A DNA stretch of 37,609 bases from Deltaproteobacteria bacterium (lineage in GTDB: Bacteria; Bacillota; Desulfotomaculia; Desulfotomaculales; JAGUVT01). Below are positions 1 through 37,609 of the stretch, one piece after another (position 1 is the stretch's first letter; the number at the start of each line of letters is the position of its first letter). A program made the position numbers and the translations under genes. The DNA is taken from the NCBI GenBank assembly GCA_020062745.1, contig JAGUVT010000100.1, positions 1 through 37,609 of the forward strand, written 5' to 3'. Below the pieces are notes generated by a model. That model was not told the origin of the DNA and ran no database searches. It worked only from the letters and a program-made list of their open reading frames with translations.

Positions 1-1
1 C

Positions 2-289
2 CGCACCATGTTCCGGGCCAACCTGCTCAATCAGCGGCTTTCGCCCGCCCAACTGGCCGGCGATAAGGGATTTGATCTGTGGCACAACTACATCAAGACA
101 TGGTACGACCTGGGCATCAACCACGTCCAGTTCAATATGGTCGATAACGAGACCCTGTTTGCCGCCCAGAAAGAACCGGAGAAGTACAGCGAGTTGATCG
201 TGCGCATAGCCGGCTACAGTGCTCACTTCGTCGACATGAACAAGAAGACGCAGGACACCATCATCGCCCGCAACGTGCAGACGCTTTAG
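2..289 (+). CDS. Glycyl radical enzyme, X-succinate synthase type, alpha subunit (3' end only)
   Basis: Only the last 95 codons are in the window; the gene begins upstream. The C-terminal glycyl-radical loop reads RIAGYSAHFVD, where the Gly is the radical site formed by a radical-SAM activase in this family. The segment is about 80% identical by eye (roughly 74 of 90 positions) to the end of the complete enzyme at 13147-15660, so the two are paralogues. The motif form is that of the benzylsuccinate/alkylsuccinate synthase group, which adds fumarate to a hydrocarbon, rather than that of pyruvate formate-lyase. No small Fe-S subunit gene follows, unlike the second copy; a hairpin terminator lies 72 bases downstream. 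The family call is firm; the substrate is unknown. Confidence 0.85.
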   Translation, partial: RTMFRANLLNQRLSPAQLAGDKGFDLWHNYIKTWYDLGINHVQFNMVDNETLFAAQKEPEKYSELIVRIAGYSAHFVDMNKKTQDTIIARNVQTL

Positions 290-360
290 AATTATTTCCT
301 GCCGTTTTTCAGATGAAACTCAATCAACAATCTTCTGGTTGATTGCTAAAAATTGAGAGA

Positions 361-411
361 GCCTGTTGAACATACTCGCTCGGGAATCTTGTTCGGCGGG
401 CTTGTTTTTTT
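361..411 (+). terminator. Rho-independent terminator after the first radical enzyme
   Basis: A 12-bp stem with three or four G-U pairs forms between gcctgttgaaca (361-372) and tgttcggcgggc (390-401), with a 17-nt loop. It is followed at once by ttgttttttt. It would close the operon that ends with the partial radical-enzyme gene. Confidence 0.7.
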
Positions 412-578
412 ATAATGCTTAAAAGCATTTCAAAAAAATTTTATTATTAACAATTAATCGCATCTTAGATGCGTCTGTAATAAATGCTTTTTAAAAATAA
501 CCGGGAAGGAACTTACAGAATAATAGTAAAATTTTTGTAACTACTTGTAGCGGTCGTTGCGGCTGCGACCCGAAGGTC

Positions 579-632
579 TAAGCCGGCGTAGCGCCAGTTG
601 GCCGCCTTGTAGCAGGTGCCCCGGAACCGTTT
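579..632 (-). pseudogene. Relic fragment of a DUF4338 (DruA-like, transposon-associated) gene
   Basis: Read on the minus strand from 632, the bases encode KRFRGTCYKAANWRYAGL. This closely matches the conserved RFRGTCYRAANW block I know from DUF4338 proteins, which occur in transposon-linked genes and in the Druantia DruA protein. The family's following GRGR segment is absent, and no start codon or further homologous sequence is visible on either side. It is a degraded remnant, not a working gene. The match is from memory of the family motif; a protein search with the 18 residues would settle it. Confidence 0.55.
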
Positions 633-715
633 ACCTGGTAATATTTTTACCTGGTAATTTCGCTAAACTATACAAACTATTACGCTAAAAAACGAGCCAG
701 GCGACCCCGGCCGCG

Positions 716-825
716 GATCATTGGAATTCCCGGCGAAAAGGGAACTTAAAGATCATGTCCGGCGATATAACCATCATTCCGAGCACATAAGATCATTTAA
801 ACCCTTGGCGAAAAGGGAATTGAAA
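716..825. repeat. 35-bp direct repeats, possible insertion-sequence end
   Basis: Two 35-base units (716-750 and 791-825) share gatcatt at the left and ggcgaaaagggaa in the middle, separated by nine variable bases in each. A third, truncated unit begins at 751 (gatcatgtccggcga). Multiple terminal repeats of this kind are typical of the ends of some IS21-family elements, but no transposase is present, so the assignment is a guess. Confidence 0.45.
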
Positions 826-967
826 AACGAAAGAATAATTATAGTCCATAGCCGGATTAAGTGATAGAATATTTATGGAAAATGGTTATGGGTTTGACGG
901 GCAACTCTTAAATCCCGGGTGCTAAGTAATAAATACTATAATGCGAGAGGAGAAGAAAATCTAAAGA

Positions 968-1372
968 ATGAAGGTAAAGGATTACGGAAAGAGCTTGTTC
1001 TGGCAATTGCTTGATATTAAGGTGCGGAGCAACAGTCCGGGCCGGGCGGAACTGGTCATGCCTGTAAGCGACAAGCATACCCAACTGGCCGGGGTTGTTC
1101 ACGGCGGAGCCATTGCATCTTTGATTGACTCCGCTGTTGCGGCGGCCATAGGAGAACTGGATGTGCCGAAAATCGGCATGTCTACCATTGAAATGAAAGT
1201 TAACTACCTGGCGCCGGTATTACCGGGCGATGAACTGGTAGCCGATGCCAAGATTATCCAGACCGGACGCAAGATAGTTGTCGGGACCATTGAGGTTTTC
1301 AATAAGAAAGGGTGTCTGGTAGCTTTTGGGATTGCCACTTACATGATTAAGCCGCCTCCTTCGACAAATTGA
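968..1372 (+). CDS. PaaI-type hotdog-fold acyl-CoA thioesterase
   Basis: This 134-residue protein has the length and core of single-domain PaaI/YdiI thioesterases. The helix motif VVHGGAIASLIDSAVAAAI lies at about residues 42-60, and a strand pair with NYLAPVLPGDELVADAKI follows. The family hydrolyses acyl- or aryl-CoA thioesters in the cytoplasm as homotetramers. The start is ATG 968; the purine-rich gagaggag upstream is somewhat distant (about 16 bases). The gene stands alone, convergent with the mutase small-subunit gene. In this island it may release CoA from dead-end or bulky acyl-CoA intermediates, which is inference. Confidence 0.85.
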   Translation: MKVKDYGKSLFWQLLDIKVRSNSPGRAELVMPVSDKHTQLAGVVHGGAIASLIDSAVAAAIGELDVPKIGMSTIEMKVNYLAPVLPGDELVADAKIIQTGRKIVVGTIEVFNKKGCLVAFGIATYMIKPPPSTN

Positions 1373-1549
1373 TCTAATTTCCAGGATTCCTGCTTCTTGA
1401 GATGGGTGTGGGTTAAAGTTTTTTTTACCTCGGGTGGAGTTTAAGTTTCTACCTGAAGCCTCGATGTTTTGCGTAAGCTAAACGAGTTCACTTTTTAAAA
1501 CGCCGTACCAGTTGTTGCCTGAATCTGCATACCGCTAAAAAGGTTATTG

Positions 1550-1951
1550 TTATGCTTCAAGGCGGGTGCGGATCCAGTCTACAATTGCGTCCAGCGGGGT
1601 TCCGGGGGTGAAGATTTCTTCCGCAAACCCGCAATTTTTGAGTTCTTTTACATCTTCATCCGGGATGGTGCCGCCTCCCATGACAATAATATCTTCAGCG
1701 TCGTTTTCTTTTAAGAGTTCGCATATCCGGGGGAAGAGGGTCATGTGGGCTCCCGAAAGAATGCTTAAACCTACCACGTCGACGTCTTCCTGGATGGCTG
1801 CTTCCACGATTTGTTCCGGGGTCTGGTGCAGGCCGGTATAGACCACTTCCATGCCGGCGTCCCGGAGTGCCCGGGCGATTACCCTGGCGCCGCGGTCATG
1901 CCCGTCCAGACCAGGCTTGGCTACTAAAACTCTAATCTTTTTCTCCGCCAT
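1550..1951 (-). CDS. B12-binding small subunit of acyl-CoA mutase 1
   Basis: At 133 residues this is a complete cobalamin-binding domain of the methylmalonyl-CoA mutase C-terminal type. The base-off/His-on motif DxHxxG is DGHDRG (Asp16, His18, Gly21); His18 should be the lower axial cobalt ligand. The conserved GLSILSGAH and [11 protein letters not shown] segments of the Rossmann-like fold are also present. It lies 20 bases downstream of the 550-residue catalytic subunit gene and has a good ribosome site (ggggagga) before ATG 1951. Separate large and small subunits are usual for isobutyryl-CoA and hydroxyisobutyryl-CoA mutases and for archaeal-type methylmalonyl-CoA mutases. Confidence 0.9.
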
Positions 1952-1971
1952 CTATATTTGTCCTCCCCGTT

Positions 1972-3624
1972 TTAAAAAGTCGGCTTTTCTTTGTATTCGC
2001 CGAATACTTCGCGCAGCACCTGGATGATTTCGCCTTCGGTGGAGTAAGCCTTAACCGCATCCAGGATGTAAGGCATCAGGTTTTCGGTACCTGCGGCGGC
2101 CCGGCGCAGGTTTTCCAGGGCTTCCCGCACAAGGATGTTGTCCCTGGTTTCGCGCAGTTTTTTAACTCCGGCTACCTGGTTCTTTTCAATTTGCGGGTCT
2201 ATTTTTAAAAGCTCGATGTCCAGTGTTTCGTTCTGGTCAACGAACTCGTTGACTCCCACCTGGATTCTTTCTTTGGTATCGATGGCCCGCTGGTATATAT
2301 AAGCGGCGTCGGCGATTTCCTGCTGGAAGAAGTTCTGGTCGATGGCTGCCAGCACGCCGCCCCGCCTGTCAATTTCGGCGAAGTATTTTTCGGCTTCTTC
2401 TTCCATTTTATTGGTGAACGATTCGATGAAGTAGGAGCCGGCCAGGGGATCAATGACGTTGGCCGCGCCGGTTTCATGGGCAATGATCTGCTGGGTGCGC
2501 AGGGCAATCTGGACCGCCTTTTCAGAGGGCAGGGCCAGCGTTTCGTCCATGGAGTTGGTGTGCAGGGACTGGGTGCCGCCGAGGACTGCCGACAGCGCCT
2601 GAAACGCCGTGCGGACAATGTTGTTTTCGGGCTGCTGGGCGGTCAGGCTGCAGCCTGCGGTCTGCGTGTGAAAACGTAAAAGCAGGGAACGGGGGTCCCT
2701 GGCGCCGTACTTTTCTTTCATGCGGCGGGCCCAGATGCGGCGGGCGGCGCGGTACTTGGCAATCTCCTCAAAAAAGTCGGCGTGCGAGTTGAAAAAGAAA
2801 GACAGCCTGGGCGCGAAATCGTCAACCTTGAGGCCGGCGGCAATTCCCGCCTCCACATAAGCAAACCCGTCGGCCAGGGTGAAAGCAAGTTCCTGCACGG
2901 CGGTGGACCCGGCTTCACGGATGTGGTAGCCGCTGATGCTGACGGTATTCCACTTTGGCACATGCCGGGAGGCAAAAGCAAAAATATCGGTAATCAGGCG
3001 CATTGAGGGACCGGGCGGGAAAATCCACGATTTCTGGGCGATGTATTCCTTAAGAATGTCGTTTTGGATGGTGCCGGTCAGTTTTTGCGGGGGTACGCCC
3101 TGTTTTTCGCCGGTAGCCAGGTACATGGCCCAGATAACAGCAGCCGGGGCGTTGATGGTCATGGAGGTGCTCACCTTATCCAGGGGAATACCGCTGAAGA
3201 GTACTTCCATGTCGGCCAGGGAGTCTATGGCCACGCCTACCCGGCCGACTTCGCCCAGCGCCCGCGGGTGATCGGAATCGAAGCCCATTATGGTAGGCAT
3301 GTCAAAAGCTACCGAGAGCCCGGTTTGTCCTCTTTCCAGAAGGAACTTGTACCGCTCGTTGGATTCCCTGGCGGTAGCGAACCCGGCGAACTGGCGCATG
3401 GTCCAGAGACGTCCCCGGTACATGTTGCGCTGGACGCCGCGGGTATAGGGATATTCACCGGGCAGGCTCAGGTCGCGGAGGTAGTCGAAGTCCTCCAGAT
3501 CAACCGGTGTGTAAAGGTCGTTCACGGGAAGATTTGATACCGTGGTAAATTTTACCGGCCGGTCTCTCAGTTTATCTTTCTCTTCCTGCCATTTCCGGAG
3601 GCGGCTTTTTATTTCTTTATCCAT
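1972..3624 (-). CDS. Acyl-CoA mutase 1 large subunit, isobutyryl-CoA mutase-like
   Basis: A 550-residue TIM-barrel catalytic subunit of the adenosylcobalamin-dependent mutase family. The conserved blocks [10 protein letters not shown] (185-194) and [11 protein letters not shown] (229-239) are intact, including the Tyr/His pair Y233-H234 equivalent to Tyr243-His244 of Propionibacterium methylmalonyl-CoA mutase. At the substrate-selecting positions it has Phe79 (Tyr89 in that enzyme) and Gln197 (Arg207 there). The Phe/Gln pair is the published signature of isobutyryl-CoA mutase (Phe80/Gln198), and loss of the Arg argues against a methylmalonyl-CoA substrate. Isobutyryl-CoA to butyryl-CoA, or a related 2-methyl-branched acyl-CoA, is the likely reaction. 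ATG 3624 has an upstream gggag. It is transcribed with the small subunit. Confidence 0.85.
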
Positions 3625-3711
3625 CTATCTCAACTCCCTTTTACCATCTTTTCTTTGATAGTAATTCTATGATTTGCTTTTGAATTCCTCTTTTAAAAAT
3701 TCTTAAACACA

Positions 3712-3751
3712 AAAGGGAAAGACAATCGAGTAAAGAATAATAAAGGGAAAG
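3712..3751. promoter_or_regulatory. Direct repeat in a divergent promoter region
   Basis: The 10-mer aaagggaaag occurs at 3712-3721 and 3742-3751, exactly 30 bases (about three helical turns) apart. It lies in the only gap between the divergent mutase 1 and thiolase genes. This could be a regulator site, but the sequence is low-complexity and the call is weak. Confidence 0.25.
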
Positions 3752-3785
3752 TTGTTTATAAAAATAAAATCTAAGGAGGGAGAGT

Positions 3786-4949
3786 ATGCGTGAAGTAGCA
3801 GTAGTAGGGGTGGGGATGACGTCTTTTGGCAAATCTCAGAAGAGCAATATTGAAATGTTTTCTGAAGCAGCCATGGATGCAATAGCAGATGCCGGCCTCA
3901 AGTCAAGGGATATTCAATCGCTTTTTTTAGGCAATGTTTTGGGAGGATTTGAAGAGGGGCAAATCGGGATGGCGGCTTTTGCCGCGGCGGACATTGGATT
4001 GCCCAACATACCGGCTACCAGGGTGGAAGGCATTTGTGCTTCGGGAGCGCTGGCTGTAAGAGAAGCTTTTATCTGGGTGGCCTCGGGTGCCTACGATATT
4101 GTAATGGCCGGCGGCACGGAAAGGGCGCTTGTTATGGGCACTTCCTATGCCACGCGCACTTTTCAAATGGGCAGCGACAGCCGTTACGAAAGCGGGACGG
4201 GAGTGACCTTTCCTGCCGTGTTTGCCATGGCGGCCAACCTTTACGCGAAGAAATACGGTATTCCCCTGGTGAAGCTGAAGGAGCAAATGGCCATGGTGGC
4301 CGTTAAGAACCATAAGCATGGCGTGCATAACCCCAAAGCCCAGTTTCGCAAGGAGATTTCCGTTGAAAATGTTTTATCCGGCATGGTGGTATGTGATCCG
4401 CTGCAGCTTTATGATTGCTGCCCCTTTTCCGATGGCGCGGCGGCGATAATCCTGGCGTCTGCGGATGTGGCGAAGAAGCTTGCGGCCAAACCGGTGTATA
4501 TCGCGGGAGTAGGGCAGGCCTCGGCCGGCCCATTGCACAACCAGAAAGATATTACCCGTTTCAAGGCGAGGGAGATTTCGGCAAAGGCGGCTTATGATAT
4601 GGCCGGCCTGACGCCGGAGGATATAGACGTGTGCGAATTGCACGACTGTTTTACCGTTGCCGAGATCATAGCTGCGGAAGGGCTGGGCTTTTTTGAGTTC
4701 GGCAAGGGCAGCGAAGCAGTTGAAAAAGGGGAAACTACTTATGGCGGTAAAATTACGATTAACCCCTCCGGCGGCCTGAAAGCGAAGGGGCATCCCATCG
4801 GCGCAACGGGGGTGGCCCAGGTTTACGAGATAGTTAAACAACTGCGCGGTGAGGCCGGCGAGAGGCAGGTAGAAGGAGCAAAAGTAGGGATGACCGATAC
4901 CCTGGGCGGAGATGCCTGTACCATTGCGAATATTATCTTAAGGGCTTAA
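3786..4949 (+). CDS. Thiolase, SCP2/BbsB-like
   Basis: A 387-residue thiolase-superfamily protein. The nucleophilic cysteine is Cys84 in VEGICASGALA. The His-containing blocks ELHDCFTVAE and GGLKAKGHPIGATG and the C-terminal GGDACTIA carry the other catalytic residues. The SCP2-type N-terminus (VAVVGVGMTSFGKS) and the neighbouring zinc-ribbon/OB-fold gene, 14 bases downstream, match the two-component arrangement of the benzoylsuccinyl-CoA thiolase BbsAB in anaerobic toluene degradation. Here it would cleave a 3-oxoacyl-CoA made from the radical-enzyme product. The ribosome site aaggaggg precedes ATG 3786. The exact substrate cannot be read from sequence, and similar pairs occur outside hydrocarbon pathways. 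Confidence 0.85.
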   Translation: MREVAVVGVGMTSFGKSQKSNIEMFSEAAMDAIADAGLKSRDIQSLFLGNVLGGFEEGQIGMAAFAAADIGLPNIPATRVEGICASGALAVREAFIWVASGAYDIVMAGGTERALVMGTSYATRTFQMGSDSRYESGTGVTFPAVFAMAANLYAKKYGIPLVKLKEQMAMVAVKNHKHGVHNPKAQFRKEISVENVLSGMVVCDPLQLYDCCPFSDGAAAIILASADVAKKLAAKPVYIAGVGQASAGPLHNQKDITRFKAREISAKAAYDMAGLTPEDIDVCELHDCFTVAEIIAAEGLGFFEFGKGSEAVEKGETTYGGKITINPSGGLKAKGHPIGATGVAQVYEIVKQLRGEAGERQVEGAKVGMTDTLGGDACTIANIILRA

Positions 4950-4963
4950 GGAGTGGAAAAAGC

Positions 4964-5365
4964 ATGGAATATAAACTTACCTATGAAGGTTTTTACGAGG
5001 CGCTAAGAAAAGATAAGTTAGTGGGCCTGAAATGCCTGGAATGTGGCGCTTATACCATTCCGCCGAAAAAAGTATGCTCCGAATGTGCCGGTGAAGAACT
5101 GGAGGTTGTTGAGTTTAAAGGTACCGGTGAGGTGCGCACCTATACTGTCGTCCGCGTTCCGCCGGAAGGCTTTGACGCTCCTTATGTTCTGGGTCTGGTT
5201 GAACTGGCGGAGGGTCCCTGGCTTCTGGGGAGAATCGTCGATGTGTACCCGGAGCAGGTTTCTTTTGACTTAATTGGGCAAAAAGTAAAGGCCGGCCACC
5301 TGGTGCAGGAAGGAGACAAGTTTTCTGCCGGGGAAAGGGTGGTAGTGGCTTTCCGGCCGGAGTGA
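4964..5365 (+). CDS. DUF35 zinc-ribbon/OB-fold partner of the thiolase (BbsA-like)
   Basis: A 133-residue protein with an N-terminal rubredoxin-like zinc ribbon: CLEC and CSEC supply four cysteines around residues 24-46. An acyl-CoA-associated OB-fold follows (GTGEVRTYTVVRVPPEGFDAPYVLGLVEL). Such proteins form stable complexes with thiolase-superfamily subunits; in BbsAB both are needed for activity. The adjacent thiolase and shared direction make it that enzyme's second subunit. Its stop is three bases from the stop of the convergent activator gene. Confidence 0.87.
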   Translation: MEYKLTYEGFYEALRKDKLVGLKCLECGAYTIPPKKVCSECAGEELEVVEFKGTGEVRTYTVVRVPPEGFDAPYVLGLVELAEGPWLLGRIVDVYPEQVSFDLIGQKVKAGHLVQEGDKFSAGERVVVAFRPE

Positions 5366-5368
5366 AAG

Positions 5369-6331
5369 TTATAAAGCATCTTCCAGGTCCCATTTTCCGC
5401 AGCGGCTGCCCCAACGCCCGATGACCCGGTCTCCTTCGTAGATTTCCACTACTTCGCATACGTTGGGGCAGCCGTCGCATTCAAAACTGCCGGATCGAAA
5501 AGACAAGGTGGTTACGGCAAACCCCTTGAACCTGGTGGTTTTAGTCCTGGCTACTGTTTCTTTGGCCAGTTGGGCGGCGCCGATGGCGCCCATTACGTTG
5601 AAATATCCGGGCACGACTACGGGCAGGTTCAGCGCTCTCTCGAACGCTGCCCGGATGCCGCTGTTGGCGGCTACGCCGCCCTGAAATACTACGGGAGGCA
5701 GGATTTCTTTGCCCTTGCCGACGTTGTTCAAGTAATTGCGTACCAGTGCCTCGCAGAGGCCGTTGATGATGTCCGGGATCCGGTGGCCCATCTGTTGTTT
5801 GTGCACCATATCCGATTCGGCGAATACCGTGCACCGGCCGGCTATACGTACCGGTTTCCCGGACTGCAGGGCCAGTTCGCCAAACCGGGTAATGGGGATA
5901 TTCAGACGGTTGGCCTGCTGGTCCAGGAAAGAGCCTGTCCCGGCGGCGCAGATGGTGTTCATGGCGAAGTCGGTGACGATTCCGTTTCTCAAAATAATGA
6001 TTTTAGAGTCCTGGCCGCCTATTTCCAGGATTGTCTGCACATCGGGCACGAGCATCGAAGCAGCCACGGCATGGGTGGTAATCTCGTTTTTGATAATGTC
6101 GGCTCCGATCATTACTCCGGCCAGGTAGCGTCCGCTGCCGGTGGTTCCGGCGCCGGCTATGATCATGCCGGCAGGAGCCGAGCGGGCGGCGGTTTTTAAT
6201 CCCTCCTGGATGACCTCAATGGGCCGGCCTCTGGTACGCAGGTAAAGGCTGGTCAAGATTTCCCCGGTTTCGCTGACGATGACTATATTTGTGCTGACTG
6301 AGCCGACATCAATGCCCAGGTATGCTTTCAT
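5369..6331 (-). CDS. HgdC/BadF-type ATP-dependent activator (2-hydroxyacyl-CoA dehydratase activase family)
   Basis: A 320-residue ASKHA-fold ATPase. The phosphate-binding LGIDVGSVSTN lies at residues 5-15 and GAGTTGSGRYLAG at 60-72. The two cysteines that bridge the homodimer [4Fe-4S] cluster are Cys128 (ICAAGTGSF) and Cys167 (RCTVFAESDM), at almost the same positions as Cys127/Cys166 of HgdC. After the ATPase there is an extra cysteine tail (Cys285, 288, 292 and 311) of the kind seen in activators linked to DUF2229 proteins. The family uses ATP hydrolysis to push an electron at low potential into a dehydratase or reductase. It is the third gene of a minus-strand operon behind two DUF2229-like proteins; no classic HgdAB pair is in the window. 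Confidence 0.9.
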   Translation of the reverse strand: MKAYLGIDVGSVSTNIVIVSETGEILTSLYLRTRGRPIEVIQEGLKTAARSAPAGMIIAGAGTTGSGRYLAGVMIGADIIKNEITTHAVAASMLVPDVQTILEIGGQDSKIIILRNGIVTDFAMNTICAAGTGSFLDQQANRLNIPITRFGELALQSGKPVRIAGRCTVFAESDMVHKQQMGHRIPDIINGLCEALVRNYLNNVGKGKEILPPVVFQGGVAANSGIRAAFERALNLPVVVPGYFNVMGAIGAAQLAKETVARTKTTRFKGFAVTTLSFRSGSFECDGCPNVCEVVEIYEGDRVIGRWGSRCGKWDLEDAL

Positions 6332-6347
6332 GAAAACCCCTTCCTGG

Positions 6348-7436
6348 TTAAATTATCTGCGGGATTTGTTTCCTGCGTCGCAGGAGGTCCACAAATGCTT
6401 CCAGGCGGGTGGTCATGCCGGCCTTTCCGGTTTGTTCGTCCAGGAAAAATGTTAAAAAGGGGATGTTGTGTTCCCGGCTTACCCGGGGCAGTATGGTGCG
6501 GGCTACTATTTCAGGGATGCAGGTGAAAGGGGCTAGTTGGATAACCCCGTCGAATCCCCGCCTGGCATAGAGAACGGTGTTGCCGATGGAGTCCCGTCCA
6601 TGCCCGCCCAGCAACTCCGGTATATAAGGGGCGGCGGCGTCTTTTACGGTAATTCCTTCCGTAGTTTCTTTCCAGGCGTTATCCCTGGTCCAGCCGGTTA
6701 AAAACATTGATCTTTCCACTTCAACGCCCAGGTTGCCGAGGGTTTCTTCGATTTCCAGGTTGCTTGCCGGTTCCAGCAGGACGTAGATTTCACCGACGAT
6801 ACCTACTTTTAGAACTTCCCTGGTTGGGTCTTGTGGAATTTTGTTTAGTGCTGTCAGAGCGGATGCTTCCGCTTCTTCGATTTGGTTTATGGTATAAGCT
6901 TCGTCGATCCAGTTCAGCGCCTGGCGGTAGACTCTGGTGGTGCTTCTCCTGGTAATTTCCCGCGGGCGAATCACATGAGAAAGTTTTTCGACGTTGTCCA
7001 GGGCTTTTACCTTGCGCCAGGCCCGCTTGATGTGAGCGATGATGCTCCGGATCGAGAGCCGTGCTTTGTTCAAGGCCCGTATGTTGTGGATGAAGTTTAG
7101 CGGGTGCAGGCGGGGCGGCTCGAAAACAATCATCTTCATTTCGTAGCCCAGATCCTGTAAAATTTTGTGGTGCAACTGGGCATATAAGCCAGCCCGGCAT
7201 GGCCCTACCCCGCCGGTAGTAATGATGGTATCCGCTCCCGCTTGAGCGGTTTCAAGGTAAGTACCGAGCAGGATTTTTAAAGGAAAACAAGCAAATTCCG
7301 GGGCATACTTGACGCCCAGGTTGAGAGTGTGTTTACCTGGTCGGGATGGAACCACCACCTCGTTACCCATGTCGTTTAGAAGCATTTTAAAAGCCCGGTA
7401 GGATTCTCCCATTCTGGGGAATGTTATCTTAGGCAT
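6348..7436 (-). CDS. DUF2229-like protein B (HgdB-related), partner of the activator
   Basis: A 362-residue protein of the group annotated as acyl-CoA dehydratase activase-related. Visible marks are YAPEFACFPLK, GGVGPCRAGLYAQ, FTCIPEIVA and a C-terminal DEQTGKAGMTTRLEAFVDLLRRR. The start is ATG 7436, because aaggagg lies just before it and homology starts at MPKITFPRMG; a longer frame to 7472 is unsupported. It overlaps the upstream gene by eight bases and ends 16 bases before the activator gene. The conserved cysteines may bind a cluster reduced by the activator. No reaction has been assigned to this family to my knowledge. Confidence 0.75.
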   Translation of the reverse strand: MPKITFPRMGESYRAFKMLLNDMGNEVVVPSRPGKHTLNLGVKYAPEFACFPLKILLGTYLETAQAGADTIITTGGVGPCRAGLYAQLHHKILQDLGYEMKMIVFEPPRLHPLNFIHNIRALNKARLSIRSIIAHIKRAWRKVKALDNVEKLSHVIRPREITRRSTTRVYRQALNWIDEAYTINQIEEAEASALTALNKIPQDPTREVLKVGIVGEIYVLLEPASNLEIEETLGNLGVEVERSMFLTGWTRDNAWKETTEGITVKDAAAPYIPELLGGHGRDSIGNTVLYARRGFDGVIQLAPFTCIPEIVARTILPRVSREHNIPFLTFFLDEQTGKAGMTTRLEAFVDLLRRRKQIPQII

Positions 7437-8421
7437 GGACGGCCTCCTTCCGGCGGCGAACCATGTCCACAAAAGCCTCGAGCCGGGTGGTGATACCTGC
7501 TTCGCCGCTATGCTCGTCGATAGTCAGGGTCATGAAAGGAATGTGCCGGTGATTTTTGGCTTCCAGTTCGATGAATTTGTTCAGAACGGAGTCGGGCCCG
7601 CAGCCGAAGGCGGTAAGGTGGATAACGCCGTCCACCTGCCCTTGCTTGAAGACCAGGTGAGCCGCTTTCAGGGCCAGGTCGCTTAAAGTCCAGAACAGCC
7701 GCTTGGACAGGTTGCAGTTCTTCTGCCGGGCCAGCAGCCGGGGATGAAAATTTTCCGTGGTGATTACCCTTACTCCTAAATGCCGCAGTTTTTCTAAAAG
7801 ACCTGCGCTGATAAAACTGTCGTATATGGCGTAGGGGTAGCCGAGCACGGCAAAAAGAAGGGATGGCTCTGTTGCCCTGCTTTCTTCCTGGTAAGGTTTG
7901 TGCAAGCCGGCCATTGCCTCCGGGAGGCTTAGACCTTTCTGCATCAAGTTGTTGAATCGTTTTAAAACGTGGCGGGCTTTCCAGCAAGCCTTCCAGACAG
8001 TTTTCCTGCCGGCGTTAAAGTAGCGCCCTATTTCGCAGTAAGCTTTCAATATGGAAATATAGCCCTGGCGGGAATCCATGCGGGTGTCGATGATTGGCGG
8101 CAAACCGGCCAGGGAATGTCTGATCATGTCCGGTAATCCCAGGAACTTGGGGCAATAGACGGTTTTGCAGTTAAGGCAGACCACCCGGGGGATAAAAAGG
8201 TAATCCACCCTGTCCTTTAGGGCCAGAACGTGACCGTAAAATAACTTTACCGGTACGCAGGCGTCGGCCGTGGCCTCGCGCACGCCGTCATCCAGGATTT
8301 CCTTTGTTGTTTTGCCGGAAGTAATTACCTGGACCCCGCCCAGTTCTTTAAAAAAGGTTTGCCACATTGGAAAATAAAGAAAATATAACAGTGCACTGGG
8401 GATGCCCACTTTTACGTTCAT
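7429..8421 (-). CDS. DUF2229-like protein A (HgdB-related)
   Basis: A 330-residue protein, first gene of the activator operon. The N-terminal GIPSALLYFLYFPMWQTFF is typical of DUF2229. Cysteines occur at DACVPVKLFYGH, VVCLNCKTVYCPKF and FGCGPDS, enough to ligate a cluster. Its tail (DEHSGEAGITTRLEAFVDMVRRRK) is strikingly like that of protein B, so the two are distant paralogues and may form a heterodimer like HgdAB. A ribosome site (gaggagg region) precedes ATG 8421. In other genomes these domains occur fused to the activator in one very long protein; here they are three genes. Confidence 0.72.
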   Translation of the reverse strand: MNVKVGIPSALLYFLYFPMWQTFFKELGGVQVITSGKTTKEILDDGVREATADACVPVKLFYGHVLALKDRVDYLFIPRVVCLNCKTVYCPKFLGLPDMIRHSLAGLPPIIDTRMDSRQGYISILKAYCEIGRYFNAGRKTVWKACWKARHVLKRFNNLMQKGLSLPEAMAGLHKPYQEESRATEPSLLFAVLGYPYAIYDSFISAGLLEKLRHLGVRVITTENFHPRLLARQKNCNLSKRLFWTLSDLALKAAHLVFKQGQVDGVIHLTAFGCGPDSVLNKFIELEAKNHRHIPFMTLTIDEHSGEAGITTRLEAFVDMVRRRKEAVHA

Positions 8422-8556
8422 GAGGAGGACACCTTCTTTATGTAATGGAGGAGGCTGTTGAAAAACTTCATTTTGCCTGTTGCGAGCGACTGATCTCCGA
8501 CGGTTTCTGGTAAACTATATGGTGTTAATTTTATAATATGCCAGTATACAGGGTTG

Positions 8557-8580
8557 CTCTGTACTGAACTCTGTACTGAA
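8557..8580. promoter_or_regulatory. Perfect tandem 12-bp repeat upstream of the DUF2229/activator operon
   Basis: The 12-mer ctctgtactgaa is repeated head to tail at 8557-8568 and 8569-8580. On the minus strand it lies just upstream of -10-like sequences (tatact, tataaa) about 100-130 bases before the first operon gene. It could be a regulator binding site or an activator array for a promoter lacking a good -35. No regulator gene is nearby. Confidence 0.3.
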
Positions 8581-8635
8581 ACAGATTCTACGGATATAAT
8601 GGAAATTCCTTCAACAAAAATAAACAAAAATAAAC

Positions 8636-8662
8636 AAAAATGCCGGTTCAAAAAGAGCCGGC
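8636..8662 (-). terminator. Terminator of the mutase 2 operon
   Basis: On the minus strand an 8-bp stem forms from 8662-8655 and 8649-8642 (gccggctc with gaaccggc, one G-U pair) with a five-base loop. It is followed by a run of T and the T-rich complement of the aaaaataaac tandem repeats at 8615-8640. It lies about 55 bases after the stop of the mutase 2 small subunit. Confidence 0.75.
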
Positions 8663-8717
8663 TTTCTACTTGTCCATGAAATTATGCTACGGGCTGTTTT
8701 GTAGATAACTTTGCAAC

Positions 8718-9134
8718 TCAAACGGCTGCTTTTTTCCGCCGGGCATTTCCCTTAATGTAATTGGCGATGTTATCTAATTCCGAGCCGGGCAGAAACACCT
8801 CGTCAACACCTGCTTCTTTCAGTAAAGGGATGTCTTCCGGCGGGAACACGCCGCCCAGCACTACCAGCATGTCATCAGCTCCTCTTGCGCGGAGGAGTTC
8901 AGTTATTTTTGGAATTAACCTCATGTGGGTTGAAGATAAAAGGCTCAACCCGACAACGTCGACATCCTCCTGAATGGCGGTTTGCACTATTTGCTCAGGG
9001 TCTTGCGGCCCGATATAGATAACTTCCATACCGGCATCCCGGAGCGCCAGGCTGACGATAGTCACGCCCCAGGTATGAAAGTCCAGACCTGGCTTGGCCA
9101 TTAGCACTTTAATAGGACCTGATTTTTCGCTCAA
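8718..9134 (-). CDS. B12-binding small subunit of acyl-CoA mutase 2
   Basis: A 138-residue cobalamin-binding domain. The DxHxxG motif reads DFHTWG (Asp18, His20, Gly23), so cobalt ligation through His is preserved. GLSLLSSTHM and VVLGGVFPPEDIPLL form the rest of the fold. It is clearly homologous to the small subunit at 1550-1951 but divergent, and lies 21 bases after the large subunit gene in the same layout. A lysine-rich tail (ARRKKAAV) ends the protein. It should pair with the unusual large subunit at 9156-10778. Confidence 0.88.
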   Translation of the reverse strand: MSEKSGPIKVLMAKPGLDFHTWGVTIVSLALRDAGMEVIYIGPQDPEQIVQTAIQEDVDVVGLSLLSSTHMRLIPKITELLRARGADDMLVVLGGVFPPEDIPLLKEAGVDEVFLPGSELDNIANYIKGNARRKKAAV

Positions 9135-9155
9135 AACCTTTCCTCCTTTATAGTT

Positions 9156-10778
9156 TTATAACCACGTCGGGTTATCTACACCAAAGACATTGCGCCAGAC
9201 GTTGCTTATTTCTCCTATGCCGGCGTAAGCTCTGACTGCTTCCATTACTTCCGGCATGACGTTTTCTTTACCTTCACTGACCCTGGCAAGTTGATCCAGC
9301 GCTCTTTGCACCCTGATATTATCGCGTTCCTTTTTAAGTTTCTCAAACTTGGCCCGCTGTATTTCATAAGCCTTCGGATTTGGCCTGAAAACTTCGACCT
9401 GGTGCGGTTCTTCATCCATTTTAAAGCAGTTTACACCCACCACGGTCAGTTCACCATTTGCCAGTTTCCGGGCATGTTCTCTTTGGGTGTCTATTCTTTC
9501 TTTGTACAGCCAGCCCGACTCGATGGCGCCGAACCAACCCCCCTGCTCCTCAATTTTTTTCAAGTAGTCCCATGCCTTTTCTTCAATTTCGTTGGTCAAC
9601 CATTCGATGTAATAAGAACCGCCGAGGGGGTCTATGACGTTGGCGATATTTGTTTCCAGTTGAGCGATCTGTTGGGTTCTGATAGACATCAGGACGCTTT
9701 TTTCAGTCGGGTTGCAGATGGCTTCGTCGTAAGAGTTGGCGTGTATTGATTGAGCGCCTCCCAGCGCTGCCGCCAGCACCTGGTAGGCTATTCGCACGAT
9801 GTTGTTCAGCGGCTGCTGGTAGGTGTGGGTGGAACCGGCTGTTTGCACATGGAAGCGCAAAGTCAGGGCACGAGGATCGGTTGCCTTGTATCTCCCGGTC
9901 ATAATTTTGTACCACATTCTCCTGGCTGCCCGGTATTTGGCTATTTCCTCAAAGAAATCATTATGGGCTGAGAGGTGGAAGGTGAATTTGGAAGCGAAAT
10001 CGTCAGCTGTTAACCGGTTTCTTTTTAACTCTTCATCAATATAGTCTATGGCTGCGGCGAAAAGTCCGGCAATTTCCTGATAGGCGCTTACCCCGGTCTC
10101 GCGGTAATTATATGAAGTGTAGCTTACCGGGTGCCACCTCGGGGTATTTTGAGCGCACCATTCTACCAGGTCCACTCCCAATCTTAAAAGGTGACGGGGA
10201 GGAAAAGTATGGGGAAGCGGGCCGCACCCTCCGTAACTGACCGGGTCGCCTTCTGTTGTTCCGTCCACTTCGCTTAACTTGATGCCTCTTTTTTCGGCGA
10301 GGGCAAAATAGAGAGCGGTATGCGAGCAGGCGGTTGTTATCCCCTGTATGACGGCTACGCCCAGTTTTTCTATCGGCAGTCCTTCGAATATGGTCTCCAT
10401 ATCCTGCAACGTGCTTACTGATACCCCGCCGATGCCCAGTTCGTACTCGGCCAGCGGGTGATCCGGGTCGAAACCTGTCAGGCCTAAATTGTCGATGGCT
10501 AAAGCAAGTCCGGTAGAACCGTTTTCATACTCGAACCGGAACCTTTGGTTTGTTTCTTCAGGTGTGTCAAGCCCGGAGAACTGGCGGATGGTCCACAATT
10601 TTCCCCGGTACATGGTCGGATAGATTCCTCTGACATAAGGTTTTTCGCCCGGGTACCCCAAGTCTCTTTCATAATCCAGGTTGGCTGTATCTGTGGGTGT
10701 ATAAATGCTTTTCACCGGAATGCCAGAGTTGGTGGTGAATACTTCTTTTCTTTCTCTACTCTTCGTTTTTACACTCAT
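9156..10778 (-). CDS. Divergent acyl-CoA mutase 2 large subunit
   Basis: A 540-residue member of the B12-dependent acyl-CoA mutase family. The N-terminal YRGKLWTIRQFSG and the C-terminal half ([60 protein letters not shown]) are standard. The substrate-facing region is not. The usual [10 protein letters not shown] strand is replaced by TTEGDPVSYGG (174-184), so the Gln197 and Arg207 equivalents are gone. [11 protein letters not shown] becomes SYTSYNYRETG (219-229), which keeps the Tyr (Y223) but has Asn224 in place of the catalytic His244. These changes point to a different, perhaps bulkier, substrate; an alkylsuccinyl-CoA rearrangement fits the island but is unproven. ATG 10778 has an aggggggc site six bases upstream. 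Confidence 0.85.
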   Translation of the reverse strand: MSVKTKSRERKEVFTTNSGIPVKSIYTPTDTANLDYERDLGYPGEKPYVRGIYPTMYRGKLWTIRQFSGLDTPEETNQRFRFEYENGSTGLALAIDNLGLTGFDPDHPLAEYELGIGGVSVSTLQDMETIFEGLPIEKLGVAVIQGITTACSHTALYFALAEKRGIKLSEVDGTTEGDPVSYGGCGPLPHTFPPRHLLRLGVDLVEWCAQNTPRWHPVSYTSYNYRETGVSAYQEIAGLFAAAIDYIDEELKRNRLTADDFASKFTFHLSAHNDFFEEIAKYRAARRMWYKIMTGRYKATDPRALTLRFHVQTAGSTHTYQQPLNNIVRIAYQVLAAALGGAQSIHANSYDEAICNPTEKSVLMSIRTQQIAQLETNIANVIDPLGGSYYIEWLTNEIEEKAWDYLKKIEEQGGWFGAIESGWLYKERIDTQREHARKLANGELTVVGVNCFKMDEEPHQVEVFRPNPKAYEIQRAKFEKLKKERDNIRVQRALDQLARVSEGKENVMPEVMEAVRAYAGIGEISNVWRNVFGVDNPTWL

Positions 10779-10825
10779 AATATGCCCCCCTTTATATTGA
10801 TATTGTATACATTATACTAAGATAT

Positions 10826-10854
10826 AGTTTAACCGGCATAGGTTTTGCAGTCAA
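10826..10854 (-). promoter_or_regulatory. Candidate sigma-A promoter of the mutase 2 operon
   Basis: On the minus strand TTGACT (10854-10849) and TAAACT (10831-10826) are 17 bases apart: five of six and four of six matches to consensus. A start site near 10819 would give a leader of about 40 bases before ATG 10778. A better -10 hexamer (tataat, near 10810-10815) lies closer but lacks a -35. Confidence 0.45.
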
Positions 10855-10956
10855 GAATTTTGTTTGGATGTGTTTGGATGGTTATGATAGTTTAAAGGCA
10901 GGAGAAAAAGGGGGATTGGCGAAAACTTATTCTATTATCTGAACAAGAGGTGTAAA

Positions 10957-11574
10957 ATGGTTTACATGAACTTGACCCCGGCTATTGAAAAAGCCAGGAA
11001 AAAACTGGTCCGGTGCGACCCGGAACCGTTGGCATCAAGGGCAAAGGTTACATATGATCAGTCCGCCGGATATTTTAAAGTACCTTTTTTGGGGTGTGGA
11101 TATAATGTAAACTTTCCGGGTGGTGAGGTAACTGAAGTTGGAGGGAAAAGCGTGCCGCCGGATGTGTGGCTTTTGCTGCTTCATTATTTAACCGGCGCCA
11201 GCGGGGCGCCGGTGAGCGGGCGGCTTATTTCTTTTAAGGAACTGCCTGATGGTATGCTTTATAATGAGCCTTTCACCGGCAGGGCCATTAAGCCTCTAGT
11301 GAAAATTTTCGGTCAGGCGCCGGAGAAACTGGTAGAAGCGGCCGAAAAGCTCGGCGGGCGTAAAGTTTCCCTGGGAGATGCCGGTGTGACTATCCCGTTT
11401 TTCCCGCTGGTGCCGGTAACCTATGTAATCTGGCTGGGCGATGACGAGTTTCCAGCTTCCGGCAATATTCTGTTTGATGCTTCTGCCGCCAGTTACCTGG
11501 CTACTGAGGACTATGCCGTTATGGCCGGAATGGGTGTGTTTAGAATGAGGGAAATGGTTGCTGGAAGGGAGTGA
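10957..11574 (+). CDS. DUF3786 domain protein
   Basis: A 205-residue soluble protein. It has the features I associate with DUF3786: a VPFLGCGYNVNFPGG segment, a PPDVWLLLLHYLTGA helix, a GRLISFKELPDGMLYNEPF segment and the late VTYVIWLGDDEFPASGNILFDASA. The family is found mainly in anaerobes, often near corrinoid or CO-dehydrogenase genes, and has no assigned reaction. ATG 10957 follows aagaggtg. The Nudix gene starts directly after its stop in the same frame, so the two are probably cotranscribed. Confidence 0.7.
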   Translation: MVYMNLTPAIEKARKKLVRCDPEPLASRAKVTYDQSAGYFKVPFLGCGYNVNFPGGEVTEVGGKSVPPDVWLLLLHYLTGASGAPVSGRLISFKELPDGMLYNEPFTGRAIKPLVKIFGQAPEKLVEAAEKLGGRKVSLGDAGVTIPFFPLVPVTYVIWLGDDEFPASGNILFDASAASYLATEDYAVMAGMGVFRMREMVAGRE

Positions 11575-11604
11575 CTGCTGCTGTCTGGGTTAATTGAAAA
11601 GGTT

Positions 11605-12117
11605 TTGTATTCCAGGCCGGTATTTTCCGGCAGAATATTGAACCTGCGGGTTGATACTGTGTTGCTGCCTGATGGTCGCACTGCCACGCGGGAAGTGGTG
11701 GAACATTCCGGCGCTGTGGTAGTGGCGGCTTTAAATGAAGCTGCTGAAGTGATCATGGTCAGGCAGTTCCGGCATCCGGTGGAACGGGTGCTTTTGGAAC
11801 TGCCGGCCGGAACGATTGACGCGGGGGAGGAGCCGCTGGCCTGTGCGAAGCGGGAACTTTTGGAGGAAACCGGTTACGAAGCTGAAGAGTGGATATCATT
11901 GTACCGTTTTTTCAGCACGCCGGGTTTTTCTACCGAAGAGATGCACCTGTTTCTGGCTGCCGGTTTGCGGAAAGGAAAGCAGCATACGGATGAGGATGAG
12001 TTTATCGAGGTGGTGACGGCGCCTTTGAACCGGGCGCTGGAAATGATCGAGCGGGGAGATGTTTGCGACGCCAAATCAATTGTGGGTCTCCTGGCGGTTC
12101 GCCTGCGGCAGGGCTGA
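11605..12117 (+). CDS. nudF: Nudix hydrolase, ADP-ribose pyrophosphatase type
   Basis: A NudF-like ADP-sugar pyrophosphatase. The Nudix box (GX5EX7REUXEEXGU) is complete at GTIDAGEEPLACAKRELLEE followed by TGY, and the family's FFSTPGFSTEEMHLFLA and DEDEFIEV segments follow. It hydrolyses ADP-ribose and similar compounds with Mg2+. The annotated TTG 11605 is the first conventional start, but homology to NudF seems to begin earlier (LIEKVLYSRPVFSGR against EEKTIAKEQIFSGK in Bacillus). The reading frame is open back to the DUF3786 stop at 11572-11574, and aagggag (11565-11571) sits before CTG codons at 11575, 11578 and 11581. A CTG start is therefore likely. Confidence 0.88.
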   Translation: MYSRPVFSGRILNLRVDTVLLPDGRTATREVVEHSGAVVVAALNEAAEVIMVRQFRHPVERVLLELPAGTIDAGEEPLACAKRELLEETGYEAEEWISLYRFFSTPGFSTEEMHLFLAAGLRKGKQHTDEDEFIEVVTAPLNRALEMIERGDVCDAKSIVGLLAVRLRQG

Positions 12118-12143
12118 AATTTTGATTGAGGAGGGTGATAGCC

Positions 12144-12758
12144 TTGGATATCGGCGCTATAATAAGAGGGCGGCGTAGCGTCCGCAAATTTGCGGATAAA
12201 GAAGTGCCCGGTGAGTTGCTTAAAGAGATCCTGGACGATGCCCTGTGGGCCCCTTCCGGGATGAACCGGCAGGATTGGGAAGTCGTTGTGGTGCGGGGGG
12301 AGCAGAAAGATAAACTGGTGCAGTTGGTTGCTTGTGCCCGGCATCACGCAAAACCGGGGTTGGAAGCGATATTGCCGGCAAAAATCGTGGAGTTTACCAT
12401 GCAGTTTTTTAAGAACCTGGGCGGCGCGCCGGTTGTTATCCTGGTTTACGTGCCTAAAATAATTGTCAGCCAGCGCGAAGGGGCCGGTGATGTGGAGCGG
12501 TTTAAGTCCGAACACGACCGCTTAACGGCTCTTTTAAGCGCTGCCGCGTTGGTTCAGAATATCCTGCTTCTGGCTTATGCCAGGGAACTCGGTACCTGCT
12601 GGATGACTGGCCCGAAGTATGTGGAAGCGGAAATCAACGAAATGCTCGGCATTAAAGAAAAAGAACTGGTGGCGGCGATTCCCCTCGGTTACCCGGCACA
12701 GGAACCTCCGGTTCCGCCCCGCAAGGGCGATAAAATCCGCTGGATTGGTTTTGAGTGA
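12144..12758 (+). CDS. Nitroreductase-family FMN oxidoreductase
   Basis: About 204 residues. The N-terminal RGRRSVRKFADKEVPGELLKEILDDALWAPSGMNRQDWEVVVV is the FMN-phosphate-binding signature of the NfsB/Frase family, and the C-terminal GTCWMTGPKY and IPLGYPAQ complete the fold. These enzymes use NAD(P)H to reduce quinone- or nitro-like substrates; the physiological substrate is not visible. I place the start at TTG 12144, nine bases after aggagg (12129-12134); the frame extends upstream to TTG 12126, but that codon overlaps the ribosome site. It follows the Nudix gene in the same direction. Confidence 0.85.
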   Translation: MDIGAIIRGRRSVRKFADKEVPGELLKEILDDALWAPSGMNRQDWEVVVVRGEQKDKLVQLVACARHHAKPGLEAILPAKIVEFTMQFFKNLGGAPVVILVYVPKIIVSQREGAGDVERFKSEHDRLTALLSAAALVQNILLLAYARELGTCWMTGPKYVEAEINEMLGIKEKELVAAIPLGYPAQEPPVPPRKGDKIRWIGFE

Positions 12759-12765
12759 AAGAATT

Positions 12766-12828
12766 CAGGAGTCAGAAGGGATGAAAGTAAAAACTTTAAA
12801 CTACCAGCTTTTCTTCTTCTGACTCCTG
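12766..12828. repeat. 13-bp perfect inverted repeat between convergent genes
   Basis: The arms caggagtcagaag (12766-12778) and cttctgactcctg (12816-12828) enclose a 37-base loop, between the nitroreductase stop and the stop of the convergent radical-enzyme small subunit. There is no long T-run, so it may be a weak bidirectional terminator or a dispersed repeat. A related gaattcag/ggagtc string occurs near 28720-28740. Confidence 0.55.
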
Positions 12829-12841
12829 TATTCCAGCCTTG

Positions 12842-13141
12842 TTACTTTTCGTTCAACTGCCGCTGGGGCCGGAAGTGGACATCCCACATGAACTCGGATG
12901 TATTGGTCCGGATCCTGGTTATTTCGGCGAAGTGAGGACACTCGCCGGCGTCGGTATTATCGAAAACAACCATGTTTGCCTCTCCTTCTTTTTGCACGGA
13001 GCAAAGTCCGTCGCCGGCGGCGGATACCGAGTTCTGCCGGAAATTTTCGCATTTTCCGCATGATACGCGGGGCATTTCTTTTTTTGATTTGTTGATGGTG
13101 CCGAAGATCAAGCTGTCCCTCATTTTATTCCAGTCGGTCAC
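12842..13141 (-). CDS. Small four-cysteine (Fe-S) subunit of the glycyl radical enzyme, BssB/BssC-like
   Basis: A 99-residue protein encoded five bases after the alpha-subunit stop. Cysteines at 28, 31, 47 and 68 (CGKC, GLC, GECPHF) give the CX2C...C...C pattern of the small HiPIP-like subunits BssB and BssC of benzylsuccinate synthase. Those subunits bind a [4Fe-4S] cluster and regulate access to the radical site. Position next to alpha and the cysteine spacing support the call; overall similarity could not be tested. The start is GTG 13141, about eight bases from ggggg at the end of alpha; an internal ATG at 13123 is possible. Only one such small subunit is present. Confidence 0.75.
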   Translation of the reverse strand: MTDWNKMRDSLIFGTINKSKKEMPRVSCGKCENFRQNSVSAAGDGLCSVQKEGEANMVVFDNTDAGECPHFAEITRIRTNTSEFMWDVHFRPQRQLNEK

Positions 13142-13146
13142 TTTTT

Positions 13147-15660
13147 TTACCCCCCGATTTGCTGTACATTCCTGGCAATTATGGTGTCCTGGGTCTTTTT
13201 GTTTAAATCTACGAAGTGAGCGCTGTAGCCGGCTATGCGTACGATGAGTTCCGGGTATTTTTCCGGCTCCTGCTGGGCTGCTTTCAATACTTCGTTATCT
13301 ACAACGTTGAACTGAACATGGTCTATTCCCAGGTCGGCCCATGTTTTAATGTAGTTGAGCCAGAACTGGAATCCTTTTTCGCCGGTTAGCTGGATCGGTG
13401 AAAGACGCTGGTTGAGCAATGTGGCCCGCACGCTGCCGATGTGGTCGATTTTTGCTACCGACCGCAAAACGGCGGTTGGCCCTTTTTTATCCAGCCCGGC
13501 CCCCGGCGAGCAGCCGCCGTCGTAAAGCGTGTCGCCCAGCTTCCTGCCGTTGGGCAGGGCTCCCACCTTGGAGCCGTTGGTTACGTAAGCGGCTATGTTT
13601 TCAGGCAGCGGCGGCCAGGGATTGCCCATGGGATCGCGGATTTCCCAGCAGTATCTGGCCACATCTTCGTGGCAGCGGATGTGGACCCGGTCCACGTAGT
13701 CGTCGTCGTTGCCCCATTTGGGCGCCTGCACGAATTCCATGCGCATTTCTTCGTATCCTTCCCAATTGTTTTGCATGGCTTCAAGCAACTGGGCCATGGT
13801 GTATTTTTTCTCATCAAATACCAGTTTCTTAACTGCTGCCAGACTGTCGCCGGTTTCCATCCAGGCAAAGAATGTCACCCATGAATTCCCCCGCTCGCTG
13901 GGATTGGCGGCGTCTACGCCCAGGTCAACTGACCTTTCGTAAATGGCCGACAGGAAAGGACGGGGGTCGAGTTTTTCAGCTTTGGCCCGGCCGCTGCCGA
14001 CGATCCGGGTCCAGAAGTTTATCAGCCATTTTATTTGCTCATACCAGGCGTTATATAACTCCTCGAAACTCTCAAACTGTGAGGCGTCACCCGTGTGCGG
14101 GCCCATTTGCATCCGCAGCACCGGATCCCAGCCGTCAAAAACAGCATACTCGATTGCTTTGGCGGCTATAACGGTGGCGTGGGCCATGCGGAAAGGCTGG
14201 GAGCCCATCTTGGTATCGGGGCACGGGGACATGCAGGCCTGGTGTACCCACCGCCGGGCTTCTTTTAAGGGGTGGCTGTGCCAGTGCATGGCATTGGCAA
14301 CCAGGACCGGGTCATTGCGCATGGCCGGGTAACCCAGTCCCTGCCTGATGCACTCAAATACCTGTTTTAAAGTCTGGATGCGGGCGTTGGGATGGTACCG
14401 GAAACCAAAGGTGGGGTTGGATACCCTTACCAGCCTGGCGGTTTCCAGGAAAATATCCGTCAGGTCGTTGCAAGCATCGGTGCCGTCTTCGTTTACTCCG
14501 ACCAGAGTCCATACCCAGGTGCCGGTGATCCCCTGCAGAGTGTCCCGGGCCAGCAGGAGCCAGAAGAACCCTACCTCGTAGGCCCTGATCATAAACTCAC
14601 CGACTAAATCTATAACTTCTTCTCTGGAGAGGTTTTTTTCTTCATTTACGTCTCTATTGTAATATGGCCAGTGCCAGTAGTCGGGGCGGGCCGGCCATGC
14701 TCCTTCAAGGGCTTCATACCGGGCCAGAATCTGGACAAAGTGATCGAACTGGAGAGATTCCCACAGATGGTCAGGCGGTTCGGCCGGCACTTTCCAGCAG
14801 GTCTCGGCCATCCGGAGCAGTTCTTTTTTCCGTTTGGGGTCGGTTTCGAAGTTTTCGGCAATAATCCTGGCCAGCCGGCTGTAACGCCTGGCCCACCTGA
14901 TTGCTGCTTCCAGGGTTATCTTCATGGCTTCCCAGACTTCCAACTTGTCGAAGTAATCGTAGTCTTCCGGACGGGGAACACCCTGGTAAAGTTTTTCGCG
15001 TGCTTCGTTCATTTTCTGGTCGATTATCTTGAGGATACCGTTAAATCCAAGTTTCATGAAGAAATCAAATTGTTTGGTTGAATACCCTACCGAACTTAAA
15101 GGCAGGCCCCACCCGATAAAACCGGTGAGCGCTTTTACCACGTCCTCCGGCGACAGCATTTGCATGCCTTTGGTACCGATAGTGCGGGGATTCCAGTAGT
15201 CGCAGATTTCTCTCATTACTTTTAAAGATTCTTTTTCCGGTTCCGGTATAACCGTTCTGTCGTTATAAGCATCTTCGTTCATCAAGTAAATAATTTCCGG
15301 GTTCCAGCTTACGGTATGCGGGCGGGAGCCGACATAACCCGCTATCTGGGAGTGATCCAGGATAAAAATTTCGATATTATCCCACACGGAAGCCAGTGCC
15401 TTGGCTCGCCGAATGGTAGGGGTGTCGCTGTCGTTTTCCCGCCAGGTTTTTGTATACCAGAGCGCTCTTTGCAGGTCCAGTTTTATTCCAGGCAAATAGC
15501 CGGAGCCCCTGGCCCCTTTAACCCAAACGGCCTTGCGCAAGTAATTGAGGCGTTCGGATCTCTGTTTTTCAGCCAGCCACCACCATTGGCCGGTTTTTTC
15601 CATCTCTTCTATTTCTCTTGTTTTTAATTCGCTAACTGGCATTTTGCCCACCACTTTCAT
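13147..15660 (-). CDS. Glycyl radical enzyme, X-succinate synthase (alkyl/benzylsuccinate synthase) alpha subunit
   Basis: At 837 residues it matches the length of BssA/AssA. The active-site cysteine block is WVHQACMSPCPDTK (probable thiyl Cys476). The C-terminal radical loop is RIAGYSAHFVD with Gly811, followed by the KKTQDTIIAR tail. The N-terminal part (IAGYVGSRPHTVSWNPEI, residues 106-123) also resembles the fumarate-adding branch, as does the downstream small Fe-S subunit. The reaction would be radical addition of a C-H bond to fumarate, giving a substituted succinate; alkane or alkylbenzene cannot be told apart here. A radical-SAM activase is required and lies outside the window. ATG 15660 lacks a ribosome site; ATG 15642 (MPVSELK) has ggtggg four bases before it. 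Confidence 0.88.
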   Translation of the reverse strand: MKVVGKMPVSELKTREIEEMEKTGQWWWLAEKQRSERLNYLRKAVWVKGARGSGYLPGIKLDLQRALWYTKTWRENDSDTPTIRRAKALASVWDNIEIFILDHSQIAGYVGSRPHTVSWNPEIIYLMNEDAYNDRTVIPEPEKESLKVMREICDYWNPRTIGTKGMQMLSPEDVVKALTGFIGWGLPLSSVGYSTKQFDFFMKLGFNGILKIIDQKMNEAREKLYQGVPRPEDYDYFDKLEVWEAMKITLEAAIRWARRYSRLARIIAENFETDPKRKKELLRMAETCWKVPAEPPDHLWESLQFDHFVQILARYEALEGAWPARPDYWHWPYYNRDVNEEKNLSREEVIDLVGEFMIRAYEVGFFWLLLARDTLQGITGTWVWTLVGVNEDGTDACNDLTDIFLETARLVRVSNPTFGFRYHPNARIQTLKQVFECIRQGLGYPAMRNDPVLVANAMHWHSHPLKEARRWVHQACMSPCPDTKMGSQPFRMAHATVIAAKAIEYAVFDGWDPVLRMQMGPHTGDASQFESFEELYNAWYEQIKWLINFWTRIVGSGRAKAEKLDPRPFLSAIYERSVDLGVDAANPSERGNSWVTFFAWMETGDSLAAVKKLVFDEKKYTMAQLLEAMQNNWEGYEEMRMEFVQAPKWGNDDDYVDRVHIRCHEDVARYCWEIRDPMGNPWPPLPENIAAYVTNGSKVGALPNGRKLGDTLYDGGCSPGAGLDKKGPTAVLRSVAKIDHIGSVRATLLNQRLSPIQLTGEKGFQFWLNYIKTWADLGIDHVQFNVVDNEVLKAAQQEPEKYPELIVRIAGYSAHFVDLNKKTQDTIIARNVQQIGG

Positions 15661-15687
15661 TTGTATAATTCAGTTATTTTTAAAATG

Positions 15688-15702
15688 TCTGATAATATCG
15701 GA
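15688..15702. promoter_or_regulatory. Imperfect palindrome upstream of the radical enzyme gene
   Basis: tctgataatatcgga is symmetric except at one pair and lies 28-42 bases upstream of the alpha-subunit ATG. A site here would overlap or follow a promoter and could serve as an operator for substrate-dependent control. No clear -35/-10 pair was found beside it. Confidence 0.25.
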
Positions 15703-15889
15703 TAAGTTAGTCAGGCATGAATCTGATCACCCCTTTTCTTTAGTGATATTAAGAACTTAAGGTGTGAGCGCTGCTGGGTTTGATTGCGGATTGAATTAAG
15801 AAGGTATTAATGTGATTTTTAACTATAATAAAGTATATCATAGAATAGTTTTTTTTTTTCAGTAATTATTTTTTAAATTGGCCGGCCCA

Positions 15890-15936
15890 AGAAAAAAGGG
15901 CTACCCTGAACTATGTTTTGGGGGCAGCCCTTTTCT
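15890..15936 (-). terminator. Terminator after the small membrane protein gene
   Basis: aaaagggct (15894-15902) pairs with agccctttt (15926-15934). Read on the minus strand, the hairpin is followed by a T-rich tract (ccttttttctt). It begins 10-20 bases after the stop of the gene at 15946-16326. Confidence 0.8.
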
Positions 15937-15945
15937 TTACGGATT

Positions 15946-16326
15946 CTATTGTTCACGTTCTCTGGCAGTAAACTTTTTGTAATTGGACAGGGCCAGAATC
16001 AGCCAGATCACTATGGCTATGTTTAAGTATCCTTCTACTGTCACCAGGAAGGCAACAGGTGGCCCGATTAATTGGATTATTCCGTAGATGATGGTAATTA
16101 TGGATATGATAATGCCTACAATAAAGCCGGGTAAGGAGTAAAATAACGTGCTGTAAGCGACACCTACAGCCAGGATGATGAAAATTATTTCAGCGATTGC
16201 CGGTAAGCTCATGCCCTGGTTAAAATAAAAGAAGACATAAACGAGGGCAACACCCACCTCAATAAGCAGCCAGATACTGGCCCAGAGGATGGTCAGATCG
16301 CCCTGGGAAATGACGTTCCTGCGCAT
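15946..16326 (-). CDS. Small four-helix membrane protein, function unknown
   Basis: A 126-residue hydrophobic protein with four predicted membrane helices at about residues 12-35, 42-62, 68-88 and 94-112. It ends in a short basic, charged tail (NYKKFTAREREQ). There is no motif that I recognise. The ribosome site aaagggggtgg is well placed before ATG 16326. It has its own terminator and follows the nitrilase-family gene in the same direction with a 76-base gap, so the two may share a transcript. Confidence 0.65.
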   Translation of the reverse strand: MRRNVISQGDLTILWASIWLLIEVGVALVYVFFYFNQGMSLPAIAEIIFIILAVGVAYSTLFYSLPGFIVGIIISIITIIYGIIQLIGPPVAFLVTVEGYLNIAIVIWLILALSNYKKFTAREREQ

Positions 16327-16402
16327 TTATACCACCCCCTTTCCGTAAAAAGCCTTTACATTTCAGGTTATATTCGTTGTTTTCTAAAAAAATACCATTT
16401 TT

Positions 16403-17194
16403 TTAAGAGGTAATGTTATAGAGTTGTTTGATTTTCTCCTGGTTTTCCCTGATGTCTTCCAGGTACCTCCAACGCTGGCGCACGGTATCGATTAAATCGA
16501 GACTTATGATAAAGTTGAAAACTCCTGGTTCTTTGCCGCAGGAAAGGAGGGTGGCGCCGTCTGGGAAAGCGATAAAACTGCCGCCTTCAACAGCGCGCCC
16601 GTCAGGGTAACGGGAGGCGGTATTGTTGGCCATGACCACGTAGACAGTGTTTTCGGAGGCTCTGGCTACTCCTAACTGCTGCCACATGATTGCACGATGC
16701 TCGGGAATGCTGGCCGGGTTGAATATTATTAGCGAACCTCTTATGGCCAGGCTTCTGACTACCTCAGGGTAAAACAGGTCCACACATACGGCTGCCCCCA
16801 TTTTTATGCCGTTGTGTTCTATCAGGGGCAGGAACACCCCTTTTTCGATATGTTTTCTTTCTCCTATGGCGTTTGAAGGGAATTGTTTATCGTAATAAAC
16901 CGGCCGGGGATCTTTTTTGCTGCAGAAAAAGCCGCGGGAGAAGAAATGGTTAGTTGAGCCTGTGTAATGAGCGCCGGCAACCAGGAGGCATTGAGGTGCT
17001 TTTAATTTTGCCAAAAGGCTGAAAACCGTTTCTTCATACTGCTCGATGGGGATTTTCTCCCCTCCCAGCCATGTCTCAGGTAGCAGCACTGCGTCGGAAT
17101 CTTCCGGCACCTGTTGGAAGTATTCGCCCATCAACCTGATGTTGAGAGCCGGGTCATGCAGTTTACGGGGAAACTGGATGATAGTGATTTTCAA
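16403..17194 (-). CDS. Carbon-nitrogen hydrolase (nitrilase/omega-amidase superfamily)
   Basis: About 264 residues with the catalytic Glu-Lys-Cys triad of the nitrilase superfamily: Glu40 (LLPETW), Lys103 (YYDKQFP) and Cys137 (AAVCVDLFYPEV). These enzymes hydrolyse amides or nitriles via a thioester on the Cys; the substrate is not evident. I set the start at TTG 17194, seven bases after gaggag; the frame extends to TTG 17209, which lies in the ribosome site. That ribosome site is made from the last codons of the cysteine synthase relic just upstream. It may be cotranscribed with the membrane protein that follows. Confidence 0.87.
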   Translation of the reverse strand: MKITIIQFPRKLHDPALNIRLMGEYFQQVPEDSDAVLLPETWLGGEKIPIEQYEETVFSLLAKLKAPQCLLVAGAHYTGSTNHFFSRGFFCSKKDPRPVYYDKQFPSNAIGERKHIEKGVFLPLIEHNGIKMGAAVCVDLFYPEVVRSLAIRGSLIIFNPASIPEHRAIMWQQLGVARASENTVYVVMANNTASRYPDGRAVEGGSFIAFPDGATLLSCGKEPGVFNFIISLDLIDTVRQRWRYLEDIRENQEKIKQLYNITS

Positions 17195-17198
17195 CTTT

Positions 17199-17353
17199 TC
17201 ACTCCTCAAACAATTCTGTGCTTAAATACTTGTCTCCGCGGTCCGGGAAAATAGTAACTATACATAAATTTTGATCCGGGGATTTTGAAAAATGCTTTTG
17301 ATTTCTACTACCGGAGTATTTCCTATGGCATCGAAAATGCTGCTATATCTCAT
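17199..17353 (-). pseudogene. Cysteine synthase relic: N- and C-terminal ends joined by a large internal deletion
   Basis: From ATG 17353, with an aggagg site upstream, the minus strand reads MRYSSIFDAIGNTPVVEI, the start of an O-acetylserine sulfhydrylase (SI..AIGNTPLVEI in the family). This frame stops after 31 codons. In another frame, ending at TGA 17201-17199, the bases read IVTIFPDRGDKYLSTELFEE, which is the C-terminus of the same family (LLPDSGERYLSTELF). The whole middle, some 270 residues including the PLP lysine, is missing. It cannot make cysteine. The 31-residue peptide could still be translated. Confidence 0.82.
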
Positions 17354-17452
17354 GGATAGCCTCCTGATTGGTTTTGCTTTTTTATTTCAACAGGGTGCAA
17401 AGTAATTCCTGCGTTACTTTATGGTAAAATAATTTTAAAGGAGATGTGGCCC

Positions 17453-18406
17453 ATGCCGGTAGTGCGTTACAATCGATATTCGGATCATTTGTTGAAAAAA
17501 TACGGCGAGAAAGTCTATAAACTTCCTCTTAATGTGCCTGGTACCTGTCCAAACCGGGATGGGCGGTTGGGGCGAGGAGGTTGCATTTTTTGTGATCCAG
17601 AAGGGTCTGGTTTTGAGTGTCTCTCCAGTGCCATCCCTGTTCGCCGGCAGGTGGAGCAAAACAAGGTGTTCTTTAAAAAAAGATACGGTGCAAAAAAATT
17701 CATCAGTTATTTTCAAGCTTTTACCAATACGTACCGGCCCTTGGAACAATTTCGGGATGATGTCAGAGCGGCTTGCCTGGATGAGGATATTGTTGGTGTT
17801 TCTATTTCTACCCGGCCCGATTGTATTAACGACCGTTACCTGGATTGTTTACTGGAGTTGAAGGAGGTAAAAAGCCTGGATGTGGTGATTGAACTGGGTC
17901 TGCAGACGGTTAACTACCGTACTCTGGTTGAAATCAACCGGGGTCATACTCTGGCCGAATTTATTGATGCAATCGGGCGGATCAAGAGCAGGAATATGGA
18001 GGTTTGTGTGCATTTGATCTTAAACCTGCCAGGTGACGATGTGCTGGATGTTATTGAAAATGCCAGAGTGATGTCGGCTCTTGGTGTGCATTACGTAAAA
18101 CTGCATTCCCTCTATGTTGTCAGGGGCACTGTGCTGGGAGACAGGTATGAGCGGGGGGAACTGGAGATAATATCTATGGCAGATTATGTAGACCGGGTGG
18201 TAAAATTTCTGGAGTATCTCGACCCGGCTATTGTAATCCAGCGACTGGTTGGTAAAGGACCGAAAGAAAACTTGCTTTTTTGTAACTGGGGTACCAGTTG
18301 GTGGGCGGTCAGACAGGCAATAGAAGAGTGCCTGGAGGAAAAGAATACTTACCAGGGCCGGCTGTTTGACTACTTGAACGGGAAAGCTTTAAAAAACCTG
18401 GGTTGA
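17453..18406 (+). CDS. YhcC-type radical SAM protein (TIGR01212 family)
   Basis: A 317-residue radical SAM protein. The cluster-binding motif is the extended form of this family, with cysteines in GTCPNRDGRLGRGGCIFC (the last is three residues after the second). SISTRPDCI, ELGLQTVNYRTLVEINRGH and VHLILNLPGDD are further family blocks. Its substrate is not established; YhcC is thought to act on RNA or protein. The start is ATG 17453, nine bases after aaaggag; the frame opens earlier at ATG 17444 but that overlaps the ribosome site. It is transcribed toward rimO, another radical SAM gene. Confidence 0.85.
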   Translation: MPVVRYNRYSDHLLKKYGEKVYKLPLNVPGTCPNRDGRLGRGGCIFCDPEGSGFECLSSAIPVRRQVEQNKVFFKKRYGAKKFISYFQAFTNTYRPLEQFRDDVRAACLDEDIVGVSISTRPDCINDRYLDCLLELKEVKSLDVVIELGLQTVNYRTLVEINRGHTLAEFIDAIGRIKSRNMEVCVHLILNLPGDDVLDVIENARVMSALGVHYVKLHSLYVVRGTVLGDRYERGELEIISMADYVDRVVKFLEYLDPAIVIQRLVGKGPKENLLFCNWGTSWWAVRQAIEECLEEKNTYQGRLFDYLNGKALKNLG

Positions 18407-18493
18407 ATCCGGTGTAGAAATTTGTGGGAGGGGGGAGTCTGTTCGGGAGGAAAAACTCTTTTTGTGTAGAAATAAGTATTGTAGGAGGAGTTA

Positions 18494-19831
18494 ATGGAAA
18501 AGGTTGGCATGGTTAGCCTGGGCTGCCCGAAAAACCTTGTAGATTCGGAAATCATGCTTGGTTTGCTGGAAAAGGCCGGTTATATCATAGTAAATAAGGA
18601 GCAGGAAGCGGATGTTTTAATTGTAAATACCTGCTCTTTTATTGACGATGCCAAGGAAGAGTCAATAAAGGCTATTTTAGAAACGGCGCAGAACAAAAAG
18701 AAGGGCAAGTGCCGGGTGTTGCTGGTAGCCGGTTGCCTTGCCCAGCGCTATGGGGCGGAACTGCTGGCCGGTTTGCCCGAAGTTGACGGAATTATCGGTA
18801 CCGGCTCGGTGCCGGAAATTGCAGCAGCAGTCAGGCAGGCCCTGGCCGGAGAAAGAATGATAGCGGTTGCCAAACCTGGTTTTGAGTACACCGGCGGCCT
18901 GCCGCGGGTATCATCCACACCTCCTTTTAGTGCTTATTTAAAAATAGCGGATGGTTGCAATAATTGCTGTTCTTACTGCGTTATACCGGGCGTCAGGGGC
19001 TCTTACCGCAGCCGGCCGTTTGAGGATGTCATAGAAGAAGCGGCTGCTTTGGTTAACCGGAATGTGCGGGAGATAATCCTGGTGGCCCAGGATACCACTG
19101 CCTACGGTATGGATCGTTATGGCCGTTACCGGCTGGCGGAATTACTTCGCCAACTGGCTGCCATAGACGGCTTGCGTTGGCTGCGTTTTCTTTATACTTA
19201 CCCCACCCGCCTGGGACAGGATTTGATTGAGGTAATGGCCGGGGAACCGAAAATCTGCCGTTACCTGGACGTTCCTTTGCAGCATGTCAGTGATGGTGTG
19301 TTGACCCGGATGAACCGGCAGATGAGGCAAAAGGATATCCGGCAACTGATTGAGAGGCTCCGTTCGGTGTTGCCGGGGCTGGTTTTGCGCACTTCTTTTA
19401 TAGTAGGTTTTCCCGGTGAAACCGAGTCCGAGTTTCAGGAATTACTTGATTTTATGGCCGAGATGAAATTTGAGCGGGTGGGTGTCTTTACTTACTCCAG
19501 AGAAGAGGGGACAGCAGCAGCTCTGATGCCCGGCCAGGTAGGTGAACAAAAAAAGGGAGAGCGGCGGGAAAGGGCTATGTTGTTGCAGCAGGAAATATCT
19601 TATGCTTGTAATCGGGCTATGATCGGGAAAGTTATTACAGTGCTGGTAGAAGAGGCAGCGGCTGAAAAAAAGGGATTGTTTTGGGGGCGCAGTGAAGCTG
19701 ACGCTCCTGCCATCGACGGTGTGGTATATATAAAAACAGGTAAAGAACTGGTGCCGGGAGATTTTGTTCAAGTGTTGGTAAAAGAAGCCTATCCATACGA
19801 CTTGGGCGGGGTGCTGGTAACTGGCGATTAA
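18494..19831 (+). CDS. rimO: Ribosomal protein S12 methylthiotransferase RimO
   Basis: A 445-residue methylthiotransferase. The N-terminal domain starts MVSLGCPKNLVDSE, the RimO hallmark, with auxiliary-cluster cysteines Cys11, Cys47 and Cys81. The radical SAM motif is Cys155, Cys159 and Cys162 (CNNCCSYC), and a TRAM RNA/protein-binding domain makes up the last 65 or so residues. It adds a methylthio group to Asp of ribosomal protein S12. The ribosome site taggaggag precedes ATG 18494. All eight diagnostic features are intact and the length is normal. Confidence 0.95.
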   Translation: MEKVGMVSLGCPKNLVDSEIMLGLLEKAGYIIVNKEQEADVLIVNTCSFIDDAKEESIKAILETAQNKKKGKCRVLLVAGCLAQRYGAELLAGLPEVDGIIGTGSVPEIAAAVRQALAGERMIAVAKPGFEYTGGLPRVSSTPPFSAYLKIADGCNNCCSYCVIPGVRGSYRSRPFEDVIEEAAALVNRNVREIILVAQDTTAYGMDRYGRYRLAELLRQLAAIDGLRWLRFLYTYPTRLGQDLIEVMAGEPKICRYLDVPLQHVSDGVLTRMNRQMRQKDIRQLIERLRSVLPGLVLRTSFIVGFPGETESEFQELLDFMAEMKFERVGVFTYSREEGTAAALMPGQVGEQKKGERRERAMLLQQEISYACNRAMIGKVITVLVEEAAAEKKGLFWGRSEADAPAIDGVVYIKTGKELVPGDFVQVLVKEAYPYDLGGVLVTGD

Positions 19832-19856
19832 ACTGTCTGGTTGACAGGAGGGGTGG

Positions 19857-20387
19857 ATGTTGTCTGGCCGGGTGTTGCTGGTAATTGACATGCTGAGAGA
19901 CTTTATCGATGCCGGCGGCGCTTTAAGTTGTGGTGAACCGGCGCGTCGCATAGTTCCCCTGGTAGCAGAAAAAATAAAAGAGTTTAACCGGCAGGGTGAC
20001 GGGGTTATCTTTATTTCCGATGCTCATGAAAAGGATGACCGGGAATTTAGCCGTTTTCCCGTTCATTGTGTGAAAGGCAGCGATGGCGCCCGGCTTATTG
20101 CCGAACTGGAACCTTTAGTTTTAAAGGATAGTTACAAAGTATTTAAAAACCGTTACAGCGGCTTTTTTCGTACTAACCTGTCAGGAATCCTGGAAACCTT
20201 GCAACCTGCTGAAGTACATGTGGTGGGTGTTTGCACCAATATCTGCATTTTATATACGGTAGAAGAACTGTGTAACCGGGACTACCGGGTGGTGGTGTAC
20301 CGCGACGGCGTAGCCAGTTTTGATGAAGAGGCTCACAAATGGGCGTTACAACAGATGCAAAACGTACTGGGAGTAGAAATACGGTGA
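19857..20387 (+). CDS. Isochorismatase-family cysteine hydrolase (nicotinamidase-like)
   Basis: A 176-residue alpha/beta hydrolase of the isochorismatase superfamily. The catalytic triad is visible as Asp11 (VIDMLRDF), Lys97 (FKNRYSGF) and Cys126 (VGVCTNIC). SDAHEKDD carries likely metal ligands (Asp55, His57), as in nicotinamidase. Reaction of nicotinamide to nicotinate is the most common role for this subgroup in Firmicutes, but other amides are possible. It follows rimO by 25 bases with an aggagggg site, so it is probably cotranscribed. Confidence 0.8.
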   Translation: MLSGRVLLVIDMLRDFIDAGGALSCGEPARRIVPLVAEKIKEFNRQGDGVIFISDAHEKDDREFSRFPVHCVKGSDGARLIAELEPLVLKDSYKVFKNRYSGFFRTNLSGILETLQPAEVHVVGVCTNICILYTVEELCNRDYRVVVYRDGVASFDEEAHKWALQQMQNVLGVEIR

Positions 20388-20459
20388 AGGAAAAGAGTGG
20401 ACAGGGCTTGTTTCTATGCCGTAAAATGGTATCAAAGACAGGGAAGGTGAAGGTAGCTG

Positions 20460-21308
20460 ATGGCTCCGGAACGCAGTAGTAAAACAATCGGCAGTAAAAC
20501 GGTAAAACAATATCGGGTTGGTAATGTTACTGCTGCTTTTGGGACGGATTTGTTTATTCATGGTGCAACCTGTGTACCGAACATCTTGCTTAAATATTAT
20601 AAAAAGATGGATATTACTGATAATCAGATGATGCTTATTATTCAAATGTTGCGCCTGCGGTGCGAGGAAAAGGAAATCTATCCTTCTGTTGAGCAACTGG
20701 CTGAATTGTTGAATGCTGACAGCGACCGGATAAAGGTTGATCTCGATGAGATGGTCAGGAAAGAAGTGCTGTCTGTAACCCAATACTTTGATAAAGGGCG
20801 TAACTTGATTTTAAGCGGCTATGATTTTGAGCCTCTTTTTGAAAAAATTTCCGAAACCTGGGCCTGCGCCAAGGTAAAGGAGATTGAAGAAGCACAAGAG
20901 TTTCTGGAAGGCGGCGGTGGAAACCTGCCGCCTGCCGGCCGGGGCGGAGAGAGCAACTTAAAAGACCTTTACCGGGCTTTTGAGAAAGAGTTCGGCAGAC
21001 CGCTTTCGCCGATGGAAATTGAACAAATAGAGCAGTGGGCGGCAGAGGGAGACAGCGTACTGATTATGGAAGCGTTGCGGCGGGCTGTTTTGATGGGTAA
21101 ACATAACTTCAAATATATAAATAGTATTTTGTTGGAGTGGAAGAAAAACAAGCTGAACACTTTGGAGTCCATTGCCGAGTATGACCGGCACTTCCAAAAA
21201 AGGCGGGCCGGGCGTAACACCCGCGGAAGCGATTCAACTCTCAGGAATAAAGACAAAGAAAGAGATTCCAAGGAAAAGGCGCTTATCAGGAAGCTTTATT
21301 TGAGTTAG
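20460..21308 (+). CDS. DnaD-domain replication protein
   Basis: A 282-residue protein. The N-terminal winged-helix-like part (TDNQMMLIIQMLRLRCEEKEIYPSVEQLAELLN, about residues 53-85) and the C-terminal DnaD domain (YRAFEKEFGRPLSPMEIEQIEQWA at about 165-188, then HNFKYINSILLEWKKN) match primosomal DnaD proteins. These remodel DNA at the origin and help load the helicase through DnaI. A highly charged tail ends the protein. The next gene encodes a DnaC/DnaI-like ATPase, so the two form a helicase-loading pair. ATG 20460 follows a weak gaaggt site. Confidence 0.85.
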   Translation: MAPERSSKTIGSKTVKQYRVGNVTAAFGTDLFIHGATCVPNILLKYYKKMDITDNQMMLIIQMLRLRCEEKEIYPSVEQLAELLNADSDRIKVDLDEMVRKEVLSVTQYFDKGRNLILSGYDFEPLFEKISETWACAKVKEIEEAQEFLEGGGGNLPPAGRGGESNLKDLYRAFEKEFGRPLSPMEIEQIEQWAAEGDSVLIMEALRRAVLMGKHNFKYINSILLEWKKNKLNTLESIAEYDRHFQKRRAGRNTRGSDSTLRNKDKERDSKEKALIRKLYLS

Positions 21309-21312
21309 AGCG

Positions 21313-21391
21313 GGGAACGTCAGCGACGAAGCAATCTCTAAAGCAACGTGCGCGGGCATGAGATTGCTTCGCTTTGCTTGCAATGACAAAC
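21313..21391. repeat. Dispersed intergenic repeat with perfect 11-bp inverted arms
   Basis: The arms gaagcaatctc (21328-21338) and gagattgcttc (21360-21370) are perfect inverted repeats with a 21-base loop, flanked by aacgtcagcgac on the left and gcttgcaatgaca on the right. The 'gcaatctc ... gattgcttcgc ... gcaatgac' pattern recurs in many bacterial genomes as a short non-coding repeat. It lies between the DnaD-like and DnaC-like genes, where it could act as an RNA hairpin. Confidence 0.6.
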
Positions 21392-21423
21392 CGGTGGCTA
21401 TTGGCTAACAGTAGGTGGAGTAA

Positions 21424-22164
21424 ATGGACGGATGTACCCTTTGCCAGGACCGTGGGCTTATTCTGCAGGGTGATGTGGCGGTGCCGTGCCGCTGTGCTCT
21501 CCAGAAGTCAATCCAGCAACGGCTGGCAGATTCAAATTTGCCTCGCAATTTGACTTCCTGTACTTTTGCTAAATTCGATTTTAGCTATTATTCAAAAAAT
21601 TGCCTGGATCCGGTTAAGGGAATTTCTTTTTATCAGTCGGCCTGCCGGGCCTACGGGGCTGCCAGGGATTTTATTCGGGCTTTTTTACGTGATCCTTATA
21701 CCGACGGTTTGATTTTTACCGGTCAGGTTGGTAGCGGTAAAACCTTTCTGGCCTGTTGTATTGCCAATGCCCTGCTGGAGCAAAAGAAAGAACTTTTGTT
21801 TGTAGTGGTACCAGACCTGCTGGATAAAATTCGTTCTACTTTTGACGGGCAACGCCAGGGGGAAGCTGATTTAACCGAGCAGGATATTACCGATGCGGCC
21901 CGGGAGGTGCCCCTTTTATTTTTGGATGATCTTGGTGCCCATAACTATACCGAATGGACCAAAAATAAGCTTTATTCTATTTTGAACTACCGTTTAAACG
22001 AATGCCTGCCTACCGTAATAACTACCAATATTAGCCTGGAGGATTTAGAAGGGTACCTCGGCCGGCGTACAACCTCGCGTCTTTTTCAAATGTGCCGGCC
22101 TTACCGTCTTTTGGTAGAAGTTGATATAAGGTTAATCAGGCGGCAGGCGAGGGAAGCAGGGTAG
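21424..22164 (+). CDS. DnaC/DnaI-type helicase-loader ATPase
   Basis: A 246-residue AAA+ protein. An N-terminal zinc-binding motif is formed by Cys4, Cys7, Cys22 and Cys24 (CTLC...CRC), as in DnaI. Walker A is GQVGSGKT (100-107) and Walker B is LLFLDDLG with Asp168-Asp169. TVITTNISLEDLEGYLGRRTTSRLFQM carries sensor and arginine-finger residues. It would load replicative helicase together with the DnaD-like neighbour. IstB of IS21 elements has a similar core, but the zinc N-terminus and the DnaD neighbour favour a chromosomal loader. Confidence 0.87.
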   Translation: MDGCTLCQDRGLILQGDVAVPCRCALQKSIQQRLADSNLPRNLTSCTFAKFDFSYYSKNCLDPVKGISFYQSACRAYGAARDFIRAFLRDPYTDGLIFTGQVGSGKTFLACCIANALLEQKKELLFVVVPDLLDKIRSTFDGQRQGEADLTEQDITDAAREVPLLFLDDLGAHNYTEWTKNKLYSILNYRLNECLPTVITTNISLEDLEGYLGRRTTSRLFQMCRPYRLLVEVDIRLIRRQAREAG

Positions 22165-22182
22165 AAGATGCGGTGCGGGGTG

Positions 22183-22213
22183 ACCCCTGTTTATCGGACG
22201 GGGGTTTTTATTT
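22183..22213 (+). terminator. Terminator after the helicase-loader gene
   Basis: acccctgt (22183-22190) pairs with acgggggt (22198-22205, one G-U pair) around a seven-base loop. It is followed by tttttattt. It separates the replication genes from the cbi operon. Confidence 0.82.
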
Positions 22214-22329
22214 GACTGCGCAGGCAGCAATAAGCTTAAAGAAGGGGATTTCCTTTTCCGGGGGGAAGTAAATAGCTCAGATTTTAATTTCTTTTACTGA
22301 TAGCTAATACCTTTTGGAGAGTGGTATGA

Positions 22330-23439
22330 TTGAAGGAGTGTACTGGACCCGGCCTGCGTGAAGGGTTTACTACCGGTGCTTCGGCAGCGGCCGCGGCCGG
22401 GGCGGCAGCTCTATTGCTGTTTAGAAACGAGCGACTGTCTCTGGTGACGGTTAGCAACCTGCAAGGCCGTGTGATCGCGGTGCCGGTGGCAAGTGTGGTT
22501 AAAACCGGCGAATGCGCCAGAGCTGTGGTAATTAAAGATGGCGGGGATGATCCGGATGTTACCAGCGGGCTGGAAATTGTAGTGGATGCCTGCCGGGGCG
22601 GCGAAGGGATCAGCCTGCGCGGCGGAAAAGGAATCGGTATAGTCACAAAACCAGGCTTGCAGGTGCCGGCAGGAGAACCGGCGATTAACCCTGTACCCAG
22701 GGAGATGATTAAGAATGCAGTAGCCGGCCTGGTTCCGCCCGGCGAAGGTCTGACGCTTACCGTATCGGTACCCCGGGGAGAAGAAGTGGCGAGGAAAACA
22801 CTTAATTCCCGCCTGGGTATCAGCGGTGGCATTTCTATTTTGGGTACCACCGGCATTGTGCGGCCCATGTCGGAGGAGGCTTTTAAAAATTCCCTGGTGC
22901 CTTTGATCCAGATGGCGGTAGCTCATGGATATAAAGCGGTGGTGCTCACACCGGGCCGGACCGGATACAGGTTTGCTGTAGAAAGGTATGGTCTGCCGCC
23001 GGAAGCAGTGGTGGAGATGAGTAACTTTGTCGGCTTTATGCTGGAAGCCTGCGTTGAGCGTGGGGTGGAGAAGGTGATGCTCTGGGGGCATCATGGCAAA
23101 CTGGTGAAAGTAGCGGCCGGTATCTTCCACACCCATAACCGGGTGGCCGATGCCCGCCTGGAGACTATAGCTGCTTACGCCGGGGCGCTGGGCGCCTCCC
23201 GGGGGGTAATTGCTGCTGTTCTGGATTCCAGTACGGCTGAGGGAGCCCTCGGCATATTGGGTCGGTATGATCTGCTCGCAGTATACACGCTGTTGGCCCG
23301 GCAGGCCAGCCGGCGGGCGGCGGAATATGTCCGGGGAAAGCTGGCAGTGGGCACGGTATTGCTGGGAATGGACGGCAATATTTTAGGAATGGACGAAAGG
23401 GCCCTGGACATCGGGGGGTGCCTGGGATGGCGAAGATAG
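22330..23439 (+). CDS. cbiD: Cobalt-precorrin-5B C1-methyltransferase CbiD
   Basis: A 369-residue CbiD with the hallmark REGFTTGASAAAAAGAAA near the N-terminus. It methylates C1 of cobalt-precorrin-5B during ring contraction in anaerobic cobalamin synthesis, using S-adenosylmethionine. The start is TTG 22330, eight bases after ggagag. It is the first gene of an eight-gene operon. The 115-base leader contains no cobalamin riboswitch that I can recognise, and no clear promoter. The following cbiE overlaps its 3' end. Confidence 0.93.
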   Translation: MKECTGPGLREGFTTGASAAAAAGAAALLLFRNERLSLVTVSNLQGRVIAVPVASVVKTGECARAVVIKDGGDDPDVTSGLEIVVDACRGGEGISLRGGKGIGIVTKPGLQVPAGEPAINPVPREMIKNAVAGLVPPGEGLTLTVSVPRGEEVARKTLNSRLGISGGISILGTTGIVRPMSEEAFKNSLVPLIQMAVAHGYKAVVLTPGRTGYRFAVERYGLPPEAVVEMSNFVGFMLEACVERGVEKVMLWGHHGKLVKVAAGIFHTHNRVADARLETIAAYAGALGASRGVIAAVLDSSTAEGALGILGRYDLLAVYTLLARQASRRAAEYVRGKLAVGTVLLGMDGNILGMDERALDIGGCLGWRR

Positions 23440-24059
23440 CGGTAGTGGGTATCGGGCCCGGCAGCCGGGAGTACCTGACGCCGGCGGCGGAGAAGGCAGT
23501 GGCCGGGGCGCAAGCACTGGTTGGAGGTGAACGCAGCCTGGCTTTATTTTCTGAACCGGTACGGGAAACCTTTGTCATAAAAAACAATCTGCCGGAGATG
23601 ATCGACTATATAAAAAGAAAAAAAGATAAAAAAAAGGTGGCCGTTCTGGCTTCCGGAGATCCTGGTTTCTTTGGTATCCTGGCATACTTGAAGAAGTATT
23701 TTCCGCCTTCTGAACTACACATCATCCCCGGGATCAGTACCATGCAAATGGCCTGCGCCCGTCTGGCCATACCCTGGCACGATGCTGTTCCGGTCAGCAT
23801 CCATGGCCGGGATATTGGTGAACTGATAGAATCCGTGCGGCGGCACAAAAAAGTGGTGATACTGATGGATACCAGAGTACCGCCGTCATTGCTGGCCGGA
23901 ATGCTTTTGACGGCCGGGATGGACGAAAAAAAAATCCACCTGTGTACCGACCTTTCCTACCCGTCTGAGGCGGTCCGCTGTTTTACCCCGGCTGAACTGG
24001 CCGGCCTGCAGGACGATGAAACTGACGCCAACCGGGTGATGGTGATTACCGATGAATGA
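23427..24059 (+). CDS. cbiE: Cobalt-precorrin-7 C5-methyltransferase CbiE
   Basis: About 210 residues of the tetrapyrrole methyltransferase fold. The glycine loop VVGIGPGSREYLTP marks the start, and SGDPGFFGILAYL and IPGISTMQMACARL mark the SAM and substrate regions. It methylates C5 of the corrin ring; in aerobic organisms it is fused to CbiT as CobL. ATG 23427 is preferred over GTG 23418 because ggggggtg serves as its ribosome site. It overlaps cbiD by 13 bases and cbiT by eight, showing translational coupling. Confidence 0.92.
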   Translation: MAKIAVVGIGPGSREYLTPAAEKAVAGAQALVGGERSLALFSEPVRETFVIKNNLPEMIDYIKRKKDKKKVAVLASGDPGFFGILAYLKKYFPPSELHIIPGISTMQMACARLAIPWHDAVPVSIHGRDIGELIESVRRHKKVVILMDTRVPPSLLAGMLLTAGMDEKKIHLCTDLSYPSEAVRCFTPAELAGLQDDETDANRVMVITDE

Positions 24060-24651
24060 AACCTGGCCTTACCGGACTCCCGGCATACCGGATGATCTGT
24101 TTGCCCGCGGCGAGGTGCCCATGACCAAGGAAGAAATACGGGTGGTTACCCTGGCAAAGGCCAGGCTGGCGCCGGGTCAGGTGATCTGGGATATAGGGGC
24201 CGGCACCGGCTCTCTTGCCGTGGAGGCGGCCCGCCAGGTGCCCGGCGGCGTGGTTTACGCCGTAGAGCGGGGCGGTGCCGGGATCGAATTAATTGAAAAA
24301 AACCGGCTGCTTTTTGCCGTTGGCAATCTTGTGGTCGTACCTGGGGAGGCGCCGGACGCGCTGGTTTCCTTGCCCGGCCCCGACCGGGTATTCATTGGCG
24401 GCAGCGGTGGAAAACTGGACTCGATTATCCGGCTGTCGGCAGGACGGCTTGGTGCCGGCGGCCGGCTGGTAATAAATGCTGTTACGTTAGAAACCGTTGG
24501 TGAGGCCCTTGGGCTTTTGCAAATGTATTTCGGTTCAGTGGAAGTAGTGCAATTGTCAGTGGCCAAAACCGTTTGTAGCGGCGGCCGGCATTTGTTAAAA
24601 AGCTTGAACCCCGTGTTTATCATCTCGGCGGGAAAAGACCATGCCGGGTAG
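24052..24651 (+). CDS. cbiT: Cobalt-precorrin-6B C15-methyltransferase (decarboxylating) CbiT
   Basis: A 199-residue class I SAM methyltransferase. The N-terminal GIPDDLFARGEVPMTKEEIR is the CbiT signature, and the SAM-binding loop DIGAGTGSLAVEAA follows at about 46-59. It methylates C15 and removes the acetate carboxylate at C12. The start overlaps the end of cbiE by eight bases. CbiT and CbiE as separate adjacent genes are normal in anaerobic cobalamin clusters. Confidence 0.92.
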   Translation: MNETWPYRTPGIPDDLFARGEVPMTKEEIRVVTLAKARLAPGQVIWDIGAGTGSLAVEAARQVPGGVVYAVERGGAGIELIEKNRLLFAVGNLVVVPGEAPDALVSLPGPDRVFIGGSGGKLDSIIRLSAGRLGAGGRLVINAVTLETVGEALGLLQMYFGSVEVVQLSVAKTVCSGGRHLLKSLNPVFIISAGKDHAG

Positions 24652-24670
24652 ATGAAAAGGAGTAATCATT

Positions 24671-25414
24671 ATGGTTGGCAAGCAAGAACCGTCCTTACTT
24701 GCTGGTGGAAAATTTTACGGCATCGGGGTTGGCCCGGGAGATCCCGAGTTGCTTACATTGAAAGCGTACCGCACGCTGGAAAGGGTAGAAGTGCTCTGCG
24801 TGCCCAAATCATCAACTGATAAAGAAAGCCTGGCTCTGGCTGTGGTGAGCAAAGTATTGCCCAGGGAGTTTGTCCAACTGGAGCTTCACTTTCCAATGTC
24901 CCGCGACCACTCTGTGCTGCAGCGTAGCTGGGCCGAGGCCGGGGAAAAAGTAGCCGGAGAGGTGATGGCCGGACGGCAGGTGGCCTTTTTGACCATTGGT
25001 GATCCTATGCTTTACAGTACATATGGGTATGTCCTGCGCTACCTCAAGAAAAATTATCCCTCCCTGGAAACCGAGACCATTCCGGGTGTGGTTGCGTTTT
25101 CAGCCTGTGCGGCCTATCAGCAGGTGCCGCTGGTAGAGGGTGAGGAATCACTGGCGGTAGTCCCGGCAGTTTATGGCGTGGAAAAGTTGAGAGATATACT
25201 GCTGTGTTTTGACAGCGTGGTTTTAATGAAGGTTAACCGGTGTTTTCCCCTTGTTTTTGCTCTTTTAAGGGAACTTGGCCTGGAAAAACGGGCGGTTTAT
25301 GTCAGCCGGTGCGGTTATCCGGATCAATATATCACCGGTGACCTGGAAAGCCTCCTGGACAGGGATTTGGATTATATGTCGATGATCATTGTAAGGAAAG
25401 CAGGTGAGTCTTAA
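24671..25414 (+). CDS. cbiL: Cobalt-precorrin-2 C20-methyltransferase CbiL
   Basis: A 247-residue tetrapyrrole methylase. GIGVGPGDPELLTLKAYRTLERVEVLCVPKSS and the SAM-site blocks TIGDPMLYSTYGYVLRYL and IPGVVAFSACAA fit CbiL/CobI rather than other methylases of this fold. It carries out the first ring methylation after precorrin-2, at C20. The ribosome site aaaggag lies before ATG 24671. It begins 19 bases after cbiT, the widest gap in the operon. Confidence 0.92.
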   Translation: MVGKQEPSLLAGGKFYGIGVGPGDPELLTLKAYRTLERVEVLCVPKSSTDKESLALAVVSKVLPREFVQLELHFPMSRDHSVLQRSWAEAGEKVAGEVMAGRQVAFLTIGDPMLYSTYGYVLRYLKKNYPSLETETIPGVVAFSACAAYQQVPLVEGEESLAVVPAVYGVEKLRDILLCFDSVVLMKVNRCFPLVFALLRELGLEKRAVYVSRCGYPDQYITGDLESLLDRDLDYMSMIIVRKAGES

Positions 25415-26170
25415 ATGGTCTATTTTATCGGCGCCGGCCCCGGCGACCCGGAACTGATTACTTTAAAAGGAGCCCGCCTGCTGGCTGAAGCTGACGTGGT
25501 GATTTATGCCGGTTCGCTGGTAAACCCGAAACTATTGGATGGTTGTAAAGAAGGAGCCGAGATATATAACAGCGCCGGCATGACCCTTGCAGAATTACTG
25601 GCGGTAATGCGCAGTGCCCATGCGGACGGTAAAATGGTAGCCAGGGTTCATACCGGCGATCCTTCTCTTTACGGCGCCGTCCAGGAGCAAATGGATGCTC
25701 TGGCGCAGGAAGGCATCCCTTATGCCGTGGTTCCCGGCGTCAGTTCTTTTTTGGCGGCGGCAGCGGCCGTGCCGCATGAATTAACCCTGCCGGGAGTGAC
25801 CCAGACAGTAATTCTTACCCGTGTCGAAGGGCGTACCCCGGTACCGCGGCCGGAGAATCTGGCCGGCTTGGCGTCACATGGATGCACCATGTGTATTTTT
25901 TTAAGCGTGCATATCATTGACCGGGTGGTAGAAGAACTGACTGCAGGCGGCTATAGCGGGGATACCCCGGTAGTAGTGATGGAACGGGTTACCTGGCCGG
26001 AAGAGAAGATACTGCGCGGCACCCTGAGTGATATTGCCGGTAAGGTTCGGGCGTCGGGCATTAAAAAAACAGCGCTGATCATGGTCGGAAAAACGTTTGA
26101 CTCATCTTATTCGCCTTCTAAGCTTTACGACGATAGCTTTGCCCATGGATTCAGGGGAAATATAGAATGA
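25415..26170 (+). CDS. cbiF: Cobalt-precorrin-4 C11-methyltransferase CbiF
   Basis: A 251-residue tetrapyrrole methylase. IGAGPGDPELITLKGARLLAEADVVIYAGSLVNPKLL, HTGDPSLYGAVQEQM and VPGVSSFLAAAAAV are diagnostic for CbiF/CobM. It methylates C11 of cobalt-precorrin-4. ATG 25415 starts one codon after the end of cbiL, with aggtgag as the ribosome site, and its own stop overlaps the cbiG start by four bases. Confidence 0.93.
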   Translation: MVYFIGAGPGDPELITLKGARLLAEADVVIYAGSLVNPKLLDGCKEGAEIYNSAGMTLAELLAVMRSAHADGKMVARVHTGDPSLYGAVQEQMDALAQEGIPYAVVPGVSSFLAAAAAVPHELTLPGVTQTVILTRVEGRTPVPRPENLAGLASHGCTMCIFLSVHIIDRVVEELTAGGYSGDTPVVVMERVTWPEEKILRGTLSDIAGKVRASGIKKTALIMVGKTFDSSYSPSKLYDDSFAHGFRGNIE

Positions 26171-27243
26171 GGAAAATTGCAGTGGTGGCCATTACTGCGC
26201 CGGGATCGCTCTTAGGGGAGCGGGTGGCGGCGGGACTGGCCGGTATCCCCGATACTGCCGCGACTCTGTTTGTGCCGGCCCGCTTCGCTGACCGGCACAG
26301 GACTGCCAGGCCGTTTGACTGCCCTCTCCCGGATCTTTGCCGGGTGCTTTTTCAAGATTACCGGGGTCTGGTTATGATCATGGCTCTTGGCATCGTATTC
26401 AGACTGCTGGCGCCGCTCTTAAATGACAAGCGGACCGATCCGGCGGTGGTGGTGTTGGATGAGAAAGGGCAGTTTGTTATCAGTGTCCTTTCCGGCCATC
26501 TGGGCGGAGCCAATGACCTGGCCCGTTACCTGGCCGGATATCTTGGGACCCGGGCTGTTATTACCACCGCCACCGATGTGCACGGCCTGCCGGCCTTTGA
26601 TGTGCTGGCCCGGCAGTATAACCTGGCCATGGAGCCCTTTGCCGCGGTTAGAGAATTAAATGCGGCCCTGGTCAATGGTGAGCCGGTAGCCATTTTTACC
26701 AACATTTGTCTCGAAGTGCCCGGGTCTGCCAATTTAACTGTACGTCCCCTTGCTGCATTCGAATCCGGTGCGGATACAGGCGGCTGGACGGTACTGGTAA
26801 CTGGCAAACTGATAAAAGGGGTAAAACCCGGCACCCTTTTTTTGAGGCCTCGCAACCTGGTGGTGGGAATCGGGTGCCGGCGTGGGGTAACCGGGAGGGA
26901 GATTCAAGATGCTGTGAAGCAGGCCCTGGAAATGGCTGACCGCAGTTTCGCCGGGGTCAGACTGTTGGCAACGGTGGATTTTCGCCTGAACGAACCCGGC
27001 CTGATTGGTATGGCTGAAGAATGGGGAATCCCTCTGACTGGTTTCAGCAGGGAAGAAATCGAGGCGGTTTTTAAGAACCGGGCAAGCAAATTAAGCTATT
27101 CTGATTTTGTTTTTCAAAAGATAGGAGTTGGTGGAGTATGCGAACCGGCGGCCCTGCTGGCTGCACCGGGAGCCGGCCTGATCCTGCCCAAGACAAAACT
27201 GGGCGGGGTAACGGTGGCCGTGGCCGAGGAAAGCTGGCAGTGA
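26167..27243 (+). CDS. cbiG: Cobalt-precorrin-5A hydrolase CbiG
   Basis: A 358-residue CbiG. The N-terminal domain has IMALGIVFRLLAPLLNDKRTDPAVVVLDEKGQFVISVLSGHLGGAN, the middle linker follows, and the C-terminal domain begins VVGIGCRRGVTGREI. It opens the delta-lactone and releases the C20 fragment as acetaldehyde, the step that contracts the ring in the anaerobic route. ATG 26167 overlaps the cbiF stop in ATGA. Its presence confirms the oxygen-independent pathway. Confidence 0.93.
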   Translation: MRKIAVVAITAPGSLLGERVAAGLAGIPDTAATLFVPARFADRHRTARPFDCPLPDLCRVLFQDYRGLVMIMALGIVFRLLAPLLNDKRTDPAVVVLDEKGQFVISVLSGHLGGANDLARYLAGYLGTRAVITTATDVHGLPAFDVLARQYNLAMEPFAAVRELNAALVNGEPVAIFTNICLEVPGSANLTVRPLAAFESGADTGGWTVLVTGKLIKGVKPGTLFLRPRNLVVGIGCRRGVTGREIQDAVKQALEMADRSFAGVRLLATVDFRLNEPGLIGMAEEWGIPLTGFSREEIEAVFKNRASKLSYSDFVFQKIGVGGVCEPAALLAAPGAGLILPKTKLGGVTVAVAEESWQ

Positions 27244-27962
27244 TCGGAACCGGTCCCGGAAACCTGGAACATTTGAGCCGGCGTGCTTTGCAAGCACTGG
27301 CAGAGGCTGAAGTGGTGGTGGGGTACAAGACTTACATAGGCTTGATTGCCCCCCTTTTAAATGATAAAGAAGTGGTAAGCACCGGCATGACCAGAGAAAT
27401 TGAACGCTGCAAACTGGCTATCGACCGGGCCCGGCAGGGTGAGAACGTAGCACTTGTTTCCAGTGGTGATCCGGGAGTATACGGCATGGCCGGTCCGGCT
27501 TTGGAATTACTGGCCCGGGAAGATGCCCTGGCGGAAATTGAGGTGGAGATAATTCCCGGTATTACCTCGGCCACGGCAGCAGCCGCCCGTGTGGGCGCAC
27601 CTTTAATGCATGATTTTGTGGTTATCAGCTTAAGTGATTTATTGACACCGTGGGAGATTATAGAAAAGCGGCTGGACCTGGCTGCCCGGGGCGATTTTGT
27701 GACTGTCCTGTACAATCCCGCCAGTCAAAAGCGTATCAGGCAGGTACAGGTGGCCCGGGAGATCTTGCTGGCCTATAAAGGCCCGCAGACACCCGTTGGA
27801 ATCGTTCGCAATGCCGGGCGGGAAGAAGAAGAGATTATTCTTACCGATCTTGATAAAATGCTGGAATACCGCGTTGACATGTTTACCGTTGTTATTATTG
27901 GTAACAGCCGGACCTACCGTGCCGGCAATTACCTGATAACCCCGCGGGGGTATCAGGTATGA
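27240..27962 (+). CDS. cbiH: Cobalt-factor III/precorrin-3B C17-methyltransferase CbiH
   Basis: About 240 residues of tetrapyrrole methylase fold: IGTGPGNLEHLSRRALQALAEAEVVVGYKTYI, SSGDPGVYGMAGPALEL and IPGITSATAAAARVGAPLMHDFVVISLSDLLTPW are CbiH/CobJ blocks. It methylates C17 with ring contraction. I chose GTG 27240 because it overlaps the cbiG stop as GTGA and has gagga nine bases before it. This trims two or three residues of the first strand (KLAV). The frame is open back to ATG 27138 with aggag upstream, but that 34-residue extension is low-complexity shadow sequence of cbiG. Confidence 0.88.
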   Translation: MIGTGPGNLEHLSRRALQALAEAEVVVGYKTYIGLIAPLLNDKEVVSTGMTREIERCKLAIDRARQGENVALVSSGDPGVYGMAGPALELLAREDALAEIEVEIIPGITSATAAAARVGAPLMHDFVVISLSDLLTPWEIIEKRLDLAARGDFVTVLYNPASQKRIRQVQVAREILLAYKGPQTPVGIVRNAGREEEEIILTDLDKMLEYRVDMFTVVIIGNSRTYRAGNYLITPRGYQV

Positions 27963-28714
27963 TTCTAGTGCTGGCCGGTACCGGGGACGGACGGGATATT
28001 GTCAGGATGCTGGCGGACCGGGGCAAGCGGGTGGTGGCCTGCGCTGCTACTGCTTATGGCGGAGAGTTGCTGGCCTGTTCCGGGGCACATGTGATTATTG
28101 ACCAGCCCCTGGATAAAAACGAACTGGCACTGCTGATCGAGCGGTTCCGCATAACGGCTGTAGTTGACGCCACTCATCCTTTTGCCGAAGCAATTTCTGC
28201 TGCTGCCGCCGGGGTTTGCAGGGAAAAAGGTATGCGCTATATTTGTTACCGGAGGCCGGCTTTAAAACTGCCGGAAAACCCCCTTATTACTTTTGCTGCT
28301 GATTATCAAGAGGCTGCTGAGGTGGCTGCGGCGGCAGGTCAAGTCATTTTTCTCACTACCGGCAGTAAAAACCTGGATGTTTTTCTGACGGTGGCCCGGG
28401 CCGCAGGACGGCGGCTGGTTGCCAGGGTGCTTCCCGTTCCGGCTGTACTGACCCGGTGCCTGGAACTGGGCTTAACCGCGGCTGATCTCGTGGCAATGCA
28501 AGGCCCTTTTAGTGTTGCTTTAAACAGAGCATTGCTGATGGAGTACCGGGCCTCGGTGCTGGTGACGAAAGAGAGCGGCACGGTGGGCGGTGCTGATACC
28601 AAAGTTGCTGCTGCTCTTGATCTGGGTATTCCGGTGGTGATTATAAAGCGGCCCGAGCCGCCGGCCGGCGCTGTGAACAATCCGGAAGAAATATGGAAGG
28701 AGCTGGAGCGTTAA
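27959..28714 (+). CDS. cbiJ: Cobalt-precorrin-6A reductase CbiJ/CobK
   Basis: A 251-residue reductase. MILVLAGTGDGRDIVRML is the nucleotide-binding start, VVDATHPFAEAISAAAAGVC is the family signature, and VTKESGTVGGADTKVAAALDLGIPVVIIKRP ends the protein. It reduces cobalt-precorrin-6A with NAD(P)H. The start overlaps cbiH in ATGA. It is the last gene of the operon. cbiC, cbiA and the later nucleotide-loop genes are not in the window, so the pathway must be completed elsewhere. Confidence 0.92.
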   Translation: MILVLAGTGDGRDIVRMLADRGKRVVACAATAYGGELLACSGAHVIIDQPLDKNELALLIERFRITAVVDATHPFAEAISAAAAGVCREKGMRYICYRRPALKLPENPLITFAADYQEAAEVAAAAGQVIFLTTGSKNLDVFLTVARAAGRRLVARVLPVPAVLTRCLELGLTAADLVAMQGPFSVALNRALLMEYRASVLVTKESGTVGGADTKVAAALDLGIPVVIIKRPEPPAGAVNNPEEIWKELER

Positions 28715-28781
28715 AAATCTAAGGAGTCGGAATTCAGAATATAGGAGGCTCTTGTTGAAGTTCACTTGTCTTTCACTTGTT

Positions 28782-28809
28782 TGCCCTCCCGTTGCGGGAG
28801 GGCATTTTT
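28782..28809 (+). terminator. Strong terminator of the cbi operon
   Basis: A perfect 10-bp G+C-rich stem, tgccctcccg (28782-28791) with cgggagggca (28795-28804), has a three-base loop and is followed by ttttt. It lies 68 bases after the cbiJ stop. A small direct repeat (ttcacttgt at 28761 and 28772) precedes it. Confidence 0.93.
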
Positions 28810-28903
28810 GCATATAATGGTATAATTACTATAATGTGCTTATATAATGTATAAAATATTTTCCCCTGTGTAAAATATGCCATAGAAAAGAAAGGAGGAA
28901 AAG

Positions 28904-29584
28904 ATGAGTAAAATCTCGAAACTTGTTCTTTTATTACTGGTCCTGTTTATTTTTTTGGTCGGCCGGTCAATTGGTAGTGAAGCGTCAGATCTATTTGCCA
29001 GCCCGGATAATGCCGGTTATAATTACTATACGGTAAGTAAAGGAGATACTCTTTACTGGATAGCGAGAAAACACCGGGTTTCGCTGGATGAGCTGATGCT
29101 GGTTAATAATTTGAGCGGCAGTATTATCCGTCCGGGGGAAGTTTTAGTTATACCGGTTCAGGCGGAAAATAAGCTTGCGGCAGCCCGGGGAGAATTTTCC
29201 AGGCAGGATTTGATGCTGCTGGCCAGGTTGATTTATGCTGAGGCGCGGGGCGAGTGTTTTGAGGGCCAGGTGGCTGTGGGAGCAGTAATTTTGAACAGGG
29301 TGTTCAGTCCGCAATTTCCGAAAAGCATTCGAGGAGTGATTTTACAAAAAACCGGCAGCGTATACCAGTTTTCCCCGGTTGGTGACGGGACAATTAACCT
29401 GCAGCCCGATGAAAAAGCGATTAATGCTGCGATGCAGGCAATACAGGGTGAAGACCCGAGTGACGGGGCGCTTTTCTTTTATAACCCTGAGCTGAGTAAT
29501 GACCGGTGGATACGCACCCTGCCGGTAGTTAGAACAATTGGTAACCACGTTTTTGCCACCAGCTTCAAGCCTGCGACGCTTTAG
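28904..29584 (+). CDS. SleB-type cell wall hydrolase with LysM domain
   Basis: A 226-residue exported protein. Residues 5-24 are a hydrophobic signal segment. A LysM peptidoglycan-binding domain follows (YYTVSKGDTLYWIARKHRVSLDELMLVNNL, about 41-70). The catalytic Hydrolase_2/SleB domain spans about 100-222: YAEARGE with catalytic Glu113, AVGAVILNRV, FSPVGDGTIN and ALFFYNP...RTIGNHVF. SleB is a lytic transglycosylase that degrades spore cortex during germination, supporting a spore-former. The aaaggagg site is excellent. Several TATAAT-like strings lie upstream; one with TTGCAT at 16 bases is a weak sigma-A candidate. Its last four bases overlap the convergent gene. Confidence 0.92.
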   Translation: MSKISKLVLLLLVLFIFLVGRSIGSEASDLFASPDNAGYNYYTVSKGDTLYWIARKHRVSLDELMLVNNLSGSIIRPGEVLVIPVQAENKLAAARGEFSRQDLMLLARLIYAEARGECFEGQVAVGAVILNRVFSPQFPKSIRGVILQKTGSVYQFSPVGDGTINLQPDEKAINAAMQAIQGEDPSDGALFFYNPELSNDRWIRTLPVVRTIGNHVFATSFKPATL

Positions 29585-30399
29585 AGGCTTAATCCTTTTA
29601 CCTGGACGTTTACCTCCTTTACCAGCAAGCCGGTCATTTCTTCCACCGATGTTTTAACCTGCTGCTGGATTTTCCGGGCTACTTCGGGCAGGATGGAGCC
29701 ATAGGTAATGATAGGAGTTACTTCGATGGTGATGCTGCCTTCGTAGAGCGGATTGACTGTCAGCCGGCCGGCGTTTTTAACTCCGTCTACTGTAGCGGCC
29801 GCATGGGCAGCGATAGCAACCAGGGCGCTGTTAGCAATAGTTAACCGCCCGTTGTATGTATAGGTGGGTCTTACCACTGACTGCTCCAACCAGTCTTTTT
29901 TACCAGCCGGGTTTTTCCGGCGTAAGAATACTTGCAAGGGGTCAGCCAGGGTGCCGGGAAAACTTCTTTTCACTTCGAGGGTGGGCACAGGGATGACATG
30001 CTTGCTGAAACTGGTGCGCATGTACTTTGCTTTACGGATTTCTTTTTCAGAAGCCACATCCTCGATGGTGAATGTCTTTTGGGGTGCAGGTAAGCCGAGT
30101 CGTGCGGTAATGCGTTCGACCATTTTCAGGGAAGTGCCGAGTATCAGTACCTTTTCCGGTGAAAGGTGTTCCAGGGCGGTTCTGACTTCCTGCGCCTGTT
30201 TTTCATCCGTGAAAAGGGCGGCTTTAATGGCCCCGATTCTGGTTGGTTGACGTTTGGCGGAACTCCCGGCCAGGATGCGGTTTTCCTGGATGAGCAGTCC
30301 GTCATCAATAAGTGCCTGGGCTTCTTGCTGATGCGCCAGAAGCAAAGCCCGGTGGCTTTTACCGGTACCGCTTGAACCTATTAAGGCAATAACTTCCAA
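29581..30399 (-). CDS. P-loop NTPase fused to an Asp23/Gls24 (YloU-like) domain
   Basis: A 272-residue two-domain protein. The N-terminal half starts with a clear P-loop (IALIGSSGTGKSHRALLLA, GSSGTGKS at 8-15) and continues as a short ATPase-like core to about 125. The C-terminal half (about 160-270) resembles the Asp23/Gls24 envelope-stress domain: TIANSALVAIAAHAAATVDGVKNAGRL, ITIEVTPIITYGSILPEVARKIQQQVKTSVEEMTGLLVKEVNVQVKG. The function of such fusions is unknown to me; a membrane-stress or cell-wall role is a guess based on the PBP and cortex hydrolase next door. Its stop overlaps the SleB-like gene by four bases. Confidence 0.75.
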   Translation of the reverse strand: MEVIALIGSSGTGKSHRALLLAHQQEAQALIDDGLLIQENRILAGSSAKRQPTRIGAIKAALFTDEKQAQEVRTALEHLSPEKVLILGTSLKMVERITARLGLPAPQKTFTIEDVASEKEIRKAKYMRTSFSKHVIPVPTLEVKRSFPGTLADPLQVFLRRKNPAGKKDWLEQSVVRPTYTYNGRLTIANSALVAIAAHAAATVDGVKNAGRLTVNPLYEGSITIEVTPIITYGSILPEVARKIQQQVKTSVEEMTGLLVKEVNVQVKGLSL

Positions 30400-30469
30400 T
30401 ACAGATCACTTCTTATGCGTTTACCAATAGCATACATGTGTAGATAATCTTAGTCAATAGGGGTTAGAG

Positions 30470-32560
30470 ATGTTCAACCGGTTTGTTTCGTTAATTATAA
30501 TTGTAGTATTTCTGGTACTCCTGGGGGTTGTTTATACCGCCTACAGTATTTCCAGGTTTGACCTGCCGGCGGTATCGACTTTTCAAATCTTGGATTCCAA
30601 TGGGACGGTAATAGCGACTACTGACCAGGAAAACCGGGTGCCGGTATTGATTGATGAAATATCTCCAAACATGCAAAACGCTATTGTAGCCATTGAAGAT
30701 GCCCGTTTCTACCGGCACAGGGGTATTGATCCAATAGGGCTGGCCAGGGCTGCCTACCATAACCTCAAGGCCGGTAAGATAGTTGAAGGAGGCAGCACCA
30801 TTACCCAGCAACTGGCCAAGAATTTGTACCTGGGACCCCAACGGACGGTAGGCCGCAAATTTAAGGAACTGGTACTGACCATTCAGTTAGAACGACGGTA
30901 CACCAAGGAAGAAATCCTGGCCATGTACTTAAACCGGATTTATTTCGGGCAGGGAGCCTACGGGGTGGAGATGGCTGCCCGGACCTACTTTAATAAATCA
31001 GCTAAAGAACTCGATCTGGCCGAGAGTGCCATACTGGCCGGTATTCCCAGGGCGCCGGCCCTTTATTCCCCGGCCCGCGACCAGGAGGCTGCCAAAAACC
31101 GGCAGGGTATAGTTTTGAGACGAATGGTAGAACTGGGCATGATCAGCGCGGCAGAGGCGGATGCGGCAGCGAAGGAAAAGCTCAGATTGGCCAAAGCCAC
31201 CCCCTCCGGCCGCCGGGCGCCGTATTTTGTGGAGGAGATTTTTAATTACCTGGAGCAAAAATATTCTAATCGGCTGGAAGGGTTGTATGCCGGCGGAGGG
31301 ACGATCTATACCACTCTCGACTTGAAAATGCAGGAGGCTGCCGAGAAGGCCCTCTCCGAAGTGTTGAAGAATACCGATCCCCAGTTGGAAGGAGCGCTGG
31401 TGGCGCTGGACCCGAAAACGGGGTATATCAAGGCTATGGTGGGCGGCAGGGATTTCGTTCGCTCCCAGTTTAACCGGGCCCTGGCGCCGAGCCAGCCCGG
31501 CTCGGCTTTCAAACCTTTTCTTTATGCTGCCGCTATTGAACGCGGCTATACGGCCGGCACCATGATTACCTGTGAACCGGTGACCTTTTACCAGTCCGGG
31601 GGCGGTAAACCGTACCAGCCGACGGATTATACCGGCGGCTACCACAACCGGCCTTTTACCCTGAAAGAGGCGTTATATACTTCTGACAACGTGGTGGCCG
31701 TGCGATTGGGCGACCAGGTGGGGACGGCTACTGTTGCCGGTTATGCCAGGCGCATGGGAATCGATTCCCACTTGCGGCCTTATCCTTCTTTGCCCCTCGG
31801 CACTTCCGAAGTAACACCGCTGGAAATGGCCAGGGCATACGGGGTGCTGGCTTTTCGTGGGATTAGAACGAATCCGCTTTATATTCAAAAGATGGTAGAC
31901 GGCACGGGCCGGGTTATCGAGGAACATAAACCCGTTTTAGAGCAGGTGCTGGATGAAAAAAACGCTTATATTGTAACCGATATGCTGGAGGCGGTTTTGC
32001 GGCCGGGCGGTACGGCAAGCCACATTGCGGGGCTGATTAACCGGCCGGCCGCGGGGAAAACCGGCACCACGGAAAACTACCGGGATGCCTGGTTTGTCGG
32101 TTATACTCCGGATCTGGTGGCGGCGGTATACGTTGGGTATGATGATAAAAACAAAAAAGTGGGCAAGCCCGGCGGGCAAATAGCAGCGCCGGTTTGGGCC
32201 AGGTTCATGGAGGCAGCGTTAAAAAATGTTCCCCCGGCGGGATTTCCGGTGCCGGATGGTATTGTAAAGGTAAGAATCAATGCCGACGACGGCCTGCTGG
32301 CTGATGATTACACTCCCAGAACCATTGAAGCGGCTTTTGTCAAGGGTACCGAACCGGTAACCTATTCTTCCGGTTATGATCTTGAGGAACCTTCCTTTCC
32401 TTTTCAAATTAATAACTTTGAAAGAAGGGATTACTGGTCCAAAGTGCGAAAGTTCATTGAGAATCCCGGCAGCGAAAGGTCCTTTAACGGAAGGCCTCGT
32501 GAGCAAAAGGCTGGTCGGAAATCTGATCAAAAGCCTGATGAGAAATCTTTTGACGGGTGA
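30470..32560 (+). CDS. Class A penicillin-binding protein (PBP1a type)
   Basis: A 696-residue bifunctional peptidoglycan synthase. A single N-terminal membrane helix (residues 6-24) is followed by the glycosyltransferase domain with catalytic Glu76 (EDARFYRHRGID), GGSTITQQLAKNLYL and RRYTKEEILAMYLN. The transpeptidase domain carries Ser345 (SxxK as SAFK), Ser405-Asp-Asn407 (SxN) and Lys530 (KTGT). The C-terminal tail is charged and low in complexity. It acts outside the cytoplasmic membrane. The stop overlaps the next gene in GTGA. The weak ribosome site aggggttagag precedes ATG 30470. Confidence 0.95.
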   Translation: MFNRFVSLIIIVVFLVLLGVVYTAYSISRFDLPAVSTFQILDSNGTVIATTDQENRVPVLIDEISPNMQNAIVAIEDARFYRHRGIDPIGLARAAYHNLKAGKIVEGGSTITQQLAKNLYLGPQRTVGRKFKELVLTIQLERRYTKEEILAMYLNRIYFGQGAYGVEMAARTYFNKSAKELDLAESAILAGIPRAPALYSPARDQEAAKNRQGIVLRRMVELGMISAAEADAAAKEKLRLAKATPSGRRAPYFVEEIFNYLEQKYSNRLEGLYAGGGTIYTTLDLKMQEAAEKALSEVLKNTDPQLEGALVALDPKTGYIKAMVGGRDFVRSQFNRALAPSQPGSAFKPFLYAAAIERGYTAGTMITCEPVTFYQSGGGKPYQPTDYTGGYHNRPFTLKEALYTSDNVVAVRLGDQVGTATVAGYARRMGIDSHLRPYPSLPLGTSEVTPLEMARAYGVLAFRGIRTNPLYIQKMVDGTGRVIEEHKPVLEQVLDEKNAYIVTDMLEAVLRPGGTASHIAGLINRPAAGKTGTTENYRDAWFVGYTPDLVAAVYVGYDDKNKKVGKPGGQIAAPVWARFMEAALKNVPPAGFPVPDGIVKVRINADDGLLADDYTPRTIEAAFVKGTEPVTYSSGYDLEEPSFPFQINNFERRDYWSKVRKFIENPGSERSFNGRPREQKAGRKSDQKPDEKSFDG

Positions 32561-33000
32561 TTATATTGTCTGCAGAACTGGCTGCCATGCTGGCCGGGGA
32601 GTTCGGCTTAACCCGGCAAGAACAGGCTTTTCTGGTTAGAGCCAGGCGTTCTTTAAACCGGCTGGAAAGGCGGCATTATTTTCAGTTTTTAAGGCCTAAA
32701 GAGAAAATGTTCAAGTCATATCTGGCGCGGCAGGTTAACCTGCTGCCCGCCGAAGAACGGCAAAAATGGCTTGACCTTACCCTTGACAGCATGTTGGAAA
32801 AAGGAGGGGACCCGGACCTGGTTGACTGCCTGATTATGGATATAATCGGGCCGCTCCATGTTTTCCATCACCTGCGCCGCCGTTCCGAAGAACGTGGTGT
32901 CCGGTTAAAGGCTATGACCAGTTTTGGCGGTCTGAGCATGGTTCTATACCTGGTGGTAATTATCGCTGCTGTTGTTCTTTATTTTATTGCCAGGTACTGA
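32557..33000 (+). CDS. Small tail-anchored-like membrane protein, function unknown
   Basis: A 147-residue protein. The first 115 or so residues are charged and helical (LTRQEQAFLVRARRSLNRLERRHYFQFLRPKEK, then ARQVNLLPAEERQKWLDLTLDSMLEKGGD). One membrane helix ends it (LSMVLYLVVIIAAVVLYFIARY). I do not recognise the family. GTG 32557 overlaps the PBP stop (GTGA), so translation is coupled to the PBP and a role in cell-wall synthesis is plausible. A start at TTG 32566 is also possible. Confidence 0.65.
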   Translation: MIILSAELAAMLAGEFGLTRQEQAFLVRARRSLNRLERRHYFQFLRPKEKMFKSYLARQVNLLPAEERQKWLDLTLDSMLEKGGDPDLVDCLIMDIIGPLHVFHHLRRRSEERGVRLKAMTSFGGLSMVLYLVVIIAAVVLYFIARY

Positions 33001-33054
33001 AATAGCCGTCAGCGGTCAGCTTTCAATATGGAGGTTTTGTCGTTTGCCGTACCC

Positions 33055-33083
33055 TTGACTTTTTTTAATCCATGTAAGATAAT
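33055..33083 (+). promoter_or_regulatory. Sigma-A promoter of the tRNA-Pro gene
   Basis: TTGACT (33055-33060) and GATAAT (33078-33083) are exactly 17 bases apart, each five of six to consensus. A start near 33090 would put the mature tRNA 14 bases downstream. Confidence 0.78.
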
Positions 33084-33103
33084 GATGTTTGCGATAGTAA
33101 TGT

Positions 33104-33181
33104 CGGGATGTAGCTCAGTTTGGCTAGAGCGCACGGTTCGGGACCGTGAGGTCGCAGGTTCAAGTCCTGTCATCCCGACCA
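33104..33181 (+). tRNA. tRNA-Pro (anticodon CGG), CCA encoded
   Basis: A full cloverleaf. The acceptor stem is cgggatg with catcccg, the D arm is gctcagtttggctagagc, the anticodon stem is cacgg with ccgtg around loop ttcggga (anticodon CGG), and the T arm is gcaggttcaagtcctgt. Discriminator A is at 33178, and CCA at 33179-33181 is encoded. It reads CCG proline codons. The short open frames on both strands here are artefacts of the tRNA sequence. Confidence 0.95.
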
Positions 33182-33236
33182 TTCTATTTTGCCGCAAATC
33201 GCACCAAAAAACAATAAACTACCCTTGCCTCCCTGT

Positions 33237-33476
33237 TTAATCGTCTTCTTTTTGCCATGACTCAAGCAAACCTTTCCAGTAGGTCTTATTTGACGCAGGT
33301 TTTTCGTTCTCTTTTATCAAGGGGTAGCGGCTGCTTTTCCAGCATTCCCTGTTTGTTCTCATCTTGACCAGGCGTGCCTTTAAACTAAAAATGATCGGTT
33401 CGAAAACACTTTCCATCAGGTGATTTTCAACCCGACGGAAGCGGCTTTCTTTTTTATGATTTATGACCTCAAACAT
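33237..33476 (-). CDS. Small basic soluble protein, function unknown
   Basis: A 79-residue protein rich in Lys, Arg and Glu, without a recognisable motif (MFEVINHKKESRFRRVENHLMESVFEPII at the N-terminus; no cysteine pairs, one Cys). A strong ribosome site, aaaggagggattcaa before ATG 33476, is the best evidence that it is real. It follows the 49-residue membrane peptide gene in the same direction with a 48-base gap, and both probably use the promoter at 33706-33734. No terminator is evident before the tRNA. Confidence 0.5.
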   Translation of the reverse strand: MFEVINHKKESRFRRVENHLMESVFEPIIFSLKARLVKMRTNRECWKSSRYPLIKENEKPASNKTYWKGLLESWQKEDD

Positions 33477-33524
33477 TTGAATCCCTCCTTTCGGACGGTA
33501 GCCTCAGTTGAACTTGAATTAAAA

Positions 33525-33674
33525 TCAGGGCCCGTAAGTGATATTATTTGCCAGTATTGCTAGTAGAATAGAAATAATACAAAAACCTGCAACTGCCCCT
33601 ATTTCTATTATGACCTCCTTTATGCTGTTAAACAGATCATAATAATCTGTGAACCGGTGAGTGATGGCTTTCAT
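33525..33674 (-). CDS. 49-residue single-pass membrane peptide
   Basis: A charged, partly aromatic N-terminus (MKAITHRFTDYYDLFNSIKE) is followed by one membrane helix (VIIEIGAVAGFCIISILLAILANN). The start is ATG 33674, seven bases after gaaaggaggc; the open frame goes on to 33707 but is not needed. It lies about 30 bases from a near-perfect promoter. Such peptides can be regulators, toxins of type I systems, or subunits of larger complexes; nothing here decides between them. Confidence 0.55.
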   Translation of the reverse strand: MKAITHRFTDYYDLFNSIKEVIIEIGAVAGFCIISILLAILANNITYGP

Positions 33675-33705
33675 TGATAAGCCTCCTTTCGGGTACTGTA
33701 AATTC

Positions 33706-33734
33706 ATTATATTCTGAATATTTATTTATGTCAA
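33706..33734 (-). promoter_or_regulatory. Consensus sigma-A promoter for the two small ORFs
   Basis: On the minus strand TTGACA (33734-33729) and TATAAT (33711-33706), both perfect, are separated by exactly 17 bases. The predicted start lies about 25 bases before the gaaaggagg of the 49-residue ORF. Such a perfect promoter is rare and implies strong transcription. Confidence 0.85.
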
Positions 33735-33944
33735 TTACCTCACTTATAATCTTTTTTTCACATTATTTCTCTTGTTTTCTTCTTCACATAAGTTTTTCTT
33801 AAGTTTGCGAACGTAAGAATGTAATAATACTGCCATTAATGCGGGTGAAACAGGATTATACGGCTCTGAAATCAGTTATTCCCGGGAGTGACGGTATTCA
33901 CAAAGAGTTGTTTTAGCAGACATGCGCTTAAAAAATTAACAATC

Positions 33945-33960
33945 TTGTATTATAGTACAA
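33945..33960. promoter_or_regulatory. Near-perfect 16-bp palindrome, possible operator
   Basis: ttgtattatagtacaa is symmetric at 14 of 16 positions and carries a tataat-like core on the minus strand. It is placed between the divergent small-ORF unit and the transporter operon, so it could be a regulator site. No regulator is adjacent. Confidence 0.3.
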
Positions 33961-34049
33961 CAAACCTCTGTGGAGATAATTAAATCTTAGTGAGCAATGT
34001 CACTTATAGCTACTGAGTAATTTTAGTTAAAAAAATTTTTGATTAAGTA

Positions 34050-34078
34050 GTGACAAAACTTATTGTAAAAAGGATAAT
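34050..34078 (+). promoter_or_regulatory. Promoter candidate for the transporter operon
   Basis: GTGACA (34050-34055) and GATAAT (34073-34078) are 17 bases apart, each five of six to consensus. It would give a leader of about 350 bases before ATG 34439. Other AT-rich -10-like strings are near, so this is tentative. Confidence 0.4.
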
Positions 34079-34131
34079 ATAATTGTATAATATTTCTCAA
34101 GCTGGCCTATGGCTGTAGGGAAAGCATTAGA

Positions 34132-34169
34132 AGGGGAAAACTTTTTTTGGTTATTATCAATTTTCCCCT
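34132..34169 (+). promoter_or_regulatory. Leader hairpin before the transporter operon
   Basis: aggggaaaa (34132-34140) pairs perfectly with ttttcccct (34161-34169) around a 20-base loop. It is not followed by a T-run and lies 270 bases before the gene. It could be a regulatory or stabilising stem. Confidence 0.3.
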
Positions 34170-34438
34170 GTTATTTTCCTATATTTTACTTAAATTTTCT
34201 AATTATTTCCTGCCAGAGTAATCTAAGCTCCGGTAATTGCGAGGAAAGCGGAATTTTTATGCAGTTGCTTGTTAACTATTGTACTTACGCATTAATTTTT
34301 GTTAATTAGTTCACATATTAGGAGGTGTTGCAAGGATTCCAGGATTTAAATGGGTCTGGGGTGTTTTTGGTTTAGAGTAAGAAAAATTTTTAGAGGATCC
34401 GGTTTTAGTGGTAAAACCTGATATTGGGAGGGGATGTT

Positions 34439-35884
34439 ATGCCCGAGCGGAAACGGTATCTTTTTATTATAATCGGTTTCAGTCTCTTACTGCTTTTTTA
34501 CTTCATGCCGGAACTAAAGCCCGCCGTTGACCCGGCCGGCAAGGAGTTTGCTTTAAGCCAGTCGGGCAAGGCCGCCATCGGCCTGTTTCTGCTGGCCGGT
34601 ATCTGGTGGGTGTTTGAGGTCATCCCGATCGGTGTGACCAGTATAGCCATCGGCTTATTTCAGCCGCTTTTTCACATCCGGGAGGCCAAAGAAGCTTTCC
34701 GGGATTTTATGGACCCGACGGTTATGTTTATCCTTGGTTCGCTGATCATCGGCCTGGCTTTTACCAAGGCCGGTATTACCAGGCGGGTGGCCTACAAGAT
34801 GCTGGCCGTTGTGGGGGAAGATACAAGGAAGATCCTGCTGGGCGTCTTTATCATCACGGCCGCTCTTACCCACCTGATGGCGCACACGGCGGTGGCGGCC
34901 ACCATGTTTCCCATTTTGCTGTCCATACTGGCCCTATACGGTGAGGGGGAGAGACCGTCGAAGTTCGGCAAAGCCATGTTTATCGGGATGGCTTATGCCG
35001 CCGGTGCCGGCAGCATAGCGACCATGCTGGGTGGCGCGCGCAACCCGGCAGCGGTGGGATTTTTCAAAGAATTCACCGGCCAGGAAGTGTCCTTCATCGA
35101 ATTTTCCCAGCACTTGCTGCCTTTTGGCTGGCTTTCAGTGATTTTGATCTGGATTTTGATGATTACCCTGTTCAAGCCGGAAAAAATTAAGATTCCAGGT
35201 CTGCGGGAGACTGCTAAAGATCTATATAAACAACTGGGACCGGTCACCAGGCAGGAGATTTTTGTCCTGGTTGTGGTGGCTCTGGCTCTGGGAGTGCTGG
35301 TAGTCCAGTCTTTCGTGCCGGCGCTGAAGACGATCGACCGCTCTGTGCCGCTGCTGGCCGCCGGACTGATATTCTTTATCGTCCGGATTCTGACGGTGCA
35401 GGACCTGGAAAAAAGCATCCCGTGGAACATCGTGCTCCTGTTCAGCGGCGCCATGAGCATCGGCTTTGCTTTGTGGAAAAGCGGGGCGGCCCAGTGGATG
35501 GCGGTCAACTGGCTTTCCATGCTGCAGGGGGCGCACTGGCTGATCTTCGTGTTGGGCATTTCCGTGTTGGTGCTGGTGATGACCAACTTTATCATGAACG
35601 TGGCGGCCATAGCTATCACCTTGCCGGTGGCGCTGGTGATCGCTCAGTACCTGGGGGTCAATCCATACCTGGTGCTTTATGCGGCGACAGCCATGGCCGG
35701 GATGCCCTTCTTGCTGCTGATCGGCGCCGCCCCGAACGCCATAGCCTATGAATCCAGGCAGTTTACCACCGGCGAGTTTTTCGTGACCGGCATTCCAGCC
35801 AGCCTGGTAATCCTGGCCGTGCTGGTGATCCTGATCTTTACCCTGTGGCCGGCCATGGGCATGTACCCGCTGGCCGGGCTCTAA
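34439..35884 (+). CDS. DASS/SLC13-family anion:sodium symporter
   Basis: A 481-residue carrier with about twelve membrane segments. GMAYAAGAGSIATMLGGARNPAAV (about 180-203) is the first family signature region, and LVMTNFIMNVAAIAITLPVAL with MPFLLLIGAAPNAIAYESRQF is the second, as in the SNT/TNA half-repeats of DASS transporters. The family takes up dicarboxylates, sulfate or similar anions with Na+. ATG 34439 follows gggagggg; the frame opens 15 bases earlier at a TTG inside the site. It heads a probable three-gene operon with a carbonic-anhydrase-like protein and another carrier, so the substrate may be bicarbonate or a C4-dicarboxylate; this is inference. Confidence 0.87.
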   Translation: MPERKRYLFIIIGFSLLLLFYFMPELKPAVDPAGKEFALSQSGKAAIGLFLLAGIWWVFEVIPIGVTSIAIGLFQPLFHIREAKEAFRDFMDPTVMFILGSLIIGLAFTKAGITRRVAYKMLAVVGEDTRKILLGVFIITAALTHLMAHTAVAATMFPILLSILALYGEGERPSKFGKAMFIGMAYAAGAGSIATMLGGARNPAAVGFFKEFTGQEVSFIEFSQHLLPFGWLSVILIWILMITLFKPEKIKIPGLRETAKDLYKQLGPVTRQEIFVLVVVALALGVLVVQSFVPALKTIDRSVPLLAAGLIFFIVRILTVQDLEKSIPWNIVLLFSGAMSIGFALWKSGAAQWMAVNWLSMLQGAHWLIFVLGISVLVLVMTNFIMNVAAIAITLPVALVIAQYLGVNPYLVLYAATAMAGMPFLLLIGAAPNAIAYESRQFTTGEFFVTGIPASLVILAVLVILIFTLWPAMGMYPLAGL

Positions 35885-35898
35885 GGGAGGGAACGGTA

Positions 35899-36459
35899 TT
35901 GCTCAGAAGGAGCCCGGTGACTTCATGGAACCCGGCGGGAAAGATGCCGCAGGTGCACGACACGGCTTATGTCGATCAGGATGCGGTGGTGATCGGCGAG
36001 GTGATCATCGAAGAAAACGTCGTTATTTTACCCCGGGCGGTAATCAGGGCGGATGAGGGGAACCCGATTGTTATCGGCGGAGGCAGCAACATCCAGGACG
36101 GGGTTATTATTCACGCCCTTAAAGGAAGCGGCGTGAATATCGGCCGGCGCTGCAGCATTGCCCACGGGGCGGTGGTGCACGGCCCTTGCACGATAGAAGA
36201 TGGAAGTTTTATCGGTTTTCGTGCTATAATTTTAGGAGTGCGGCTCGGCAGAGGCAGTTTTATCGGGCACGGCGCTGTGATCTCGGGTGTAGAAATTCCG
36301 GAGGGCCGGTATGTTCCTGCCGGTGCGGTAGTAGGTGCTCAAAAAGAGGCTGAAACTCTGGAAAATGTACCGGTGGAGCTGATGGGTTTTATGGAAGACG
36401 TCCTGGCGGTGAACAGGGAGCTTTTAAAGGGATACCGGGAGATGGCCGTGAAGGTTTAG
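35899..36459 (+). CDS. Gamma-class carbonic anhydrase-like hexapeptide protein
   Basis: About 186 residues of left-handed beta-helix hexapeptide repeats. The zinc ligands of Cam-type gamma-carbonic anhydrases are in place: His72, His89 and His94 (IIHAL, SIAHGAVVH), with the same five-residue spacing between the last two as His117/His122 of Cam. Arg50 and Asp52 (IRADEG) and Gln66 match the conserved Arg59, Asp61 and Gln75. It probably interconverts CO2 and bicarbonate, though many homologues lack activity. The start is TTG 35899 with gggaggg upstream; the longer frame to 35845 overlaps the transporter. Both flanking genes are carriers. Confidence 0.82.
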   Translation: MLRRSPVTSWNPAGKMPQVHDTAYVDQDAVVIGEVIIEENVVILPRAVIRADEGNPIVIGGGSNIQDGVIIHALKGSGVNIGRRCSIAHGAVVHGPCTIEDGSFIGFRAIILGVRLGRGSFIGHGAVISGVEIPEGRYVPAGAVVGAQKEAETLENVPVELMGFMEDVLAVNRELLKGYREMAVKV

Positions 36460-36490
36460 GTTTTGAGTCAGGGGAAGGGAGAGGAGTCTT

Positions 36491-37609
36491 TTGCCTGAAC
36501 ATTATCAGGTTATTGTGGCATCCGCAATTTTTTTGTTGACTTACGCGATAATTGTCTCGGAAAAAATCCACCGCACCACGGTGGCTTTTGCGGGCGCGGC
36601 GCTGGTGGTTGTCATCGGCATCTTAAGCCCGGAGCGGGCGGTGGAGGCCATCGACTTCAACACCGTCGGCCTGTTGACGGGGATGATGATTATCGTAGGT
36701 ATCACCCGTCATACCGGGGTGTTTGAGTACCTGGCCATAAAAGCGGCGCGGCAGGCAAGGGGGGAGCCGCTGCGGATCATGGCCGCCCTGGCCCTGATTA
36801 CGGCCGTTCTTTCAGCGCTTCTGGACAATGTTACCACCGTGCTCTTAATCGTGCCCGTTACTTTTGCCATTGCCAGGCAACTGGAGATCAACCCGATTCC
36901 TTTTCTAATTGTCGAAATTATCTCATCCAACATCGGGGGCACCGCCACCTTAATCGGCGACCCGCCCAACATCATGATCGGCAGCGCCACCGGCCTGGGC
37001 TTTATGGACTTTGTTTTTAATCTTACGCCCATCATCATAGTGATCTACGTTGCCACCATCTTTTGTCTGCAGATGATTTACCGCAAGCAGATGGTGACCA
37101 GGCCGGAATTGAAGAGTAAACTCCTGGAACTGAACGAAAAGGATGAAATAAGAGACCCCGTTCTCCTGCGCAAGTGCCTGATAGTCCTTGCGCTGACCAT
37201 ACTGGGATTTGTCATTCACCAGTACGTGCACCTGGAGTCCTCGGTAATTGCCCTTACCGGCGCCAGCCTGCTCCTGCTGATTACCCGGGAAGAGCCGGAA
37301 CACGCTCTCCAGGCCGTGGAATGGCCGGTCATCTTTTTCTTCATCGGCCTTTTCGTGGTGGTGGGCGCCCTGGAGGAGGTGGGCGTGATTGAGGCTGTCG
37401 CCAGGTTTTCCCTGGACGTTACGGGAGGGGCGATGCTTCCCACCGGCATGCTGATCCTGTGGCTGTCGGCCATCGCCTCCGCCTTTGTGGACAACATTCC
37501 CTTTGTGGCTACCATGATCCCGCTGATCCAGGACATGGGCCGCCTCGGCGGTATAACGGACCTGAATTTCTTGTGGTGGTCCCTTTCCCTGGGCGCCTGC
37601 CTGGGCGGC
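36491..37609 (+). CDS. ArsB/NhaD-type ion transporter (cut by window end)
   Basis: The first 373 codons of an ion-transporter (IT) superfamily protein. About ten membrane helices are visible. The characteristic repeat blocks are LDNVTTVLLIVPVTFAIA, SSNIGGTATLIGDPPNIMIG and SAFVDNIPFVATMIPLI. These motifs belong to the ArsB/NhaD/P-protein group, which contains Na+/H+ antiporters and arsenite exporters; no arsenic genes are near, so an Na+/H+ or anion carrier is more likely. The start is TTG 36491 four bases after gaggag. The gene runs off the right end without a stop. It follows the carbonic-anhydrase-like gene by 31 bases. Confidence 0.85.
   Translation, partial: MPEHYQVIVASAIFLLTYAIIVSEKIHRTTVAFAGAALVVVIGILSPERAVEAIDFNTVGLLTGMMIIVGITRHTGVFEYLAIKAARQARGEPLRIMAALALITAVLSALLDNVTTVLLIVPVTFAIARQLEINPIPFLIVEIISSNIGGTATLIGDPPNIMIGSATGLGFMDFVFNLTPIIIVIYVATIFCLQMIYRKQMVTRPELKSKLLELNEKDEIRDPVLLRKCLIVLALTILGFVIHQYVHLESSVIALTGASLLLLITREEPEHALQAVEWPVIFFFIGLFVVVGALEEVGVIEAVARFSLDVTGGAMLPTGMLILWLSAIASAFVDNIPFVATMIPLIQDMGRLGGITDLNFLWWSLSLGACLGG

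Follow-up and report, generated by a model that had tools for sequence, protein, structure and literature searches.

The three genes at positions 5,369 to 8,421 of the window, i.e. of the whole stretch of 37,609 nucleotides that was analysed, very probably encode a complete ATP-driven reductase of the benzoyl-CoA reductase/2-hydroxyacyl-CoA dehydratase (BCR/HAD) type. The trio is best viewed as a split cousin of PlsA and Ger and is very probably not tied to the hydrocarbon genes that surround it. It occurs throughout the anaerobic Bacillota.

The operon and its predicted catalytic parts

The three open reading frames form a tight operon on the reverse strand. Red1 (7429..8421, 330 amino acids) matched PF09989 (DUF2229; 1e-49) and the C-terminal part of PF06050 (HGD-D). 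Red2 (6348..7436, 362 amino acids) matched PF09989 at 4e-11 together with a weak HGD-D match; its start ATG, at 7436, falls inside the end of Red1. Act (5369..6331) begins 16 bp after Red2 and codes for a 320-amino-acid HgdC-type ATPase/activator of the BadF/BadG/BcrA/BcrD family (PF01869, 6e-48; PF01869 and TIGR00241 were both above cut-off). By sequence search its nearest relatives in the PDB were MbdQ (2e-40) and HgdC (1hux; 2e-39). The two cysteines of the bridging cluster, C128 and C167, are present and invariant. The sequence-only reading had described just this, an HgdC-like activator with both cluster cysteines in an operon with two DUF2229-like proteins. The 'near-identical tails' which it assigned to the latter were an overstatement: Red1 and Red2 share 48% identity over 68 residues, and this is the common HGD-D C-terminal domain. 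Compared with curated equivalogs, none of the three proteins scored over cut-off.

Cysteine conservation was examined in alignments of 55 Red1 and 53 Red2 proteins, comprising those of the window and of the named genomes (Red2 positions count from the ATG at 7436). Three cysteines and no others are invariant in Red1 (C55, C90 and C274), and likewise in Red2 (C50, C80 and C306). The expected conservation of cysteines in the DUF2229 pair was thus borne out at three per subunit; the window's Red1 has further cysteines, which are not conserved. Judged from the alignment, the Red1 triad probably constitutes one three-cysteine Fe-S site. Act carries a further four-cysteine module at its C-terminus (5399..5479, reverse strand; C285, C288, C292 and C311), a probable extra metal site by its residue pattern. 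This tail is 96-100% conserved among trio activators and absent from three other activators of the source genome; canonical activators (260-275 amino acids) likewise lack it.

AlphaFold models of Red1 (pLDDT 94.5) and Red2 (pLDDT 90.2) both adopt the BCR/HAD fold. The top fold matches in the PDB were DCCP, HadBC and BzdNO for both subunits and, in addition, MbdON for Red1. Profile searches of the PDB by sequence gave no match to Red2; those for Red1 were limited to the C-terminus of DCCP and two weak designed proteins. The BCR/HAD relatedness of both subunits in the PDB became apparent only by fold. The trio has two features that characterise the superfamily: an ASKHA activator of the HgdC type in which both cysteines of the bridging cluster are present, and an HGD-D fold with three cysteines per subunit. 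The earlier suggestion that the DUF2229 proteins are themselves the catalytic partner of the activator is well supported, because each has three invariant cysteines and a confident BCR/HAD-fold model; the pair very likely has this predicted role.

The characterised acyl-CoA systems are distant. 2-Hydroxyisocaproyl-CoA dehydratase HadBC with its activator and HgdC (1hux) share the fold and the HgdC-type activator, yet their substrate is an acyl-CoA and they are only about 10-17% identical to the trio by structure alignment. Class I benzoyl-CoA reductase (BzdNO, MbdONPQ) and the double-cubane protein DCCP similarly share the fold and an HgdC-like ATP module; in contrast to these, the trio has neither extra conserved cysteines for a double cubane nor an equivalog match.

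A likely course of the reaction can be proposed. An Act homodimer would hold a bridging [4Fe-4S] cluster and would spend ATP to deliver single low-potential electrons into a Red1-Red2 heterodimer. Red1 and Red2 would contribute one three-cysteine Fe-S site each, and reduction would take place between the two.

Relation to PlsA, PlsR and Ger

Plasmalogen synthase has the layout Act1-Act2-Red1-Red2, encoded either by a single gene or by plsA-plsR; our domain names are from the same source (PMC12838417). In C. perfringens the two-gene plsA-plsR version measures 4.2 kb (PMC12838417); single-gene PlsA is known from Enterococcus, Lactococcus and Bifidobacterium. The glycerol ester reductase Ger (Thermotoga maritima, Desulfatibacillum alkenivorans; PMC8788747, PMC11150832) is a PlsA-like enzyme which yields alkyl ethers (PMC11150832, PMC13274423), and a diagnostic Ger motif is not known (PMC13274423). 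The same domain set converts phospholipid esters into plasmalogens and alkyl ethers (PMC12838417, PMC9702350, PMC11150832, PMC13274423).

Profiles built from the trio mapped colinearly, as Act-Act-Red1-Red2, on proteins of 1409-1481 amino acids (about 1430). They also mapped on a two-gene pair of 1004 (Act-Act-Red1) and 421 amino acids (Red2). PlsA-type proteins were recognised here by this architecture, not by comparison with a characterised sequence. The layout and the 4.2-kb size of the C. perfringens plsA-plsR are matched by the 1004 + 421 pair.

The cluster cysteines of Red1 and Red2 are identical in position between trio and PlsA; those of Red2 align in 19 of 19 PlsA proteins. Every Act2 domain of the 20 PlsA-type proteins had the four-cysteine tail, against 0% of the Act1 domains. 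Trio and PlsA/PlsR are therefore alike in the kinds of modules, in the order Red1-then-Red2, in the three-cysteine sites, in the Act cysteines and in the four-cysteine tail. They differ in that PlsA/PlsR has two fused activator domains whereas the trio has one activator gene and separate Red genes. Ger, of the same superfamily, is a single polypeptide for which two activation domains are reported, whereas the trio is split and has one activator. We consider the trio a split form of the Act-Act-Red1-Red2 machine of PlsA/PlsR and Ger that would operate with a single kind of activator.

In Red1 trees the trio formed a deep branch separate from canonical PlsA, with long branches and SH-aLRT values of 95-100, and the PlsA clade excluded the trio. 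Despite the likeness of modules and cysteines, this separate branch places the trio outside the PlsA clade; it resembles PlsA and Ger in design only, and its substrate may differ from that of PlsA. The chemistry had been called undescribed. This holds for the trio branch itself but not for the machinery at large, since the colinear parts of PlsA and Ger act on phospholipid esters.

PlsA homologues without an activation domain were reported in all screened Bacillota genomes, and in 2026 the authors termed their role unclear (PMC13274423). Very probably these are the stand-alone DUF2229 genes of the trio type. Beyond that report, we observe that the activator is the adjacent gene, that the complex is probably complete, and that a location next to spoVA recurs.

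Distribution and the spoVA operon

Within the same order, a relative of Red1 turned up in 59 of the 60 genomes. Among 80 named loci, 54 keep the order Red1-Red2-Act on one strand, which indicates that the activator is simply the neighbouring gene. The neighbours of the trio vary and a constant metabolic one is missing; together with the preserved gene order this fits a self-contained enzyme.

The most surprising result on the trio family is its association with the spoVA operon. The source genome contains a second trio (trio B, contig 105) which follows spoVAC-spoVAD-spoVAE directly, without a gap. The same arrangement was found across the order and in Thermincola, Natroniella, Orenia and Halonatronum. 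It was present in 14 of 16 further loci, a biased sample because these loci were chosen for a Red1 near spo0A. In 25 of the 30 spoVA-linked loci measured, the gap between the preceding open reading frame and Red1 was 100 bp or less. In a count made without selection for Red1 near spo0A, 9 of 19 complete or nearly complete genomes had a Red1 on the spo0A strand and no more than 50 kb downstream of that gene, versus 0.3 expected. Trio-type Red1 occurred in about 111 of 130 Spo0A-positive Bacillota genomes, by hand tally, versus 4 of 20 Spo0A-negative ones (Fisher p 8e-9, without correction for phylogeny); if the count is set conservatively at 75 of 130, p is 0.003.

A quick tree put the spoVA-linked trios at the base as a paraphyletic group and the trio of the window in a derived clade of unlinked ones (support 91). 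Probably the family arose beside the spoVA operon; the window's copy, at a minC locus, would be a derived paralogue. The position of basal trios directly behind spoVA in many families tells where to look for their role. In C. difficile the SpoVA genes depend on sigma-G. In a limited literature search we found no paper joining spoVA, 2-hydroxyglutaryl-CoA dehydratase and sporulation, and almost nothing under the domain or COG names. Neither the activator nor the dehydratase is mentioned in the main texts of a 2012 review of sporulation genes and of two papers on the C. difficile sporulation transcriptome.

Tentatively, and with the odds rather against it, one may propose that the trio family is a reductase which has escaped recognition in anaerobic endospore formers. 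The ancestral member would end the spoVA operon, be expressed in the forespore and there convert membrane-lipid esters into ethers or reduce some similar spore component; the window's copy and others like it would later have moved to other duties. If the forespore link is true, a radical-type lipid or spore reductase joins the sporulation gene set of anaerobes, and the finding bears on bacterial ether-lipid synthesis.

Substrate and alternative explanations

The surroundings of the trio had been read as a hydrocarbon-type island, and this was confirmed. The 837-amino-acid glycyl radical enzyme at 13147-15660 scored 1102 bits as 1-methylalkylsuccinate synthase MasD versus 526 bits for the next relative. 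Two mutase pairs and a thiolase pair accompany it in the window, and the source genome has 15 matches to the mutase large subunit. Close relatives of the window trio, termed trio A, are carried by 30 genomes of the same order. At the 27 trio-A loci examined, minC, NUDIX and DUF3786 genes recur. In the window the last two are at 11605..12117 (NUDIX, forward strand; PF00293, 9e-18) and 10957..11574 (DUF3786, forward strand; PF12654, 2e-56), and a mutase pair sits between them and the trio. By this separation the genes of the island seem to have been inserted into a minC-NUDIX-DUF3786 locus of older date.

Our best guess, to which we assign a little less than an even chance, is that the trio uses ATP to reduce a membrane-lipid ester. 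The substrate would then most likely be a membrane glycerolipid ester, which would be converted in the direction of an ether, and not an acyl-CoA from the hydrocarbon pathway next to it. The sequence-only reading had named as possible a low-potential reduction or dehydration in that pathway. A 2-hydroxyacyl-CoA dehydratase or acyl/aryl-CoA reductase serving the mutase genes would agree with the BCR/HAD-like fold and cysteine pattern, with the mutase pairs, thiolase pair and MasD-like synthase close by, and with a mutase gene near trio A at 11 of 27 loci. The last figure is less than half of the loci, however, and 7 of the 30 trio-A genomes lack a mutase (PF01642) gene altogether. The locus appears to be older than the mutases intercalated in it. 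Across trio loci a constant context of acyl-CoA genes was not found; most loci in other orders are devoid of such genes. The outcome that the sequence-only reading had named as refuting, wide occurrence of the trio without a link to acyl-CoA metabolism, is what was observed, the trio type being widespread among Spo0A-positive Bacillota. Canonical HGD-D genes are located on other contigs of the source genome, several beside their own activators, and therefore the trio need not serve them. From genome co-occurrence and synteny a link of the trio to the mutase pathway is rejected, and a role as such a dehydratase or acyl-CoA reductase is improbable. Caution is advised in annotating trio genes as acyl-CoA dehydratases of hydrocarbon pathways.

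A narrower form of the lipid-ester explanation would make the trio a true plasmalogen synthase, producing vinyl ethers as PlsA does. The identical kinds of domains and the same conserved cysteines, including the Act tail, speak for it; the deep separate branch and the coexistence of PlsA and trios in many genomes speak against it, as do lipid data. A genome which we take to be Pelotomaculum thermopropionicum, of the same family as a named Pelotomaculum genome, carries two trios but lacks PlsA. In a family that presumably is Desulfotomaculum/Desulforamulus, four genomes have both PlsA and a trio. In published fatty acid tables P. thermopropionicum and P. terephthalicicum show no dimethyl acetals at 1% or more, whereas dimethyl acetals are listed for Desulfotomaculum species (PMC6776889, PMC3339622). 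As the main plasmalogen maker the trio is thus disfavoured, and we regard a genuine plasmalogen synthase as unlikely. Saturated ethers would have escaped those older fatty acid analyses. More plausible, although still on the doubtful side, is that the trio spends ATP on reducing something other than a lipid, or serves as redox activator for another enzyme, possibly in connection with spores. The stand-alone operon with its varied neighbours would suit this, as would the strong association with Spo0A-positive genomes and spoVA, and related families use other substrates such as thiouridine monophosphate and small molecules (PMC11971306). On the other hand, membrane lipids are the substrates of its nearest characterised relatives, and the Red subunits differ from a pure activator in that each has all three cluster cysteines of its own. 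Finally, DCCP was the top fold match for both Red models, which could suggest a small-molecule reductase with a double-cubane cluster. With three invariant cysteines per subunit, no extra conserved ones are available for an [8Fe-9S] cluster; three is also the number given for BzdO, which holds a single [4Fe-4S] cluster (PMC11971306), and the NCBIfam double_cubane score was 20.5 against a cut-off of 350. A double-cubane protein was rejected on the cysteine count, and a DCCP-like function is most improbable.

For Slackia, a paper on selenium connected the selenium genes with an activase and with a subunit of 2-hydroxyglutaryl-CoA dehydratase. For the trio a general selenium link was rejected as it is lineage-specific: apparent selA-selB genes stand directly before the trio in three Syntrophomonadaceae-type loci.

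Mutase, thiolase and glycyl radical enzyme genes around the trio

In the window the trio is flanked by two mutase large/B12 subunit pairs, one on each side (1550-3624 and 8718-10778). Because the nearest PDB relative of the mutase gene at 9156-10778 is 2-hydroxyisobutyryl-CoA mutase, its product is perhaps an alkylsuccinyl-CoA mutase. The whole genome (2.7 Mb) contains 15 matches to methylmalonyl-CoA-mutase-type large subunits; its relatives mostly have 0-3, and the related genome G057 has 11. At 3786-5365 a thiolase is paired with a ChsH2-like OB-fold protein, which resembles a two-subunit thiolase of the benzoylsuccinyl-CoA-thiolase type. The glycyl radical enzyme encoded at 13147-15660 scored 1102 bits to the 1-methylalkylsuccinate synthase MasD; no activase gene was seen adjoining it.

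Long and fused relatives of the trio proteins

Long Act-Act-Red1 proteins, about 1300-1460 aa when complete, are encoded at L092-L096 and L100 in genomes of the same order, Desulfotomaculales. They form a third branch, apart from the canonical plasmalogen synthase PlsA and from the trios. At L081-L091 Red1 and Red2 are fused into a single protein of 716-790 aa, and a separate activator adjoins the fusion gene at most of these loci. The genes recG, gpr, rsmD and coaD are often close by.

Variant trio loci and the second trio

At L123, L134, L137 and L159 a further Red2-like gene lies after the trio, giving the order Red1-Red2-Act-Red2; its product is possibly an alternative partner. In Moorella and relatives a gene for a Fur/PerR-like regulator was repeatedly found near the trio (L132, L138, L143, L145, L153, L158, L163 and L177). 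The window's genome carries a second trio, trio B (L010, contig 105, 8194-11298), immediately 3' of spoVAC-spoVAD-spoVAE. This arrangement of spoVA followed by a trio is kept across many families of Bacillota.
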